Assembly (NCBI RefSeq): GCF_007860015.1 | Contig: NZ_SJPS01000001.1 | Location: forward strand, 1,178,001-1,242,000 | Reading direction: 5' to 3' | DNA length: 64,000 nucleotides | Source of the DNA: Bythopirellula polymerisocia | Lineage (GTDB): Bacteria; Planctomycetota; Planctomycetia; Pirellulales; Lacipirellulaceae | Made by a program: the position numbers and the translations under genes | The notes under the pieces: generated by a model | Seen by the model: the letters and a program-made list of their open reading frames with translations, nothing else | What the model was told of the DNA's origin: nothing | Database searches by the model: none | Part shown: piece after piece, positions 1 to 64,000 of the stretch | How positions within the stretch are numbered: position 1 is the stretch's first letter | How the letters are laid out: each line of letters starts with the position of its first letter

Positions 1-425
1 TCGACCAGCACTTTGGTCGCGGCGGGGGAAACCCGTTTCATGCAGCGGCCGATCGCCAGGTTGGCACTCGCCACGCCGTCGACGACTTGGGCATCGAGGG
101 TTCCTGACCCTGCGTCATTGCCGCCGACAAGGTCTCCCACATCGAAGGTTGCCGACGCACAGTCGAACTCGAACACGCCCGAGGTGGCGATCCGAATCGC
201 ATCGGTTGCACCGACGGGCGAACATTGCATCGCAATGCCGAGGAACTCATCGTGAAAGGCCTCCTGAGTGGCGGCGGTGGTTCCCTGGTTGGATAGAGAG
301 GTGACTGGCAACACTTCGCCACCACTGAGCATCAACAGATCGCCAATTTCGACCGAGACTGCCGTCCCGACAGGCAACATGATTGGATTCGTATCCCCAT
401 AACGCCAACGCATCGTATTCGCCAT
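1..425 (-). CDS. Phage capsid cement/decoration protein (DUF2190-like), 3' end outside window
   Basis: The minus-strand reading frame opens at an ATG (423-425) behind an AAAGGAGA ribosome site and stays open to the window edge, giving 141 codons without a stop. The product starts MANTMRWRYGD and has a small beta-rich pattern: a GTAVSVEIGDLLML stretch, a central GIAMQCSPV, then SGVFEFDCASATFDVGDLV, and a late AIGRCMKRVSPAATKVLV. This GVF-GD-AIG spacing is what DUF2190 capsid cement proteins of tailed phages show. It lies directly downstream of the prohead protease gene, the usual place for a decoration or major capsid gene. The stop codon and any C-terminus lie beyond the window. Confidence 0.6.
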   Translation of the reverse strand, partial: MANTMRWRYGDTNPIMLPVGTAVSVEIGDLLMLSGGEVLPVTSLSNQGTTAATQEAFHDEFLGIAMQCSPVGATDAIRIATSGVFEFDCASATFDVGDLVGGNDAGSGTLDAQVVDGVASANLAIGRCMKRVSPAATKVLV

Positions 426-499
426 TTTGAAAGTCTCCTTTGAGTAAGTTTGCTTTTCATGGAAAGCCGTGAGGTTGCAATCCCACGGCGTTGCTTCTC

Positions 500-1303
500 T
501 CAGTTCTGGTTAGTTTTCAGTGACCGTGCAAAATCTTTTGGGTTTGCTTCTTTCATGCGACCCGACTCGACGAGTGCCAACTGGTCTCGAGATCGGGGCC
601 CAGTTGCCACGTCGAGGCGCTGTTCCAGCAGGGCGATTCGCGCGGCAAGTTGCTCATGCAGCGTCCGTGCTTCTGCGACGGTAGGTTCCTCGATCTCGGC
701 CAAGAGATCGGGCCGATGCAGCCGCAGTGTTTCGAGCGTCAGTGCATCCCACTGGAACTTGGCCGGCGTTCCTTCGGAGTCGGCTTCCTGCTGTTCAAAC
801 AAGCCCTCGGTCGTTGCCGGGTCGGCCACCAAATCGACACTCTGCACACGCGTTATTTCTTCGACGACGAGTCCGCCATCGGTCCGGGTGACGCGGGCTT
901 GCACATTGTGCGAGAAGCCGACGTTGCGCGGATTGTGCTCAGCATCCCACACCAGTTGCTCGGCCAAAGCATGCCGTGGATTGAAATGCAGATTGCCGAA
1001 CAACCCTTCGCCGGCGCGAAACTCGACGCCGCGAATGATGCCGATGCGATCTTGATAGTCTCTCGGTGCAAGTGGCCCTTCCTTCGGGTGATTCACATTC
1101 ACCCGCGCCTCTTCATACAGCGACACCGCCTGCGAGAGTGCCAATTCACGATATTGCCGCCCGTTGCGGGAGCTGAGCCCGATGAGCTTCACCCCCGTAA
1201 GCACTCCCACCGTGGGATCCACTCGCAAGGCGATTCCCCGCGAATCGCTGTATTCCTGCAAGTTTTCGACATGATTGTCAGTTGTTGGCTCGATCGTCGT
1301 CAT
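500..1303 (-). CDS. Phage prohead protease / scaffold-type protein
   Basis: The 267-residue product has the layout of a phage prohead maturation protease or protease-scaffold fusion. An N-terminal domain carries VLTGVKLIGLSSRNGR, then VNVNHP with the conserved His, and VGFSHNVQARV followed by IXRVQSVDLVADPATT, which matches the catalytic His and Ser region of these enzymes. The C-terminal 80 residues are charged and helical, as in scaffolds. The ATG at 1301-1303 is chosen over an upstream in-frame start because GGAGA sits 8-9 bases before it, and because the upstream extension would be read through a terminator hairpin. The cement protein gene follows 74 bases downstream on the same strand. 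Canonical head modules place this gene right after portal; here portal is 11 kb away on the other strand. Confidence 0.7.
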   Translation of the reverse strand: MTTIEPTTDNHVENLQEYSDSRGIALRVDPTVGVLTGVKLIGLSSRNGRQYRELALSQAVSLYEEARVNVNHPKEGPLAPRDYQDRIGIIRGVEFRAGEGLFGNLHFNPRHALAEQLVWDAEHNPRNVGFSHNVQARVTRTDGGLVVEEITRVQSVDLVADPATTEGLFEQQEADSEGTPAKFQWDALTLETLRLHRPDLLAEIEEPTVAEARTLHEQLAARIALLEQRLDVATGPRSRDQLALVESGRMKEANPKDFARSLKTNQN

Positions 1304-1324
1304 GATTGGTCTCCGTGATTGCAC

Positions 1325-1369
1325 AAAAAAAGCCCCGAGCGAAACACGATGTGTGTCTCGATCGGGGCT
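1325..1369 (-). terminator. Strong intrinsic terminator hairpin facing the prohead protease gene
   Basis: Read on the minus strand, an AGCCCCGA arm pairs with TCGGGGCT and the stem continues inward to about 16 of 17 pairs, followed by seven T residues (1325-1331). It ends about 20 bases upstream of the prohead protease start, so it either stops transcription arriving from the YezD-like gene side or acts as a leader terminator for the phage operon. Confidence 0.8.
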
Positions 1370-1416
1370 GGAACACGATACCACCGTGAAAGGTAGCCCT
1401 GTTAGATACCCGGAAT

Positions 1417-1510
1417 AGGCGCTAGGCGCTCGTTGCTAGGAGCTAGTCCGAGGTGAATTGAGCGAGTCGATTCTCTCTGGCTAGCGCCTATCGCCTCGCA
1501 ATTAGCGCCT
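1417..1510. repeat. Palindromic repeat, 'tagcgcct' family, copy 1
   Basis: Two complementary arms built from aggcgctaggcgct and ctagcgcctatcgcct flank about 35 bases. A second full copy lies at 8904-8987 and a half copy at 19926-19945. The right edge touches the stop codon of the YezD-like gene (1510-1512). Confidence 0.7.
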
Positions 1511-1692
1511 CACTTCACCATCCTCTCCACCGTGACCCGTGCGTATTGGATATGTCCATCCTGCACGGTGATCGTCACGCTGGCCGAGCCATGAAACCCG
1601 GCAACACAGGCATTAGAGATCAACTTCTCAAACTCAGCCTGAGCCTGTTGTCGTCGGTCGTTGCTCTGGGAGGTGCATTTTGTTCTCGTCAT
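1510..1692 (-). CDS. YezD-like (DUF2292) small protein
   Basis: A 60-residue protein begins MTRTKCTSQSN and ends with GSASVTITVQDGHIQYARVTVERMVK. The last half fits the YezD/DUF2292 pattern: a short helix (AQAEFEKLISNA) followed by G-S-V-T-I-x-V-Q-D-G-x-I/V, a beta hairpin. These proteins are small, cytosolic and of unknown function, and often sit near sulfur-assimilation genes; none are here. A longer in-frame extension upstream runs through palindromic repeats (1756-1856) and is not believable, so the ATG at 1690-1692 is used although no clear ribosome site precedes it. Confidence 0.5.
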   Translation of the reverse strand: MTRTKCTSQSNDRRQQAQAEFEKLISNACVAGFHGSASVTITVQDGHIQYARVTVERMVK

Positions 1693-1755
1693 GCGTGTGA
1701 ATCTAGCAGATTCGCAGGACGTTTTCAGCAACGAATTTTGTGCCAATTGTGAGAA

Positions 1756-1856
1756 GGCGCGAGTTATGAGTTTCGAGGCGCGAGAAGCATGTAGGATGGG
1801 TGCTTGCACCCATCTTCTCCTTACCACAAATCTATGGGTGCGAGCACCCATCCTAC
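1756..1856. repeat. Two adjacent palindromic repeats ('gcgcgag..ttcgag' and 'gtaggatgggtgc' families)
   Basis: Bases 1756-1784 hold a gcgcgagttatgagtttcgag unit of the family also seen at 7046-7130 and 9406-9480. Bases 1791-1856 hold a long hairpin whose arms are gtaggatgggtgcttgcaccc and its near-perfect complement; the same element recurs at 12310-12374. The rest of 1693-2158 has no convincing gene. Confidence 0.75.
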
Positions 1857-2040
1857 AAATCTGGAAGGGCATCAAAATACAAAGCAACACCATCGCCGAC
1901 GGCACCGCAGTTGAAACTGCCGAAAGTGGAACTGTACAGGAGTTTGACCGCCATCTGCGTTTGCTGTCCCGCCTGAATATCCCTTGTACAAATGGATTAC
2001 CCTCAGATTGACCAGGAACAAATCCCTCTGGTTGCAATTA

Positions 2041-2070
2041 TTGCATCAGCCGGTTAGACCCGGCTATAAT
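2041..2070 (+). promoter_or_regulatory. Candidate sigma70-type promoter for the PEP-CTERM gene
   Basis: TTGCAT (2041-2046) is separated by 18 bases from TATAAT (2065-2070). A small inverted repeat gccgg/ccggc occupies the end of the spacer. It would give a leader of about 80 bases before the gene at 2159. Confidence 0.45.
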
Positions 2071-2158
2071 AGTCTTAAGACTTTTAGTCGTAAGTTCTAT
2101 TTGAGTGCTTCCTATCTCTTTAACCATTTGATGAGAACTAGGGAATTGGAGAGCAACC

Positions 2159-2974
2159 ATGCAACGCAGTCTATTGATTTGTGCTGTCATCATGTTGGCT
2201 GTGTCTTGCACAGTCCCTTTGCAAGCGGACGATTTGCAACTCACTCTAGACATGCGAAATGCCTCTCGTCCCAACGCCTTCGCCGGTGGCACGTGGGAGC
2301 TATACGCGCGTGTAATTGACACTGGCGTTGGCGTTGACGGCAGCACCGGCATTGCCGGGCTGCGGGCGCTTTTGGACAACATTGATCCCGCGGGGATCAC
2401 TTTCAATCCTGGTATAAATCCCAATGGCGCGGCGACTGTCCAGGTCCTTAGTGGCGACCCGCAAGGAACCGTGGAAATTGTGTACCGTCAGGATCTGTCT
2501 CAAACTACGCTGGCCAGTGTGGGAGTTCCTCCAGTCTTCGCCCCCAATAGAGACGTCCTGATAGCTTCTGGCTCCTGGCCCGCGGGTCTTCGTCCTGTTT
2601 TTGGCAACGATGGATCTGATTTAAGCAGTGGTGATGTTTTGGGTGGAGACGGAAATTCTGCGGTGGCAGCAGACAATGTTTTTACTTCAGTCGTTACGCT
2701 AGGCGACTTAAATAGATCTGGCTCCATTTCGGGTGCAGACATCGGCCTTTTCGTAGAGCAGTTACCCGGTATGCCGTTTCCACCTTCCTATAACCCTGCC
2801 GCCGACATTAATCAGACGGGGACAGTTTCCAATTCGGACATCGGTGGATTTGTTGGCATCCTTGCCGGTCCTCTCACAGCAGCTTCAACTGGAGTTCCCG
2901 AGCCAGACACAATAGGCCTGTTGTTGATCAGTGGCTTGGGCTTACTGCTGCGACGTAAGGTAAGAACTGACTAA
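2159..2974 (+). CDS. Secreted PEP-CTERM protein with dockerin-like Ca-binding repeats
   Basis: The 271-residue product has a signal peptide (residues 1-23, LLICAVIMLAVSCTVPLQA), a cohesin-like beta-rich middle (LQLTLDMRNASRP onward), and two dockerin-type loops near residues 181-225 (GDLNRSGSISGADIGLF and ADINQTGTVSNSDIGGF). It ends in a PEP-CTERM tail: VPEPDTIGLLLISG, a hydrophobic helix, then RRK. Such tails are processed by an exosortase, so the protein should be exported and surface-attached or released. GGAG about 10 bases upstream supports the ATG at 2159. It belongs to the cell-type cargo between the two phage blocks. Function beyond surface display is unknown. Confidence 0.75.
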   Translation: MQRSLLICAVIMLAVSCTVPLQADDLQLTLDMRNASRPNAFAGGTWELYARVIDTGVGVDGSTGIAGLRALLDNIDPAGITFNPGINPNGAATVQVLSGDPQGTVEIVYRQDLSQTTLASVGVPPVFAPNRDVLIASGSWPAGLRPVFGNDGSDLSSGDVLGGDGNSAVAADNVFTSVVTLGDLNRSGSISGADIGLFVEQLPGMPFPPSYNPAADINQTGTVSNSDIGGFVGILAGPLTAASTGVPEPDTIGLLLISGLGLLLRRKVRTD

Positions 2975-3092
2975 AAAGTGAGGGGTGAAGTACCGGTGAA
3001 GGTTCAGGAGTGAGCAAACGCATCTCATCGAAATAATCAATTACTTTGCTTTGTGTCCTCCGTTGCCTCCTGTCCAATACGAACTCTTTCGC

Positions 3093-3114
3093 CCGGAGGC
3101 AGGTGTGCCTCCGG
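3093..3114. repeat. Short palindrome ccggaggcaggtgtgcctccgg
   Basis: A near-perfect 22-base palindrome lies in the convergent gap between the PEP-CTERM gene and the oxidoreductase gene; a near copy lies at 4634-4655, on the other side of the oxidoreductase. Confidence 0.6.
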
Positions 3115-3151
3115 TTAAGGCAATTTGAGATCGAACCAATAAGTACCATCC

Positions 3152-4477
3152 CTACGCCATGTCCGGCAAGCCGAATGGTGCTCGGTAGGTCTTAGTCAAC
3201 AGGCTATTCGCTTCATCGCTATCAACGAATCGCTCGGTCGTGGGATCGAAATCTAGTCGGCCAGCTACTTGTTCTGCAATATCACCCAGGTGTACCAGTG
3301 CGCAACTCCGATGGGCAACCTCGGGTGGAGCCTGCGTCGGTGTGCGGTTGCGCACGGCGTTGAGGAAGTTGGCCATGTGTTCGGCGTAACCCCGTTGTCC
3401 GCGCAGTTCTTTTCCTTCGGTTGGCCCCGGCACTTGTTTCTTACCGAGAAACACACTGAATGCTCCCCGGCGTGAAAACACCATGTAGCCTTCTGTGCCA
3501 TAGAAGACGTTGCCGTTGTCAAAACCATACAGTCCGTACTCCGTAAACGGATAGCATTCGTAGAGGAGCAATCGTCCGTCGGGATACTCGAACGCTACGT
3601 TCATGTTGTCGGGATACTCGCTGTAGTGACCTTGCAAGGTCCGTCTGCCGCGCGCGGTGATCTGCCGGGGGAGCGTGTCGATGCCGAGCCCCCAGGTGGC
3701 CATGTCGAGGTCGTGGATCCCATCGTCACCAATTTCGCCATTCGCATAGTCGCGGAATCTCCGCCAGGTGCCATGAAACCGCAGCGGATTGAACGGGCGA
3801 CTGGGTGCTGGACCCAACCAACGGTCGTAGTCGACGCCCGATGGTGGATCGGAATCGGGCACGGGTTTTTCGATTGAACGCTTTTCAGCCGTCCAAGCCC
3901 GTGCAACTTTCACGTCGCCTAGGATTCCCTCTTGGAGAAGCCGTCCCGCTTTTTCCGTGACGGGGCTGCTCCGCATTTGACTTCCCTGCTGAACCACGCG
4001 GCCATACTTGTTCGCCGCGGCGATGATCCGTGGGCCTTCGTCATAGACGTGTGAGATTGGCTTTTCAATGTAGACATCTTTCCCGGCTTGCATTGCACGG
4101 AGCGCAATCGGTGCGTGCCAGTGGTGCGGCGTGGCAATGATACAAGCGTCCACTTGGTCATCTTCGAGAACATCTTCATACCGACTCGTTTGCTTAATCG
4201 CTGTCGATTGAAACCCGGAAACCGCCCGGGCCGCTGCGTCGATCTGCTGCGGATCGACATCACACAGCCATTCGAGCAAAACATTTTCACGGCGCTCAGC
4301 GAGCCCCTGCAGATGGAGGAGCATAATATTGCCGCAGCCGATGATACCTAGCCGCACTTTCGATGATTGCTCCCCAGCGAAGACATGCACCCCTCCGAGT
4401 GCCGAGGCCGCTGCTAAGACAACCCCAGCCTCGGCAGATTGTTTGAGAAAATCACGGCGGGGTGTTTGTTTGCTCAT
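3152..4477 (-). CDS. TAT-exported Gfo/Idh/MocA-family oxidoreductase
   Basis: The 441-residue protein starts with a twin-arginine signal (RRDFLKQSAEAG plus hydrophobic AAASALGG), then a Rossmann NAD(P) site VRLGIIGCGNIM near residue 42, and the family signatures ATPHHWHAPIALRAMQAGKDVYIEKPISH (the catalytic EKP lysine) and GxxGDDGIHDLDMATWGLG. Members reduce or oxidise sugars and sugar derivatives; this Planctomycete-type periplasmic subgroup is expanded for carbohydrate breakdown, and the substrate cannot be told from sequence. The ATG at 4475-4477 follows AGAGGAT; a GTG one codon upstream is less likely. The gene is single, convergent with the PEP-CTERM gene, and forms part of the cargo between phage blocks. 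Confidence 0.85.
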   Translation of the reverse strand: MSKQTPRRDFLKQSAEAGVVLAAASALGGVHVFAGEQSSKVRLGIIGCGNIMLLHLQGLAERRENVLLEWLCDVDPQQIDAAARAVSGFQSTAIKQTSRYEDVLEDDQVDACIIATPHHWHAPIALRAMQAGKDVYIEKPISHVYDEGPRIIAAANKYGRVVQQGSQMRSSPVTEKAGRLLQEGILGDVKVARAWTAEKRSIEKPVPDSDPPSGVDYDRWLGPAPSRPFNPLRFHGTWRRFRDYANGEIGDDGIHDLDMATWGLGIDTLPRQITARGRRTLQGHYSEYPDNMNVAFEYPDGRLLLYECYPFTEYGLYGFDNGNVFYGTEGYMVFSRRGAFSVFLGKKQVPGPTEGKELRGQRGYAEHMANFLNAVRNRTPTQAPPEVAHRSCALVHLGDIAEQVAGRLDFDPTTERFVDSDEANSLLTKTYRAPFGLPDMA

Positions 4478-4798
4478 CACTGGGATCCTCTTAAAGATAA
4501 GTCAGCACGAAATCAGCAACACCTTGTTTGTCCCATTGATTCTATGCGATGCGAGAGGAGTTTAGCGCCTTCAACAATGTGGCTGCCATGACTCACCTGA
4601 AAGCTTGTGTCACAAGACTCAAAGATTCACGCCCCAGAGGCAGGTATGCCTCCGGCATCGCTGTCGCCGCAGCAGAGATCGGGGATCGCAACTCCCCCCC
4701 CAATTATGCTTGTTTAGCACAAGGCTGTCCAACCAAATTCGCCCTCATTTGGTGCGGGGACAATACGGAGCAAAAGGCGACCGTTTTGGACATCGCTT

Positions 4799-4863
4799 GT
4801 GAGCGGCACGGCGCTAGCCGCCGGTAGTGTTGAATAACCGGTGGATAGCGCCATGCCGCTCAC
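4799..4863. repeat. Long imperfect palindrome, gtgagcggc family
   Basis: Arms gtgagcggcacggcgctagc and its near complement (gatagcgccatgccgctcac) enclose a ccgg-rich loop. It is a single copy in the window. Confidence 0.6.
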
Positions 4864-5030
4864 GGTATTTACCCATTTGTTGGGTTTGGCAAAGCGTCAG
4901 CGGCTAACAACTAACGCCTCAAATCTCGCGACTTCTTCCAAAACTTTCTTGTAGAAATTGTGCCACCCACTCTGCTACGCTGCGGGTGTTGATGAGGTAT
5001 CGAACGTAAGCCCGACCAGGGTATTTCACG

Positions 5031-5072
5031 AGCCCGTCGCTGGAAACCAGTTTTCCGGTGGCGGGCTTTTTT
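5031..5072 (+). terminator. Strong intrinsic terminator in front of the phage plus-strand block
   Basis: A 16-base arm starting agcccgtcgctggaaa pairs fully (with G-T wobbles) with its partner across a short ccag loop and is followed by six T residues. No gene on the plus strand lies upstream within 2 kb, so it either ends an unseen non-coding transcript or acts as a leader terminator for the phage genes that begin at 5181. Confidence 0.8.
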
Positions 5073-5087
5073 CGTTAGCAATTTTTT

Positions 5088-5158
5088 ACCACAGAGGGCA
5101 CAGAGATCACGGAGGGGGGAATTATCGCATTACTCTGTGCTCTCTGTGTCCTCTGTGA
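5088..5158. repeat. cacagaggacacagag palindromic repeat
   Basis: The arm accacagagggcacagagatcac and the complementary arm ctctgtgctctctgtgtcctctgtg flank a short centre. It ends about 20 bases before the first phage gene. Confidence 0.65.
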
Positions 5159-5180
5159 CTCAAATCTATTTGGGATATCG

Positions 5181-5774
5181 ATGGTGAAACTTCAAAAGCA
5201 AAAACTGGTGCGGCTCAGTGAAACAGCGTCGCAGATTTGGAACGGCGATCTACTCTTGTTTCGCGGAAGCGGCTTGATCGCGCGGCTGATTGGCACGGCG
5301 GGGCGGAGTCCTTATACCCATGCGGCGCGGGCCATCTGGTGGGGGGATACGCTCTTTTGCTGTGAGGTGCGGGAACTCAAGGGGGGTCGGGCGGTGACGC
5401 TCGCGAGCCAGGTTCGCAAGTTCCCCGGGCGGATCGATGTGTTCGCCACCAACCCCGACAACCGCTGGGCCGAGTACGACCGCCACGGGGCAATTCAACA
5501 CATGCTGCAACTCACGGGGTGTGACTACGGCTACGCGGGTCTGCTCGAGGCGGCCCTGTTGCATGTTCCACTGTGGCGAATCCTTGTGCGACCGGCGACG
5601 GATGATGCCGAGGTCACGCGACGGCCGCCGTTTTGCTCGGAGGCGTGCGCAATGGCGGACCGCATTGGGGGCCGCGTCGATCCCGTGCCGCATCTGGCTG
5701 ACCGCATCACCGAGCCGGCCGACCTGGCCCGTAGTTCGTTCTATCGTTACCGCTTTACTCTGGAGGGAGTTTGA
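5181..5774 (+). CDS. YiiX-like permuted papain-fold (NlpC/P60 clan) peptidase
   Basis: The 197-residue protein has the signature of the circularly permuted papain-like hydrolases (YiiX/YebB and poxvirus G6R type): GDLLLFRGSGLIARLIGTAG followed by SPYTHAARA (catalytic His near residue 47) and, near the C-terminus, PPFCSEACAMA (catalytic Cys near residue 153). These cut or transfer on amide or ester bonds in peptidoglycan, peptides or lipids. No signal peptide is evident. Its stop is followed after one base by the ATG of the protease gene, so the two are co-transcribed and probably coupled. In a phage setting a role in host-wall cleavage is plausible but inferred. Confidence 0.65.
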   Translation: MVKLQKQKLVRLSETASQIWNGDLLLFRGSGLIARLIGTAGRSPYTHAARAIWWGDTLFCCEVRELKGGRAVTLASQVRKFPGRIDVFATNPDNRWAEYDRHGAIQHMLQLTGCDYGYAGLLEAALLHVPLWRILVRPATDDAEVTRRPPFCSEACAMADRIGGRVDPVPHLADRITEPADLARSSFYRYRFTLEGV

Positions 5775-5775
5775 G

Positions 5776-6756
5776 ATGTATCTCCTGCTCGCAGTGTTGA
5801 TAACGCTATGCAGTCAATGTCATGCCGAGTCGGTTCCCCAAGAAGCCCTCTGCCGCGTGACGAACAAGCTCGGCAGGTTTACCAACGTCGGCAGTGGCAC
5901 GCTGATCGACACCAGCGGCGCGCAAGGGTTGGTGCTTACGTGTGCCCATCTGTTTGCCGAAGGTGCGGGCGAAATCGTTGTCGAGTTTCCTGGGGTGAAA
6001 TCGCATGGGGCTCGATTGGTAGACCTGGACCGAGATGCTGATCTGGCAGCGGTGGTGATTGCTAATCCGGCGAACACGAGTGCCGCTGTCGAATTCGAAT
6101 TGAACGAGAGTGACCAATTGAGCGCCTGCGGTTTCGGACCACGGGGCGAATATCGCTGTGGGACCGGCCCGATGGTGGGAGAAGCCAACTCCGCCGGGCA
6201 GCAGAGCATTCTCATTGGCGATGCGATCCGCTCGGGCGACTCCGGCGGCGGTGTGTTCGATAGCCAGGGGCGACTGGTTGCCGTCGTCTGGGGCGAAGCG
6301 GCGGGGATCACCTACGCCAGTTCGGGGCCGCCGTTGCGTCGGTTTCTCGATCGCGTACTGGGACGGCGAACAGCAACAGTTTATGCGTGCCCGAATGGGA
6401 TTTGTCCGCGGTCGGTGCCGCAAAGTCCCGCGCAGGATCCGCGACCACCTGAGCCCCGGCAACCGCAATTGCCAGACGTTGAGAAGGATCAGTTTGATTC
6501 GCTGGTGGAGCGGGTTGACCGGTTGGAATCAGAAAACAATTCGCGGCATGAGTCGCTTGTGGAACGAGTCGCGGAACTCGCCAAAGCAAGTGGCACCGGT
6601 CGCGCTGCCGAGGCTGTGACAAGTCTGCTCGGCATCAGCGGAACAACCGGCTGGGGAGTAATCGCAGCTGGCACCGTCGGTGGCTGGCTCATTGGGCGAC
6701 TTTGGAAACGACGCGGCGCGGGAGGTCGCCGCGATGAACCCTTTCGCAACAAGTGA
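5776..6756 (+). CDS. Membrane-linked trypsin-like serine protease
   Basis: The 326-residue product has a signal peptide (MYLLLAVLITLCSQCHA), then a chymotrypsin-fold domain with a complete triad: His58 in LTCAHLF, Asp89 in RDADLAAV and Ser156 in GDSGGGVF. A proline-rich linker, a coiled-coil segment (about 225-270, SLVERVDRLESENNS and repeat) and one C-terminal membrane helix (about 285-310, GWGVIAAGTVGGWLIGRLW) follow, ending in a basic tail. The ATG at 5776 follows the upstream stop by one base, with GGAGGGAG just before it. A signal-bearing protease in a head and packaging cluster is unusual; it could process envelope or virion proteins at the membrane. Confidence 0.75.
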   Translation: MYLLLAVLITLCSQCHAESVPQEALCRVTNKLGRFTNVGSGTLIDTSGAQGLVLTCAHLFAEGAGEIVVEFPGVKSHGARLVDLDRDADLAAVVIANPANTSAAVEFELNESDQLSACGFGPRGEYRCGTGPMVGEANSAGQQSILIGDAIRSGDSGGGVFDSQGRLVAVVWGEAAGITYASSGPPLRRFLDRVLGRRTATVYACPNGICPRSVPQSPAQDPRPPEPRQPQLPDVEKDQFDSLVERVDRLESENNSRHESLVERVAELAKASGTGRAAEAVTSLLGISGTTGWGVIAAGTVGGWLIGRLWKRRGAGGRRDEPFRNK

Positions 6757-7045
6757 GCCATCTGGGAAGGAGAACACCGCCGCAGCGGACGACATGTTTC
6801 GCGCGGAGTACCAACCGATCGAACGCGATGAGCGTGAGACTCAAGAACTTTTACAACTTTCACGACTCGAGGGACGTGACCCGCTACAAGATGCAGTTGC
6901 AGGACGCCTTGCACTCGACCGGCTCGACGCGGCTGCCGACAGTGACGCTGACCCGGCCCGCGCCAAGTGGGCCGACGAGCTAAGACGAGAACTCCGCGAA
7001 CGATTCAACGACATCGCGCCAACGAAGTTTGAACTGGGGAAATAG
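6734..7045 (+). CDS. Small charged protein of the phage cluster, unknown function
   Basis: The 103-residue protein (MNPFATSEPSGKEN start) is acidic and helical, with QELLQLSRLEGRDPLQDAVAGRL and a C-terminal ELRRELRERFNDIAP helix. The ATG at 6734 is preceded by GGAGG with 8-base spacing and overlaps the 3' end of the protease gene by 23 bases, indicating translational coupling. No family recognised. A palindromic repeat begins right at its stop codon. Confidence 0.6.
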   Translation: MNPFATSEPSGKENTAAADDMFRAEYQPIERDERETQELLQLSRLEGRDPLQDAVAGRLALDRLDAAADSDADPARAKWADELRRELRERFNDIAPTKFELGK

Positions 7046-7130
7046 TATCGAGTCACGTGTTTCGAGTTGCGAGTTAGAAAAATGCGATAACACTTTTCTC
7101 GCAACTCGAAACCCGTAACTCGTAACTTAC
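7046..7130. repeat. Palindromic repeat, 'tttcgagttgcgag' family
   Basis: The arm gtttcgagttgcgag and its complement ctcgcaactcgaaac are separated by about 25 bases, flanked by outer arms gagtcacg and cgtaactcg. The same family occurs at 1756-1784 and, inside a coding sequence, at 9406-9480. Confidence 0.75.
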
Positions 7131-7187
7131 TCCCAGATGTCAGACCATTTTCACTGACAATTTATCCAACCAAAAAGGAGAATTCTT

Positions 7188-7871
7188 ATGCCTGCTGGAG
7201 ACCCTGGAAAAGAACAATTCCGTCGTGCGATTTCCGAGTTTCGAAACCTGCACATCGTGGCGGCACTCGGACCACTGTTCGACTTTCGTAGCGAGGTCGT
7301 CTCGAACGATGAGTTCGGCGTCCGAGGAGGTTTGGATGAAACGACCAAGAATCACTATGTCGAGCACCTGCTGGCCAGTGATCGAATGCGGCGGCGAGTG
7401 ACTTACAATCCCGACAAAAAACCGCTTGGCGAGTTGATCGAGAATGCAACCGACACCAAGCTCACCTTGCTGGGGTCAACCAGCCCCTTCGGCGGCGATG
7501 AAGTGCAGGAGGCCCCCGGTGGCTTAATCGCGCTTCCCTGGGCGCTCGATGGATCGGACCCAAACATCCCGCTGGCGAGCCAGCTCAACTTCCGCAGTCA
7601 GAATGCGCTCATTCTGCTCGGAGCCGTGGATCGTGCAATTGTGAATTGGAGCCGCTTGGAGAGTCGTTTCCGCAGCACGTTTATCTACGTGAAGGATTCG
7701 ATGCGGATGTATGGCAGCTACGTGCAGATCTTGGAATACCTCAACGCGTTTGCCGGTGATGCCAACCGCGTCGACATGGCTGCCGGGGTGCGACCCACCG
7801 AAGAACCGCTCGGCCCGACCGATTCGCCAAACCTGAGAAGTGAATCGACGGGTGTTGATTCGCGGACATAA
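7188..7871 (+). CDS. Phage-cluster protein, unknown function
   Basis: The 227-residue soluble protein starts MPAGDPGKEQFRRAI behind AAGGAGAA. No motif is recognised; it shows alternating helical and loop segments (HYVEHLLASDRMRRRV, LGELIENATD) and a disordered acidic C-terminus rich in Pro and Thr. A length near 230 residues and position within the head/packaging block suggest a structural or completion protein, but this rests on position only. The downstream gap carries a gcggataaacgcggat-type repeat. Confidence 0.55.
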   Translation: MPAGDPGKEQFRRAISEFRNLHIVAALGPLFDFRSEVVSNDEFGVRGGLDETTKNHYVEHLLASDRMRRRVTYNPDKKPLGELIENATDTKLTLLGSTSPFGGDEVQEAPGGLIALPWALDGSDPNIPLASQLNFRSQNALILLGAVDRAIVNWSRLESRFRSTFIYVKDSMRMYGSYVQILEYLNAFAGDANRVDMAAGVRPTEEPLGPTDSPNLRSESTGVDSRT

Positions 7872-7882
7872 AAGTGCGGAGG

Positions 7883-7988
7883 AAATTAGACGCGGATGAA
7901 CGCAGATAAAGCAGATTGTCGCGGATTCGACATCGCAATGATCCGCGAACATCCACACGATCAGCGTTCATCCGCGTTCCATTCTTCC
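7883..7988. repeat. gcggatgaacgcagat palindromic repeat, copy 1
   Basis: The arm attagacgcggatgaacgc and the complementary arm gcgttcatccgcgttc enclose a ccgcg-containing centre. Related full copies lie at 14692-14815 and 23101-23212, halves at 16250-16305, and diverged copies near 50593-50625 and 50912-50990. Confidence 0.8.
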
Positions 7989-8023
7989 ATAACAAGTGAA
8001 ATCTGTTGAATGAGATCTGTGCC

Positions 8024-8278
8024 ATGAACGATGTCGCACGCAAACAACTCGGTTGGCCGGCCGCAGCGACGTTGATCGCGGCGTTGGTGTCGGCATCGTT
8101 GGCATTGGCCCTCGCGCAAGCGCAGCAAGAACCAACCGCCGAAAGTCAGTTCGCCTCGGCCCGGGAGATTGGCGAAGTGAAAGCTGGCCTCAAGGCATTG
8201 GAACGCACCACCGAGCAATTGCGTACCGACATCCGCGAACTCCGCGAGTTGGTTGGCCGCTTAATCAACGAACGTTAG
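8024..8278 (+). CDS. Small membrane-anchored coiled-coil protein
   Basis: The 84-residue protein has one membrane helix (about 12-35, WPAAATLIAALVSASLALALA) followed by a charged heptad-like region (ESQFASAREIGEVKAGLKALERTTEQLRTDIRELRELVGRL). Single-helix plus coiled-coil proteins in phage clusters can be holin-like or spanin-like, which remains a guess. The ATG at 8024 has GAGAT upstream and is preferred to an ATG at 8006 that lacks a site. Confidence 0.5.
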   Translation: MNDVARKQLGWPAAATLIAALVSASLALALAQAQQEPTAESQFASAREIGEVKAGLKALERTTEQLRTDIRELRELVGRLINER

Positions 8279-8339
8279 CCGCGACGCGCCCGCCGAGTAG
8301 TGCTCGGCAGAGCGGAGCGCGTGATTGAGGGACCCCATT

Positions 8340-8903
8340 ATGCAAATCCGTGACCGTATCAAAGAACTCCGTCGCGTGCGGGCAAGCGAGCTCGTGCCGA
8401 ACCCGTGGAACTGGCGGACCCATCCCGTGCCACAACGAAATGCCATGCGCGGCATCCTTGCAGAAGTCGGTTTTGCCGACGCGCTGCTCGCACGTGAACT
8501 CCCCGACGGGCGGCTGGAAATTATCGACGGCCACCTGCGGGCCGAGACGACGCCCGATGCCCTGGTGCCGGTGTTAGTACTCGACGTCGATGAGGACGAG
8601 GCCAGAAAGATTTTGCTCACGCACGATCCACTTACGTCACTCGCAGAGTTCGATGACGAGCAACTCCACGATTTGATCGAGGCCTGCCAATTCAAGAATC
8701 CGCAGTTAACGGCGATGGTTGCTCAGCTTGAAGCAGAAATAGAACAGGCGACGCAAGACTTAGCCGCGCCAACAGAGCGGCCCGAACCGCCGATCCCCAC
8801 CGCTTACCAAGTCGTGGTGGAATGCGACAGCGAAACACAACAACAAGAAGTCTATGAGCAGATGCACGGGCAAGGATTCCGTTGCCGGGTGGTGACACTG
8901 TGA
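8340..8903 (+). CDS. ParB/sulfiredoxin-fold protein of phage type
   Basis: The 187-residue protein has a ParB-N/Srx-like domain at residues 1-110: VRASELVPNPWNWRTHPVPQRNAMRGILAEVGFADALLARELPDGRLEIIDGHLRAE, with the GH(L)R motif that binds nucleotide in this fold (CTP in ParB). A glutamate-rich helical C-terminus follows. Phage members next to terminase genes are thought to act on DNA (nicking, marking or segregation); partition is unlikely without ParA. GAGGGA 7 bases before the ATG decides the start over a TTG at 8325. The stop is followed directly by a tagcgcct-family palindrome. Confidence 0.7.
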   Translation: MQIRDRIKELRRVRASELVPNPWNWRTHPVPQRNAMRGILAEVGFADALLARELPDGRLEIIDGHLRAETTPDALVPVLVLDVDEDEARKILLTHDPLTSLAEFDDEQLHDLIEACQFKNPQLTAMVAQLEAEIEQATQDLAAPTERPEPPIPTAYQVVVECDSETQQQEVYEQMHGQGFRCRVVTL

Positions 8904-8987
8904 GGTAGTCGCTAGTTGTTGGGCACTAGGCGCTAGTATGAATTTGGTTGACTAGCGCCTAGCGTCTAGTAGCTAGCCCCTCAGTGA
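8904..8987. repeat. Palindromic repeat, 'tagcgcct' family, copy 2
   Basis: Arms cgctag..gggcactaggcgctagt and actagcgcctagcg..gctagcccct form a hairpin starting at the stop codon of the ParB-like gene. It matches the element at 1417-1510. Confidence 0.75.
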
Positions 8988-8999
8988 GGACTAAAACTA

Positions 9000-10151
9000 A
9001 TGAGTAAACGCGAAATCCAAGTTTCCTGCCCCGTTCCTTCCTCTTTCCGTGTGCAGCAGGTGGCAGGGATGTTTGATGTGCCGCTGGGGGAGAAATGCAC
9101 CGAGCGGTTTTCGGTGCAACTGCCGGGGCGGGAAGAGGACTGGGACGTGGGTCTCATCGTCGGCCCCTCAGGGAGCGGCAAGAGCACCGTCGCGCGGGAA
9201 TGTTTTGGTGACGTACTCGCCGGCGCTGCCGACTGGCAAGCGGACAAAGCCGTCGTCGATTGCTTTGGCGAGTTGCCCATGCGGCAAGTTGTCGAGCTAT
9301 TCACTGCCGTGGGATTCAGTTCGCCTCCGTCCTGGGTGAAGCCGTATCAGGTGCTTAGCACAGGGCAACGATTTCGGTGTGATCTGGCGAGGGCGTTGGG
9401 GAGAAGTTTCGAGGCGCGAGTTCCGAGTTGCGAGAACAAGGAATCTTCATCACTCGCAACTCATAACTCGAAGCACGCGCCTATCCTCGCCTTCGACGAA
9501 TTTACCAGTGTTGTTGATCGTACGGTGGCTAAGGCTTGTTCGATGGCGATTGCCAAGGGGATTCGACGCGGGAACATTCCGTGCCGGTTCGTGGCGGTGA
9601 CTTGCCACTACGATGTGGCTGAGTGGCTCGAGGCGGATTGGGTGTTGGACATGGCCACGGGTCGGCTAGAACGGAGGCGGCTTCGGCGGCCATCTATCCA
9701 ACTGGAAATCTATCGCTGCCAGTTGGCTGCTTGGCAACTGTTTGCGCGACATCACTATCTGAGCGGCAAACTCGCACGGAGCGCCCGTTGTTATCTGGCC
9801 CTCTGGAATGGCGAGCCGGTTACTTTTTGTGCAACGTTGCCGATCATTGCCCAGAAAAACCATCGCCGCTTCACGCGGATAGTGACGCTCCCCGATTTTC
9901 AAGGGATGGGCATCGGCATGCGGGTCGTTGCGGCGGTTGCAGAGTTGCATCGGCAAGCAGGATTGCGAATCAATGTCACGAGCAGCCACCCGGCTTTGAT
10001 TCGGCATTGCAAATACTCGCCGCAGTGGAAAACAGTGAGTGTCCGCAAAGCCGGCGCGCGGAGGCGACAATCGGCGCGGTTCCAGGATTATCGCAGTGCC
10101 ATCGGCCGCGCAGTGGTGTCGTTCGAGTTTGTGGGGGAAAGCAATGAGTAG
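9000..10151 (+). CDS. ABC-ATPase fused to GNAT acyltransferase domain (COG2401-like), with repeat-encoded insertion
   Basis: The 383-residue fusion has an N-terminal ABC ATPase: Walker A GPSGSGKST at 55-63, signature LSTGQ at 119-123, Walker B ILAFDEF at 162-168 and H-loop His203. A GNAT domain follows (about 235-383) with the acyl-CoA motif LPDFQGMGIGMRV at 297-309. This pairing is known as COG2401; the phage Mu Mom DNA-modifying enzyme is also a GNAT-fold protein, so a DNA-modification or packaging role is an inference. Normally the signature helix runs straight into Walker B; here about 24 residues (137-160) are added, and their DNA (9406-9480) is a palindromic repeat known from intergenic sites in the window. 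The TAG stop is the first part of another repeat. Confidence 0.75.
   Translation: MSKREIQVSCPVPSSFRVQQVAGMFDVPLGEKCTERFSVQLPGREEDWDVGLIVGPSGSGKSTVARECFGDVLAGAADWQADKAVVDCFGELPMRQVVELFTAVGFSSPPSWVKPYQVLSTGQRFRCDLARALGRSFEARVPSCENKESSSLATHNSKHAPILAFDEFTSVVDRTVAKACSMAIAKGIRRGNIPCRFVAVTCHYDVAEWLEADWVLDMATGRLERRRLRRPSIQLEIYRCQLAAWQLFARHHYLSGKLARSARCYLALWNGEPVTFCATLPIIAQKNHRRFTRIVTLPDFQGMGIGMRVVAAVAELHRQAGLRINVTSSHPALIRHCKYSPQWKTVSVRKAGARRRQSARFQDYRSAIGRAVVSFEFVGESNE
9406..9480. repeat. Palindromic repeat inserted in frame inside the ABC-ATPase gene
   Basis: The arm tttcgaggcgcgagttccgag..gcgag and its complement ctcgcaactcataactcgaag lie within the coding sequence, without frame change or stop. 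Same family as 1756-1784 and 7046-7130. Confidence 0.8.
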
Positions 10152-10236
10152 GCCGGAACAAGCCGTGCGCAGTTCCGGCATGGCGTAGTGAATCCGGCAT
10201 GAATTGCCGGAACTCGTGTTACTCGTTCCGGCCTAC
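10148..10236. repeat. Palindromic repeat, 'gtaggccggaac' family
   Basis: The outer arms gtaggccggaaca and tgttactcgttccggcctac pair, with inner ttccggcat/ccggaact units. The TAG of the first arm is the stop codon of the ABC-GNAT gene. Relatives lie at 13801-13864, 14573-14607 and 14846-14881. Confidence 0.8.
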
Positions 10237-10247
10237 AAGGTGAAACC

Positions 10248-10697
10248 ATGGACGACACCCAGATCAACGACAGCGACAAGCGGGCCTTGCGGACGATGCT
10301 TTTCGTGGGGTGCGATCGTGAGATGGCGGCCAAGGTGTTGGGGTGGACCGCTGAGAAATTGCGCAAGGCGTTGGAGAGTGATACCGAGTTCGCCAACGAG
10401 CTGCTGCAAGCCGAGGGGCAGGCCGAGTTCCACCACATGCGGGTTCTGCACAACGCAGCCAAAGACGAGAAGCATTGGCGGGTGGCAGCCTGGTGGCTGG
10501 AACGCCGGGCAAAACGACGCTACGGCCGCCGCTCGCAACGAGACCTGACCGACACTCAATTGGAGGATTTCATTGAGAATCTCGCCCGGATCATCCAGTC
10601 AGAAGTCACGCAGGACGAAGATCGCCAGCGGTTATTAGAAAAGATGGCGGAGTTTTTGCGTGGCGAGAGCCAAGAAATCACCGAGCCGAGCCCATGA
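10248..10697 (+). CDS. Phage terminase small subunit
   Basis: The 149-residue product has an N-terminal helix-turn-helix-like region (DSDKRALRTMLFVGCDREMAAKVLGWTAEKLRKALES) that would bind the packaging start site, a helical middle that would form the oligomer, and an acidic C-terminus that contacts the large subunit. Its 3' end overlaps the large-subunit ATG by four bases (ATGA), the typical coupling of these genes. Assignment rests on size, fold pattern and position rather than a strong motif. Confidence 0.7.
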   Translation: MDDTQINDSDKRALRTMLFVGCDREMAAKVLGWTAEKLRKALESDTEFANELLQAEGQAEFHHMRVLHNAAKDEKHWRVAAWWLERRAKRRYGRRSQRDLTDTQLEDFIENLARIIQSEVTQDEDRQRLLEKMAEFLRGESQEITEPSP

Positions 10698-12313
10698 CCG
10701 ATCCCGAGGAAAATCTGAAAACCGAGTTGAAAAGTAACTCGGCGAAGTCTCTTCGAGCGTTGTTTGCAGACTTGTATCGAGCCATCACGCGAGGTAGTCG
10801 GCGAGAACTGCATTTATCAAAGATGTCCACGCTCGCCTGGGGACGCACCTTTCTCGTCAGTCACTTTTCGTGTGCTCCCTCGAAGATGCACTGCTGGTTG
10901 GGTGAGCATCTCGACACGCTGCACGAGGAGCGGGGATTTAAGATCAATGTGATCGGCCCTCGCGGCGGGGCCAAGTCGACGATCGCCACGTTGGCCTACG
11001 TGTTGCGGGCAGCGCTGGAAGGATGGGAGCCTTATATCTGGGTCGTGTCCGACACCCGCTCCCAGGCGTATGGCCACCTGGACAACATCAAGCAGGAACT
11101 GCTCACGAACCCACACCTTGCCGACGAATATCCAGAGGCGATCGCCGGCGGGTGCAACTACAAGACCGAGAAGATCAGGCTGAAGCATGGCGCCGTGATC
11201 GAGGCCTACGGCACGGGGCAACGACTGCGCGGTCGCCGAGTCGGCGCGAATCGTCCCTCGCTGATTGTATGCGACGATTTGCAGAACGATGGGCACATGC
11301 AGTCGGCTTACCTGCGCGAGACGAGCAGCTCCTGGTTCCATGGCTCGCTCTTGAAGGCAGGAGACAAACACACGAACATTCTCAACCTCGCAACGGCACT
11401 GCATCGCGATGCCCTGGCGATGCAACTTGATCGCACACCGGGTTGGCTCTCCGCCAAGTTTCGCGCGATCGAGCGCTGGCCGGACAACATGGAATTGTGG
11501 GCCAGTTGGGAACGCATCTATGCGGACGTTTCCCGACCTGATGCGGGGCGTGCCGCCTGGAATTTCTTTCAGAAGAATCGCCGAGCGCTCGAAGCCGGCG
11601 CGGAACTCCTGTGGCCAGCGCGGGAGGATCTCTACACGCTGATGAAAATGCGAGTCCAGGAGGGGCACGCCACTTTCGAGCGCGAAAAGCAGAGTTCCCC
11701 CATCGATCCCGCGCGGTGTGAATGGCCGGCGGAGTATTTTGGGGACCACATTTGGTGCCGCGACTGGCCTGCCGACTTGCAGTTCAAGACGATCGCTCTC
11801 GACCCGAGCAAAGGCCGCGACTCGCGGCACGGCGATTACTCGGCTTTGGTCGTGCTGGGGATCGACCGCTGGGGCGTGCTGTATGTCGAGGCCGATCTCG
11901 CCCGGCGACCGACTCCTGAGATCGTGGCCAGCGGCGTGGCGCTCTGTCGGCGGCATCAAGCCGATGCCTTCGGAGTCGAAGCGAATCAGTTTCAGGAACT
12001 CTTGTGCGATGAGTTCGTCGCAGAGTTTGCGCGGCAGGGAATCCATTGGTGCGTTCCCGCGGCAATTCATAACCATGTGAACAAACAGGTACGCATTCGC
12101 CGCTTGGGGCCGTATCTCGCGCAGCGGAAAGTGCGGTTCCTGCAAGGCAGTCCCAGTACGCAGTTGTTGGTGGATCAGTTACGCGATTTTCCCCTCGGCA
12201 CCCACGACGACGGCCCGGATGCATTGGAGATGGCGCTGCGCCTGGCGGAAGAGTGGCACGGTGGAGAACGGCGCAACGACGGTTTGGGGAGCCGGCTGCG
12301 CGTCGACATGTAG
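10694..12313 (+). CDS. Phage terminase large subunit
   Basis: The 539-residue DNA-packaging motor shows both domains. The ATPase has Walker A-like GPRGGAKS at 88-95 and Walker B SLIVCDD at 189-195. The RNase-H-like nuclease has IALDPSKGRDSRHGDYSALVVLG (Asp370, Asp381) and the final metal-binding HDDGPDALEM near 504-513. Length is normal. It pumps DNA into proheads through the portal and cuts concatemers. The gene looks intact, with all catalytic acids present, so the module is not obviously decayed. The TAG stop is part of the gtaggatggg repeat that starts at 12310. Confidence 0.92.
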   Translation: MTDPEENLKTELKSNSAKSLRALFADLYRAITRGSRRELHLSKMSTLAWGRTFLVSHFSCAPSKMHCWLGEHLDTLHEERGFKINVIGPRGGAKSTIATLAYVLRAALEGWEPYIWVVSDTRSQAYGHLDNIKQELLTNPHLADEYPEAIAGGCNYKTEKIRLKHGAVIEAYGTGQRLRGRRVGANRPSLIVCDDLQNDGHMQSAYLRETSSSWFHGSLLKAGDKHTNILNLATALHRDALAMQLDRTPGWLSAKFRAIERWPDNMELWASWERIYADVSRPDAGRAAWNFFQKNRRALEAGAELLWPAREDLYTLMKMRVQEGHATFEREKQSSPIDPARCEWPAEYFGDHIWCRDWPADLQFKTIALDPSKGRDSRHGDYSALVVLGIDRWGVLYVEADLARRPTPEIVASGVALCRRHQADAFGVEANQFQELLCDEFVAEFARQGIHWCVPAAIHNHVNKQVRIRRLGPYLAQRKVRFLQGSPSTQLLVDQLRDFPLGTHDDGPDALEMALRLAEEWHGGERRNDGLGSRLRVDM

Positions 12314-12374
12314 GATGGGTGCTTGCACCCATGAATTTGGAGATGGAGAAGATGGGTGCAAGCACCCATCCTAC
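12310..12374. repeat. Palindromic repeat, 'gtaggatgggtgc' family, copy 2
   Basis: Arms gtaggatgggtgcttgcaccca and tgggtgcaagcacccatcctac flank about 20 bases. The first arm supplies the TAG stop of the terminase gene. Matches 1791-1856. Confidence 0.85.
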
Positions 12375-12419
12375 GAAACATTGAACAACACAACTTCACA
12401 ACCTTAAAGGAGAAAACCC

Positions 12420-13796
12420 ATGTCAAACACCACCCGCTTGGAACGTCGCCTTACCGAAGCCTGCGACGCTCTGTGGGATCTGTTTGTCGATCCGCGCGAC
12501 GCCTATCTCGACGACACCGGCCAATGGTGGGACAGTGTCGCCACCAACGGCCACGCAGGCCCCGGTGTCAGCGTGCCGTTTGCGACTGAAGCACAACTGG
12601 CCGACATTCGCAATCAGGTCCGCCATCTCGCTGCGACGAACGAGTTCGCCATCAATGGCATCGAAAACCGAGTGAGCTATCTCGTCGGCACGGGCCACGT
12701 CTATCGGGCGTGCGTTCGCAAAGGATCGCACGCCAGTGGCGAATTGGAAACCGACGTTCAGGCCGTCATCGACGAATTTCTCGAAGTGAACCATTGGCAA
12801 TCACGGCAACAAGAGATTGTGCGGCGATTAGACCGGGATGGCGAGGCTTTCCTGCGATACTTCGTCGATTCGCACGGCATAACCCGTGTGCGGTTTGTCG
12901 AGCCCGCTCAAGTGGCGACGCCGCGTGAACTGCAGAATGTCCCCGAGGCAAGCTTTGGCATTCACACTGAGCCGCACGACGTGGAGTCGGTGCTGGGTTA
13001 CTACCTTGATGGCCAGCCGATCGACGCGGCGATGATTCAGCATCGCAAGGCGAATGTCGATGCCAATGTGAAACGGGGTCTGCCGCTCTATTACCCCGTA
13101 CGCAAGAATCTGCGGCGAATCGACAAACTGCTCCGCAACATGAGCGTGGTGGCCGAGATCCAGTCGGCCATCGCCCTGATTCGCAAGCATCGAGGTGCGT
13201 CGCGCAGCGGCGTGGAGCAGTTCGTCGCCGATCAGAGTCAGACAACTTCCGCCGGCAGTCGCACGCGGCAACTGTCGCACTACGCCCCGGGAACGATCCT
13301 CGATGCGCCGGCGGGCTTGGAGTACGATTTCCCCGCCGCAGGGATTGACGCGAGCAATTTTGTCGCCGTGTTGCAGGCCGAACTCCGCGCGGTCGCCGCC
13401 CGGCTGGTAATGCCAGAGTTCATGTTCACCTCCGACGCGTCGAACTCGAACTACGCTTCGACGCTGGTGGCCGAAGGCCCCGCAGTAAAGATGTTCCAGC
13501 GTCTGCAAGCCGGCCTAGAAACCGACGACCGCGACGTGATGTGGCGGGCTGTTGAAAACGCTGCCTTGGCAGGACGATTACCGAACGACATTCGCCGTCT
13601 GGTCGACATCCAGATCACCCCTCCATCTTTGGAAGTTCGCAACCATTTGCAGCATTGCCAAGTCGAAAAGATCGCTTTCGAGAAAGGCATCCTTTCGCCG
13701 CAAACTTGGAGCCTGAAGCTGGGGCTTGATTACGACCAGGAGCAAAAGAACTTGGCGATGCATCAGGAAGAAATTGTAGGCTGGAACGAGCGGTAG
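12420..13796 (+). CDS. Phage portal protein
   Basis: The 458-residue protein starts at an ATG preceded by AAGGAG and follows the terminase gene, the standard position for portal. Features typical of siphovirus portals include an N-terminal helical stretch with INGIENRVSYLVGTG, the LRRIDKLLRNMSVVAEIQSAIALIRKH stem/clip region, a low-complexity central loop, and a C-terminal VMPEFMFTSDASNSNYASTLVAEGP followed by a long helix, which matches the conserved 'asnyss' segment of the family. It forms the dodecameric ring through which DNA enters. Capsid genes would be expected next but are absent here; they appear inverted at the left window edge. Confidence 0.85.
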   Translation: MSNTTRLERRLTEACDALWDLFVDPRDAYLDDTGQWWDSVATNGHAGPGVSVPFATEAQLADIRNQVRHLAATNEFAINGIENRVSYLVGTGHVYRACVRKGSHASGELETDVQAVIDEFLEVNHWQSRQQEIVRRLDRDGEAFLRYFVDSHGITRVRFVEPAQVATPRELQNVPEASFGIHTEPHDVESVLGYYLDGQPIDAAMIQHRKANVDANVKRGLPLYYPVRKNLRRIDKLLRNMSVVAEIQSAIALIRKHRGASRSGVEQFVADQSQTTSAGSRTRQLSHYAPGTILDAPAGLEYDFPAAGIDASNFVAVLQAELRAVAARLVMPEFMFTSDASNSNYASTLVAEGPAVKMFQRLQAGLETDDRDVMWRAVENAALAGRLPNDIRRLVDIQITPPSLEVRNHLQHCQVEKIAFEKGILSPQTWSLKLGLDYDQEQKNLAMHQEEIVGWNER

Positions 13797-13800
13797 TGCT

Positions 13801-13864
13801 GTTCCGGCAGACCATATGGGTTGATCGTTCATGCCGGAACTGCGCACGGCTTGTTCCGGCCTAC
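13801..13864. repeat. Palindromic repeat, 'gtaggccggaac' family, copy 2
   Basis: Arms gttccggcag.. and ..atgccggaac..ttgttccggcctac. On the minus strand its gTAGgcc end provides the stop codon (13861-13863) of the membrane-protein gene to the right, while its other end lies four bases after the portal stop. Confidence 0.8.
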
Positions 13865-14490
13865 GGGGAGGTTGTCCCGGTCCAACCCCCCGCAGTCAGC
13901 CGCTGAAGATTAATCACCCACTCGGGAGTGTCTCGCAGGTACGCCGTGAGGTATTTGCGGCGGCTGAAATAGTAGTAGGCATTCGCGCCTTGATAGATGA
14001 TGCTCAGCACGATGACGCTGCCATACACGCCGACCACCACGAGCTTGTAGACCCCTTCCAACTCAGCTCCCGAACCCAACACCTCGCGGAGTTCGGGGTT
14101 GGCTTGCAACTCTGCCGCGAAGGAACTCGGACCCGTGAGGCCAGTCACAAGCATCCACACGCAGTAGACTATTATCAAGGCCAAGAACCCAAGCTGGTTC
14201 CAGCCGAGTAGCGTTGGCCCACGGGGATCGAACTTTAATAGCAGTCGCCGTCCGCGAAACTCGTTATACGCGACGATCGCCAAGCCGATCGCGACGAACA
14301 AACCCGAAAGGCTCCCGAAGGCAAAGGGAATCGAACACGCTCCCAGAATGCCAGTCGACCAGGCATTGAACTTGGCCACGCCCGCCGCACTGCGAATCTT
14401 TCGCGCTCGCTGACTAGCGTTGGCGACTTCCTGCTGCTGCGAATTGCTCAGCGGCTGACCTTGGCCGACGGTGGCTTCTGCAATGCTCAT
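13861..14490 (-). CDS. Membrane protein, four helices, unknown function
   Basis: The 209-residue protein begins MSIAEATVGQGQPLSNSQQQEVANASQRARK (soluble, helical), then has membrane helices near residues 45-60, 62-80, 100-120 and 150-172, and ends in a soluble C-terminus with YLRDTPEWVINLQRL. The ATG at 14488-14490 follows CAGGAACG. No family recognised. Whether it belongs to the phage module or the host is unclear; it is convergent with portal. Its stop codon is donated by a palindromic repeat. Confidence 0.6.
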   Translation of the reverse strand: MSIAEATVGQGQPLSNSQQQEVANASQRARKIRSAAGVAKFNAWSTGILGACSIPFAFGSLSGLFVAIGLAIVAYNEFRGRRLLLKFDPRGPTLLGWNQLGFLALIIVYCVWMLVTGLTGPSSFAAELQANPELREVLGSGAELEGVYKLVVVGVYGSVIVLSIIYQGANAYYYFSRRKYLTAYLRDTPEWVINLQRLTAGGWTGTTSP

Positions 14491-14968
14491 GAATCGTTCC
14501 TGGTGTGAGAGGGGCGCGATGACACGGATTTGCACGCCCTGTCTAATTATAGAGCGCATTCACAGGCCAGAACGAGCCGTAGTCCGCCGCGACGGATTCC
14601 GGCATGATTTGTTTGACACCATGGCCACAGCACGGCACTGGCCGCAACCAAAATAGCAAACAGGTGAATGGGTGACTGCTCAGATGTTTATGGAAGAAAT
14701 AGAACACGGATAAACGCGGATTGGGCAGATTTGCGCGGATCAGATTGCTTGCCTTGGTAGGAATCAGCGAGAATCTGCCTAATCGGCGTTTATCCGCGTC
14801 TAATTTCCTCCCTCTGTGATTCATCCCCTTTTTTGAAAATTGGATGCGTGCCGGAACTACGCACGGCTTGTTCCGGCCTACGGGTTGATGGGCCTTGATT
14901 GCACTTTATGGGCGGGTTGATTCTAATAGGGTTCCTCATCCAAGAGACTCCTGCGAAAGTGGTGTTCA
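14491..14968. repeat. 478-base gap filled with palindromic repeats
   Basis: No gene is supported. Contents: a partial gtaggccggaac-type element (14573-14607), a full gcggataaacgcggat palindrome (14692-14815, arms acacggataaacgcggatt and aatcggcgtttatccgcgt), and another gtaggccggaac-type half (14846-14881). Confidence 0.75.
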
Positions 14969-16213
14969 ATGCACTCCCGAATCTTTGTCTTGATAGCTTG
15001 TGTGGCGATTCTTTCAATAACCTACAGAATTCATGCCGAACCGCTTCCCACGGCTGCGCCGGAAGACGTCGGCATGTCGAGCGAAAAGCTTGCCAAGATT
15101 GGTGAGGTCATGCGTTTGCGTGTTACCTATGGTCAACTCGTCGGCGGGTCGGTGCTGGTATCGCGGCGGGGCAAGGTGGTCTACTTCGAACCGTTTGGCT
15201 TGATGGATGCCGAAGCTGACAAACCCTGGCAAGCGGATACGATTGCGCGGATCTATTCCATGACCAAGGGCATCACGACGGCTGCCGCGCTGATGCTCGT
15301 TGATGAAGGAAAGCTCGCACTCGATGATCCTGTGGAGAAGTATCTACCCGAGTTGGCGGATCGCACCGTGTACGATCCCACGGGGAACCGTCCTGCGAAA
15401 TCGCCTATGACAATTCGGCAGTTGATGACGCACACCTCGGGGTTGGTCTATGGCAATGCGGAAGGGACGCCTGTCGAACGGCTGTTCGCTGAGACGAATC
15501 CCTTGGACTACGAAGGGACGCTGCAGGATTTGATCGACAAGCTGGCCGGTCTGCCGCTCGCCTTTGATCCCGGCACGGATTGGCACTATGGCCTGTCGAC
15601 CGACGTCTTGGGTGCAGTCGTGGAACGCGTGTCGGGAAAGACACTCGCAGAGTTTTTCCAGGAGCGAATCTTTGAGCCGCTCCAGATGGTCGACACCGGG
15701 TTCCAAGTGCCCCAGGAGAAGCTAGACCGATTTGCCGTGTGTTATGAGCAGAAAGATGGCAAGTGGATCGTGGAAGATGATCCTGCGACGAGCCGCTACT
15801 CGCGCCCTGCCACGTTTTTGTCTGGCGGGGGAGGTCTCGTCTCAACGGCTGCGGACTACTGGCGGTTCTTCAACATGATTGCTGTCGGCGGTGAGGCCGA
15901 GGGAAAGCGAGTTCTCAAACCTGAAACTGTAGCGCTGATGAGCCACAATCAACTCGATGACAAGAGCGGTTGGGTCGCAGATCCCGGTTCAGGTTTCGGG
16001 CTGGGCTTTCGCGTGGTTTGTGAACCGATCCCCGCTGATGATCGGCAGCTCTTAGGCGAATATGGCTGGGGTGGCCGCGCGAGTACGCAGTATTGGTCAA
16101 ACCCGCGCGAAGAATTTACCGTGGTCACCCTCGAACAGACCTTGCCATATAGGGACAGCACCTTCGTCGTAGTAAACCCGCTGGTGTATGAGGCGATAGT
16201 CGATGCGGAATAA
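14969..16213 (+). CDS. Exported serine hydrolase, beta-lactamase/class C family
   Basis: The 414-residue protein has a signal peptide (FVLIACVAILSITYRIHA) and a penicillin-binding/transpeptidase fold. The nucleophile is Ser97 in SMTK (97-100), followed by a conserved LMTHTSGL loop; the second motif is DWHYGLSTDVLG (Tyr, in place of the usual YxN), and the third region is EYGWGGRASTQYW. Relatives hydrolyse esters or D-amino peptides rather than beta-lactams. It stands alone, 475 bases after the preceding gene. It is one of three members of this family in the window (also 35428-37644 and 38327-40039). Confidence 0.8.
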   Translation: MHSRIFVLIACVAILSITYRIHAEPLPTAAPEDVGMSSEKLAKIGEVMRLRVTYGQLVGGSVLVSRRGKVVYFEPFGLMDAEADKPWQADTIARIYSMTKGITTAAALMLVDEGKLALDDPVEKYLPELADRTVYDPTGNRPAKSPMTIRQLMTHTSGLVYGNAEGTPVERLFAETNPLDYEGTLQDLIDKLAGLPLAFDPGTDWHYGLSTDVLGAVVERVSGKTLAEFFQERIFEPLQMVDTGFQVPQEKLDRFAVCYEQKDGKWIVEDDPATSRYSRPATFLSGGGGLVSTAADYWRFFNMIAVGGEAEGKRVLKPETVALMSHNQLDDKSGWVADPGSGFGLGFRVVCEPIPADDRQLLGEYGWGGRASTQYWSNPREEFTVVTLEQTLPYRDSTFVVVNPLVYEAIVDAE

Positions 16214-16249
16214 CCCAGCGCGGCCAGTGGACGCAACCAACACGATTGA

Positions 16250-16305
16250 AGTAGAAATAGAACGCGGATGAACGCGGATTAGACGGATAGACGCAGATCA
16301 AAGCG
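16250..16305. repeat. gcggatgaacgcggat half repeat
   Basis: One arm (aacgcggatgaacgcggattagacgg..) of the family seen at 7883-7988, without its partner, between the serine hydrolase and a small membrane protein. Confidence 0.6.
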
Positions 16306-16358
16306 ATTCAGCACACATGCACCAAAGACAATTGGCTGTGTTCTCGCAAGGATTAGGA

Positions 16359-16757
16359 ATGACAGAAAATGCAAAATTCGTGAATTGGCTGCTGGGGTTA
16401 GTAGGAGGGGTCATTGGCGGAGTCTTGGGCTACTTTGCTTTCTTTCTCATGGTTCGGCAGGGTCTGTACGCCATGGTATTGCCAGGGGCACTCCTGGGGC
16501 TCGGCTGCGGATTGCTGTCAGGGTTTCACTCCAACACATTGGGGGTCCTCTGCGGTGTCGTGGCGGTATTGTTTGGATTCTTTATCGAGTGGCAGTTTGC
16601 CCCTTTTAGTAGCGACGACAGTTTTGCCTACTTCATCACGCATGTGCACTCGCTTAAGCCAATGACACTCGTCATGATTGCCATAGGTGGGCTCTTCGGT
16701 TTTTGGTTTGGCAAGGGCCGCGCTGGAGGCGTTTGGTTGCGGCGCGGCAAAAAGTGA
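16359..16757 (+). CDS. Small membrane protein, unknown function
   Basis: The 132-residue product (MTENAKFVNWLL) has four predicted membrane helices (about 10-32, 38-58, 60-80, 105-122), glycine-rich and tightly spaced, and a basic C-terminus. The ATG at 16359 has AGGAttAGGA just upstream and is chosen over one at 16317. No family recognised. Confidence 0.55.
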   Translation: MTENAKFVNWLLGLVGGVIGGVLGYFAFFLMVRQGLYAMVLPGALLGLGCGLLSGFHSNTLGVLCGVVAVLFGFFIEWQFAPFSSDDSFAYFITHVHSLKPMTLVMIAIGGLFGFWFGKGRAGGVWLRRGKK

Positions 16758-16800
16758 TTCAGATGAGAAGTAGGATGGAAATGTTTGTTGCAAGATACTC

Positions 16801-17667
16801 ATGGTGAAAAAGCGAACCACTCCCGATAAGAAAAAAAGTTCGCCGCGATCCACCGCTGGCACTGAACGGTACACGATCCATCTGATTTCCGGCTCGACGG
16901 GCGATCTGCTTTTTCGACTCGCCTCGGTGGCGGAGACGCAGTTTTCAGGGATCGAGTTTGAGATCCTCTCGCACCCCCTGGCAGACACACACGAAAAATT
17001 GGAACGGGTACTGCAAGGAATCGCCGGTCCCCGCGCGATCGTGATTCATGGACTTCCCGATGCGAGCTCCAAGCAATTTGTACGGTCGTATTGTGTACGC
17101 CAGCTCCTGCCCCACTTTGATGCGACCGGGCCATTGTTTGATTTCATGGCAGATTGTGTCGGTCAGCTGGCGGACAACGATCTTTCGCAATTGCACAAAG
17201 TGGATGCCGCATATCGGCGTCGAATCGAGGCGATGGAGTTCGCCATGGAGCACGACGACGGTCTAGGTGGAGCGACGCTCAAGGAAGCCGACATTGTGAT
17301 CGTGGGGCTAAGTCGCGTGAGCAAGAGTCCTACGACGCTCTATCTCGGTTCACGAGGCTACAAGGTGGCGAATGTGTCGATCTCACCAGAAACAGGTTTC
17401 CCCTCAGAACTTGCACGGGTTGGTAAGAAGAAGATTATCGCCTTCACAATGCAGCCCAAACGGCTGCACGAGATTCGCGTCGAGAGGATGAAACATGCCG
17501 GCGCCGGTGGCACTGACTACGACGACCTGCAGAGTGTGATTCGGGAAGTGCTGGAATGTGAACAGGAGTGCCGCCGGCGCGGTTATCCGATTATCGACGT
17601 GACGAATTTGACCATTGAACAGACGGCGGTGCAAGTAATGAAAGCACTCGGGGTTACTGCAACTTAA
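16801..17667 (+). CDS. ppsR: Pyruvate,water/phosphate dikinase regulatory protein (kinase/phosphorylase)
   Basis: The 288-residue protein matches the PSRP/PpsR (DUF299) family that phosphorylates and reactivates PEP synthase or pyruvate,phosphate dikinase using ADP. Features: an N-terminal YTIHLISGSTGDLLFRLAS in place of the usual sdStGeTa motif, and near residue 160 the P-loop-like ADIVIVGLSRVSKSPTTLYLGSRGYKVANVSI followed by PSELARV, the family signature. A basic 20-residue tail (KKRTTPDKKKSS) precedes the domain. It controls the switch between gluconeogenesis and glycolysis. The target dikinase gene is not in the window. Confidence 0.88.
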   Translation: MVKKRTTPDKKKSSPRSTAGTERYTIHLISGSTGDLLFRLASVAETQFSGIEFEILSHPLADTHEKLERVLQGIAGPRAIVIHGLPDASSKQFVRSYCVRQLLPHFDATGPLFDFMADCVGQLADNDLSQLHKVDAAYRRRIEAMEFAMEHDDGLGGATLKEADIVIVGLSRVSKSPTTLYLGSRGYKVANVSISPETGFPSELARVGKKKIIAFTMQPKRLHEIRVERMKHAGAGGTDYDDLQSVIREVLECEQECRRRGYPIIDVTNLTIEQTAVQVMKALGVTAT

Positions 17668-17728
17668 GTACAGTGATAGCATCGCGACACAGGCCGAGAA
17701 CCCTCTGTATTCACTATTCTCGCTGCAC

Positions 17729-17861
17729 TTGACTGTGATTGGAGTGCTGGTACGATCTTCTCGTTTGAATTTCCCTGAATTCGAAAGAAGAGGGTCTAAA
17801 GCGAGTTAATTCATTGTCCCTTTTTCAGTCTTAGAAACTTAAGAACAGTAATGTTGTTCTT
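17729..17861 (+). promoter_or_regulatory. Candidate promoter and small palindrome upstream of the barrel protein
   Basis: TTGACT (17729-17734), 16 bases, TACGAT (17751-17756) looks like a weak sigma70 promoter. About 85 bases further, aagaaca/tgttctt (17841-17861) forms a 7-base inverted repeat that could be an operator or a leader hairpin. Confidence 0.3.
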
Positions 17862-17937
17862 AATCACGGGATTAGGAGGATTGGTCTCTTGGTCTTGATG
17901 CCTTATCGCGAGCCGTGAACTAACCAAAGGGTGCGAG

Positions 17938-19011
17938 ATGCATCGCTGGCAGATTGCTCCCATTCTTCTAACTGCGATGACCTCATTGATGGGGTATCCG
18001 ACCATTGCGGCCCAGACTGCCATTGCTAGTGATGCAACTGTCAGTTTCGAATTGTCTTCCAGCATCGATCTCGAATCTGCGGCTGAGATTTCGCCAGTGC
18101 TGGCAGAATCTGCAGAAAGCAGACCGGGCCCACCCGGTGGGGATCGCTCGCCTGTGAGTAGCCGGGCGTATTGGTTTCCTGTACAGAATCTGCGGAGCCA
18201 GCCCGGCGATTGGTCGCAAGCGGGGACCGAACTCAACTTGGCTGCACCGCTCTCGCTAAAGCCGGGCAATATCTGGTTGGCCACCGGCAATGTCGAATAC
18301 ATGTCGATCAACACAATGGCCGTGCTGCCCGACTCGCAATTGCCGGTGCCGGGTGAGCTATGGAATATCGGTTTGGGCGTGATGAACTTTCGCGAACTGG
18401 ACAATGGCTGGGATTCCGGCACGATTATCTCGATCGGTTCGGCCAGCGATCGGCCCTTTGCTGCCTTGCGGGATATGACTGCCACAGCGATCGCCTTTGT
18501 GGAGATTCCACATGGAGAGAGAGACGCTTGGAATCTAAGTCTGTTCTACTCGCCTACGTCTCAGTTGCCTTATCCGCTGCCAGGGGTGGCCTATGTTTGG
18601 CGCCCCAGCGAGACTTTCACTGCGAACATCGGCGTGCCGTTCTCGCTCAATTATCAGCCGACCAAGACCTTCACCCTCACGGCGAGCTATTTTCCCCTTA
18701 CCAATTTTGATGTCCTAGCGAAGTGGCAACTGAATGACTACTGGAGCCTCTACAGCAGTTATCGAGTGGTCAACGAGACCTACTGGCTTGATGAGCGGCT
18801 CGACAAGAACCAGCGGTTCTACCTCTTCGATCAACGCGTTTCACTGGGCGCGCGGCGGAAACTCTTTGCGGGGCTGAGTTTAGATGTCTGGGGCGGATAT
18901 GTTTTCGATCGTGAAGTGTTTCAGTCGGAATCATTCTCAGACAATCGCCAAGACGAGATCAGCATCGATCCTGGTTTCTTGGGCGTGGTGCAGTTGAGCT
19001 GGTCCCGCTGA
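17938..19011 (+). CDS. DUF6268-like outer membrane beta-barrel protein
   Basis: The 357-residue protein has an N-terminal signal (ILLTAMTSLMGYPTIAAQTAIA), a low-complexity linker, then repeated amphipathic strands ending in aromatics (LWNIGLGVMNFRELDNGWDSGTIISIGSASDRPF, NLSLFYSPTSQLPYPLPGVAYVWRPSETFTANIGVPFSLNYQPTKTFTLTASYFPL) and a final LGVVQLSWSR strand. This matches the DUF6268 family common in Planctomycetes. Location would be the outer membrane; ligand unknown. Single-gene unit with its own leader. Confidence 0.65.
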   Translation: MHRWQIAPILLTAMTSLMGYPTIAAQTAIASDATVSFELSSSIDLESAAEISPVLAESAESRPGPPGGDRSPVSSRAYWFPVQNLRSQPGDWSQAGTELNLAAPLSLKPGNIWLATGNVEYMSINTMAVLPDSQLPVPGELWNIGLGVMNFRELDNGWDSGTIISIGSASDRPFAALRDMTATAIAFVEIPHGERDAWNLSLFYSPTSQLPYPLPGVAYVWRPSETFTANIGVPFSLNYQPTKTFTLTASYFPLTNFDVLAKWQLNDYWSLYSSYRVVNETYWLDERLDKNQRFYLFDQRVSLGARRKLFAGLSLDVWGGYVFDREVFQSESFSDNRQDEISIDPGFLGVVQLSWSR

Positions 19012-19058
19012 TAGCAGGCCCACTTTGTACCGAGTCGGAAGTCGGGTAAGATAGGGCT

Positions 19059-19931
19059 ATGAAACCCTTGCAACGCTGCCTGCTGTTCGCCATTTTATTG
19101 GGATCGTTTGTCTCGTCCGCGACAGCCCTGACCAATCAGGTCGTTTTTTTCAATGGCTTCCTAGCCGATACGAGTCCCGGTACAGGGCTGGGGATTCTCA
19201 ATACAACACTTTCCGGACTCGGCATCCCTGGCTATCAGGGCAAGCTCTTCGAGTGGACCCAACGGCAACAGGCATTTGATTGGGTGCAGCAATTCGCAAG
19301 CGACCGTTCTACTTTGGTGCTTGTCGGCCATAGCTTTGGCGGTAACAGCACGTTCCAATTAGCGAATGATTTCCTGAAACCGGCGGGGATCACCGTCGAT
19401 CTCACCATTCAAATCGACCCAGTGAAGAACTTCGATCCCGGTGCGAATAATGTGTTGCCCACCAATGTCGACGTCGGCTTTAATTATTACCAGATCTCCA
19501 CAGGATTCTTTGAACCGCAGGGAGAAGACTTTGTGCAAGGCGCGACGAATTTCAATACTGAAGTGCTTTTCAACGATACTTCGGTTACGCATACCTCGAT
19601 CGACAACGACCCGCGCCTGCACGCACTGATTGGGCAGAACATTCTCGACAACCTCAACGAGCCGAGTGCGGATTTCGACCAGGACGGCGACGTCGATGGA
19701 GCCGATTTCCTCGTCTGGCAACGGAATCCGAGCGTCGGTAATTTGGCCGACTGGCAAACTCAATACGGCGGCGCGCCAGTGCTGTCTGTGGTGCCGGAGC
19801 CTAGTAGCGTCATCCTGCTGCTGGGATTCCTGTGGCCAGCCTTGTGGCGACGATCAAGGCAGCAAGGACGCCACAGTTTCATCGTGGGTCGTACGCCAAA
19901 CGACCCGCCGCCGACGGCTAGGACTGACTAG
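19059..19931 (+). CDS. PEP-CTERM alpha/beta-hydrolase (lipase-like), C-terminus extended by repeat DNA
   Basis: The 290-residue product has a signal peptide (LLFAILLGSFVSSATA), an alpha/beta-hydrolase core with nucleophile elbow GHSFGG near residue 92-97, an Asp in IQIDPVKNFD and a His in the TSIDNDPRLHALIG region as likely acid and base. A dockerin-like loop ADFDQDGDVDGADFLVWQR near 205-223 and a PEP-CTERM tail (VPEPSSVILLLG..WRRSR) follow. Unusually, 24 more residues follow the arginine end of the tail. Their DNA contains a hairpin (19886-19906) and half of a tagcgcct repeat that supplies the TAG stop, so the original stop seems to have been lost. Confidence 0.7.
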   Translation: MKPLQRCLLFAILLGSFVSSATALTNQVVFFNGFLADTSPGTGLGILNTTLSGLGIPGYQGKLFEWTQRQQAFDWVQQFASDRSTLVLVGHSFGGNSTFQLANDFLKPAGITVDLTIQIDPVKNFDPGANNVLPTNVDVGFNYYQISTGFFEPQGEDFVQGATNFNTEVLFNDTSVTHTSIDNDPRLHALIGQNILDNLNEPSADFDQDGDVDGADFLVWQRNPSVGNLADWQTQYGGAPVLSVVPEPSSVILLLGFLWPALWRRSRQQGRHSFIVGRTPNDPPPTARTD

Positions 19932-19945
19932 CGCCTAGCGCCTTC
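19886..19945. repeat. Hairpin plus half repeat at a convergent gene junction
   Basis: gggtcgt/acgaccc (19886-19906) forms a 7-base stem. Bases 19926-19945 contain ctagcgcctagcgcc, one arm of the tagcgcct family. The single CTAG at 19928-19931 is the stop codon of both converging genes. Confidence 0.7.
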
Positions 19946-21001
19946 CAATCGCCGATTCGCTACGCGACCTGCGTAGTCGCGTTCGTAGACGCTGAACTCG
20001 GCCCACACTGGAAAATGGTCGGAGATTTCCAGTGCCTGTTGCTCGGTGAGGTTATAGTTGCGCATCACGTCGAACACTCCCGAGCGACCGGTGTATTCGG
20101 TGGTCGAAGGTTGGTGGAGAATGAGATTGTCGTATTGTTTGTCTTGCCGTGTGTTGGTCCACACGCCGGCAATGGTCGGAAAGATGCCAGGCATTTGGCC
20201 CAGGCGCGAGAGGTGACGGTCGTCGGAGTGGAAGTCGCCCACCAGGATCACATCGTCCTCCTGACGGGCAGAACGCCGCACCACTCGATACACCTCTGCC
20301 AAGGCGTCGAGTTCGTCGTTCACGCGGACGGGATCGGTGCGATTGTTCACCACTGTGAAAGTAAACGCTTCGTCTGGATTCACGCCCCGCGTGCTGAAGG
20401 TTGCTACCAGTGGTTCGGAAAACAACATGTCGTCGGGATCGCTGATCGTGTAGACACTTTGCTGATCGACCTCGATCCGCTCGGTATCGAACAGGAATAA
20501 GAATTGTTCCTGATTGGTGGTGCGGCCCACGCGCTGGCCGATGACATAGTCGAACCGTCGCTGGGGAAAGTTGCCGCCAGGGTTGTTGACAAGTTGTACG
20601 AAGTCGGGGACTAGATAGTCGTTCGTCGAGCGAATTTCCTGGATGGCAACCAGATCGAACTTCCGCACGATGTCGGCCAGCCGAACCATAACATACTGCT
20701 TGGCCGCTTTGGCATTGCCTAAGGATTGGACATTGAACGAGGCGATCCGAATCACAGGACCGCTGTTGGGCTGCCCCGGTGGTTGAATCGAGTTATTGCC
20801 GGTCGAGGTGGATTGATATGGTGAACTAGCCGGCGCATTCCAATTGCCAGGACTTCGATATTGAGTGCTGGAGGGTTGCTGAGAGCTCGGTTGATTTGCA
20901 CCAGGACCCACGGCGATCTGCTGAAGGCCGCCTCCCTGGAGAAACGTCCAGGCAAGCCAACCAATGGCGGCGAGTGTCCCTAATGAAAGTATCCGTTGCA
21001 C
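19928..21001 (-). CDS. Membrane-anchored endonuclease/exonuclease/phosphatase-fold protein
   Basis: The 357-residue protein has an N-terminal membrane anchor (VQRILSLGTLAAIGWLAWTFLQ), a Pro/Ser/Gln linker (about 30-80) and a DNase I-like domain: RIASFNVQSLG (metal-site Asn), LVAIQEIR (metal Glu), TVVNNRTDP, VILVGDFHSD (catalytic Asp with His in place of the common Asn) and a terminal EISDHFPVWAEF (catalytic His). A secreted nuclease or phosphodiesterase is likely. The GTG start at 20999-21001 has an AAGGAGGGGG site 3-4 bases upstream; longer in-frame extensions have none. Its last residues RLEGARR and stop come from a palindromic repeat. Confidence 0.75.
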   Translation of the reverse strand: MQRILSLGTLAAIGWLAWTFLQGGGLQQIAVGPGANQPSSQQPSSTQYRSPGNWNAPASSPYQSTSTGNNSIQPPGQPNSGPVIRIASFNVQSLGNAKAAKQYVMVRLADIVRKFDLVAIQEIRSTNDYLVPDFVQLVNNPGGNFPQRRFDYVIGQRVGRTTNQEQFLFLFDTERIEVDQQSVYTISDPDDMLFSEPLVATFSTRGVNPDEAFTFTVVNNRTDPVRVNDELDALAEVYRVVRRSARQEDDVILVGDFHSDDRHLSRLGQMPGIFPTIAGVWTNTRQDKQYDNLILHQPSTTEYTGRSGVFDVMRNYNLTEQQALEISDHFPVWAEFSVYERDYAGRVANRRLEGARR

Positions 21002-21214
21002 GACCCCCTCCTTGGGTGACGAACAAAATGGAAAAGTGCGCGCACGCCCACGAGTGGCGCAGCAACGAGCCCGGCAAAAAGTGGACGAAGGGTAGCGAAT
21101 TGCTGCTATCGAGGCCAGAGAGGTTTTACCTTCGGGAAAGGGGATAGGCACCGTGCCGCATTCTTCTCTGGCGATTTCTACTCTTCGCTAGCACGGAGCA
21201 AGTCCCCATTCCTG

Positions 21215-21739
21215 CTAGCGTCGCGCGTGCTTCACCAGATGGCCTAACTCGGGGAGGATCAATTTGTCCATCGCCAGCCGAACCGCAGCCGACGAGCCAG
21301 GCATCGTTAGCACGAGCGTCCCCTCGATCAATCCGCCGCAGGCACGACTCAGCATCGCCGCAGCGCCAATTTCCTGGTAGCTGAGTGCGCGTAAGAGTTC
21401 GCCGTAGCCGGGGAGTTCCTTGGTCAAGAGTGGCCCGATTGCCTCGGGCGTCTGATCGCGCTCGGCGATGCCTGTGCCTCCTGTCACCAGCACCGCCTCG
21501 ATGTCGTCGCGCGCAGCGAGTTTCGCCACGCACTCGGCGATGGCAGTTGGTTCATCGGGTAAAAGCACACGTTCGATCACTTGATGTCCAGCCCCTTGCA
21601 GACCCTCACCAATAAGTTGCCCGCTGGTATCATTGGCCAAAGTACGGGTGTCGCTCACGGTGAGCACGGCACAGCGGACTGCCGAGGGTGCCGATTGACG
21701 ATGTTCTGCGGCAGAGGGACTGCAATAGCGCTCGGTCAT
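21215..21739 (-). CDS. moaB: Molybdenum cofactor adenylyltransferase family (MoaB/MogA)
   Basis: The 174-residue protein follows the MoaB/MogA fold: CAVLTVSDTRTLANDTSGQLI near residue 25, then VLVTGGTGIAERDQTPEAI (the MPT-binding GGTG motif) and GTLVLTMPGSSAAVRLAMDKLILPELGHLVKH. It adenylates molybdopterin before molybdenum insertion. No other moa/moe genes are in the window. The ATG at 21737-21739 follows GAGG; a TTG eight codons upstream is less likely. Length is normal for MoaB. Confidence 0.87.
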   Translation of the reverse strand: MTERYCSPSAAEHRQSAPSAVRCAVLTVSDTRTLANDTSGQLIGEGLQGAGHQVIERVLLPDEPTAIAECVAKLAARDDIEAVLVTGGTGIAERDQTPEAIGPLLTKELPGYGELLRALSYQEIGAAAMLSRACGGLIEGTLVLTMPGSSAAVRLAMDKLILPELGHLVKHARR

Positions 21740-21884
21740 AGGAAGTGCCTCAAATCGTCGCAACTACAGGAATAGAGGATGGGTTATTCCGGGAATAAGC
21801 ATTCGCTCCCCCTTCAGGCTGGACTATAATTAAGCATAGCCACTTGCATATTGGCCTGTCACCCATTCGCCTTCAAATCTTGCC

Positions 21885-23099
21885 ATGTCCGATTGTCGAT
21901 TGATTTTGTCCCTGCTCTCAGTGACCTTGGTGTCGTCTGGCAATCACTCCTGCGCCGATGTGTTTCATCTGGCAGAGGGTGGGCAAGTGGTCGGGCAACT
22001 TGTCGAGAGCGGGGAGGACGGCCAATATGTTGTGAAATCTAAGCTGGGTGGCATCGTCACTCTCACCAAAGAGCAAGTGGAAGATGTCGAAAAGCAAAGC
22101 GAGCATCAGCAAAACTATGAGGCCCGGAGCCGCGCCCTTCCCGACACGGTCGCCGCCCATCGCTCGCTGGCTGATTGGTGCAAGCAGAATTCGCTTTCCG
22201 ATCTGGCTGATCACCACTTGCAGAGAATTCTGGAGTTGGATCCCGACGACCCGCAAGCACGGGCTAGCTTAGGCTACCAGCTTCATAAAGGTAAATGGCT
22301 CACTCGCGACGAAATCATGGCCGTGCGTGGCATGCACTTCTACGAAGGCAAGTATCGCACAGCTCAGGACATCGCCCTGCGTGAACGGGCCAAGGTTCGC
22401 GAGACAAGCTCGGCTGAATGGTTTCAACAGCTTCGCCTTTGGCGAGACTGGCTCGATTCCAAACGTGGTACTCGCGCCGACGAAGCCTTGACCAACTTGC
22501 GTGCCGTGACCGACCCTGCGGCGGCCACCTCGCTGGTGAAGCTTCTCAATAGCGAAAGGGATCTGGATGTCCGCGATCTGTGGATGGAAATCCTGGCCCA
22601 AGTCGATCATCCCGCCGCAGTCGGAAAGTTGGTTGACCTCTCGCTCGACGAGCCGGATCGCGAGACGCGGCTGCAGTGTCTCGACTATTTGCTGCGAACC
22701 CGGCGGACCATCGATATCACACCATACATTAAGGCCCTTAAGAGTCGTGACAACGTGACAGTAAACATTGCTGCCGAATGTCTCGGCATGATCGGCAATA
22801 AGGAAGCCATCAGTCCGCTGATCGATGCCTTGGTGACTACCCACAAATTCGCTAATCCCAACGCCCAGCAGGGAGACATGCAAGCCTCGTTCTCACCCGA
22901 CGGAAGTGGCGGAGCTGGTTTCAGTGCCGGTGGGGGACCAAAGATTATTAAGCAAGACCTGCAAAACGTGGAAGTCCGCCGTGCGCTAGTGCAACTCTCC
23001 GGCTCGCAGGATCACGGCTTCAACCCGATGGCGTGGCGGCGGTGGTTTGTGAATCAACAGAGTAGCACGACCTTTATTGATCCGCGACGCGATCAATAA
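21885..23099 (+). CDS. Exported TPR/HEAT-repeat protein, unknown function
   Basis: The 404-residue product begins with a signal-like segment (LILSLLSVTLVSSGNHSCADV), then an SH3-like strand set (FHLAEGGQVVGQLVESGEDGQYVVKSKLGGIVTLTKEQVEDVEKQ), a short TPR-like section (LADHHLQRILELDPDDPQARASLGY) and HEAT repeats (DPAAATSLVKLLNSERDLDVRDLWMEILAQV; NKEAISPLIDALVTTHK). It ends with a glycine-rich segment. Such proteins are common in Planctomycetes and serve as scaffolds; partner unknown. Confidence 0.65.
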   Translation: MSDCRLILSLLSVTLVSSGNHSCADVFHLAEGGQVVGQLVESGEDGQYVVKSKLGGIVTLTKEQVEDVEKQSEHQQNYEARSRALPDTVAAHRSLADWCKQNSLSDLADHHLQRILELDPDDPQARASLGYQLHKGKWLTRDEIMAVRGMHFYEGKYRTAQDIALRERAKVRETSSAEWFQQLRLWRDWLDSKRGTRADEALTNLRAVTDPAAATSLVKLLNSERDLDVRDLWMEILAQVDHPAAVGKLVDLSLDEPDRETRLQCLDYLLRTRRTIDITPYIKALKSRDNVTVNIAAECLGMIGNKEAISPLIDALVTTHKFANPNAQQGDMQASFSPDGSGGAGFSAGGGPKIIKQDLQNVEVRRALVQLSGSQDHGFNPMAWRRWFVNQQSSTTFIDPRRDQ

Positions 23100-23100
23100 G

Positions 23101-23212
23101 AAATTGAACGCGGACAAACGCGGATTTGTCGAATTCGCGCGGATTATGAAACATGAATATCTTCACTCCATGAGTATCCGTCCAATTAGCGCTCATCAGT
23201 GTTCTATTCCTT
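23101..23212. repeat. gcggacaaacgcggat palindromic repeat, degenerate copy
   Basis: The arm gaacgcggacaaacgcggatt and complementary pieces gagtatccgtcc and gcgctcatcagtgttc surround the 3' ends of two convergent genes. It overlaps the last codons and stop of gmd. Confidence 0.65.
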
Positions 23213-24260
23213 CGCTTTCGATCTGCATATCAGAGGAGACCATCATTTTAGCCAGTTGTTCGAAACTTATCGTTGGTTTCCAACCCAATTCACGGTGGGC
23301 CTTGCTCGAGTCACCTAGTAGGTGATCCACTTCCGCCGGACGGAAGTATCGCGGATCGACGCGCACCAGCACACGGCCATCGGGGCCAATACCCGTTTCA
23401 TTCAATCCTTCCCCTTCCCATTTCAGGGGCAGGCCGACTTCTGCAAAACAGATCTCGCAAAACTCTCGCACCGAATGGGCCTCGCCCGTTGAAATGACAT
23501 AGTCAGTCGGCTCCGGTTGCTGCAGCATGAGCCACATGGCCTCGACATAATCGCCGGCAAACCCCCAATCACGCGCAGCCGCCAAATTACCTAGAAACAA
23601 ACAATCCTGTGTACCAATGGCGATTCGCGCAGCAGCGCGACTTATTTTCCTAGTGACGAATGTCTCGCCACGACGTGGAGACTCGTGATTGAATAAGATT
23701 CCGTTTACGGCAAACATCCCGTATGATTTGCGATAAATGGAAGTTGCAAAATAGGCCAGTACCTTTGCCACGGCATAGGGGCTCTGAGGGGCAAAGGGAG
23801 TCGTTTCTGACTGCGGAGACTCCTTAGCAATGCCGAATTGTTCCGAGGAGGAAGCCTGATAAAATTTTGCCCGAATCCCTTCTTCCCGCATGGCCTCCAG
23901 CAAGCGAATCACGCCGATGCCAGTCACATCGGTCGTGTATTCAGGAACTTCAAACGAGACCTTCACATGAGATTGGGCCCCCAGATTGTAAATCTCGTCA
24001 GGTTCGACCGTGCGAAGGACATGGTTGATGCTCGATGCATCGTTCAAATCACCGTGGCAGAGACGCAAGCGGACGTCTGGTTCATGCGGGTCCTGATAGA
24101 TATGGTCGATGCGTTTGGTATTAAAGCATGAACTCCGGCGAATCATACCCCAAACGTCATACCCTTTACTGATCAGCAATTCAGCCAAATAAGATCCATC
24201 TTGGCCAGTGATGCCAGTGATCAAGGCGCGCTTGTTGTTGCGGGGAGGGAACTGAGTCAT
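23196..24260 (-). CDS. gmd: GDP-mannose 4,6-dehydratase
   Basis: The 354-residue short-chain dehydrogenase converts GDP-mannose to GDP-4-keto-6-deoxymannose. Seen: the NADP site [18 protein letters not shown] (residues 12-29), [20 protein letters not shown], the catalytic SSSEQFG (Ser/Glu) and [11 protein letters not shown] (Tyr-x3-Lys), and [14 protein letters not shown]. Length is that of bacterial Gmd. It lies 68 bases downstream of fcl on the same strand, forming the two-gene GDP-L-fucose pathway for envelope glycans. Confidence 0.95.
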
Positions 24261-24328
24261 ATGTCAAAAGAGATAAAGTGGAAATGTGACTATGGACTTA
24301 GCAAAAAACTGAGGATTGCAGATGGATT

Positions 24329-25285
24329 CTAATCGGTTTGCCGAGAATTGCTATGCTGCAAGTACCAAGCGTAGGTCTCGGCTATTCCGGTTTGCAACTC
24401 GCGTTGCGGCTGCCAACCCAACTTTTGCAAGCGGCTTACATCAAGCAATTTGCGGGGAGTCCCATCGGGTTTTGTGGAATCGAACACCAACTGGGCCTCG
24501 GGATAGACGATGGCACGGATGATAGCAGCTAACTCGGCAATCGAAACTTCCCTGCCTGTGCCGACGTTAATTGGCTCTTCCTCGTCGTAGTTTTGCAAAA
24601 GAAACCAACAGGCATCGGCCAAATCGGCTATATGCAGAAACTCACGCCGAGAAGTGCCTGAGCCCCAGATGCTGACCTCCAGCGCGCCATCAAGTTTGGC
24701 TTGATGAAACTTGAGAATCAGCGACGGTATCACATGGGAGGATTGCGGATCAAATTTGTCACCCGGACCGTATAGATTCGTTGGCAAGGTGGCAATGAAA
24801 TTACAACCATACTGGCGACGATAGTATTGACACGACTTGAGCCCCGTGATTTTGGCCAGGGCGTACCCTTCGTTCGTTGTTTCCAGTGGGCCAGAGAGTA
24901 AGTATTCCTCGCGCATTGGTTGAGGGCAATCACGGGGATACACACAAGAGCTAGCCAGGTAGAGCAGCTTCTTGACCCCGCTCTGCCAGGCAGCACGTAG
25001 CACGGTAGCTTGCATGAGCAAATTGTCATAGCAGAAATCGACGGGTTCGGCGATGTTGGCACCGATGCCCCCCACTTTGCCAGCTGCATGAATCACATAG
25101 TCGGGCTTCGCTTTGGCAAACCAGCGATCAACGGCATGACCATCCCGCAGATCAAGTTCTTTTCGGGTCGCAGTCAAGACTTTTGTCAGTCCAGCGGACT
25201 GTAATCGCAAGAGCATTTGTGATCCCACCAATCCCCGATGCCCAGTGACAAAGATTCCGTCTTGAGGATTGATGACCTGAGGCAT
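24329..25285 (-). CDS. fcl: GDP-L-fucose synthase
   Basis: The 318-residue epimerase/reductase completes GDP-L-fucose synthesis from the product of Gmd. Motifs: NADP site FVTGHRGLVGSQM (residues 12-24), VGGIGANIAEPVDFCYDNL, the catalytic LASSCVYPRDCPQP (Ser and Cys) and EGYALAKITGLK (Tyr-x3-Lys), then a C-terminal RREFLHIADLADAC. Length fits the family. First gene of a two-gene unit with gmd. GDP-fucose would feed surface polysaccharide; glycosyltransferases are not in the window. Confidence 0.93.
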   Translation of the reverse strand: MPQVINPQDGIFVTGHRGLVGSQMLLRLQSAGLTKVLTATRKELDLRDGHAVDRWFAKAKPDYVIHAAGKVGGIGANIAEPVDFCYDNLLMQATVLRAAWQSGVKKLLYLASSCVYPRDCPQPMREEYLLSGPLETTNEGYALAKITGLKSCQYYRRQYGCNFIATLPTNLYGPGDKFDPQSSHVIPSLILKFHQAKLDGALEVSIWGSGTSRREFLHIADLADACWFLLQNYDEEEPINVGTGREVSIAELAAIIRAIVYPEAQLVFDSTKPDGTPRKLLDVSRLQKLGWQPQRELQTGIAETYAWYLQHSNSRQTD

Positions 25286-25684
25286 GGAGTTGGACTCAGA
25301 GGAGACAGGGATTTGGATCCGGGAGGGTGTCGATAAGGTTTACTATAAGTCCTATCCGAACCATTGGAAATCCACCTTCAGAACCATGGCAACCGGCTAG
25401 CAGCTGCGGCTGCCTACTGCCGGAAATGCCTGCACATGTGGACTGGAGGCGTAGGGAAAGTGGGGGCTGTAGGGATTGGGAGACAGACGCTGGTTTGGCC
25501 ATCGTTGACAGGTAAATTCTCGGGTATACGATGAATGCTGAATTGCTCTCTTGGTACGAAAAAGCGGTGTTGGACAGCTTCTACTTTAGATTCTCCCCAG
25601 AACAGTCCAACGTGTTTCTTTCGAGCCTGGCACTGGGCTGGAATTCTCTTAGCCGAAAAAACAAAGGTTTGGTTGTAATCCAAT
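25286..25684. other. 399-base gap between divergent genes, no gene seen
   Basis: Divergent promoters for fcl (minus) and the large TPR gene (plus) must lie here. An imperfect inverted repeat around 25396-25425 (ccggctagcagctgcggctgcctactgccgg) is visible; no convincing -35/-10 pair was found. Confidence 0.4.
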
Positions 25685-28600
25685 ATGCAAAGGTATCGCG
25701 TTAATTATCGTCTGTTAACGAGTCTCTTCGTCGGCAGCCTTGTTGTAGTAGTGGCATTGTTTTTCTTGCAGAGATGGCAAGTGAATCGCAACGCTTCGTG
25801 GTATCGCGAAGACGCGCGCGCTGCCATGGACGAAGGAGAGACCGAAGAAGCCTTCAACAAGTTACTCAACTATGTCAGGTTGCGACCGGATGAAGAAGAA
25901 CCACTCATCGAACTGGCCAACATTGGTTTGACGATCATTGAAGAACAGGAGGCTTCAAGTGAAACGATCTCAGGGGCGTTCGCGACCTTGAATGAGACGG
26001 TCGCGCGTACGGGCGACCCAGATCTGCGCCTGAAACTTACCAAATTGATCATTGGCCATCGTCCCCAAGATGCCTTGAACCATCTCAATGAATTACTACA
26101 GCTACCCGAGAAATCCGGCGACTCGGAGTTGGAGTCTATGTACGCGCAAGCCCTTTACAAGGTAAAGGGGAGCAAGCCAGCGCTGGACTATTGTCTGCGT
26201 TTGGTCGGCTATGACAAAGCATCCGATTCTTTTGACTCAGCGAAAGCAACAGCCAAGGAACGTCCTGAAGTCTACTCTTTGCTCGCGGCACTCATAATTG
26301 ATCGAGATCAAGACAAAGAATTCGCTCAACGTGTGATGGACCAGATGATAGCAGAGAACCCTGAGTCCGCTGACGCGTTTCTCAAGCAATCAATCTTCTT
26401 GAGATCTTTGGGAGAAGTGGATGAATCTTTAGTCGCACTTGAGAAAGCCTATGAACTGGAGCCAGATAGCGTCGCAGTGGCTCGCCAAAAGGGTGCCGTC
26501 GCATTTGAGGACAAAGAGTACGAGACAGCCGAGAAGATTTTTGCAGCTGCGTTGGAGAAGCACCCGGATGACTTGATTCTTTATGACCTGCTCTCCCGAA
26601 CGCTGGTGCAAGAAAACAAACTTGATGAGGCTATGGCGATATTGAATCAAGGTGCCGCCAAACTCGGTGAGAAACAAGCACTTGGATTCTCACAGTTGAA
26701 ACTGAATATTTTGTTCCAGCAATCAGATTATGAGGGAATCGATAAAGAGATTTTAGAACTTGAGCGAGCCCGAAACCCGAAATTGACGCCATTCATCGAC
26801 TTCACAAAAGCACGCGTTGATTGGCAAAAACAAAAGTGGACCTCAGCGGCCAAGAAACTAAAGAACGTTTGGCCAAGGTTAATCGACTTCCCGCAGGAAC
26901 AGGCTATGGCGGGAGCCCTGCTGGCTAGCTCTTATGAGCGCCAGAATAAGCTAGATCTCGCCTTGCAGGTTTATACGGAAGTGGCCGACAAATTCCCCCA
27001 GTACGAAGCTGCTCAAAAGGGTAAGGTTTCTGTGCAGAACAGGATAAAACCACAGTCCACTTCAGAGACGATGGATTTTGATCGGGCCGTCAATGAGATG
27101 GCTGCCAAACCGGCGGAGTTGCAAGATTGGTCGCAGATCGATGCCATGCTGGAGAAACTTGGCGAAGAACATAACCTTACTGAAGCCGGAATCAATTTGC
27201 TTCAATCTCAGGTTTTGATGAAGCGCGGCAACTACGACGAGGCCAAAGAGTTGATTCGCCAAGCTGCTCTGTTGGCTCCCGACGATGTCCGAGTGCGATA
27301 CGCTGCGATCAGCTTACTCCTGGAAGATCCCGATTCGGGACCCAGTAAGGCCATGAGCCTCCTGGACAAACTTGAGGAAAAGTTCGGTGATTCTCCCCAA
27401 GTCCGCTCAACAAGGGCATCAATTCTGAGGGCGCTAAACGAGCCGAACGTTGATGAACAACTCGATGAGCTTGCGATCGGTGCTGATCAGTGGTCAATAG
27501 CGGAGCATGCACAAATAGAAGCAAGTATCGCTCTTCAATTCGAGGCACTCAAGAAATTTGATAAAGCAATCGAGCATTGGAATCGCGCAATTGAGATTAC
27601 ACCCGACAGTCTGCCGATGCGACTCCACATGTTTGAGTTGGCTTTTCAACAACGCGACATTCCCGGAATGCTCGCTGCCGAGGATTTGATTCTCGATTTG
27701 GTCAATGATAAGAACGACGGCAACTATGTTCTCACCCAAGTTCGTCGCCAGCTAGTGGAGTATGCTTTGGGAGAAGCCACGCGAGAGGACCTTGTTGCAA
27801 GCCGGAAGAGGATGGAGCAGGCACTCACGCGGCGCGCTGAATGGCATGAACTGCACATTCTTTACGCCCAGCTTCTGTTGACCTTGCAGGAAGACTTAGA
27901 CCTGGCATTGCAGCACTTGAATGATGCCCTCAAATATGGTCCTCCAAATATGTCTGCGGTTTCATTGCAAGCGAAATTGCTGCGCCAACGCGGCAACTTT
28001 GCCGAAGCACGGAAGAAAATGGAACTAATCAACCCGGAATCCCGCATGCAGTTGCTGGGACGGGTTGAAGCAGAAATTCTCTTGCAAACGGGTGAGTCGG
28101 AAGCGGCATTCGAAGCCGCCCAAAAACTAGCGGAAGCGGAACCAAATAATGCCTCTACCCAAGTATGGTTTGCCAACATCGCCCAACAATCTGCTAATGC
28201 CTTGGAGGACGCCGCACTAGAAAGCAATCGCAATGAAGTTGCCCAAAAAGTCAAAAGCCGCTTGGATGACGCCGCTCGGGCACTCACTAAGGCGACCGAA
28301 CTGACACCTTCCGATGCTGATGTATGGATGCAACTTATCTCCATTTACGCTCAGCAAAAGAATAATAATAAAATTGAAGAGAAACTGCGGGAAGCTCAGC
28401 TTGCTATCGATGTCGACCTCCTGCCGTTGCTGATTGCCAAGAAGCTTGAGTTGATGGGAGATTGGGCAGCCGCAGAGAAAATCTATCTTGCCAACTTTTC
28501 ATCTCGTATGGATGAATTGCCTATCTTGCAACGCTTGGCGGAATTCTACTTTCTTTGGTCCAAGCAAGGAAAAGTTCCTGCGCAGAGAGGATTTCCCTTC

Positions 28601-30028
28601 GTCAATCAAATTCTGCGACTTGCTAACGAAGGTAAGGTGGAACCCGACAACACTTATGTAGTGTGGGCTCGCGATCGAGCGGCACGTATCTTAGCAGGTT
28701 CAGGCGAATACCAGAAATCCCTTCTGGCGCGAAAGCTGCTCAATCCAACGGGCGATCTGGACGAGCTTTCTCCATCCGACAAGGTACTCTTCGCCGAAAT
28801 ACTGACTACCCGCGCCGAACCAGAAGCCCAGCTCAAAGCTATGGAGCTCCTTTCAGATATGGATCGCCAGGGGACTATCAGCAAACAAGGGGTCGTGGCT
28901 CTCGCAAGACTGTTAGGCAAGGCCGGGGACTGGGAGCGGGGTCGGCAGCTGATGCTCAATACTCTGAAAAAATATGGTGACGACGAACAAGTGTCCGCAA
29001 CATTTGTTGATCTCCTAATCGATAACGACGAATTCGCTATGGCGAGCAATCGACTCGACAAACTGAAAGACATCAATTCCAAGAACTCTTCGATTATGCC
29101 ACTGAGTATCAAATTGGCTGCCAAGAGTGGCGACGAGACCAAATTGCAACGCCTCTTGCAGAACATGCTTCCTAAAAGCTTGTCGGGTGCCCTCTCTTCC
29201 GAAGAACTTAACAATATCGTGACCGTAGCCCGCATGGCTGCCGAAAACGATCAGATTGAGCTTGCTGCAAAGCTTTATCCTGTCTATGTCCAGCGTGTTG
29301 GTACTGCTCAGGCAGCTCTGGAGTATGCTTCTTTTCTCACAAAACATGGCGACCCTGGACAAGCCATGGAGATCATCAAGCAAATATTTCCCAAGCAGAT
29401 GGATGCGGCAGCACAAATTGCCGTTTCGATGTTGCGTCAGCGCCGGAGCGAGGTTGGCGATCAATTCGATGCAGAGATCGACGACATGTTAGCTGCAGCC
29501 CTGCGAGATGACCCCGATTCCGCATCACGCTTATTACTAAAAGCGGAAGCACTTGAAGTGCAAGGAAAGCAAGACGAGAGTATCGCATTTTACGAGAAGA
29601 TTTTGAAACGCGATGATCTTCCCAGTTTGTTAAGGGCTGCGGCGAAAAACAACTTGGGCTTTCTTCTCGCTTCGACCGACCAACGCCTCGACGAGGCTCA
29701 AGAAATGATCAATCAAGCCATGGAGGTTTACGGGCCGTCAGAAGATATTCTTGATACCCGAGCGGTCGTTAGAATTGCTGGTAAGAACTACGATGGAGCG
29801 GTCGAAGATATGGAGTTGGCAACATCGCTTTCTCGCGACCCCCTTAAATTTTATCATAGTGCCCTGGCCAATCTGTTGGCGGGGAACGATCAAGTTGCAC
29901 TGAAGTCCTGGGATCGTGCGAAGAAGCTTGGCATTACGAAAGACAAGCTGCCTCTTTCTGAGCAACCAGATTTCGAACGAATCAAGGGCCAAATTGAGGG
30001 ATTGCGGACCCAGAATGCCAAGCTCTAG
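25685..30028 (+). CDS. Giant membrane-anchored TPR protein (1447 residues)
   Basis: A short cytoplasmic start (MQRYRVNYRLLT) leads to one membrane helix (residues 12-29, SLFVGSLVVVVALFFLQRW). The rest is an almost unbroken alpha-solenoid of TPR-like units, recognisable by repeats such as GETEEAFNKLLNYVRLRPDEEEPLIELANIGL, DESLVALEKAYELEPDSVAVARQKGAVAFEDKEYETAEKIF, FDKAIEHWNRAIEITPDSLPMRLHM and a last YDGAVEDMELATSLSRDPLKFYHSALANLLAGND. The solenoid would sit outside the inner membrane as a scaffold. A secreted DPFG-repeat protein and a lipoprotein follow; the three could work together in the envelope, but no family with known function is recognised. Confidence 0.7.
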   Translation: MQRYRVNYRLLTSLFVGSLVVVVALFFLQRWQVNRNASWYREDARAAMDEGETEEAFNKLLNYVRLRPDEEEPLIELANIGLTIIEEQEASSETISGAFATLNETVARTGDPDLRLKLTKLIIGHRPQDALNHLNELLQLPEKSGDSELESMYAQALYKVKGSKPALDYCLRLVGYDKASDSFDSAKATAKERPEVYSLLAALIIDRDQDKEFAQRVMDQMIAENPESADAFLKQSIFLRSLGEVDESLVALEKAYELEPDSVAVARQKGAVAFEDKEYETAEKIFAAALEKHPDDLILYDLLSRTLVQENKLDEAMAILNQGAAKLGEKQALGFSQLKLNILFQQSDYEGIDKEILELERARNPKLTPFIDFTKARVDWQKQKWTSAAKKLKNVWPRLIDFPQEQAMAGALLASSYERQNKLDLALQVYTEVADKFPQYEAAQKGKVSVQNRIKPQSTSETMDFDRAVNEMAAKPAELQDWSQIDAMLEKLGEEHNLTEAGINLLQSQVLMKRGNYDEAKELIRQAALLAPDDVRVRYAAISLLLEDPDSGPSKAMSLLDKLEEKFGDSPQVRSTRASILRALNEPNVDEQLDELAIGADQWSIAEHAQIEASIALQFEALKKFDKAIEHWNRAIEITPDSLPMRLHMFELAFQQRDIPGMLAAEDLILDLVNDKNDGNYVLTQVRRQLVEYALGEATREDLVASRKRMEQALTRRAEWHELHILYAQLLLTLQEDLDLALQHLNDALKYGPPNMSAVSLQAKLLRQRGNFAEARKKMELINPESRMQLLGRVEAEILLQTGESEAAFEAAQKLAEAEPNNASTQVWFANIAQQSANALEDAALESNRNEVAQKVKSRLDDAARALTKATELTPSDADVWMQLISIYAQQKNNNKIEEKLREAQLAIDVDLLPLLIAKKLELMGDWAAAEKIYLANFSSRMDELPILQRLAEFYFLWSKQGKVPAQRGFPFVNQILRLANEGKVEPDNTYVVWARDRAARILAGSGEYQKSLLARKLLNPTGDLDELSPSDKVLFAEILTTRAEPEAQLKAMELLSDMDRQGTISKQGVVALARLLGKAGDWERGRQLMLNTLKKYGDDEQVSATFVDLLIDNDEFAMASNRLDKLKDINSKNSSIMPLSIKLAAKSGDETKLQRLLQNMLPKSLSGALSSEELNNIVTVARMAAENDQIELAAKLYPVYVQRVGTAQAALEYASFLTKHGDPGQAMEIIKQIFPKQMDAAAQIAVSMLRQRRSEVGDQFDAEIDDMLAAALRDDPDSASRLLLKAEALEVQGKQDESIAFYEKILKRDDLPSLLRAAAKNNLGFLLASTDQRLDEAQEMINQAMEVYGPSEDILDTRAVVRIAGKNYDGAVEDMELATSLSRDPLKFYHSALANLLAGNDQVALKSWDRAKKLGITKDKLPLSEQPDFERIKGQIEGLRTQNAKL

Positions 30029-30274
30029 CAGGCCCGGGATTGGGGCAAGTTTCTTGGTGCAGGAATATTCATTTATCGTCTCTCATTTCCCTACTAATTC
30101 TTGTTATCCCAGGAAATCGTGCCTAATATAGTGGAACTGACCAAACCGCTCTTGAAATGCAGGAAGTGATCGCAGCTGGAACGCTTTGAAATTCAGGGCA
30201 TGAACAGCTTGCCTGGAGTTGGTGAATAGACTTAACCAAAACTCTGATTCTCATCTTTGTGGGAGAAACTTCAT

Positions 30275-31918
30275 ATGAATCTGCAATTTCGTTGCTCAAT
30301 GTTCAGCGGTTCCTTTCTGAGGACGCTCTTCTGTGCCGCCGTGGCGACTATTTTTTCAGGCAGTGCCGATTCGCTCTTCGGCCAGGGGTCCCCCGAACTG
30401 ACGAGCCTCTATGGCCGAGGCGTTCATGCGTTTTTTATGTGCGACACGACCCGCGCCGATGAGTTATTTTCCGAAGTGATTATGTCTGGGTCCCAAGATC
30501 CGCGAGTCTACTACTTCCGAGGCATAACGCGTTTACAGCAAGGAAGGGAATATGAAGCCGAACAAGATTTTCGCATGGGAGCGGCTCTCGAAGCTCAAGA
30601 TCCCGGGCGTCGCTATGCCATCGGCACGGCTCTTCAGAGAATCCAAGGACCCGAGCGCCAAACACTAGAACGTTTTCGTCGTGAAGGACGATTAGAAAAA
30701 TATCAAGAGCGGCGCGGTCAAAATCAGATGCGTTATGAGCAACTCCGCAACCGTGAGTCAGAAGTATTGCACGAAGATGCCCCGGTCCCTATGGAAGACT
30801 TGGTCATCCCCTCGGTAAAACGACCAAGGCTCCCCGCCTCTGGAAGTAGTCAGCCTGCTCCTGCCGCGAGCAAGCCGGCGGAAGCACCAAAGCCACTCGA
30901 AAAACCAACCGCCCCTCCGGCCGTTCCTGTCCTGACACCCGATGACGATCCCTTTGGAAGTGCCCCTGTGGTCAAGCCTTCAGCCGCGGACGAGGACCCA
31001 TTCGGCGCGCCTGCAAAACCCGAATCAGCACCAGCTCCTGCTGCCGAACCAGAAAGTGACGACCCGTTTGGTTCCTCCTCAGAGCCTCCGGCCAGTGAGC
31101 CAGCGGCTCCTGCCGCTGATCCAGAGAGTGACGATCCTTTCGGATCCACCGCTGAGCCTTCGGCCATTGAGCCATCCACACCTGCTGCGGAAGAGCCTGC
31201 CAAAGAAGATGATTTGTTCGGCAGCCCTGCTCCCGCCCCAGCGGAACCTGCAGCGCCCCCTGTACAACCTGGATCAGCTCTTAAAGAGTCGACCACTGCG
31301 GATGACTTACTTGGCCAAGATACGGATTCCAAGCCAGCGGCGACGGAACCAGCCGACGATGATCCGTTCGGTTTACCTGCGGATACTTCTAGTGAGACAG
31401 AAGCGAAGCCCGCTGAAGACTCAGCACCGAGTGAAGAGGCGCCCGCACCTGCGCCTGCGTCGGACGACCCCTTTGGATCGAACGAAACAGCTGCCGAAGA
31501 AAGTTTTTCCGATGATCCGTTCCCTACTCCGGATGTAGCTACGAGTGAGCCTGATGATGGAGCGGCATCTGCCTATGAGGAAACGGCCGACGAGGATATT
31601 GCTCACCTCGACGATGCCGAAGCCACCGAAGACATGGAAGCCGCCGATGCGGCTGTTGTAACGGGCTCCTTGGAAGGGGAACCAGCCGACAGCGATCCGT
31701 TTGCCCTGCCGGAAGAAGCATCCACTGAGGAAGACCCCGCTATGGATGAATCTGCTGCGGAGGAGTCGATGGAAGGGGAGTCGACCGATAGTGCCGACAC
31801 CAGCAGCGAAGCTCCGACAGAAGAAGCGTCCGAAGAGGGTGCTGCGGATGACAGCGAGATGACCGATGAAGAGCCCAAGGATCTTGCACCAGAAGATGAT
31901 CCTTTCGGTGAGTTCTAG
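30275..31918 (+). CDS. Secreted acidic DPFG-repeat protein with TPR-like N-terminus
   Basis: The 547-residue protein has a signal-like start (FLRTLFCAAVATIFSGSADSLFGQG), a single TPR-like unit (ADELFSEVIMSGSQDPRVYYFRGITRLQQGREYEAEQDFRMGAALE), a basic helical stretch with ERRGQNQMRYEQLRNRESEV, then about 330 residues of Pro/Ala/Glu/Asp-rich disorder. In this tail seven exact DPFG and three variants (DLFG, DPFP, DPFA) are spaced 15-50 residues apart, the last at the very C-terminus (EDDPFGEF). The ATG at 30275 follows GGGAG. The motif repeats look like short linear binding sites for one repeated partner; partner unknown. Lies 246 bases after the TPR gene. Confidence 0.65.
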   Translation: MNLQFRCSMFSGSFLRTLFCAAVATIFSGSADSLFGQGSPELTSLYGRGVHAFFMCDTTRADELFSEVIMSGSQDPRVYYFRGITRLQQGREYEAEQDFRMGAALEAQDPGRRYAIGTALQRIQGPERQTLERFRREGRLEKYQERRGQNQMRYEQLRNRESEVLHEDAPVPMEDLVIPSVKRPRLPASGSSQPAPAASKPAEAPKPLEKPTAPPAVPVLTPDDDPFGSAPVVKPSAADEDPFGAPAKPESAPAPAAEPESDDPFGSSSEPPASEPAAPAADPESDDPFGSTAEPSAIEPSTPAAEEPAKEDDLFGSPAPAPAEPAAPPVQPGSALKESTTADDLLGQDTDSKPAATEPADDDPFGLPADTSSETEAKPAEDSAPSEEAPAPAPASDDPFGSNETAAEESFSDDPFPTPDVATSEPDDGAASAYEETADEDIAHLDDAEATEDMEAADAAVVTGSLEGEPADSDPFALPEEASTEEDPAMDESAAEESMEGESTDSADTSSEAPTEEASEEGAADDSEMTDEEPKDLAPEDDPFGEF

Positions 31919-32002
31919 GACCTTACAATAAAGGAGTACCGGTACAGATTCCGGTCGCCGAGCTTGAATATTTCTCTCCCCCAAACAGTAGCGGCGGTAC
32001 GG

Positions 32003-32641
32003 ATGTCGACCTCTATGAGTTTTGCTGCGCGATTTATTTGGTTACTACTAGTCGTGGCTATATTGGTCGGGTGCGGCAGGGATGCAATGCCCAGACCGCC
32101 CGTCGAGCGTTCCGACATCCCTGCCGAGGCTGATTTCGAGTGGGCCATGGAGCGCCTACGACACGCGATCGAAATGTTTCTCCCCCCCAGCAGCCTGGGG
32201 ATTCGAGTAAAACGAGAAATGGACTACGAATTAAATCCTCCGGATAAGGATAACAGCAACTACACTGCAGACGTCACTATAACTACTAGAACAATCTATA
32301 GTGCTGGGCGACTCACTTCCCCCCGTGAACAGCAGAAGAAAGAGCAAGAGCGCAAAGAGAAGCAAGCCGCCATAGAAAAGGCGAAGCGTGATGTCTTCGC
32401 CTTGCCCGGCGAAGAACCGATCACCGGCACAACCACGAGTGACGATGACCTGAATAAGATCGAACAGGATACAGCCGAAGTCCCTAATCCGGTCGTTCCT
32501 CAGCCAGAACTAGACTACAAGGATGAAATCAAGTTGGAATACGTCAATGATAAGTGGAAACAACTAAATCGTGCTAAAGAAGAACACGTTCAATTGTGGT
32601 TCGACTATGCTCTTCAACAGGGTGAGTACGATCATGATTGA
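32003..32641 (+). CDS. Lipoprotein, unknown function
   Basis: The 212-residue product has a lipoprotein signal peptide with lipobox LVGC (WLLLVVAILVGCGRD), then a soluble domain with a helix (EADFEWAMERLRHAIEMFL), strands (NYTADVTITTRTIYS), a long charged helix (PREQQKKEQERKEKQAAIEKAKRDVF) and a C-terminal helix ending HVQLWFDYALQQGEYDHD. It follows the DPFG-repeat gene by 84 bases on the same strand. A TTG at 31964 is a weaker start. No family recognised. Confidence 0.6.
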   Translation: MSTSMSFAARFIWLLLVVAILVGCGRDAMPRPPVERSDIPAEADFEWAMERLRHAIEMFLPPSSLGIRVKREMDYELNPPDKDNSNYTADVTITTRTIYSAGRLTSPREQQKKEQERKEKQAAIEKAKRDVFALPGEEPITGTTTSDDDLNKIEQDTAEVPNPVVPQPELDYKDEIKLEYVNDKWKQLNRAKEEHVQLWFDYALQQGEYDHD

Positions 32642-32679
32642 AAAACAGATAGTATTCTAAAGCTCGCTGTTTTCATTTC

Positions 32680-33645
32680 TTACTCCGCCCCATTCTTCGT
32701 CCAGCGTTCAAGATTCCCCTGTCGGAAGGCTTCGGCCATGGCCAATGGTACTTCTGCTTGGGCGAGCACCACGGAGGCGCGATTTTCTGCCACGCGGGCT
32801 TTCATTTCCTGCTCACGTGCGATTGCATCGGCGCGACGTTGTTCTGCCAGGGCTTGGGCCTTGCGGGTATCTGCCTCCGCTTGATCAGCCTGCAGGCGAG
32901 CACCAATGTTTTCGCCCACGTCGATGTCCGCAATGTCGATCGATACGATTTCGAATGCTGTGTGGGCATCCAACCCGCGTTTCAGTACCGCCTTGGAGAT
33001 TCGGTCAGGATTTTCCATTACTTCCAGATGATCGGCCGCCGAGCCGATCGAGGTAATGATTCCTTCACCGACTCGTGCAATGATCGTCTCCTCGGTGGCC
33101 CCGCCGATGAGTTGGGAAAGATTGGTTCTTACCGTGACCAGCGCACGGATCCTCAGTTCGACACCGTTCTTAGCTACAGCGCTCAAGGTCTGCTTCGGTG
33201 ATTTTTCCGGGTCCGGACAATCGATCACCTTGGGGTGCACGCTGGTCCGCACAGCATCAAGTACATCACGGCCTGCTAAGTCGATGGCTGCCGCGCGATC
33301 AAAATCCAGGTCAATGTCGGCACGCTGCGCCGCAATGATGGCGTTGATCACCCGTGGCACGTCGCCCCCCGCAAGATAATGGGCTTCGAGTCGACGCGTG
33401 GTGATGCCGGTCGTCGGGTCGGTACCCACGCCCGCCTGCATCGCCATGATCTTGCCGTCGACAATCACCCGCGTGTTGACCTGCCTGAGTCCCATGCCGA
33501 TGAGACTCCAGAGACTCACTTTCGCATTCGACATGTATGCCTGAAGCCAGATCTTAAAGTACTTGATAGTGGCAAATACCACGATGATGCCAATAAGCAC
33601 CAGGACAGCAATCCCGGCCACGAGAAGCATTTGTTGGGGAGTCAT
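32680..33645 (-). CDS. floA: Flotillin-like protein FloA
   Basis: The 321-residue protein is a FloA-type flotillin of normal length. It has an N-terminal membrane hairpin ([51 protein letters not shown]), a PHB/SPFH domain ([59 protein letters not shown]) and the [35 protein letters not shown] coiled coil. It organises ordered membrane microdomains. Single-gene unit, convergent with the lipoprotein gene across 38 bases that hold a small aaaacag/ctgtttt stem. Confidence 0.93.
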
Positions 33646-33837
33646 TGTGTTCGCAACTCAATTGAGGTGGAGGAAAGTAAGACAAACCTGGCACTGGCAT
33701 GATAGCGTAAGGGAGGCCTAAAATGAAGCGATTCCTGCGAGATTCCAGCGAAGCATGGAGAAGAACCGGTTGCCTGACCCCATTCGCACGGGAATAATAG
33801 CTCGATCCACCACATCCTAACTAGGAGGCCCCTCGCC

Positions 33838-34428
33838 ATGAATAAGATCGCTCTCCATGCCGTAACCCTGCTGGGTTTAGCATTCTTTAGCCTGCCGGTT
33901 GCCCATTCCGCTGACAATTTCACCCTGGAACCCTCCCACACCTCAGTCATCTTCGGTGTAAGTCATCTTGGCTTTAGCTACACCTATGGCCGATTCAACG
34001 AGGTGGCCGGGAGCTACGCACTCGACAAAGAGAACCCTGCTGCGAGTCAGTTTCAGTTCTCGATCAATGCCAGTAGTATCGACACCAATGATGCCAAGCG
34101 GGACGAGCATTTACGGGGTCCCGACTTTTTCAACGTAAAACAGTTTCCTGCAATTACGTTTCAAAGCACGGAGGTCGCCACCCAACAGAATGAGGCAGGA
34201 GAGACGGTTTATGAAGTCACTGGCGATCTTACGATCCACGGCGTCACGCGAAAAGTGATCTTACCGCTGCGACTACTGAAAGAAGGCCAAGGGATGCAAG
34301 GGGATACGCGCACAGGATTCCTCTGCGAAAAGCACATCATGCGGACCGAGTTTGGCATGACGAACATGGTCCCCGCAATTGGCGACGAAGTCGCAGTGAC
34401 GATCAGCTTCGAAGGGGTAAAACAATAG
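33838..34428 (+). CDS. YceI-family periplasmic lipid-binding protein
   Basis: The 196-residue protein has a signal peptide (ALHAVTLLGLAFFSLPVAHSA) and a YceI lipocalin-like barrel: NFTLEPSHTSVIFGVSHLGFSYTYGRF, SINASSIDTNDAKRDEHLRGPDFFNVKQFPAITFQSTEV, YEVTGDLTIHGVTRKVILPLRL, and EFGMTNMVPAIGDEVAVTISFEGVK. The family binds isoprenoids or amides in the periplasm. AGGAGG ten bases before the ATG supports the start. Confidence 0.9.
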   Translation: MNKIALHAVTLLGLAFFSLPVAHSADNFTLEPSHTSVIFGVSHLGFSYTYGRFNEVAGSYALDKENPAASQFQFSINASSIDTNDAKRDEHLRGPDFFNVKQFPAITFQSTEVATQQNEAGETVYEVTGDLTIHGVTRKVILPLRLLKEGQGMQGDTRTGFLCEKHIMRTEFGMTNMVPAIGDEVAVTISFEGVKQ

Positions 34429-34478
34429 GGGAAGTGAGTAGGTGAGTAGGTGCTGTCAGTATTCCGGCTTGAATTGTC

Positions 34479-35402
34479 ATGATTACACTCTACGACTTGC
34501 TGCTCGGGGGTGTGCTTCCCGGCGTGATGGCGATGCTCACCCTCTCGGGTGTGTGGAAGCTCACCCATAACGGAGCCAGCAGTTGGCGGACTGCTGTCGT
34601 GGTGGGTTTCCTGGTGGGGATGTGGGCACTTGATGCCCAAGCGATAGGTGTGCTCTCGGCGATTGCCAAGAGCTTGCGGATCCAGGAAGCCAAGGACTTT
34701 CTTGCGCTCGTGGTGATTCTGGGCGTCTTTCCGGACGCGATAGCGGTCTACGGCAAACAGGGCAGGGTGACCGCCTGGCTCCTGCGAGTCGCACTTTGTG
34801 TTTTCTTGCCGTGGCGCCTACTGACAGGGAGCGTCTATCTACCTAACGCGACGGCCGTACCCAATCCATTTGATACGGGCGCCTGGTCCACGTTTAAAGC
34901 AATCTGCTGGCTGGGTGGCATCGCAGCGATGCTCACCAGTTTGTGGGGGCTTTTTCTCGCGGCACGAGATCACGCCCCAAGAGTCCGCTCAATCCTCACC
35001 GCTATGGTCGCACTCGCGGCAGCAATCACACTGGCCCTCTCTGGTTCAATCACCTACGGCCAACTCATGGGCGTGCTGGTGGCTACTCTCACAGGATGCG
35101 CAATCGCCTCCATCTACTGGAAACTCGAGCGCGGCCCCGATGCCGCGGCAGGACCAATTCTCATGGCTTTCGGCGGAGTATTGATACTCGCCCATTTTTT
35201 CGCCGAGTTGAAAATGCTCTACGCGTTGCCGTTGGTTCTAGCTTTCACCCTAGCGGGGGGTTGGTTCTTCCCCGGCAAGCGGTGGAGTAACCCGCTGCGT
35301 TGTGCAGTCTGTCTGATTCTGATCGCTGTGGTGGTGATTCTCGCAGGAATAGATTTTGCCGAAGCGCAGAATAATCCTTACGCGGGATACTCTGGAATGT
35401 GA
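34479..35402 (+). CDS. Polytopic membrane protein, unknown function
   Basis: The 307-residue product has about eight or nine membrane helices (starting YDLLLGGVLPGVMAMLTLSGVW and ending CAVCLILIAVVVILAGIDFA) with short loops and a hydrophilic C-terminus NNPYAGYSGM. No transporter or enzyme motif recognised. It begins 50 bases after the YceI gene with no clear ribosome site, so may be co-transcribed. Confidence 0.55.
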   Translation: MITLYDLLLGGVLPGVMAMLTLSGVWKLTHNGASSWRTAVVVGFLVGMWALDAQAIGVLSAIAKSLRIQEAKDFLALVVILGVFPDAIAVYGKQGRVTAWLLRVALCVFLPWRLLTGSVYLPNATAVPNPFDTGAWSTFKAICWLGGIAAMLTSLWGLFLAARDHAPRVRSILTAMVALAAAITLALSGSITYGQLMGVLVATLTGCAIASIYWKLERGPDAAAGPILMAFGGVLILAHFFAELKMLYALPLVLAFTLAGGWFFPGKRWSNPLRCAVCLILIAVVVILAGIDFAEAQNNPYAGYSGM

Positions 35403-35427
35403 GCGCATTGACAATGACTGAAGAGAT

Positions 35428-37644
35428 TCATTTCTTCATCTCCCTGGCCGCTGCCTTAATCATCCGTCGGTTCGCTTCCGTCATAGGGACGTCTTCCAAG
35501 ACCTGCGTCTCCGCAGACGTCAACGATTGAACAACCAACTTGACCGAGTCCTGTGGCGGATGACCCATCCTCGAAAGCAACTCAACGAGGTCTTCTTCGA
35601 ATCGCATTTGCCACTTGATTGCATAAGTCTCTCGGCTAAAAGCCAGGATGTCCGAAACAGGAAGCTCATTGAGCGTCACAAGCTTAAACCACTCGTCTCC
35701 AACTTTGACCTCCGGTCCCGAATCTTGCCAGCGCACCGCGGCGAATGGAGATTTCTTGGAAAAACCTGTCCCGTGAGGGGGTTCGGCTCTCGCATAGCTC
35801 TGATTCACGCTGGCTCTCACGACTTCCAACGCGGCTGCTTGGGCATTCTCGAAATCACCGTCGTTTGATGTGACCGCGATCACCATGTTTTTCTCGGGGA
35901 TGAACACGACCATCGCGTACCACATCGTGTTCGAACCGTTGTGCCAGAACTGCGCGTAGGGGTATTCGTTGTTTGGTTCTTTTCTGATCCAGCCGTAGGC
36001 ATAATAGCTAAGCTCAGGTGTGTGCAACTGTTTGTAAGTCTCCGTGGAGAGCAGTTTGCCCTCGCCAAGCTCGCCGTGCATGTGGTCCGATGCGTAAGTG
36101 CAAAGGTCGCTCAGTGTCATGTGAACGATGCCAGAGGGGCCCATAATGGTGGTATTATCTGCCTCGTCATTGACCGAGACTTTCCCGCCGAGAACTGCTC
36201 GATGACCGCGGGGCTGGGGAAGCGCCGCGTCCGGGCTTTTCGGCGGGCCGAACCCCGCGCTCGTGAGACCCAGTGGCTCATAAACTTCTCGAATGACGAG
36301 ATCTTTCCAGGAGACGCCGGTCACCTTCTCGGCCATCGCACTCGCAATCGTGCAGCCAACATTCGAGTAGACATACTGTTCACCCGGGGGGTATTCGGGT
36401 TTACTAACGATCACCTCCAGCACCGCTTTACGACGTGGTAGGGTGCATTCGGGGCCGAGCGGAGGTCGTATGCGACGGACTTCCAAGGGAAAATTCGCTG
36501 GCGCGCCCGCTGTGTCTGTTAACAGTTGCTTGAGCGTGACCGTCTTCCAAACCTCGTGCATGGATGCGTCAGGAAAGCACTCACCAAGAGTATCGGACCA
36601 ATTCATTTGTCCCGATTCGACCAGTCGCGCGATCATCGTAGCCGTGATCGATTTGGCGACCCCTCCCAGATGCCAGCTGTCGCCGATCTCAACCGGCACG
36701 CCGCTCCCTTTCATCCGTTCCCCGTTGGCCGCAGCAGCCTCAACTTCTCCATCGACAACTACCATCGCAGCAAGACCGACGAGATTCTTCTCTTTGCGGA
36801 GATCAGTGATAAAACTTGCCAGCGACACACCTTCCGGGCCGAAGCTTTGGGGAGGACCGTCATAGCTGGAATCGAAGAACCCACTTGCCATGGCAATCAC
36901 CACGAGTGTCACAATTGCCGAAACAGCCGCGAGGAGCCATCGCCCAAGATTACTTGAACCTTTATCGTTCATTGCACGAAAAGTTGTGGCTAGTTCACGT
37001 GTCGGCTTATCCTCTAGTTCATCACCGAGACTGGCAAGCAACGAGAGCAATTCTTCGCGTCGTGGTTCCAACTCCACACGCACGGCACGTTGATTGATGA
37101 AATAGAGAAAATAGAAACCCGCCAGGAAAAAGACAAAGATAAAAATATTCACGTCGCTAAATGTGTCCAGCGAGTTTTTGGACTTTAGCCATGCAAGATG
37201 GGCAGTGAACGCCAATATGGGAATAGCAGGTGGCAGGAGATACCACCAGAAAACATTGCGCAGCAACCAAATTTGATCCTCAACCTCGGTCAATGATCGC
37301 TTCACGCAAGAAAGCAGGGGTGCATCCGGCTTAATGGGATCCGGCCGATGACGCATCCGATAGATCAGTATGAACCCGGCAATCCAAACGAGAGCCGGCA
37401 CGGTCAGATACCACGTCCAAGGCGACGCCATCGCGATGCCCATGTAGATCCACACGGGTATCAACAGCAATGAGATTCCAATCTCTGCCGAATCTCGACG
37501 ATTGATGGTCGCTCGGAAATCGCGCTGATTGCGCTGCACTTCTTGGAGCAGCAAGTCACCATCGATCGTCACTCGCGTCTGAGACGACTGCGCATGCCAA
37601 GCCTGTTGTAGGTCGTCACGTTCCATGGGACTATCAGGGTACAT
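35428..37644 (-). CDS. Membrane protein with a catalytic-Ser-less beta-lactamase-like domain, linked to an ECF sigma factor
   Basis: The 738-residue protein has an N-terminal cytoplasmic segment (MERDDLQQAWHAQ), paired membrane helices (about 55-95 and 130-190), a further helix (about 233-253), then an extracytoplasmic serine-hydrolase fold (about 275-600). Two of three active-site motifs are intact: YSN in QYVYSNVGCTIA and HNG in FWHNGSNTMW. The first, normally GSxxK, reads HLGGVAKSITATM: Gly328 (codon GGG at 36661-36663) replaces the nucleophile and Lys331 remains. A small C-terminal domain follows. The start overlaps the ECF sigma gene by 11 bases behind AAAGGACC. Position and membrane layout suggest an anti-sigma or sensor role, with the dead enzyme as ligand-binding domain; this is inference. 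Confidence 0.75.
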   Translation of the reverse strand: MYPDSPMERDDLQQAWHAQSSQTRVTIDGDLLLQEVQRNQRDFRATINRRDSAEIGISLLLIPVWIYMGIAMASPWTWYLTVPALVWIAGFILIYRMRHRPDPIKPDAPLLSCVKRSLTEVEDQIWLLRNVFWWYLLPPAIPILAFTAHLAWLKSKNSLDTFSDVNIFIFVFFLAGFYFLYFINQRAVRVELEPRREELLSLLASLGDELEDKPTRELATTFRAMNDKGSSNLGRWLLAAVSAIVTLVVIAMASGFFDSSYDGPPQSFGPEGVSLASFITDLRKEKNLVGLAAMVVVDGEVEAAAANGERMKGSGVPVEIGDSWHLGGVAKSITATMIARLVESGQMNWSDTLGECFPDASMHEVWKTVTLKQLLTDTAGAPANFPLEVRRIRPPLGPECTLPRRKAVLEVIVSKPEYPPGEQYVYSNVGCTIASAMAEKVTGVSWKDLVIREVYEPLGLTSAGFGPPKSPDAALPQPRGHRAVLGGKVSVNDEADNTTIMGPSGIVHMTLSDLCTYASDHMHGELGEGKLLSTETYKQLHTPELSYYAYGWIRKEPNNEYPYAQFWHNGSNTMWYAMVVFIPEKNMVIAVTSNDGDFENAQAAALEVVRASVNQSYARAEPPHGTGFSKKSPFAAVRWQDSGPEVKVGDEWFKLVTLNELPVSDILAFSRETYAIKWQMRFEEDLVELLSRMGHPPQDSVKLVVQSLTSAETQVLEDVPMTEANRRMIKAAAREMKK

Positions 37645-38158
37645 GGGACGGTCCTTTCATTAGCTCACTCAGAGCCTTTTTCGCACGATTCAGCTTCACA
37701 CCCACATTGCTCTCGGAGATGCCCAGCACTTCGGACATCTCCCGATAACTCAGTTCGTCCAGATACAACAGCACCAACGCCGCGTCCGTTTTCGGCAGCT
37801 GGTGGATTGCCTTGTAGAGCTGTTCAACAATATCGCGCTGCTGAACCTGCTCGGCACTGTCGAAACCTTCAGTGGCAACGGCTTCGACTTCCACGAGAGA
37901 TTGTTGTCTAGATCGGCGAGGTTTGTCCTTCCGATGCCAATTCATCGCCGTGTGCAGTGCCACTCGATAAAACCACGTCGCTGGAGCTGCTTTGCCCTCG
38001 AAGTTCGGCAGGGACCGCCAAGCCTGGAGTAGAATCTCCTGTGCAAGGTCTTGAGACTCCTCACTGTTGAGGGTATAGGCGCGCGCTACCTTCATGACTG
38101 ACGAGCCATGCTCACCAAGCCAGGTCATAAAAAGCGACTTTTGATTCTCGTCTAGCAA
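37634..38158 (-). CDS. ECF-family RNA polymerase sigma factor
   Basis: The 174-residue protein has region 2 (VARAYTLNSEESQDLAQEILLQAWRSLPNFEGKAAPATWFYRVALHTAMNWHRKD) that binds the -10 element and region 4 (LPKTDAALVLLYLDELSYREMSEVLGISESNVGVKLNRAKKALSELM) that binds -35. No region 3, as expected for extracytoplasmic-function sigmas. It overlaps the downstream membrane protein gene, the usual arrangement for a sigma with its cognate regulator. The leader at 38184-38206 holds an agtaac/gttact inverted repeat of unknown meaning. Confidence 0.93.
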   Translation of the reverse strand: MLDENQKSLFMTWLGEHGSSVMKVARAYTLNSEESQDLAQEILLQAWRSLPNFEGKAAPATWFYRVALHTAMNWHRKDKPRRSRQQSLVEVEAVATEGFDSAEQVQQRDIVEQLYKAIHQLPKTDAALVLLYLDELSYREMSEVLGISESNVGVKLNRAKKALSELMKGPSHVP

Positions 38159-38326
38159 CGAAAAACCTCATTCCAGAAGTATTAGTAACACGAAGTAGCG
38201 GTTACTTACAAATTAGCAGAAAATGATTTTCCGATGAAATGAGGATTGCCTTGTAAGATCGGCTTGTCTGAAGTTACCAATGACTGTGTGTGGGATGAAA
38301 TTAGGTAGTTCTGGGAGGTTTCGTAT

Positions 38327-40039
38327 ATGAATGGTCCATGCTTTACTTTGCCACTGCTTTGCCTTGTCTTAAACTGTTCTGTCGGAGTGCCGCTCGCATT
38401 ATCGCAGACAGTTTCGCCGCAACAATTGACTGAAGAATGGGTCGAGAAAGTGGCTGCGCCGCTGGTTGAAAATCAAGTCGCCGATGGCCTGTCGATCGGC
38501 TACATCGAAGGCGAACACTGGGGAATCGTCCACCTGGGGACCTCGAACCGAGCCAAGATAAAAGCCGATAACCTGACCGTTTATGAGATAGGCTCGGTAA
38601 GCAAAGTTTTTACGGGGCTACTGCTGGCCGATGCGGTAGTGCAGGGCGAAATTGACTTAAACGCAGCCGTGGAGGTTGCCAATCCGGCTGGGATTCAGTT
38701 GCCGTCGCGTAATGGTCGGTCGATCCAGTGGATTGATCTGAGTACTCACCGGTCGGGGCTGCCGCGACTGGCCGATAATTTGCCACTGACCAATTTGACG
38801 AATCCCTATCGTGACTACGATTCCAACAAGGCAGCGGAGTTTCTGAACCAGTACGAACTGCCCCGCCAGCCTGGCGAGTCGCAGGAATACTCCAACCTCG
38901 GCGGGTCGGTGCTCGGATATTTGGTCGCGCAGAAGGCTGGTAAGTCCTATGAAACGTTGCTGCGAGAGAGAATCGCCGAGCCACTGCGAATGACCGATTG
39001 CACCATTGCACTGAGCAGCGATCAGAGGAAACGGCTCGCAACGCCGCATGATAAATTCGGCTCTCCTACAGCGCTCTGGACATTTGCCGACCTGCCGGGC
39101 GCCGGTGGAATTCACGCCACGATGCGTGACATGATGCGTTTCGCCAAGGCGCAATTGACCCCGCCAGCTGGCCACCTCGGAGAAGCAATCGAAATGGCTT
39201 GGACGCAACAATGTGATGCCGACGCATCGGGTCCCGCGATGGGGCTTGGTTGGATGATTGCGGGCGATGGTCAAACCCGTTGGCACAACGGTCAGACCGG
39301 TGGGTCGCATTCGGCACTCTTCATTAATCGCGAGTTGGAGTGCGCAGTCGTTGTGCTATGCAACACAGCCTTAGCCAACGAAGTCGATCAACTGGCGATC
39401 CAGATGATAAAGAAAGCAGCAGGGCAGGACGTTGCCCCAGAACCAAGCAAGGCCCCTCAAGAGGCATCGAGTGATCTAGCCATCGATGCGAAGTTACGCG
39501 GCCGGTTGGTGGGTCGATATCAGCTGGCGCCAGATTTTATTTTCGATGTTCAAGATCGTGACGGGCACTTGATGGTGGGAATTACCAATCAACCCACCCA
39601 AGAGGTCTACCCTGATTCCCCCAGTCGCTGGTCCTACCGCGGAGTCGACGCCACCCTTGAATTCAATCTGACGAAATCTGGTCCCGCCCAGAGCTTGGTT
39701 CTTCATCAAAATGGTGCTGAGCAGATTGCTCGCCGAGTTAGCAAAGCGTCAGATGATGCAAAGGGAGATCTCGCCATTGATGCGAAGCTTCGTTCTCGCC
39801 TGGTCGGTCGCTATCAACTCGCACCCAACTTCATCTTCAATGTACAGGATCGCGACGGGCGCCTGATGGTGGGAATTACCAATCAACCGACCCAAGAGGT
39901 GTTTCCAGATTCTCCCACTCGTTGGTCCTACCGCGGGGTCGATGCCACGCTTGAGTTCAAACTGACGAAGACCGGTCCCGCCAAGAGCCTGGTACTGCAT
40001 CAGAATGGTTTAGAGCAGACTGCTCGTCGGATCAAGTGA
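38327..40039 (+). CDS. Secreted serine hydrolase (beta-lactamase family) with tandem duplicated C-terminal domain
   Basis: The 570-residue product has a signal peptide (LLCLVLNCSVGVPLALS), a penicillin-binding-fold domain with the nucleophile Ser90 in GSVSK (89-93), YSN in QEYSNLGGSVL and HNG in RWHNGQTGG, so it should be active, unlike its neighbour. After a linker, about 90 residues occur twice (383-480 and 481-570): each copy runs DLAIDAKLR..RLVGRYQLAP..F and IF..VQDRDG to YRGVDATLEF. Copies share most residues, so the duplication is fairly recent. The domain resembles C-terminal DUF3471-type barrels of this family. Divergent from the ECF sigma gene. Confidence 0.82.
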   Translation: MNGPCFTLPLLCLVLNCSVGVPLALSQTVSPQQLTEEWVEKVAAPLVENQVADGLSIGYIEGEHWGIVHLGTSNRAKIKADNLTVYEIGSVSKVFTGLLLADAVVQGEIDLNAAVEVANPAGIQLPSRNGRSIQWIDLSTHRSGLPRLADNLPLTNLTNPYRDYDSNKAAEFLNQYELPRQPGESQEYSNLGGSVLGYLVAQKAGKSYETLLRERIAEPLRMTDCTIALSSDQRKRLATPHDKFGSPTALWTFADLPGAGGIHATMRDMMRFAKAQLTPPAGHLGEAIEMAWTQQCDADASGPAMGLGWMIAGDGQTRWHNGQTGGSHSALFINRELECAVVVLCNTALANEVDQLAIQMIKKAAGQDVAPEPSKAPQEASSDLAIDAKLRGRLVGRYQLAPDFIFDVQDRDGHLMVGITNQPTQEVYPDSPSRWSYRGVDATLEFNLTKSGPAQSLVLHQNGAEQIARRVSKASDDAKGDLAIDAKLRSRLVGRYQLAPNFIFNVQDRDGRLMVGITNQPTQEVFPDSPTRWSYRGVDATLEFKLTKTGPAKSLVLHQNGLEQTARRIK

Positions 40040-40075
40040 GCTGCATCCGTGTAACTTTCATGCAGGTCTTCCTAG

Positions 40076-40438
40076 CTACCTGTGAACTAACAGCTTCGTT
40101 ACCAGAAACATTACAAATCCTGTGAGTATTCCTGCTAATGCACTGGCAAGGAAAGAGACTAACCAACCACTACATCGCACCTGAATCATGAGGCGAAGCC
40201 AGGGAGGAAATAGTCCCACATCTTTCGCAAACCCAGAATCTAGCGGCACTCCTACTTTGTCCGGCACATATCCATGACGCCCATCTAACATCGTCGGAAA
40301 AAAGATAATCAAGATAAAAGTGATAATGGCGAAAACGACGCAAAAATCGGCATACGTTGAGATAGGGATAAACTTACAAGGGCGAGCTAGCCAAGTGCGA
40401 TCTTTCGGTTGCTCGCTATTGTTTGATTCCTGAGGCAT
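40076..40438 (-). CDS. Small membrane protein, unknown function
   Basis: The 120-residue product starts MPQESNNSEQPKDRTW and has two membrane helices (about 32-49, FCVVFAIITFILIIFFPT, and 93-115, LVSFLASALAGILTGFVMFLVTKL) joined by a loop with GRHGYVPDKVGVPLDSG. No family recognised. Lower G+C than its neighbours. Located 37 bases after the hydrolase gene in convergent orientation. Confidence 0.5.
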   Translation of the reverse strand: MPQESNNSEQPKDRTWLARPCKFIPISTYADFCVVFAIITFILIIFFPTMLDGRHGYVPDKVGVPLDSGFAKDVGLFPPWLRLMIQVRCSGWLVSFLASALAGILTGFVMFLVTKLLVHR

Positions 40439-40479
40439 TAGAAATATCTTATTGTGATGAACGTGGGAACCATGACATC

Positions 40480-42810
40480 CTAAACGTTCACCGCCCTCAA
40501 CCTTAGCGCATTCCCGATCACCGAGACGCTGCTGAGACTCATGGCGGCGGCGGCGATCATGGGGCTTAGGAGCCAGCCGAAGGCGGGGTAAAGTACCCCG
40601 GCAGCGATGGGGATGCCGATGGCGTTATAGCCGAAGGCGAAGAACAGGTTCTGCCGAATGTTGGTCATGGTCGCGCGACTGAGGGCGGCAGCTTTGACGA
40701 CGCCGCGCAAATCGCCGCCGACGAGGGTCACGCCAGCGGACTCGATGGCCACGTCGCTGCCGGTCCCCATCGCGATCCCCACATCTGCGGCGGCCAGCGC
40801 CGGGGCATCGTTGATCCCGTCGCCGGCCATCGCAACGATGCGCCCTTGCTTGCGCAGGTCTTGGACGTAGTTGTGTTTGTCTTCCGGCGAAACCCCAGCG
40901 GTGAAATCGTCGATGCCAAGCTCGCTGGCGACCGCTTGAGCAGTGGCCTGGGCGTCGCCGGTGAGCATAACGAGCTTCAAGCCCAATTCGTGCAATCGCG
41001 CAATCGTGGCTGGCGTCGTTTGCTTGATGGGGTCAGCGATCGCGATCATACCGAGCAGATTTTCTTCTGCTGCGACAAATACCACCGTGCGACCCTCTGA
41101 TTGCATAGCCCGACTCTTTTTTGCAATCTCCTCAGGAACCTGTACGCCGTTATTCGCCATAAAATCCTGCTTGCCGACTCGGATGTGGCGACCGTCGACT
41201 TGCGCTTCAATGCCGCCACCCGTGGTGCTCTGAAAGTCGGTGGCTTTGGTCACACTTAACTCTCGCTCCTTAGCAGCATCGACAATTGCCCGCGCCAATG
41301 GGTGTTCGCTTACACTTTCCGCAGCGGCGGCTTGAGCAAGTAAATCTTCCTCACTGCTACCTTCCACAGCGACGACATCCACCACGCGTGGGCGGCCTTC
41401 GGTGAGCGTGCCCGTCTTGTCGACGACAATCGTGTCGACTTTTTCCATGGTTTCGAGCACCTGAGCATCCTTGATCAACACCCCTTCGCGAGCACCCCGA
41501 CCTATGCCAACCATGATCGACATCGGCGTTGCTAGCCCCAGCGCACAAGGGCACGCGATGATCAGCACCGACACCGCAGCCAACAAGGCATGCGCAAGCC
41601 GTGGCTCAGGGCCGATCGTTGCCCAGACGCCAAAGGCAATCAGCGCCGCGACAATGACCGCGGGCACAAACCATGCCGCCACCACGTCGACCAACCGCTG
41701 AATCGGCGCGCGACTCCGCTGGGCCGCCGCGACCATGTCGACGATCCGACCGAGGACCGTCTCGGCCCCCACCTGTTGGGCTTCGATAAGCAGCGATCCA
41801 GATTGATTCAGTGTCCCCGCCGAAACTTTATCTCTGGGATGCTTTTCTACTGGCAGCGGCTCACCCGTGAGCATCGCCTCGTCGACCGTACTTTCCCCTT
41901 CGCGAACGATCCCATCGACGGGCATCTTTTCCCCGGGACGGACGCGTAGTTGATCGCCCGTTTGGATATCGTCGAGCGGCACATCTTGCTCGCCACTATC
42001 GGAGACACGATGGGCCGTCTTGGGAGCAAGTTGCAAGAGTTCACGAATCGCCCCGCTGGTTCTTTTTCGCGCACCCAGTTCCAGTACCTGCCCCAGCAGG
42101 ACCAGGGTGATAATGACTGCTGCCGCCTCGAAGTACAACGGCGGTCGGCCATGCTCGTAGAATGCAGCGGGGATCAACGCCGGAAAAAGCACAGCCACCA
42201 CACTAAAGGCAAACGCCGTGAGCGTGCCGATCGCAATCAGCGTGAACATGTTGGGGCTGCGATGTACGACCGACTGCCAGCCACGCATCAACAACGGCCA
42301 ACCACACCACAAGACAACTGGAGAGGCAAGCAGAAATTGGAGCCAACCGGCGCTCGTAGCGGATAGCCAATGATCCACGTCCAATCCCACCATCGGCCCC
42401 ATCGTCAAAACAAGCAGCGGCACACTCAGTGCCACGCCGACCCAGAATCGCCGCGACATGTCGGCTGCCGTGCCGTCGTCCTCTTCATCAAGCGAAACCG
42501 TTTTTGGCTCCAGATCCATCCCACACTTGGGGCAACTTCCCGGTCCAACTTGCTCAACCTCGGGGTGCATGGGGCAAGTATAGAGTCGGCCATCGTTCTT
42601 CTTGCTAGTACCGGTTCGCTGCTGAGCAGGCTTGTCATGACAACAAGAGTGTCCTTCGGCTGGCTTCTCAGCGGAGACGGGCTGTTGCTTCGCAAACTTA
42701 TCTCGACACCCAGCACCACAGAAAAAATGGGTCGTGCCATCCAGCGTGAGCGAGAGGGCCGTCTCAGTATCGACCTGCATGCCGCAAATAGGGTCGGTTG
42801 CCTGGGCCAT
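40480..42810 (-). CDS. Copper/silver-translocating P1B-type ATPase with YHS and heavy-metal-binding N-terminus
   Basis: The 776-residue export pump carries at its N-terminus a YHS domain ([30 protein letters not shown], residues 6-35) and a [17 protein letters not shown] heavy-metal-binding unit (79-102) in place of the CxxC HMA domain. Eight membrane helices follow, with [12 protein letters not shown] in the transport path, phosphorylation motif [21 protein letters not shown] and [29 protein letters not shown]. This arrangement is found in CopA/SilP-like Cu(I)/Ag(I) exporters. The start at 42808-42810 gives a complete YHS domain. No CopZ or regulator is nearby. Confidence 0.92.
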
Positions 42811-42913
42811 CGGATTGCTACTCCTGAAGATAGGATTCGTGTGACTCCAACCTCAAGCGTAACCAGTCCTAGTCCGTTTTGAAATAAGGCAGCAAAGAAG
42901 TAGCCTCTCACTG

Positions 42914-43114
42914 CTAGAGCACAATTTCTTCGTGCTCAAGCTGTTCAGGGGGTTGCCCCATCCAGAGCGGTGTAGCGATGAACCACACCACGGAGGCAAT
43001 CAGCATGGCCAGTTTCGTCTGCGTGAGGTCGAGCGAGCCGGTCAGAAACATAATCGAAGGCAAGATCGTGGCGATCAAAGCGATTGCTGAAACGAGTTGC
43101 AGGAGTATTCGCAT
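42914..43114 (-). CDS. Small two-helix membrane protein
   Basis: The 66-residue protein (MRILLQLVSAIALIATILPSIMFL, then KLAMLIASVVWFIATPLWMG) ends in an acidic tail EQLEHEEIVL. AGAGGAAT upstream of the ATG supports translation. It follows the permease gene by 53 bases on the same strand and could be the last gene of the rhamnose operon. No function recognised. Confidence 0.6.
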   Translation of the reverse strand: MRILLQLVSAIALIATILPSIMFLTGSLDLTQTKLAMLIASVVWFIATPLWMGQPPEQLEHEEIVL

Positions 43115-43167
43115 GGGTATTCCTCTATTGGTTCTGGACCGCGTGGCCGGCCGGCTAAGTTTGTTTG

Positions 43168-44589
43168 TTAGGTTTTGCTTTGTTGGTAGGCCTTACTGAG
43201 ACCGATGTAGAGTGCGGTTGCGATGAACCAGCCGGGGAGTGCTACGAACCAGATTTGGAAAGGCTGGAATCCGTTGATTTCGATGCCAGACTTCACTAGG
43301 ACGAGGCAAATGCCAAGGGTAATGAACCAGGTGAGGCCTGCGGCCCAGTTGAACGACAGCTTGCTGTGCTCCGCGTAGTAAGGTTGCAACCCAAAATGTT
43401 TGAGCAACCAGAAATCGGCAAACACCACTGCCCCCATGGGCATAAGCAGCAGTCCATACAATGCAACAAACCCCAGAAGCTGCATCGCAATAGCCGGGAA
43501 CATGCCGGCAATAGTTGCGAGGGCGCCTGTGAACAGTGTGACGGCAAAACGCGATTTGTTTGGCACAATGGCTTGAAAGGCGAGACCCGCGCGATAGATC
43601 GTCGGGTTGGCCGTGGTCCATCCCGCGATAATCACGCAAATCAGTCCTGCGATGCCGCAAGCCTTGTAGGCCAGCGGACCTGGCAGAACATCCGTGTTGG
43701 CTGGATCGTTGTGAAGCTGCAACGCGTACAACACCGAGGCTGAAAGCCAAGCCATGAAGTGGCCGACATACATGCCTGCGGCGGTGGCAATGCCATACCA
43801 GGAATGTCTGGCAAAACGGAAAACCGACAAATCGCTCATGCCGATGTGCATGGCCATGTTACAGAACCAAGCAAAGAAGGTCACGTGCCAGAAGGTAAAT
43901 TTGACCTGCCCTGCGAGTGGTTCGCCTCCTTTCCATATGGATGTTTGCGCCAAGTGCCAGAGGTCGCCGAGCGAATGAATTTGCGAGTCGGTGGCTGTAA
44001 TAAACTCTCTGAGCCCGACGATACCAAATGCCAGGAATACCAACACCATCCACGGCGCAGCAATGTTGGCGATCCGCGAGACCATTTCGTAACCATAGGC
44101 GGCAACCACGGAAATGGCCGCACCGACTGCGAGCACTGCCAAAACCCAGCCGATACTATTGGGATAAACATCGTTGAGTCCCGGCATGGGAAAGTTAAAC
44201 CACACACCCAAGGCAGTTGCTGAGACGGTGATCATCGACCCGGCCAGGAAACAAAACATCACACCGTTGGCCAGATTGTAGAGCGTGACGAGATTGCGTC
44301 CGCAGATTTTTTCGAGCTGGTAGTACAAAGTTAGCCGCGCCCGTACGGCGATGGGGGCCGTGAGCAGCATCCAGCTCAGCACTGCCAGAGCATTACCCAG
44401 GATAAGTCCCACCACCACGTCAAAAGCACTCACCCCCGCTGCTACGAAGAGTGGGCCAATCATCAGCTCCGTTCCAGCGCAATGTTCGCCGGCATACATG
44501 CCGATGAAACTTTTGAATCCCAATAGCGACTTTTGGGGCACCGGCTCACGCTCGAATTCGCCAGTAGGTTGCGACTGATTTTCTGACAT
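43168..44589 (-). CDS. NCS1-like permease in the rhamnose operon
   Basis: The 473-residue membrane protein has about twelve helices and resembles the nucleobase:cation symporter-1 (cytosine/purine/hydantoin) family: an N-terminal LLGFKSFIGMYAGEHCAGTELMIGP, GLILGNALAVLSWMLLTAPIAV and WTTANPTIYRAGLAFQAIVP. Position behind rhaA suggests it imports rhamnose or a rhamnose-containing compound, a substrate not classical for NCS1; this is inferred from context only. The 99-base spacer to rhaA contains a palindrome. Confidence 0.75.
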   Translation of the reverse strand: MSENQSQPTGEFEREPVPQKSLLGFKSFIGMYAGEHCAGTELMIGPLFVAAGVSAFDVVVGLILGNALAVLSWMLLTAPIAVRARLTLYYQLEKICGRNLVTLYNLANGVMFCFLAGSMITVSATALGVWFNFPMPGLNDVYPNSIGWVLAVLAVGAAISVVAAYGYEMVSRIANIAAPWMVLVFLAFGIVGLREFITATDSQIHSLGDLWHLAQTSIWKGGEPLAGQVKFTFWHVTFFAWFCNMAMHIGMSDLSVFRFARHSWYGIATAAGMYVGHFMAWLSASVLYALQLHNDPANTDVLPGPLAYKACGIAGLICVIIAGWTTANPTIYRAGLAFQAIVPNKSRFAVTLFTGALATIAGMFPAIAMQLLGFVALYGLLLMPMGAVVFADFWLLKHFGLQPYYAEHSKLSFNWAAGLTWFITLGICLVLVKSGIEINGFQPFQIWFVALPGWFIATALYIGLSKAYQQSKT

Positions 44590-44611
44590 GGAGTCTCCGC
44601 CTGAATATTCA

Positions 44612-44683
44612 AGAGCTAAGAGTCGAGAGTCCAGAGCCAGAATAAATTCTCCGGCTATGGACTCTAATCTCTCGTCTCTCCAT
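44612..44683. repeat. Palindrome between rhaA and the permease gene
   Basis: Arms agagtcgagagtccagagcc and ggctatggactctaatctctcgtctct flank a short centre. It could act as an mRNA-stabilising or attenuating hairpin that lowers permease expression, or be another 3'-end repeat family. Confidence 0.6.
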
Positions 44684-44688
44684 CATTT

Positions 44689-45945
44689 TCATCGTTTACT
44701 GAGGACTTGCTTCTCATAAGTTTGAACTTCGTCAAGCCATGCGCGCCCAACGGGTACTTCGCTGGTTTGACAAAAATAATCCCACACGGCGCTCGCTGGC
44801 AAATTTTTGATTTCTTCGAGCATTGCCAGCCGTGCTGTGAGATCTCCGTCCGCTTCAAGCTTCCGCAGTAACTCGGTGGGTTCCAAGAGGGCCTGCAATA
44901 GTGCTCGGCTTGTGGCCCGTGTACCGATTACCCATGCTGCAACGCGGTTGATGCTCGCGTCGAAGAAATCCAACCCAATATGCACACGGTCAATAAACTC
45001 GCCGCGCACGATTTCTTGCATGATGGCCTGTAACTCGTCTGTAAAGGTCACGACGTGGTCACTGTCCCAGCGGACCCCTCGGCTCACATGCAGCAACAAC
45101 TCACCGACCCACTGGAGTATGGAGGAGATCTTGTCGGAGATGGATTCGGTCGGGTGAAAGTGACCCGCGTCGAGACACAAAATTTTGTTGTTTCGTACCG
45201 CATAGCCAAGATAAAACTCGTGAGAGCCGACAACGTAGCTTTCCGAGCCAATTCCAAATAACTTGCATTCGACGGCGTCTTGATTGAGTTTCGGGTCGAT
45301 GGAATCGGCGAAAATGGAGTCTAGCGAATCAGCCAACCTCTCGCGGGGTCCCTTGCGGTCGATCGGGGTGTCCTTATATCCGTCGGGAATCCAGAAGTTA
45401 GTAATGCAGGGATTTTCCAATGCCTTTCCCATGGCCGCAGCGATGTGTCGACAGCAAATGCCATGCTCGATCCAGAATTGGCGGATTCCTCTGTCCTGGT
45501 GCGAAAGCGTAAATCCGTCTGCCGACTTCGGATGAGAGAAATAGGTCGGATTGAAGTCGAGACCGATTCCTTTCCCCTTGGCCCAATCGATCCAACCTTG
45601 AAAATGCTCGGGCTGCAGTTCGTTCCGCTCGACGCCTTGGCTGTTTGAGTCGGCATAGCTCGCATGCAGATTCAACCGATGCTTGCCGGGGATGAGTGCC
45701 ATGGCCTGATCGAGGTCAGCTCGCAATTGATCTGGCGTGCGCGCTTTTCCTGGATAGTTGCCCGTGACCGCGATGCCGCCGGTCAATGCACCGTCGGGGT
45801 TCTCGAACCCACTGACGTCGTCTCCTTGCCAGCACTGAACGGAAATCGGAATGCGCGCGGCTTGCTTGAGAACATCGTCGGTGTTCACCCCAACCTCGGC
45901 GTACTGCTGGCGAGCCAGTTTGTAAGCTTGTTCGATCTTCGACAT
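44689..45945 (-). CDS. rhaA: L-rhamnose isomerase
   Basis: The 418-residue enzyme converts L-rhamnose to L-rhamnulose with divalent metal. Family segments are clear: [15 protein letters not shown] near residue 34, [93 protein letters not shown] and [24 protein letters not shown], which hold the metal ligands. Length is standard. The start follows the rhaB stop by 19 bases, so the two are co-transcribed. Confidence 0.95.
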
Positions 45946-45964
45946 AGTCCGATTGTCCTAAGTT

Positions 45965-47464
45965 TTATTTGGTGATAAGCTCGGCGAACTTGCCGCGAGA
46001 GTCTGCCCAATGATCGGCCGCATCAGGTTTCACGACATTACGCGGGAACGAGTTGGCAACGATTTCCCTCAATTCGGGGAGCCCCGAGAGTTCGCCACTA
46101 CCCATTGCTTGTACCAGCAGGTTGCCGATGGCAGTGGCCTCAACCGGACCGGTGATGACCGAGCGTCCGACCGCCGCGGTGGCAAACTCATTGAGCAGGT
46201 CATTCTGGATGCCGCCACCCACGATATGTAGCACGCCTATTGATTTGCCGAGCACCGATTCTAATTGCTGGAGGGTGTGATCGTAGCAGAGAGCCAGGCT
46301 TTCCAAAGCACAGCGGACTAACTGCCCAATCGTTTCCGGTTCGGGCTGCCGGGTTTTCTTGGCAAACTGACGTATCTTTTCCGACATGTTTCCGGGCGAT
46401 GCAAATTCGGCATAGTTGGGGTCGATGATCGTCCGTCCCGGTTCCGCCCGCCGGGCTTCCTCGACCATCTGGGCGAAGTCTTGGGACTCGCCTGCTTGTT
46501 GCAATTCGCGCCGCAATTCCTGTACAAGCCAGAGGCCGGCGATGTTTTTAAGTAGACGGATCGTGCCATCCACGCCCCGCTCGTTGGTGAGTGGTATGCT
46601 GAGTGCAACTTCTGAAGTAATCGGCTTGGCCAACTCCACCCCGAGCAGCGACCAAGTTCCGCTAGAGAGATACGCCCAGTTGGTCTCAACCGTAGCGGGG
46701 ACCGCTGCAACTGCAGACCCGGTATCGTGTGCTGCCGGTGCGATCACTTGTATCTTGGCCGAGGCATTTGTCGTTTGAGCGATCTCTGCTCGTAGCGTTC
46801 CCAGTACTGTTCCAGGTTCCACGATTGAGCCAAGAATGTCCGTCGGCAAGCCAAGTTTCTCCAGCAACTCGGTGTCCCACTCGCCGGTCTCGACATCCAG
46901 CATGCTGCTGGTCGAAGCGATAGTTCGCTCGGTCTGAAGTTCACCAGAGAGCCAGTTATGAAACAGGTCGGGGAGGAACACCAGTCGCTCTGCGGCATCG
47001 AACAACTTTGGTTCCGTGTGATAACGGGCCGCAACTTGAAAGAGCGTATTGAACGGCATCAACTGGATGCCGGTGCGCTCATAGAGTTTCTCAAATCCGC
47101 CCATTTGTTCGAGCACCCTCTGGCAGGCTGCTTCGTTCTGTGGATCGCGGTAGCAGTGGGGCAGACCGAGCACCTCGCCACTCTTTCCCAACAGGGCCCA
47201 ATCAACCCCCCACGTATCGACGCCCACGCTCTTAAGCTCTGCCCCATTCTCCCGGCACCACTTAGCCGCCGCACCCAGGCCTGTGAGAATCTCAAGCCAA
47301 ATTCCGGTAAGGTCCCATACGGGGCCAACTGGGGTAGGGCAGGGGAGATGTTCGAAGCGATGGACTTCCTCGAGCCGAAGTTTCAACGGACTCCCATCCA
47401 ATAGTCCCACGATCGCACGGCCAGAACTGGCCCCGAGGTCAATAGCTAAGTGAGCAAAAGACAT
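45965..47464 (-). CDS. rhaB: Rhamnulokinase
   Basis: The 499-residue FGGY-family kinase phosphorylates L-rhamnulose at C1. Seen: FAHLAIDLGASSGRAIVGLLDG (nucleotide-binding start), GVDTWGVDWALL, TGIQLMPFNTLFQV, the catalytic-base region HDTGSAVAAVP, a sugar-kinase WSLLGVEL, and the late nucleotide motif IGVLHIVGGGIQNDLLNEFATAAVGR. It follows the aldolase-dehydrogenase stop by 15 bases and precedes rhaA by 19 bases. Confidence 0.95.
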   Translation of the reverse strand: MSFAHLAIDLGASSGRAIVGLLDGSPLKLRLEEVHRFEHLPCPTPVGPVWDLTGIWLEILTGLGAAAKWCRENGAELKSVGVDTWGVDWALLGKSGEVLGLPHCYRDPQNEAACQRVLEQMGGFEKLYERTGIQLMPFNTLFQVAARYHTEPKLFDAAERLVFLPDLFHNWLSGELQTERTIASTSSMLDVETGEWDTELLEKLGLPTDILGSIVEPGTVLGTLRAEIAQTTNASAKIQVIAPAAHDTGSAVAAVPATVETNWAYLSSGTWSLLGVELAKPITSEVALSIPLTNERGVDGTIRLLKNIAGLWLVQELRRELQQAGESQDFAQMVEEARRAEPGRTIIDPNYAEFASPGNMSEKIRQFAKKTRQPEPETIGQLVRCALESLALCYDHTLQQLESVLGKSIGVLHIVGGGIQNDLLNEFATAAVGRSVITGPVEATAIGNLLVQAMGSGELSGLPELREIVANSFPRNVVKPDAADHWADSRGKFAELITK

Positions 47465-47479
47465 GTATTGAAAAGTCTC

Positions 47480-49672
47480 TTAGCGCTGAAAAGCTTCGTG
47501 CAAACCACCGTCAACGTTGATGATCTGACCCGTAGTTTTACTGGATTTACTAGAGAGCAGAAAGTATGCCGCCTCCGCCTGATCAGCCGGAGTAATCGGC
47601 CGCTTGGTGAGCGTACGTTGGGCATAAAACTGCGCAAGCTTGCTGCACAACGCTTCATCAGACTCAGATTCAGCAAATGGAATCTCATACTTGGTGAGAG
47701 ACGCGATCACGCGATCTCGGGGGAACATGGTAGAGCCTTCGATCACCGTTGCCGGGGCAATGGCGTTGACCCGCACCAAAGGGGACATCTCGATTGCTAG
47801 TTCTCTTACCAAGTGATTCGCCGCGGCTTTGGAGGTATCGTAAGCGAGCGACCCCTTTTTGCCGACCACGCCGTTGACACTTGTGGTGAGAACGATGGAA
47901 CCTTCCAGGCCTTGCTCTTCGAAGATGCGTCGAGCTTCGTCAACGAGATTGTAACTTCCTCGGACATTCACATCGAATGTGAGTTGCCAAGCCTTGTCGG
48001 AGAGTTTGCCATCGCGGCTTGGAGGCAGAAACACGCCGGCAGTCACCACGATGTTGTCCAAGCCTCCGTAAGCCAAGAGTGTTTGTTGCAAGGCGGCTTG
48101 AATCGACTCGCGATTCGTAATATCCACACCTACACCGATTGCCGGGCCACATCCCGAGATGCCAGTCCCCGCCACGCCGATCCCTTGGCCATAGATTTTG
48201 GTAAGTTCATTGGCAGTCGCCTCCGCCATCTCGGCGTTCAAGTCGGCACAAACCACATGCGCCCCTTCTTTGGCCAGTCGATGGGCGACCTGCTTACCGA
48301 TCCCGGCACCAGCACCGACGACCAACACAATGCTCCGCTCCAATTCTTTTTCCGGTGGCATCCGCTTGAGCTTTGCCTCTTCCAGAAGCCAATACTCAAT
48401 ATCAAACGCCTCTTGCTGCGGCAATGCAATGTACTCGTCCATCGCCTCGGCACCACGCATCACCTCGACGGCACAGTTGTAGAACTCGGCCGTCACGCGG
48501 GACTCGCTCTTATTCTTGCCCCAGGCGATCATGCCGATTCCCGGTATCAGCACCACCGTTGGATTGGGGTCGCGCATCGCAGGGGAGTTCTCGTGCTTGC
48601 AGGCTTCGTAGTAAGCCTTGTAATCCTGGCGATACTGAGCGAGGCCAGCGGAAAGCTTTTCCTTCAGAGCTTCGGTCGTCTCTTCCTGTGGATTCCAATC
48701 GACGTACAACGGCTTGATCTTGGTACGGAGGAAATGATCCGGACAACTGGTGCCCAATTCCGCTAACCGAACGGCATCGTGCGAATTGACGAATCGCAAA
48801 ATTCGGGGATCGCTCTGTAATGTGCCGATAAAGCGTTTTTGTTGACAAACCTGGCCACGTAGCCAAGGCAACAGCTCTACGAGAATCGCATCACGCGCAT
48901 CGTCGTCCAGTGTTTCGTATTTCTGACCACCAAACGTGGCTTCTCCCTTGTCTTTCGAGTCAATGAACTGGGCGGCCTTGTCAATTAATGACAATGTCAA
49001 CTCATAGCACTCGCGGTCGTCATCTGCCCAGTTAATGAGACCGTGTTGCCCCATAACTAACCCTTGGAGCGAGGGATGCTCTTGGACTTTGCGCTGCATC
49101 AACAGCCCCAATTCAAACCCGGGACGTAACCAGGGGACCCAACCGATTCTGTCACCAAAGATTTCCTGTGTTAGTTCCTCACTCCGACGACTCGCGGCGA
49201 TAGCGATCGCGGAGTTGGGGTGCATGTGGTCAATGTGTTTGGCAGGTAAGAATGCGTGTAGAGGTGTGTCGATGGAACTCGCGCGGGGATTCAGATTGAA
49301 CGTACAATGGGGAAAGTAGCCGACCATCGCGTCTTCGGCAGCAGTCTTCGGTCCACGTTCTGGTTGCTTGTCATAGATCTCTTGCAACGCAAGCAGCTTG
49401 GAGTAGTAGAGCGAAGAGAAGTTCTCTTGCTTACTCGTGCGTAGATCACCCCCAGAGCCTTTGACCCACATGACATCGATCTCTTCGCCCGTCAGCGGAT
49501 CAATCTCACTCAGTTTCGAGGAAGTGTTTCCTCCTCCAGTATTGGTAATTCGTTGATCGGCACCTAAGCAATTTGACCGATAAACGAGTCGTTCGACCCC
49601 TGTCATTCCCTTGACGATAGAATCGTCCCAGAGGTTTTTGACATTAGATTCATTGATAGCTGTGGCAGACAT
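47480..49672 (-). CDS. rhaD: Bifunctional rhamnulose-1-phosphate aldolase / lactaldehyde dehydrogenase
   Basis: The 730-residue fusion has a class II aldolase domain (about 20-390) with GGGNTSSK, the HMHPNS zinc ligands and MGQHGLINWADD, which splits L-rhamnulose-1-phosphate to DHAP and L-lactaldehyde. A short-chain dehydrogenase domain (about 465-730) carries VVGAGAGIGKQVAHRLAKEGAHVV, NIVVTAGVF, the catalytic Ser/Tyr/Lys in TTSVNGVVGKKGSLAYDTSKAA and the C-terminal INVDGGLHEAF; it would oxidise lactaldehyde. This fusion is known in non-enteric bacteria. First gene of the operon. The ATG at 49670-49672 gives a family-typical N-terminus; the longer frame upstream would overlap the promoter. 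Confidence 0.92.
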   Translation of the reverse strand: MSATAINESNVKNLWDDSIVKGMTGVERLVYRSNCLGADQRITNTGGGNTSSKLSEIDPLTGEEIDVMWVKGSGGDLRTSKQENFSSLYYSKLLALQEIYDKQPERGPKTAAEDAMVGYFPHCTFNLNPRASSIDTPLHAFLPAKHIDHMHPNSAIAIAASRRSEELTQEIFGDRIGWVPWLRPGFELGLLMQRKVQEHPSLQGLVMGQHGLINWADDDRECYELTLSLIDKAAQFIDSKDKGEATFGGQKYETLDDDARDAILVELLPWLRGQVCQQKRFIGTLQSDPRILRFVNSHDAVRLAELGTSCPDHFLRTKIKPLYVDWNPQEETTEALKEKLSAGLAQYRQDYKAYYEACKHENSPAMRDPNPTVVLIPGIGMIAWGKNKSESRVTAEFYNCAVEVMRGAEAMDEYIALPQQEAFDIEYWLLEEAKLKRMPPEKELERSIVLVVGAGAGIGKQVAHRLAKEGAHVVCADLNAEMAEATANELTKIYGQGIGVAGTGISGCGPAIGVGVDITNRESIQAALQQTLLAYGGLDNIVVTAGVFLPPSRDGKLSDKAWQLTFDVNVRGSYNLVDEARRIFEEQGLEGSIVLTTSVNGVVGKKGSLAYDTSKAAANHLVRELAIEMSPLVRVNAIAPATVIEGSTMFPRDRVIASLTKYEIPFAESESDEALCSKLAQFYAQRTLTKRPITPADQAEAAYFLLSSKSSKTTGQIINVDGGLHEAFQR

Positions 49673-49703
49673 GATTGGCTTTTTGTTGGTTAGAAGGCGA
49701 AAA

Positions 49704-49719
49704 GTGGTTGATAAACCAC
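49704..49719. promoter_or_regulatory. Candidate DeoR operator in the divergent rha promoter region
   Basis: gtggttgataaaccac is a perfect 6-base inverted repeat with a 4-base centre. It overlaps the -35 box of the regulator promoter and lies downstream of the rha-operon promoter, well placed for repression of both. Confidence 0.55.
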
Positions 49720-49736
49720 AGATTCTCACATATAAT
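49708..49736 (+). promoter_or_regulatory. sigma70-type promoter of the DeoR gene
   Basis: TTGATA (49708-49713), a 17-base spacer and TATAAT (49731-49736) form a near-consensus promoter, ending about 50 bases before the DeoR ATG. Confidence 0.75.
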
Positions 49737-49748
49737 GAAGGGTGTCAA
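49720..49748 (-). promoter_or_regulatory. Candidate rha operon promoter
   Basis: On the minus strand TTGACA (49743-49748) is consensus, followed after 17 bases by GAATCT (49720-49725), a weak -10. It overlaps the DeoR promoter head-to-head. Confidence 0.45.
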
Positions 49749-49788
49749 GCACTTTTTAGGAATTAATTAGCCGGAGTTGTGGGTTTTT

Positions 49789-50589
49789 ATGTCTAAAAAC
49801 AACATATTACCACTCCCTCGGGAACGACGGTTGGAAATCCTCGCTGAGCTGCAGCAGGAAGGTGCTGTCCGCGTGACAGCACTTGCGGAGCGGTTTCGTG
49901 TTGCCGAGGAGACAATCCGCCGCGATCTCGACAAACTCAGCGAAGAAGGTCATCTGGCTCGGACACATGGAGGAGCCCTGAGTGTCCGTAGTGAGCGATT
50001 CGATCTGCCTGCTGCGGTAAGGAAAAGCAGTCAAGCCGCCGAGAAACGGCGGATCGCCCAGCAAGCACTCATACACATCGAACCCCACGATGTAGTTGCT
50101 TTGGATGCCTCAACCACCGTGCTCGAAATGGTCTGTCTGATGCCAGACATGCCACTCACTGTCATTACCTACAGCCTCGACGTAGTTCGGCTCTTGGTCG
50201 ACCGTCCCCAAATTAAAGTCATCTCCACCGGCGGCGAACTCGATCCCACCTCCGTGTGCCTGGTAGGCCCCATAGCGGAGGAAACGATCCGTCGTTTTTC
50301 CATCAATAAGTTGTTCTGCTCCGCAAAAGGAATCGACCTGGAGCGGGGATACAGCGAGGCCTCTACTGCGCATGCATCGATCAAGAAACTACTCATGCAG
50401 CAGGCAGATCAGGTCTATTTGCTGGCGGACCACAGTAAGTTTGGAGTTCGTTCGATGACCTACTCCGGCAAACTGGATTGCGCCAATGTCGTCGTCACCG
50501 ACGATGCGACCGACACCCGATATCTCGATGCCCTAACCAAGGCGGGAGTTGAAACGGAAGTCGTATCGGTGCGGGATCGTAGCCACTGA
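49789..50589 (+). CDS. DeoR-family transcriptional regulator of rhamnose genes
   Basis: The 266-residue protein has an N-terminal winged helix (RERRLEILAELQQEGAVRVTALAERFRVAEETIRRDLDKLSEEGHLARTHGGAL, the DeoR signature) and a C-terminal sugar-phosphate sensor (VALDASTTVLEMVCLMPDMPLTVITYSLDVVRLL, ISTGGELDP, LADHSKFGVRSMTY). Divergent from the rha operon with 116 bases between starts, so it most likely represses it and is relieved by a rhamnose intermediate. The ATG at 49789 is 12 bases from CCGGAG; a TTG at 49777 abuts that site and is excluded. Confidence 0.88.
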   Translation: MSKNNILPLPRERRLEILAELQQEGAVRVTALAERFRVAEETIRRDLDKLSEEGHLARTHGGALSVRSERFDLPAAVRKSSQAAEKRRIAQQALIHIEPHDVVALDASTTVLEMVCLMPDMPLTVITYSLDVVRLLVDRPQIKVISTGGELDPTSVCLVGPIAEETIRRFSINKLFCSAKGIDLERGYSEASTAHASIKKLLMQQADQVYLLADHSKFGVRSMTYSGKLDCANVVVTDDATDTRYLDALTKAGVETEVVSVRDRSH

Positions 50590-51403
50590 TTCTCGCGGAT
50601 CAAATACGGATAAGAACATTTCCGTGCTACTAACATTCAGAATTGTTGATTCCAGACAAACTTGTTGCGTTCAAAAATATCCGCACTCATTATCTGGAAA
50701 GAAGACAATCTCTCGCAGAGACGCGGAGACAGCAGAGCATTAAAACAACCTCTCTGTGTTTCTGTGACTCTGCGAGAAAAAGATTCTTGGTTGCAGCCAC
50801 TAGCCGCGATTTAGGTTTCATCCGTTTTACTACCGATTCAATTCTTGGCACCTAACGCAAATTCATGGAGCAGAAGGTCATTGAGAGAACGGGGAGGGGA
50901 TAAAGAAGAGATTGGAACACGGATCTTCACTTATAGACGCTAATGAGATTAGTGAAGATTAGCGAGAAATAGTGTTCCTTCATTCAACTCCGCTTCTTTC
51001 TCGGTTGCCGCAGTTATCTCCTGTTCCCTTTTGGTTGCGGCCTGTAACCGAGCTGGGTTACTAGGGCGTGGCCCAGATTGCTGTAAAAAAATTCGCTAAG
51101 GAAGTTCCAAAAGCTAAAAACCCGCCCATATTCGGGACTCGCTAAGCTGCGTTGAAGGATGAATTCGAGGGGAGTTTGTGAATTGCCGTTTCAGCTTCGG
51201 CTGTTTTTTCCGACGCGACATATGAAAGACTCATTTCTGGCAAGTGGCGATGTGAACTTACGCAGTTAACGAATTCAATAGTATGCTGCGTAAGGCTACA
51301 ATATGACGTAGCGTTCACTGATTTCATACATTTTCGTGCGTTCAGTGACGTTGACCGAATGAGAATCGAGTACAACTCCTAGGCTTAGCCAATTGACAAC
51401 TAA
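50590..51403. other. 814-base gap with several repeats, no gene seen
   Basis: Contents: a half gcggat-type element (about 50593-50625); a ctctcgcagagacgcgg palindrome with complementary arm ctgtgactctgcgagaaa (50703-50786); a diverged acacggatcttcacttatagacgctaatgag/..ttagcgagaaatagtgttcc hairpin (50912-50990). Open frames here are short and run through repeats. Confidence 0.6.
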
Positions 51404-52381
51404 ATGAATCGAGACACCGACAAACTTCTTGATGATGCAAACTCAAAGCGAGGGGAATTGCACAAGGAACCGTCGAGCCGTCGTTTCCGCTGGCGGCTAA
51501 TTCCTGTTGCAACTTTTGGTTTGATTGGATGCCTAGCTCTTGGCGCAGGGCTCTTTGCGGGAGTTATTATGGCGTACATAGCCATCACTGGGCAGCCATT
51601 GTACGAGCCTGGGCCAACGAAGGTTGACATTCGGGGGCTAGCCACAATGTTTGGAAGCGTCGCAATTGGTTTAGTGTTCATTTATTCGGCAATACAGTGG
51701 TGGCGAGGGTACTGGATGAGGGCGGTTCTAGTAGTACTTGTGTGTGTCGGAGTTGGCAAAGTCATAGAACTCGTGGCTAACGCTTTCAATTCAACTGCTC
51801 AGCATGTTGAACATATTCCGGCAGATCGTGGCTTAAGCAGATCAGTACAATTCTATGTGCCGGAAACCAACTTGACGGTGAAACTGCCACATGTGCCTAC
51901 TTCTGAGCATCTAGAACCAGATACGGAGCTTGGCGTCGTTAACATCGAGTTGTATCAAGCTGAACAAACAATTCCAGGAAGCGAATTAATGGTTTTCTAT
52001 TCAGTGGGTATTATTCGATATACTGATGAATTCATTGATGGCATCGCTTCCGCGTATGACGGCGATTTTCTTCAGGGATTGGCTCTAGGTGGGATTCGGA
52101 AACGCCCTGGCAGCAAAGTAGTTGCTCGCGAAGAAACCGTACTTAATGGTCTGCCTGGACTAGTAGAACGTATAGTGATGCCGGGGGGGCGAACTGAAGA
52201 GCTTAGAGATGACATGCCAGTGGTCGTCTATCGCCACTATTATCAAGAAAAGGAGCGGGTATATCTTTTTCAGATATTAACGCTAGAAACTTTATACGAA
52301 ACCGCTCCTAACGATTTCAATCGGATAGCCGAAGAGTTCTTTAGTTCAATTGGCAAACAAACTCTCAGTGAAGCACCCTAG
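51404..52381 (+). CDS. Membrane protein with extracytoplasmic domain, unknown function
   Basis: The 325-residue product has three membrane helices (about 32-60, 75-92, 100-120) after a hydrophilic start MNRDTDKLLDDANSKRGE, then a soluble C-terminal domain (about 140-325) with strands such as RSVQFYVPETNLTVKLPHVP and VVNIELYQAEQT. The soluble part resembles small lipid- or stress-related domains only in general pattern; no family recognised. No clear ribosome site. Isolated by gaps on both sides; A+T-richer than its neighbours. Confidence 0.55.
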   Translation: MNRDTDKLLDDANSKRGELHKEPSSRRFRWRLIPVATFGLIGCLALGAGLFAGVIMAYIAITGQPLYEPGPTKVDIRGLATMFGSVAIGLVFIYSAIQWWRGYWMRAVLVVLVCVGVGKVIELVANAFNSTAQHVEHIPADRGLSRSVQFYVPETNLTVKLPHVPTSEHLEPDTELGVVNIELYQAEQTIPGSELMVFYSVGIIRYTDEFIDGIASAYDGDFLQGLALGGIRKRPGSKVVAREETVLNGLPGLVERIVMPGGRTEELRDDMPVVVYRHYYQEKERVYLFQILTLETLYETAPNDFNRIAEEFFSSIGKQTLSEAP

Positions 52382-52751
52382 CATAAGGAATACAGCAGTG
52401 CCTGCGTATCATTAACTGCACCGGCCAAGATGTCCGACGCATTATTGGGTTTTGGCTTGCTCCATTCGAGTGAAACTTCAAATCCGCTTCGCGTGCCTTC
52501 TTACACCAATCTGGGCGGTACCCGTATCTCCGCGACTCGGCGTCTCTCTACTTTAGATTGACTTTACTCCAGCCGTGGGTCTGACAGCTTGGTGTCGCGA
52601 TTGGCACTTCAGATATCGTTGCTAGCAGACACTCCTGCCCCTCAAAGTCGGAACAATCCTCAATCTCGAGGGTGCTTGCGACCGATCAAAAGGAGAAGGG
52701 AATCGCGATATTCCCGAAAAACCTTTTCTCTCTCGCGCGAGCAAGACAACC
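52382..52751. other. 370-base gap, no gene seen
   Basis: No coding frame or clear palindrome; a fragment resembling the cgcgactcggcgtctctct repeat arm lies near 52531-52552. Confidence 0.4.
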
Positions 52752-54245
52752 ATGTTGGTCATCATCAGCGATTTGCACCTGACGGATGGCACGAGTGGCA
52801 CGACCATCTCGGCGGGGGCGTTTCGGTTGCTTGCGGAACGGCTTTCCGATCTGGCTTTGAGCGCCTCGCATCGCCGCGATGGTCATTATGAACCCGTGCA
52901 GCAAATCGATCTGGTTCTGCTTGGGGACGTGTTGGATGTGATCCGCTCGACGCAGTGGCTCGATCGACCAGCACGCCCCTGGGATGATTCAAAATCGCCC
53001 CAATTATTCGATATGGTCGCCAAAATCACCGGCGATATCTTGCGGCACAACGCGGACTCGCTGAGCATCTTTCGCCAATTGGCAGAAGAAGGAGTGCAAA
53101 TACCTGATTCGCTGGCCAATGGTCGGCCCGCTGCAGGGGAGTCGCAGCAGGTACCTGTGCGAATTCATTATATGGTCGGCAACCATGACTGGCCGTTCCA
53201 TCTTTCGGGACAGAACTACAACCAACTTCGCCGAGCGATTGTCGCCCACTTAGGTTTGGCCACTTACGCCGAGGCACCTTTCCCTCACGAAATCTGGGAG
53301 AGCAACGAATTAGTGCAAGTCATGCGTCGGCACAAAGTATTTGCCCGGCACGGCGATGTCTACGATCCATTCAACTTCGAAGGGGACCGCGATACGAGCA
53401 GCTTGGGAGACGTGATCGTCCTTGAACTCTTGAATCGGTTCGGCAAGCAGGTCGAGCAACATCTTGGAAATGATTTGCCGGAGTCCGCACTCCTGGGACT
53501 GCGAGAGATCGACAACATCCGCCCACTGCTTTTGGTTCCGGTTTGGATCGACGGGCTGTTGGAACGAAGCTGCCCGCAACCAGCCTACCGAAACGAAGTA
53601 AAAAGAATCTGGGACGAATTGGCCGACGAATTTCTGGAAAACCCATTCGTCCGCCAGCGTGACAGTTGGAGCCCCGTCGACATCGTCGACAAGTTGGAAA
53701 AGGCGCTCAAATTCAGTCGTCGGCTCTCGATGAGTTGGGCCAGTTGGATTGCCCAGGTCGTGGCCGAAATGAGCGGGTCAAGCTCAGCCTCCTATTATCA
53801 GCATGCACTTGCGGAGCAGGATTTCCGCAATCGTCGGGCTCGGCACATCGTCTACGGCCACACGCATGCGGCGGAAGTCGTGCCGTTGGACGCGAGCTTT
53901 GCCGACGGCTATGTGTTGCACCAAACTTATTTCAACGCCGGTACCTGGCGACGAGTATACAGCCAAACACAATTCGCCCCGCGCGAACACGAATTCATGG
54001 CTGCCGACACGATGAGCTATCTGGCGTTCTTCCAGGACGACGAACGGAGTGGTCGGCCCTACGAAACCTGGACCGGTTCGTTGGGAATTCATCCCCAGGC
54101 ACCGAGCACATTGCGCTTCGATCCGGGCCCCGAGCCAATTGCCTCTAGTGAACCGATTTCAACCCCTCGGGTACCCATCCGCGCTCCACATTTCGCGGTG
54201 CCCCTCGTGCCAAGTACAATGACACGCATGCGCGAAGTAGGATAG
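52752..54245 (+). CDS. Calcineurin-like metallophosphoesterase
   Basis: The 497-residue cytosolic protein has the metallophosphoesterase motifs in order: LVIISDLHLTDG (metal Asp and His, residues 2-13), LVLLGDVLDV (GD), MVGNHDWPF (GNHD), and IVYGHTHAAEVV (GHTH) near residue 375. A long insertion between GNHD and GHTH (helical, about 170 residues) is larger than usual. The C-terminus is proline-rich (about 450-497). The phosphoester substrate cannot be told. Confidence 0.82.
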   Translation: MLVIISDLHLTDGTSGTTISAGAFRLLAERLSDLALSASHRRDGHYEPVQQIDLVLLGDVLDVIRSTQWLDRPARPWDDSKSPQLFDMVAKITGDILRHNADSLSIFRQLAEEGVQIPDSLANGRPAAGESQQVPVRIHYMVGNHDWPFHLSGQNYNQLRRAIVAHLGLATYAEAPFPHEIWESNELVQVMRRHKVFARHGDVYDPFNFEGDRDTSSLGDVIVLELLNRFGKQVEQHLGNDLPESALLGLREIDNIRPLLLVPVWIDGLLERSCPQPAYRNEVKRIWDELADEFLENPFVRQRDSWSPVDIVDKLEKALKFSRRLSMSWASWIAQVVAEMSGSSSASYYQHALAEQDFRNRRARHIVYGHTHAAEVVPLDASFADGYVLHQTYFNAGTWRRVYSQTQFAPREHEFMAADTMSYLAFFQDDERSGRPYETWTGSLGIHPQAPSTLRFDPGPEPIASSEPISTPRVPIRAPHFAVPLVPSTMTRMREVG

Positions 54246-54249
54246 AAAA

Positions 54250-54320
54250 GCAGACTGGAACAAGCGGTAGCGCAGTTCCAGCTTGCGTCGCTGCACAGAG
54301 CGCCTGGCCGAAACTCGTGT
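54250..54320. repeat. Degenerate 'gaacaagcggtagcgcagttcc' palindromic repeat
   Basis: The segment after the phosphoesterase stop contains tggaacaagcggtagcgcagttcca and cgaaactcgtgtt, resembling the gtaggccggaac family but diverged; it separates two convergent genes. Confidence 0.45.
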
Positions 54321-55294
54321 TACCTGCCCTGGTCAACAATCAGCCCGCGACTGCCAAGCCAGTTTTCCAGTAAGTGCGGCCACTCGCCGACGGGCTTTTC
54401 TTTCTGGCGCATCCCAAAGCCGTGGCCTCCTTCGTCGAAGACGTGCAATTCTGCTGGAACCTTATGATCGACCAAGGCGCGATAAAATCTTAGGCTGTTT
54501 TCCACAGGTACGGCGCCGTCGTCAGTGGCATGGACGAGAAACGTGGGTGGGGTGTCGTCGGTCACTTGCAGTTCATTCGACATGAGTTCAACGACTTTAT
54601 CGGCGGGCTGATCGCCGAGCAGGTTGTTCCGCGAACCGCCGTGGGTGATCTCGGAATCCATCGAAATCACCGGATAGATGAGAATCAGAAAATCGGGACG
54701 GCACGACTTGCGATCGATCGTGTCCTCGGCAGATTCGTCTCCGCTATCGAAATGGGTGCCGATCGATGAGGCAAGATGTCCACCGGCGGAGAAACCCATC
54801 ACTCCGATGCGATCGGGTTGGTAGCCCAAGACGTTCGCACTGCTGCGGACGATTCGCATAGCACGTTGAACATCGCTTAAAGGAACCGGGTGCTGGTGCG
54901 GCCCACCGCCGTGGCGATACTTCAAGACGAATGCCGTAACACCTCGATCGGCAAACCACTGGGCGACTTCGTTACCCTCTTTGTCGAAGGCGAGCCCGCC
55001 GTATCCTCCGCCGGGGCAAACGATGACCGCTGTTTTCGAATTCTTCTCGCTGCTGGCAGGAAACAGGGTAAGCGTGGGCTGCTTCACTTGGGTGACCCAA
55101 CTGTTAGGCACTCCTGGTTCGCCACGTTCTTCACTCGTCTCGATGTCGGTAAAATCTTCCGATCCAGGAGCATCGCCGTTCCATAAATCAATCACCTGCT
55201 GCGAAGCGACTTGCTGGCTATGTGCGACTTGTGTTGACATTAAGAATAGGAGGACGGGAATGAGGCAGATTGATCGAAAAAATAATTGTTTCAT
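54320..55294 (-). CDS. Secreted alpha/beta-hydrolase, acetylxylan-esterase/BD-FAE-like
   Basis: The 324-residue protein has a signal peptide (CLIPVLLFLMSTQVAHS), then an esterase fold: oxyanion-hole CPGGGYGGLAFDKEG, nucleophile elbow GFSAGGH (Ser near residue 170), Asp in VHATDDGAVPVENS and His in DEGGHGFGM. Such secreted esterases remove acetyl or feruloyl groups from plant or algal polysaccharides. The ATG at 55292-55294 has GGAAGA upstream; longer frames run into the rsmD end. Confidence 0.85.
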   Translation of the reverse strand: MKQLFFRSICLIPVLLFLMSTQVAHSQQVASQQVIDLWNGDAPGSEDFTDIETSEERGEPGVPNSWVTQVKQPTLTLFPASSEKNSKTAVIVCPGGGYGGLAFDKEGNEVAQWFADRGVTAFVLKYRHGGGPHQHPVPLSDVQRAMRIVRSSANVLGYQPDRIGVMGFSAGGHLASSIGTHFDSGDESAEDTIDRKSCRPDFLILIYPVISMDSEITHGGSRNNLLGDQPADKVVELMSNELQVTDDTPPTFLVHATDDGAVPVENSLRFYRALVDHKVPAELHVFDEGGHGFGMRQKEKPVGEWPHLLENWLGSRGLIVDQGR

Positions 55295-55322
55295 GATAGT
55301 TTCTTCCGCTGAGTTTCGAACA

Positions 55323-56108
55323 TTACTTCCGCCAGATGCCGACAACGGCCGGCGGATACGACCGCACGAGCCAACAATTTTCTTCGCGAGTGTCGGCCAC
55401 CCCGCCGCGAAGTAAGTTGAAGTCGAACGAGGTGTCCGCTTCAACTACCAAGATACTCTCCGCTGGGGCTCGGTCGAGTACCTGCTCGATGAGGTCCAGC
55501 ATTTCTTGCTGCCGCTCGGAATAGAAAGAGTAGGGGGGGCTGCAGAAGACTAGCCAAGGTAAAGGGATTGAGGGGTTGGGGACTGCGGGCTGGGAGCTAG
55601 GAGAGTCCGCATTCGGCAAGTCTCGTTTGGCCCAGAGGAATGCGCTCGTGACCAGGAGTTGCGAGCGGTCTGTGAGTCCAAGCATTGCGATATTTTCTTC
55701 GATGACCCGGGCTGTGGGGACATGCCTTTCAATGAAAGTCGCGCTCAACGACCCGCGGCTGAGTGCCTCTAGTCCGAGTGCGCCGGTACCGGCAAAGAGA
55801 TCGATCACATGCTTGCCGGCGGACTCGATGCTAATGAGATTGAAAATTGCCTCGCGGACCCGATGCTTCATCGGCCGCGTGACGGGGTCGCCACCTTGCT
55901 GGAAGTGTTCATAGCGGAGTTTGCTCCCACGCAAGTTCCCGCCAATGATCCGCAGCTCGGTGCTATCAGCCGGTTCCGCCTTCTTTTTCTTGCGATGGTG
56001 TTTTGTCGGTTTGGCCACAGAGTGAGTCGTATTGAGTTGCGGGTGCCATGGGAGGACAGAGTTTGGTATTCTGGTCGATTCGTATTTCCTACCTGCACTA
56101 TTGTGCAT
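55323..56108 (-). CDS. rsmD: 16S rRNA (guanine966-N2)-methyltransferase, with repeat-like insertion
   Basis: The 261-residue protein fits RsmD: LRIIGGNLRGSKL, the RPMKHRVREAIFNLI segment, SAM-binding VIDLFAGTGALGLEALSRG and ATFIERHVPTARVIEENIAML. The catalytic (D/N)PPY reads CSPPYSF, with Ser in the first position. Just before it an added stretch of about 22 residues (DSPSSQPAVPNPSIPLP core, encoded around 55564-55608) looks like repeat DNA of the ctagctcccagtccccaacccc type. The start is uncertain: about 50 lysine-rich residues precede the domain and a GTG within them is possible. Divergent from the cyclophilin gene with a 23-base gap. Confidence 0.82.
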   Translation of the reverse strand: MHNSAGRKYESTRIPNSVLPWHPQLNTTHSVAKPTKHHRKKKKAEPADSTELRIIGGNLRGSKLRYEHFQQGGDPVTRPMKHRVREAIFNLISIESAGKHVIDLFAGTGALGLEALSRGSLSATFIERHVPTARVIEENIAMLGLTDRSQLLVTSAFLWAKRDLPNADSPSSQPAVPNPSIPLPWLVFCSPPYSFYSERQQEMLDLIEQVLDRAPAESILVVEADTSFDFNLLRGGVADTREENCWLVRSYPPAVVGIWRK

Positions 56109-56131
56109 TGATTTGCTAGAGGTACTATCCC

Positions 56132-57313
56132 ATGCGACGATTCTCGTGGATTTTTTGTTTGTTTATGCTCTCGATCCCCAGGGTGGCGAGTTCTCAGGAG
56201 CCGGCTGCGCATAATTCGCTGGATGCACTGGTTTCCAGCTTTGAGCAGGCTCGCAATGAATGGGTTGCCATTTATGGCAAGATAAAGGCAAAGCAGCAAG
56301 AGCGTGCCGGCAAGTCGGGTGATCAGCTCAAGCAGATTGATACCGAGATCAACCAGCTCAAAGACCAAGCCGCCGCGCAACTCAACCTACTTGTCGAGTC
56401 AGGCCTAGCTGTCTACAAGGCTGATCCCAAAAGGTTGCCAGAGGCGAAGGATACCTTGGTGTCGATGGCGACCTTTCATGTCCTGGGTGATGCCAGCGGC
56501 AACGGTGGAGACCAATATGAGCGTGCTTTGCCCCTAGTCAAGAGTTTACTCGACGCTGGCGCTGGGGCCGGCGCGCCGCAGTTGTGGTTGCTCGGGGCCG
56601 TGAGTGCGGTCAATCTGAATGACTTTTCATTGGCAAAAAAGTATTTCGCTCAAGCCGAAGCCGCTGGTGTGCTTAGTGCGCCACCCCAAACTCCCAGTCA
56701 AGGGCGGCTGTTGCAATTGGCACAGAGCCTGCAAGGTGGCTTACCACAACTAGAAAAGAACTGGCAGCTCGAACAAAGGATTCGCGAAGCGGAAGCACTT
56801 GCTGATGACTTGCCCCGGGTGCAGTTCACCACTGCTCAGGGCGACATTGTGATCGAGCTATTTGAGAACGAGGCCCCGCAGGCGGTGGCAAACTTCCTCA
56901 CGCTCGTCAAGAAAGGCTACTACGACGGGGTGCCCTTTCACCGTGTGTTGCCGGGCTTCATGGCTCAGGGAGGTGACCCCACCGGATCAGGAAGCGGCGG
57001 ACCGGGTTACTCGATTCGCTGTGAGTGCCACGGCAAAGACTACCGTAAACACTTTCGCGGCAGCCTGAGCATGGCACACGCCGGGCGGAATACCGGGGGT
57101 TCACAGTTCTTTCTCACTTTCGTTCCCACCAGCTACCTCGACGGTCGGCACACGGTGTTCGGCCGTGTAATTGAGGGCATGGACGTGGCTGCGTCGATCA
57201 AGCGTCGCGATCCCGACAACCCTGGCGGGGCGAAGGCTGACAAGATCGTAAAAGCCAAAGTCCTCCGCGACCGTGGTCACGAGTACAAATTTGAAAAGCT
57301 GCCAGGGAGGTAG
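56132..57313 (+). CDS. Cyclophilin-type peptidyl-prolyl isomerase, exported
   Basis: The 393-residue product has a signal peptide (FSWIFCLFMLSIPRVASS), an alpha-helical region with a coiled coil (about 30-215, KAKQQERAGKSGDQLKQIDTEINQLKDQAAAQL) and a C-terminal cyclophilin domain (about 230-393): VQFTTAQGDIVIELFENEAPQAVANFL, VPFHRVLPGFMAQGGD with the catalytic Arg, SLSMAHAGRNTGGSQFFLTF and GRHTVFGRVIEGMDV. It assists folding in the periplasm. AGAGGT ten bases before the ATG supports the start. Confidence 0.9.
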   Translation: MRRFSWIFCLFMLSIPRVASSQEPAAHNSLDALVSSFEQARNEWVAIYGKIKAKQQERAGKSGDQLKQIDTEINQLKDQAAAQLNLLVESGLAVYKADPKRLPEAKDTLVSMATFHVLGDASGNGGDQYERALPLVKSLLDAGAGAGAPQLWLLGAVSAVNLNDFSLAKKYFAQAEAAGVLSAPPQTPSQGRLLQLAQSLQGGLPQLEKNWQLEQRIREAEALADDLPRVQFTTAQGDIVIELFENEAPQAVANFLTLVKKGYYDGVPFHRVLPGFMAQGGDPTGSGSGGPGYSIRCECHGKDYRKHFRGSLSMAHAGRNTGGSQFFLTFVPTSYLDGRHTVFGRVIEGMDVAASIKRRDPDNPGGAKADKIVKAKVLRDRGHEYKFEKLPGR

Positions 57314-57349
57314 TATCGCTATCCGGGAACTCCTTTTTCCCCCAACGAC

Positions 57350-59140
57350 TTGTTCACCTTGAGCGAACCACACGACACTCCCCGTCAATTGACCATACGG
57401 GCTGCGGCTACCGGGGCAGTACTGGGTGCCCTTCTCGTACCGTGCAATGTCTACTCGGGGTTGAAGATCGGCTGGTCTTTCAACATGTCCATCGCCGCGG
57501 CATTACTTAGCTGTGGTTTCTGGGGGATAGCCCGTCGCGGGCTCGGTGAACGGAGAGTCGTGCCTTGGGGGCTTCTGGAAAACAACGTTAATCAAACATG
57601 TGCCTCGTCGGCAGCCTCGATTATTTCGGCTGGACTGGTGGCTCCGATTCCTGCTTTGACAATTCTCACAGGCCAGACGCTAAGCTGGCCAGTGATGGCG
57701 ATTTGGTTGTTCACGGTTAGTTGCATCGGTGTGCTAGTTGGTCTCGCACTTCGTAAACAGATGCTGATTATTCAAGAGTTGCCATTTCCCTCGGGAATTG
57801 CCACTGCCGAAACGGTTCGGGAGATTTACGCCGAAGGTCGCGAGGCAACAAGTCGAGTGCGCTATTTGCTCGGCGGAGGGCTACTGTCTGCCTCAACGAA
57901 ATTATTTGCCGACTTCATCTATCAGCTGCCTCAAGTTGGCCCGGCCATGGGACTGGGAGCACTTCGGCTGCCGACGATCACCACGCGCAGCCTCGGCTTT
58001 GTGCTAGATCCATCTTTCCTAATGATCGGCTTTGGCGCGATCGTGGGTCTGAAGGTGGGTTTGTCGCTTTTGCTCGGAGCTGGTGTAGCCTGGGGATTCC
58101 TTGCTCCATGGTTGTTTGCCACGGGACGAGTCCCTCTGCCTATCGACGGCCAAACTGTTTACGGTACCGCCGTCGAGTTTCTGCTCTGGCCCGGAGTGGC
58201 TATGATGGTTACCTCGGCTTTGGTGTCATTCTCTTTCACGCTTCCTGGTGTCTTCCGCAGCGTGCTAGGCAGCCAGGCCTCGAGTACGAATGTCGATGAG
58301 TGCGAATTAAATAGTGGTGTCTCCAAACGGTTGCTAGCCATTGGTTTCGTTCTGGCAACTTTAGCAACGACCATCGCACAGGTAAGTATCTTTGGAATCG
58401 AACCCCACATGGGCCTGCTGGCGGTCATGCTCACTTTCGTGCTCGCGGTTGTGGCAGCTCGGGTTTCTGGTGAAACAGGAATTCCACCGATCGGAGCACT
58501 TGGTAAGGTCACTCAGCTGACCTTCGGATTCGTCAATCCGACGAACGTCACCGAGAATCTCATGACAGCAAATGTCACGGGTGGTGCGGCCGGACAATGC
58601 TCGGACTTGCTTCATGACTTGAAGGCTGGCTTACTGCTCGGAGCCTCAGTGCGAGCACAGGCAGCGGCACAGTTCTTAGGGGTGCTCGTCGGCTCGTTAG
58701 CAGGTAGTGCTGCCTACCTCGTGTTGATTCCCGATCCAGCCACGATGCTTCTTACCAAGGAATGGCCCGCCCCGGCTGTGGCTACCTGGAAGGCAGTCGC
58801 AGAATTGTTTCGCGATGGAATCGATGCTGCTCCATCTGGTGCGCTGACCGCTTCGATCATTGGTGCGATAGTTGGGGCAGCGCTGGCGATCGTTCAGAAA
58901 CTGCTCCCAGATAAAAGGGCCGATTGGTGTCCCAGCGCAGTGAGCCTAGGTCTCGCTTTCGTGATCCCTGCATTTAACAGTATTTCACTGTGTCTCGGTG
59001 CAGCTTTGGCGGCAATTGCGACGCGACTGGCCCCGGAGTGGTCACGCCGATTCGTCTTGCCGATAGCCGCAGGATTGGTAGCCGGTGAAAGTCTGGCGGG
59101 AGTGGCGAGTGCGCTCACGACTCTGCTATTTAGTAGTTGA
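57350..59140 (+). CDS. OPT-family oligopeptide transporter
   Basis: The 596-residue membrane protein resembles the prokaryotic OPT superfamily (TIGR00733 type). It has LTIRAAATGAVLGALLVPCNVYSGLKIGWSFNMSIAAALL near the start, ELPFPSGIATAETVREIYAEG, and later VSGETGIPPIGALGKVTQLTFGFVNPTNVTENLMTANVTGGAAGQCSDLLHDLKAG, a strong family block. Twelve to fourteen helices are apparent. These import oligopeptides, peptide conjugates or metal chelates. The start is a TTG at 57350 (another in frame at 57359); no ATG lies before the first helix. It precedes the acetamidase and NAGGN genes, so peptide-like NAGGN is a candidate substrate. Confidence 0.85.
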   Translation: MFTLSEPHDTPRQLTIRAAATGAVLGALLVPCNVYSGLKIGWSFNMSIAAALLSCGFWGIARRGLGERRVVPWGLLENNVNQTCASSAASIISAGLVAPIPALTILTGQTLSWPVMAIWLFTVSCIGVLVGLALRKQMLIIQELPFPSGIATAETVREIYAEGREATSRVRYLLGGGLLSASTKLFADFIYQLPQVGPAMGLGALRLPTITTRSLGFVLDPSFLMIGFGAIVGLKVGLSLLLGAGVAWGFLAPWLFATGRVPLPIDGQTVYGTAVEFLLWPGVAMMVTSALVSFSFTLPGVFRSVLGSQASSTNVDECELNSGVSKRLLAIGFVLATLATTIAQVSIFGIEPHMGLLAVMLTFVLAVVAARVSGETGIPPIGALGKVTQLTFGFVNPTNVTENLMTANVTGGAAGQCSDLLHDLKAGLLLGASVRAQAAAQFLGVLVGSLAGSAAYLVLIPDPATMLLTKEWPAPAVATWKAVAELFRDGIDAAPSGALTASIIGAIVGAALAIVQKLLPDKRADWCPSAVSLGLAFVIPAFNSISLCLGAALAAIATRLAPEWSRRFVLPIAAGLVAGESLAGVASALTTLLFSS

Positions 59141-59182
59141 CATTCGATCCTCCTGGTTGCTGATTACACAGCGGATCAACGA

Positions 59183-59228
59183 TTTCGCATACTGTTGGCG
59201 GGTTGTAATGCACGTGAAATATGCGAAA
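59183..59228. promoter_or_regulatory. Perfect 9-base inverted repeat upstream of the acetamidase/NAGGN genes
   Basis: TTTCGCATA (59183-59191) and TATGCGAAA (59220-59228) are exact complements 28 bases apart, ending 55 bases before the acetamidase start. They could be a paired operator or a leader hairpin marking the start of the osmolyte operon. Confidence 0.5.
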
Positions 59229-59283
59229 ATAAGCATCTTAACATTCAAATTATTTCTGATAGGCGGGAAAAGACAACGAGCTG

Positions 59284-60222
59284 ATGCGGACGATCCGGCA
59301 GCCAGATGACGCTTATGTTTACACTCTCAGCGCTGTTCATCCGCCTATTGCCAGCGTCGCGTGCAACGAAACCGTTGTGATCGAGACCATCGACGCCTTC
59401 GAAGGCAAGTTGCGATCTTCGTCCGATTTGTACTCTCAGAAATGTCCAGGTCCTCCTCGAGCCAATCCTCAGACAGGACCAATTTCTGTCGAAGGTGCAA
59501 AACCAGGCGACACACTCGTGGTGCACATCCACAATATTGAGCCTGCGGAGTCATTCGCCGTTACGGCCTTGATTCCCGAATTTGGTGGACTTACTGGAAC
59601 AAGCCTAACCGCCACGCTGGACAGACCACTTCCGGAAAGCACACGGATTCTGCCAATTGAGGACGGAGCACTTCGGTTCAACGACACGACAATGCTTCCA
59701 CTCGAACCGTTTCTGGGGACGTTAGGTACGGCTCCCGATCTAGAGGCGATTTCAAGCCTTGTGCCCGGATATTGGGGAGGCAACATGGATTGTATCGAAA
59801 CCTGCTCGGGAAGCAGTGTTTGGTTGCCGGTCCACAACGAAGGTGCGATTTTCTTTGTAGGGGACGCACATGCCCGCCAGGGCGATGGGGAATTGACGGG
59901 GGTTGCCGCCGAGATGTCTGCACGCGTCACTATTAGTTTTGCGGTGCTCAAGGGCCGCACCATTCGTTGGCCTCGCATCGAGACAGCAGATTATCTGATG
60001 GCAATCGGCAGTGCCCGACCGCTGGAAGATGCGGCTAGGATTGCTTGGAAAGAACTGATCACCTGGCTCGCTGAGGACTTTGCATTCGATACGCTTGAAG
60101 CCTACCAGTTGCTGGGACTAGCTGGACAGATGCGACTCGGCAACATGGTTGATCCCAATTATTCGATGGTGGCTAAGATATCCAAGCGATGGTTACCCTC
60201 TCAGGCAACAGACCGAGACTAG
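59284..60222 (+). CDS. Acetamidase/formamidase-family hydrolase
   Basis: The 312-residue cytosolic protein matches the FmdA/AmdA family: ACNETVVIETIDAFEG, NPQTGPISVEGAKPGDTLVVHI, a beta core with PFLGTLGTAP, GYWGGNMDCIETCSGSSVWLPVHNEGAIFFVGDAHARQGDGELTG (the metal/substrate signature with conserved His and Asp) and EMSARVTISFAVL. These enzymes hydrolyse short amides. It is 21 bases before the NAGGN amidotransferase on the same strand, so the terminal carboxamide of NAGGN is an attractive substrate; this is inference. Confidence 0.88.
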   Translation: MRTIRQPDDAYVYTLSAVHPPIASVACNETVVIETIDAFEGKLRSSSDLYSQKCPGPPRANPQTGPISVEGAKPGDTLVVHIHNIEPAESFAVTALIPEFGGLTGTSLTATLDRPLPESTRILPIEDGALRFNDTTMLPLEPFLGTLGTAPDLEAISSLVPGYWGGNMDCIETCSGSSVWLPVHNEGAIFFVGDAHARQGDGELTGVAAEMSARVTISFAVLKGRTIRWPRIETADYLMAIGSARPLEDAARIAWKELITWLAEDFAFDTLEAYQLLGLAGQMRLGNMVDPNYSMVAKISKRWLPSQATDRD

Positions 60223-60243
60223 CTAGATTGGAGTTTGCATTCA

Positions 60244-62022
60244 GTGTGTGGCATTTGTGGTGAAATTCGCTTTGACGAAGAAAAAGCTGATGTGGGCGCC
60301 GTTGCGCGGATGGCAGACTCTATGGTCCGGCGGGGACCTGATGCAGATGGCATCGTTTCCCATGGGCGCGTGGCATTCGGACATCGGCGTCTCAAGATCA
60401 TCGATCTCTCCGAAAGCTCGCAACAACCGATGGTTGATTCCGAACTCGGCCTTACGATCGCATTTAATGGAGCCATCTATAACTACCCCGAAATCCGCAA
60501 GGAACTTGAGCAGAAAGGCTATCGGTTCTTCAGCCAGGGCGATACGGAAGTAATCCTAAAAGCCTTCCATGCGTGGGGCATTGATTGCGTTGATCGCTTC
60601 AACGGGATGTTTGCCTTTGCGATTCATCAACGCGATACAGGAAGGGTCGTGCTTGCGCGCGACCGCCTCGGCATTAAACCGCTCTATTACGCAGAGACAC
60701 CCGGGCGACTGCGGTTTGCTTCGTCGCTTCCTGCACTGCTGGCCGCTGGAGAGGTCGATACAACGATCGATCCCATAGCGCTAAACTTTTACATGTCGTT
60801 CCATTCTGTGGTTCCCCCGCCGCGGACGATTCTTTCGGGCATCAAGAAGCTTCCCCCCGCAACAGTTGCCGTGGTCGAAGCAAACGGCTCGATGAAAACT
60901 CGTCAGTATTGGGATTTGGAGTTCGGGCAGCGGGCCGATCAGGCACGTTATAGCTTCGAAGATTGGTGCGATGAAACTTTGGAAGTGATGCGACGGGCGG
61001 TGAAACGCCGGATGGTGGCGGACGTGCCGGTTGGCGTGTTGCTGTCAGGGGGGCTCGATTCGAGCCTGGTTGTTGGCCTGCTTTGCGAAAACGACGGAGC
61101 GAATCTCGAAACATTTTCCATCGGCTTCGATTCGGTCGGCGGCGAAGAAGGGAACGAGTTTAAGTACTCTGACCTTATTGTCGAGCGGTTTCAGACCAAG
61201 CATCATAAAATGTTCATCGATGCCAGCCGCACTTTGCCGGCATTGCGAGAATGCATAGGACAGATGTCTGAGCCGATGGTCAGCCACGACAACGTCGGAT
61301 TCTACTTACTTTCCCAAGAGGTCGCGAAATCATTGAAGGTAGTACAAAGTGGTCAGGGTGCTGACGAAATATTTGCAGGATACCACTGGTATCCTCCAAT
61401 GCTCGAGACGGACGACGCGCTGGCAACCTATCAAAAATACTTCTTTGACCTCGATTTCGAAAAATACAGAGAAGTCGTTCAGGAACAGTATCTTAGCGAA
61501 GATGCCGCAAGACTGTTCGCCGCTGAACACTTCAACAAACCGGGCGCCGAGCTTCCTATCGACAAAGCCTTGCGACTCGATACGCAGGTGATGTTGATCG
61601 ATGATCCGGTCAAGCGCGTTGATAATCACACAATGTCAGCCGGTCTGGAAGCCCGTGTGCCTTTTTTGGATCATGAAGTCGTCGAGTTCGCCGCAACAGT
61701 ACCTGCCGACTTGAAGGTAAGAGATGGGGGAAAATACATTCTTAAGGAAGCGGCCCGTCGCGTCATTCCGGCGGAAGTGATCGATCGACCGAAAGGCTAT
61801 TTTCCAGTGCCGGCGCTCAAATACTTGCGAGGGCAGTTTTTGGAAATGACGCGCGACGCCCTGTCGGCTCCCGCTGCTCGCCAGCGAGGCCTTTTTAAGC
61901 AAGACTATGTTGACCTCCTACTTGCCGACCCCGAAGCCCATATCACCCCACTGCGTGGTTCCAAACTCTGGCAGCTTGGGCTGTTGGAACTTTGGCTACA
62001 GGAGCACCTGCCGACGGGATGA
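60244..62022 (+). CDS. asnO: N-acetylglutaminylglutamine amidotransferase (asparagine-synthase family)
   Basis: The 592-residue enzyme has an N-terminal class II glutaminase domain and a synthetase domain with PP-loop SGGLDSS at 267-273. The true start is the GTG at 60244: Met is then followed by Cys2, the glutaminase nucleophile (MCGICGE); an in-frame TTG at 60235 would leave Cys internal. TTGGAG sits 10 bases upstream. Other motifs: RRGPDADG, GHRRLKIIDLS, SFNGAIYN-like FNGAIYNYPEIR, GQGADEIFAGY, RVPFLDHEVVEFA. It converts N-acetylglutaminylglutamine to the amide (the TIGR03104 'trio' amidotransferase of the NAGGN osmolyte system). The next gene starts within its stop codon. Confidence 0.92.
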   Translation: MCGICGEIRFDEEKADVGAVARMADSMVRRGPDADGIVSHGRVAFGHRRLKIIDLSESSQQPMVDSELGLTIAFNGAIYNYPEIRKELEQKGYRFFSQGDTEVILKAFHAWGIDCVDRFNGMFAFAIHQRDTGRVVLARDRLGIKPLYYAETPGRLRFASSLPALLAAGEVDTTIDPIALNFYMSFHSVVPPPRTILSGIKKLPPATVAVVEANGSMKTRQYWDLEFGQRADQARYSFEDWCDETLEVMRRAVKRRMVADVPVGVLLSGGLDSSLVVGLLCENDGANLETFSIGFDSVGGEEGNEFKYSDLIVERFQTKHHKMFIDASRTLPALRECIGQMSEPMVSHDNVGFYLLSQEVAKSLKVVQSGQGADEIFAGYHWYPPMLETDDALATYQKYFFDLDFEKYREVVQEQYLSEDAARLFAAEHFNKPGAELPIDKALRLDTQVMLIDDPVKRVDNHTMSAGLEARVPFLDHEVVEFAATVPADLKVRDGGKYILKEAARRVIPAEVIDRPKGYFPVPALKYLRGQFLEMTRDALSAPAARQRGLFKQDYVDLLLADPEAHITPLRGSKLWQLGLLELWLQEHLPTG

Positions 62023-63746
62023 ATGAAAGGTCGCAGCAAGACGATTCTCTTCTTACAAACACCGTTGCTGGACGTATCGCCATGAACAAATCGCAAGAAA
62101 CTGTTGGTTCGTTTGTCGATGTTGGGTGGGGACGACTCATTTTCGCACACACTTTTCCCGATCCTCACTCGGTGGCGGAGATACTGTTGCAGGAGAAGCT
62201 AAATCGACGAGACATTGCGTTTTATGTGAACGACCCCCAGTTGGTGCTGAGAGTGGCCCCACAAGATTTGTTTCTCGATCCCTCGACCACCTATCGCTTG
62301 GACTTGAAAAAGTGGAAACGTCAGGGCCAAATTGAATCGCATGTGCGAGTTACGGGTGTCGAAAACAAGGACGACATCAACGAGATGAATCGAATTTACA
62401 GTTCAAACGGGATGGTTCCCGTAGATCCTGAAACGGTTTGGCGAGACCGAGAAGAGGAACGCTTTAAGTATTTTGTTGCACGCCCTCAGGATTCTGAGCA
62501 GATCATTGGAGTTTCCCTGGGAGTCGATCACATGTTCTGCTTTGACGACATGTTCAACAGCAGTAGCTTGTGGGCCTTGGCGGTCGACCCTCAAACCAAG
62601 TATCCCGGTGTAGGAACCGAGTTGGTAAGCCATCTTGCAGACAGTTTTGCCCAACGCGGTCGGGACTTCATGGATCTTTCTGTGTTGGAGGAGAGCGAAG
62701 CAGCCGTTCGATTGTATGAAGGATTAGGATTCGAGCGAGTCCCAGTTTTTACGGTCAAGCGTCGTAATCACATTAATGAGCCGCTATTTATCGCTCAGGA
62801 TGTCCAGGAGGGTTTCAATCCCTATGCGACGATCATCATAGACGAGGCATTGCGACGTGGAATCAGTGTTGAGGCCATTGATCCACAGCGTGGATATTTC
62901 CGTCTAGGGCACGGCAATCGACGCATAACCTGTCGCGAGTCTCTGTGTGAACTCACTTCGTCGATTTCTATGTGTCGGTGTGCGGATAAGCAACTCACGG
63001 CAGAGTTGTTCTCCGAAGCCGGTCTAACCGTCCCCGATCAGGTAGCCTATTCCAACGATGACAAGGTAGCCGAGTTTTTGGAGAAGCACCCTCGCGTGGT
63101 AGTCAAACCTGCTCAAGGTGAGCAGGGAATCGGGGTCGCAGTTGATCTTCAAAACCTGGAAGAGGTCTTGGCGGCAATCAAAACAGCGAGTTTTCATGCC
63201 GATACTGTTCTCCTAGAACAGTTTGTCGAAGGCATCGATCTACGAATTGTTGTGATCAACATGGAAGTTGTAGCCGCGGCAGTTCGCAAGCCCGCCGAGA
63301 TTCTGGGGACGGGGCGGCACACAATTCAACAACTTCTGGAAAAGGTCAGCCGCCGCCGGAAAGCCGCTACGGGAGGCGAGAGTCAGATTCCAATAGATGA
63401 TGAAACATTGCGTTGTATTCGATCCGAAGGTTTTGAGCTTGAGGATGTTCTGCCTGAAGGAAAGCATTTGCAAGTCCGCCGAACTGCCAATCTCCATACG
63501 GGCGGTACCATCCACGATGTCACTCCTCAATTGAGCGAGACCTTGCGCGAGGCTGCCGTGCGCGCAGCCATGACCTTGGAAATTCCTGTTGTAGGGCTTG
63601 ATTTCCTTGTCCCCTCGGTGGAGGGTGAGCAATACTATATTATTGAAGCCAATGAACGTCCCGGTTTGGCAAATCACGAACCTCAGCCAACGGCCGAACG
63701 ATTCATCGATTTGCTGTTTCCTTACACCATTAATGATCCCAACTAA
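62019..63746 (+). CDS. ngg: N-acetylglutaminylglutamine synthetase (GNAT + ATP-grasp)
   Basis: The 575-residue protein joins a GNAT acetyltransferase part (about 110-240, with SSSLWALAVDPQTKYPGVGTELVSHLADSFAQRGRDFMDLSVLEESEAAVRLYEGLGFERVPVFTV) to an ATP-grasp ligase (about 285-575, with RVVVKPAQGEQGIGVAVDL, LLEQFVEGIDLRIVVIN and GLDFLVPSVEGEQYYIIEANERPGL). This is the TIGR03103 enzyme that couples and acetylates two glutamines in NAGGN synthesis. The ATG at 62019 overlaps the upstream TGA (ATGA), giving translational coupling; a second ATG at 62082 is possible. Confidence 0.92.
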   Translation: MNERSQQDDSLLTNTVAGRIAMNKSQETVGSFVDVGWGRLIFAHTFPDPHSVAEILLQEKLNRRDIAFYVNDPQLVLRVAPQDLFLDPSTTYRLDLKKWKRQGQIESHVRVTGVENKDDINEMNRIYSSNGMVPVDPETVWRDREEERFKYFVARPQDSEQIIGVSLGVDHMFCFDDMFNSSSLWALAVDPQTKYPGVGTELVSHLADSFAQRGRDFMDLSVLEESEAAVRLYEGLGFERVPVFTVKRRNHINEPLFIAQDVQEGFNPYATIIIDEALRRGISVEAIDPQRGYFRLGHGNRRITCRESLCELTSSISMCRCADKQLTAELFSEAGLTVPDQVAYSNDDKVAEFLEKHPRVVVKPAQGEQGIGVAVDLQNLEEVLAAIKTASFHADTVLLEQFVEGIDLRIVVINMEVVAAAVRKPAEILGTGRHTIQQLLEKVSRRRKAATGGESQIPIDDETLRCIRSEGFELEDVLPEGKHLQVRRTANLHTGGTIHDVTPQLSETLREAAVRAAMTLEIPVVGLDFLVPSVEGEQYYIIEANERPGLANHEPQPTAERFIDLLFPYTINDPN

Positions 63747-63773
63747 TTTTTTCTACGAATTGAACCCGTCACT

Positions 63774-64000
63774 ATGAAGCAAATCCCACTCGACAGTGAA
63801 TACCTGCTCTCCAGTTTGTTGGTACTACTAGGAATTCATAGTCCCACGGGATACACGGATCCAATCGTTCGCAGTGTCTGCCAGATGCTCAAGGAACTCG
63901 ATATTGAGTTCGAGCTGACCCGACGCGGAGCAATTCGTGCCACACTCAGGGGAAAACAAGGCAGTCCTGACCGTGCCGTGGTCACGCATCTCGACACAAT
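63774..64000 (+). CDS. NAGGN-cluster M42-family peptidase, 3' part outside window
   Basis: The first 75 codons after ATG 63774 read MKQIPLDSEYLLSSLL and include LLGIHSPTGYTDPIVRSVCQMLKEL and VVTHLDT, the N-terminal pattern of M42 glutamyl aminopeptidases (metal His in the AHLDT position). In NAGGN loci the third 'trio' gene is such a hydrolase (TIGR03106), 27 bases after ngg here. The frame is open at the window edge. Confidence 0.85.
   Translation, partial: MKQIPLDSEYLLSSLLVLLGIHSPTGYTDPIVRSVCQMLKELDIEFELTRRGAIRATLRGKQGSPDRAVVTHLDT

Follow-up and report, generated by a model that had tools for sequence, protein, structure and literature searches.

The Rickettsia palindromic elements (RPE), 105-146 bp long, are described as lying both between genes and in frame within conserved proteins, and a Rickettsia guanylate kinase that carries an RPE insert is active (PMC2229807). 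Intragenic REPs, which bear GTAG or CGTC tags, are short palindromes inside genes, many of them genes of DNA repair; flexible linkers or loops have been proposed as neutral sites for them, Planctomycetes are among the carriers, and different REPs occupy about the same recB site in X. campestris and X. oryzae (PMC3733652). Repeats made of 7-nt units have been reported from Xanthomonas and Nostoc, where they are mainly intergenic, under-represented in coding regions and, in Xanthomonas, found as inverted pairs (PMC4692102), and from the Beggiatoaceae, whose 7-nt TAACTGA repeats are also mainly intergenic (PMC4679880). In the mitochondria of Nematomorpha, long inverted repeats lie in working genes, with both arms coding for conserved protein (PMC6649704).

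Here we describe an in-frame palindrome in a gene of Bythopirellula polymerisocia (Planctomycetota, Pirellulales, Lacipirellulaceae), found in a stretch of 64,000 nt (contig NZ_SJPS01000001.1, positions 1,178,001 to 1,242,000, forward strand) that we call the window and to which all coordinates refer. We consider it likely that genome-specific palindromes built of heptads land widely and that, in proteins, the copies that survive are those lying in frame in permissive loops. Among the papers listed by a search of the open-access literature, which mostly leaves out subscription papers, none had a title concerned with heptad palindromes in proteins of planctomycetes.

A palindrome between two motifs of an ABC-ATPase/GNAT protein

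The gene and the parts of its insert are as follows.

9000..10151, + strand: 383-aa fusion of an ABC-type ATPase with a GNAT acetyltransferase domain (domain matches, fold, PHROG)
9162..9185, + strand: Walker A, GPSGSGKS, residues 55-62 (sequence and alignment)
9354..9368, + strand: signature, LSTGQ, residues 119-123 (sequence and alignment)
9399..9482, + strand: 28-residue linker with the palindrome, residues 134-161, between ARAL and ILAF (relatives compared)
9407..9434, + strand: left arm, four degenerate heptamers NNNCGAG (TTTCGAG GCGCGAG TTCCGAG TTGCGAG)
9435..9452, + strand: spacer of the palindrome, by eye unlike the spacers of other copies
9453..9473, + strand: right arm, three inverted heptamers (CTCGCAA CTCATAA CTCGAAG)
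9483..9500, + strand: Walker B, ILAFDE, residues 162-167 (sequence and alignment)

The open reading frame matches phrog_11143 (E 5e-98), which is annotated in PHROG as of unknown function, Acetyltransf_1 (E 1.5e-6) and, short of the cut-off, ABC_tran (E 7e-4). We take GPSGSGKS, LSTGQ and ILAFDE to be Walker A, signature and Walker B, respectively, and use COG2401-type as what we presume to be the name for such ABC-ATPase/GNAT proteins; ABC motifs and a GNAT domain are both present, as judged from motifs, domain matches and fold. The protein resembles the COG2401 type in this fusion and differs in that its clade has an enlarged linker between signature and Walker B. Across the 23 rows of an alignment the catalytic motifs do not vary. 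Among the 45 relatives with a linker of at most 7 residues, 37 have one of 5 residues; the window protein has 28, so that about 23 residues are extra.

The inverted-repeat score of the window linker was reached in 1 of 200 dinucleotide shuffles and in none of 58 other segments of the gene. Its fold energy, calculated with RNA parameters, has a z of -3.8 (0 of 300 shuffles were as low), and its best lag is 7 nt (0 of 200 shuffles). An initial sequence-only reading of this DNA had proposed an in-frame palindromic repeat between signature and Walker B, and both the shuffle tests and the linker lengths bear this out.

Copies of the palindrome family in the same genome

Three places in the window, none assigned to a strand, contain repeats of this or of another heptad family.

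1756..1784: single-arm copy of the window palindrome family
7046..7134: intergenic copy of the window palindrome family
8911..8977: palindrome of a GGCGCTA/CTAG heptad family, the same family as the linker insert of another genome (L157 of G313)

Absence of the family from the rest of the genome had been named by the sequence-only reading as evidence against itself, but the family is present there: the 6.14 Mb genome gave 33 matches at a limit of E<=1, of which 11 reach E<=0.01 (query included, palindromes counted on both strands). The claim of that reading, made for the window, that the family is otherwise intergenic did not hold for the genome: at 4 of the 23 places read with their flanks, the copy lies within a conserved reading frame, namely the ABC/GNAT gene, mutS and, twice, a dehydrogenase. 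The two dehydrogenase copies are in a single alcohol-dehydrogenase/GFO-IDH fusion, and the mutS copy stands just before the Walker A strand. This count leaves out copies in long stop-to-stop frames (L005, L006, L022 and others); those of L005 and L022 (at the very N-terminal end of the frame) and of L006 (ahead of the only Pfam match) were not counted because they may precede the real start. A repeat confined to intergenic DNA was rejected as a candidate on the evidence of the in-frame copies in mutS and the dehydrogenase, and one family is thus present in intergenic DNA as well as, in frame, inside conserved proteins, as coding palindromes of the RPE kind are.

The window holds other repeats besides. 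A second family (ACGCGGATGAACGCGGAT) lies at 7881-7983, 14692-14811, 16253-16307 and 23099-23146, the first two places being palindromic; a 35-nt GCCGGAA repeat, 97-100% alike, stands at the edges of the phage module (10148-10182, 13830-13867, 14849-14884); a near-identical hairpin pair, GTAGGATGGGTGC..GCACCCATCCTAC, is found at 1788-1859 and 12307-12377; and at 39446-40029 a 290-nt unit occurs twice, 78% alike, with 4 nt between the copies.

Many dissimilar palindromes at one linker

The ABC/GNAT protein is found in 126 of 397 genomes of the class (E<=1e-40). Relatives comprised the best 80 of 85 loci on viral contigs and the 4 useful loci among 8 listed from genome contigs, and the DNA around 80 of the listed places was taken for reading the linker. 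The linker pattern read 122 genes, the window's included, and missed 15 genome and 27 viral rows, some with longer linkers (L065, L182, L183, L189); L041 and L156 do not differ in their linkers, nor do L056 and L173, and each pair probably represents a single genome that was counted twice. The linker has at most 7 residues in 45 of the 122 genes and at least 8, up to 83, in 77. In a quick tree, made from an alignment without the linkers, the long ones fall mostly in the clade around the window protein (those outside it are L113, L186, L188, L192, L193 and L224).

A significant palindrome, with a score that no more than 4 of 200 shuffles reached, is present in 22 of the 77 long linkers, against about 2 expected. 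That every long linker is a palindrome was considered and does not hold at 22 of 77; the other 55 count against our explanation, and we infer that long non-palindromic linkers are decayed inserts. With the duplicate L056 removed, 21 palindromic linkers fall by pairwise local alignment against shuffles into 17 dissimilar groups, a number that hangs on the cut-off (a score of 34 together with 0 of 100 shuffles). We rejected a domain insertion of the ordinary, lineage-specific sort, since the relatives' linkers share no sequence. None of their printed linkers is the same segment as that of the window, and homologues holding it over unrelated DNA, which the sequence-only reading had named as evidence against itself, were thus not encountered. 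The best period of the 21 palindromic linkers is 7 nt in 15, as in heptameric repeats and in the genomic copies from G257 described below, and 8 nt in 2; the 4 with no significant period speak against our explanation.

Neighbouring branches of the tree differ in what fills the site. Palindromes of different groups are carried by the sister rows L037/L038 (SH-aLRT 95) and L032/L036 (SH-aLRT 96), and L153 has a short, non-palindromic linker where that of its sister L157 is filled (SH-aLRT 99). L031 and L033 share by eye one kind of insert, clean in L031 and in L033 eroded and no longer significant. Also against our explanation is L053, 57% identical, with a linker of just 6 residues, and the loop therefore need not be filled. 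In two genomes the ABC/GNAT gene is frameshifted (L174 in G325, L228 in G343), either through real decay or through an assembly error. The L174 insert contains a stop, within a palindrome that by eye is of the GTCGAGA type, so either not every copy is tolerated or the assembly is wrong.

Insert families across genomes

One set of ten genomes was screened with each of six inserts, and matches were counted at E<=0.01 (query and both strands included). The L157 insert has 28 matches in its host G313, 31 in G094, 4 in G000 and 0 in the other seven; the L167 insert 50 in its host G227, 3 in G390, 1 in G079 and 0 in the other seven; the L195 insert 71 in its host G257, 1 in G390 and 0 in the other eight. 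The L158 insert has 14 in its host G094, 22 in G227, 13 in G257, 1 each in G390 and G254 and 0 in five; the L166 insert has 13 in its host G372 and 0 in the other nine, and the window insert 11 in its own genome and 0 in the other nine. All six therefore have further copies in their own genome, and two of the six have no match in the other nine genomes. Two results run against our explanation: the L158 insert is commoner in G227 than in its own genome, though the G227 matches are weaker, and the L157 family is about equally common in G094 and in its host. The families are thus not strictly confined to one genome, though each insert has relatives in its own.

When fifteen further genomes, two of them of the same genus, were searched with the window insert, there was one match, in G118. 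The family was not found in the two same-genus genomes at E<=0.01, and their linkers are 17 and 18 aa long and non-palindromic.

A second site in MutS and further inserts

MutS was searched in 77 genomes of the order and matched in 74. The 50 loci read were the 30 best and 20 chosen ones, four of these chosen for matches split at the loop, and the counts are accordingly no unbiased rate. The loop exceeds 14 residues in 11 of the 50, has 9 to 11 residues in 36 and is short by eye in 3. Five of the 11 long loops are palindromic, four at <=2 of 200 shuffles and the fifth (L316) by eye. Inserts thus recur at a second site, the MutS loop that precedes the Walker A strand. In each of the three genomes compared, the MutS insert matches the ABC insert (0 of 300 shuffles each); against our explanation, 1 of 6 cross-genome comparisons of MutS with ABC inserts also gave 0 of 300. 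In L341 (G254) the MutS loop has 74 residues with, by eye, arrays of AAGGCGG, AAATTGC, CAACGAC and CCCTCTC, which look as if inserts were nested in inserts.

The ABC proteins have other inserts of at least 6 residues, at residues 44-46, 71-75, 89-92, 196, 221-234 and 355. Clear palindromes are found among them, but many of the inserts are not palindromic; on the model of the window protein their sites fall in loops or no more than about 1 residue from where a helix or strand ends. The ABC gene L195 (G257) holds three inserts, at residue 44 (CCCCAAT units, one arm), in the linker and at residue 196, the last two of one family.

Architecture of the repeats

In 20 copies from G257 the arms have 2 to 8 units, mostly 7 nt apart. 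The arms of different copies are alike (0.68 against 0.20 when shuffled), the centres barely so (0.31 against 0.26, 91 pairs), and the flanks are at chance (0.17 against 0.17 and 0.16 against 0.16). Fixed terminal inverted repeats like those of MITEs are not seen in this one family, given the 2 to 8 units and the flanks at chance, and single-arm copies exist among the places of the window family. By eye no target-site duplication was seen, in sisters too divergent to show much. Within 12 nt of the outer end, 19 copies from G257 gave GTAG 0, CTAC 0, CGTC 1 and GACG 1, and 16 from G000 gave GTAG 1, CTAC 2, CGTC 0 and GACG 0; the tags of REPs are thus not a feature of the two families checked. 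Y1 transposase (Y1_Tnp) is found in all ten genomes, with 6 matches in G000, and no heptad array lies beside the three transposase copies inspected.

Variable arms, barely similar centres, chance flanks, single-arm copies and the lack of fixed termini are what would be expected if nothing had been inserted: the linker would be hypervariable and under low constraint, slippage and template switching at hairpins would generate heptad palindromes on the spot, and their likeness to other places of the genome would reflect a genome-wide mutational habit. We regard this as unlikely, because a heptamer is shared among the copies and between the MutS and ABC inserts of one genome; independent slippage would not be expected to yield a shared heptamer, and some template must be copied. 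The arrays were, on this argument, probably copied in rather than formed in place.

Openness of the repeat units to translation can be proposed as a driver of their spread. Of 17 typed units, 14 are open in all six frames, as are half of all 7-mers; since in addition the G227 copies are no more frame-open than their own flanks and the G313 copies are stop-rich, this stays a suggestion.

The phage-type cassette

The ABC/GNAT gene stands among genes of phage type.

8349..8903, + strand: ParB-like protein (phrog_723, E 3e-13)
10248..10697, + strand: terminase small subunit, TerS (phrog_4102, E 1e-8)
10694..12313, + strand: terminase large subunit, TerL (phrog_38, E 2e-71)
12420..13796, + strand: phage portal protein (phrog_21, E 1e-37)

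These neighbours agree with the placing of the repeat, by the sequence-only reading, in a phage-type module, here one of the Lacipirellulaceae; that the module is what makes the case special is not supported, since mutS of the same genome shows the same kind of insert. The order ParB-ABC/GNAT-TerS-TerL-portal is kept in many genomes of the order (L149-L228), usually with one ABC/GNAT copy, and the cassette is possibly a domesticated phage or a module like a gene-transfer agent. The product of 503-1384 (- strand), labelled in PHROGs as of unknown function, is presumably a head maturation protease. Its homologue lies downstream of the portal gene on the same strand in all 37 loci of relatives with both positions (two of them from the same genome); in the window it is 11 kb upstream of the portal gene, on the opposite strand, with by eye PEP-CTERM protein and oxidoreductase genes in between, and the cassette seems to be split.

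Among loci with long linkers, an inverted-repeat score of at least 45 is reached by 6 of 46 ABC genes, 3 of 43 ParB, 1 of 38 TerL, 1 of 37 TerS and 0 of 37 portal genes, and one of at least 35 by 15, 9, 7, 3 and 11, respectively; the 38 other ABC rows have 2 at >=45 and 7 at >=35. The lead of the ABC gene over its neighbours thus depends on the threshold.

The preservation of the cassette in many genomes and the enlargement of the loop in most of the clade would fit a palindrome that is kept for use, whether as an RNA hairpin tuning the phage operon, as a binding site or as a fast-changing loop in contact with a host- or phage-specific partner. We think this improbable to a marked degree, given 17 groups without a common sequence, long linkers that are mostly non-palindromic, and inserts of this kind also in mutS and in a dehydrogenase gene, neither of which would be expected to use them in this way.

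Fold and constraint

The predicted model of the window protein has a mean pLDDT of 89, falling to 54 at residues 141-150 and 73 at 151-160. This low-confidence stretch of the linker lies between the helix 121-139 and the strand 162-165, with a confident fold on both sides, and the nearest solved folds include both a GNAT acetyltransferase and ABC domains. Over 12 chosen pairs, dN/dS ranges from 0.04-0.33 in the ATPase part to 0.08-0.36 in the GNAT part, values that are rough because dS exceeds 1 in 11 of the 12 ATPase comparisons and some pairs include codons upstream of the start. For L031/L033, which share one kind of insert, it is 0.14 in the ATPase part. With the same caution, the two parts appear similarly constrained and the host protein, like those of RPE-kind palindromes, is under constraint.

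The sequence-only reading had left a tolerated surface loop and a dead ATPase as alternatives; constraint, invariant motifs and a confident fold favour the former. That the insert, placed as it is between two catalytic motifs, abolishes ATPase function and leaves a working GNAT part is very improbable, even with the frameshifts of L174 and L228 in its favour, because similar constraint on both parts, the 0.14 of L031/L033, motifs invariant in 23 rows and the confident fold all stand against loss of the ATPase alone. The protein seems to stay intact around its inserts and, as far as sequences and a model indicate, the protein with its insert probably works.

Discussion

We return to the reading that genome-specific heptad palindromes land widely and are sieved by the protein. 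The insert would be one copy of a family, specific to its genome, in which degenerate 7-mers form two inverted arrays on either side of a spacer with little conservation. Families of this kind would multiply within the genomes of Pirellulales and come to lie at many sites; in proteins, selection would spare those copies that keep the frame, contain no stop and lie in a permissive surface loop, and we infer that the filter is the tolerance of the protein fold. The loop from signature to Walker B of the ABC-ATPase/GNAT protein would have been filled repeatedly, in the tested cases by families with copies in their own genome, the MutS loop before the Walker A strand would be another permissive site, and inserts would later decay into anonymous linkers.

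Like RPE, palindromes of the window type occur in intergenic DNA as well as in frame within conserved proteins; unlike RPE, they belong to Pirellulales, consist of 7-mer arrays whose centres are poorly conserved, come as many families at a single site, and are set apart by this architecture (PMC2229807). With intragenic REPs they have in common short palindromes in genes, sites in loops and differing repeats at one site, and they differ in tags, which were not found on the two families checked, in arms that are arrays of 7-mers and in 17 groups at one site (PMC3733652). They share 7-nt units with the heptamers of Xanthomonas and Nostoc and of the Beggiatoaceae (PMC4692102, PMC4679880); in contrast to the former, reported as under-represented in coding regions, they lie in frame in proteins (PMC4692102). 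Unlike the palindromes of Nematomorpha mitochondria, the palindrome here is an extra loop (PMC6649704). In-frame palindromes were thus already known; what look new are the heptad architecture and the repeated filling of a single loop from many families.

A tentative possibility, which we would not favour at present, is that heptad palindromes represent a separate, hitherto undescribed form of self-propagating DNA, in which a 7-nt word is copied as inverted arrays, with no fixed element moved by a transposase and with each lineage evolving a word of its own. Since 7 is not divisible by 3, a word free of stops would be open in all three frames of its strand, and proteins would be invaded unusually easily. 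If this is true, permissive loops of ABC-class ATPases record each lineage's current word.

Across an order of environmental bacteria, a single protein loop carries 17 dissimilar groups of palindromes, and MutS has a second such loop. Short, freshly filled and eroded sites form a natural series in which the copying of small repeats, and non-coding DNA becoming protein, may be studied directly.
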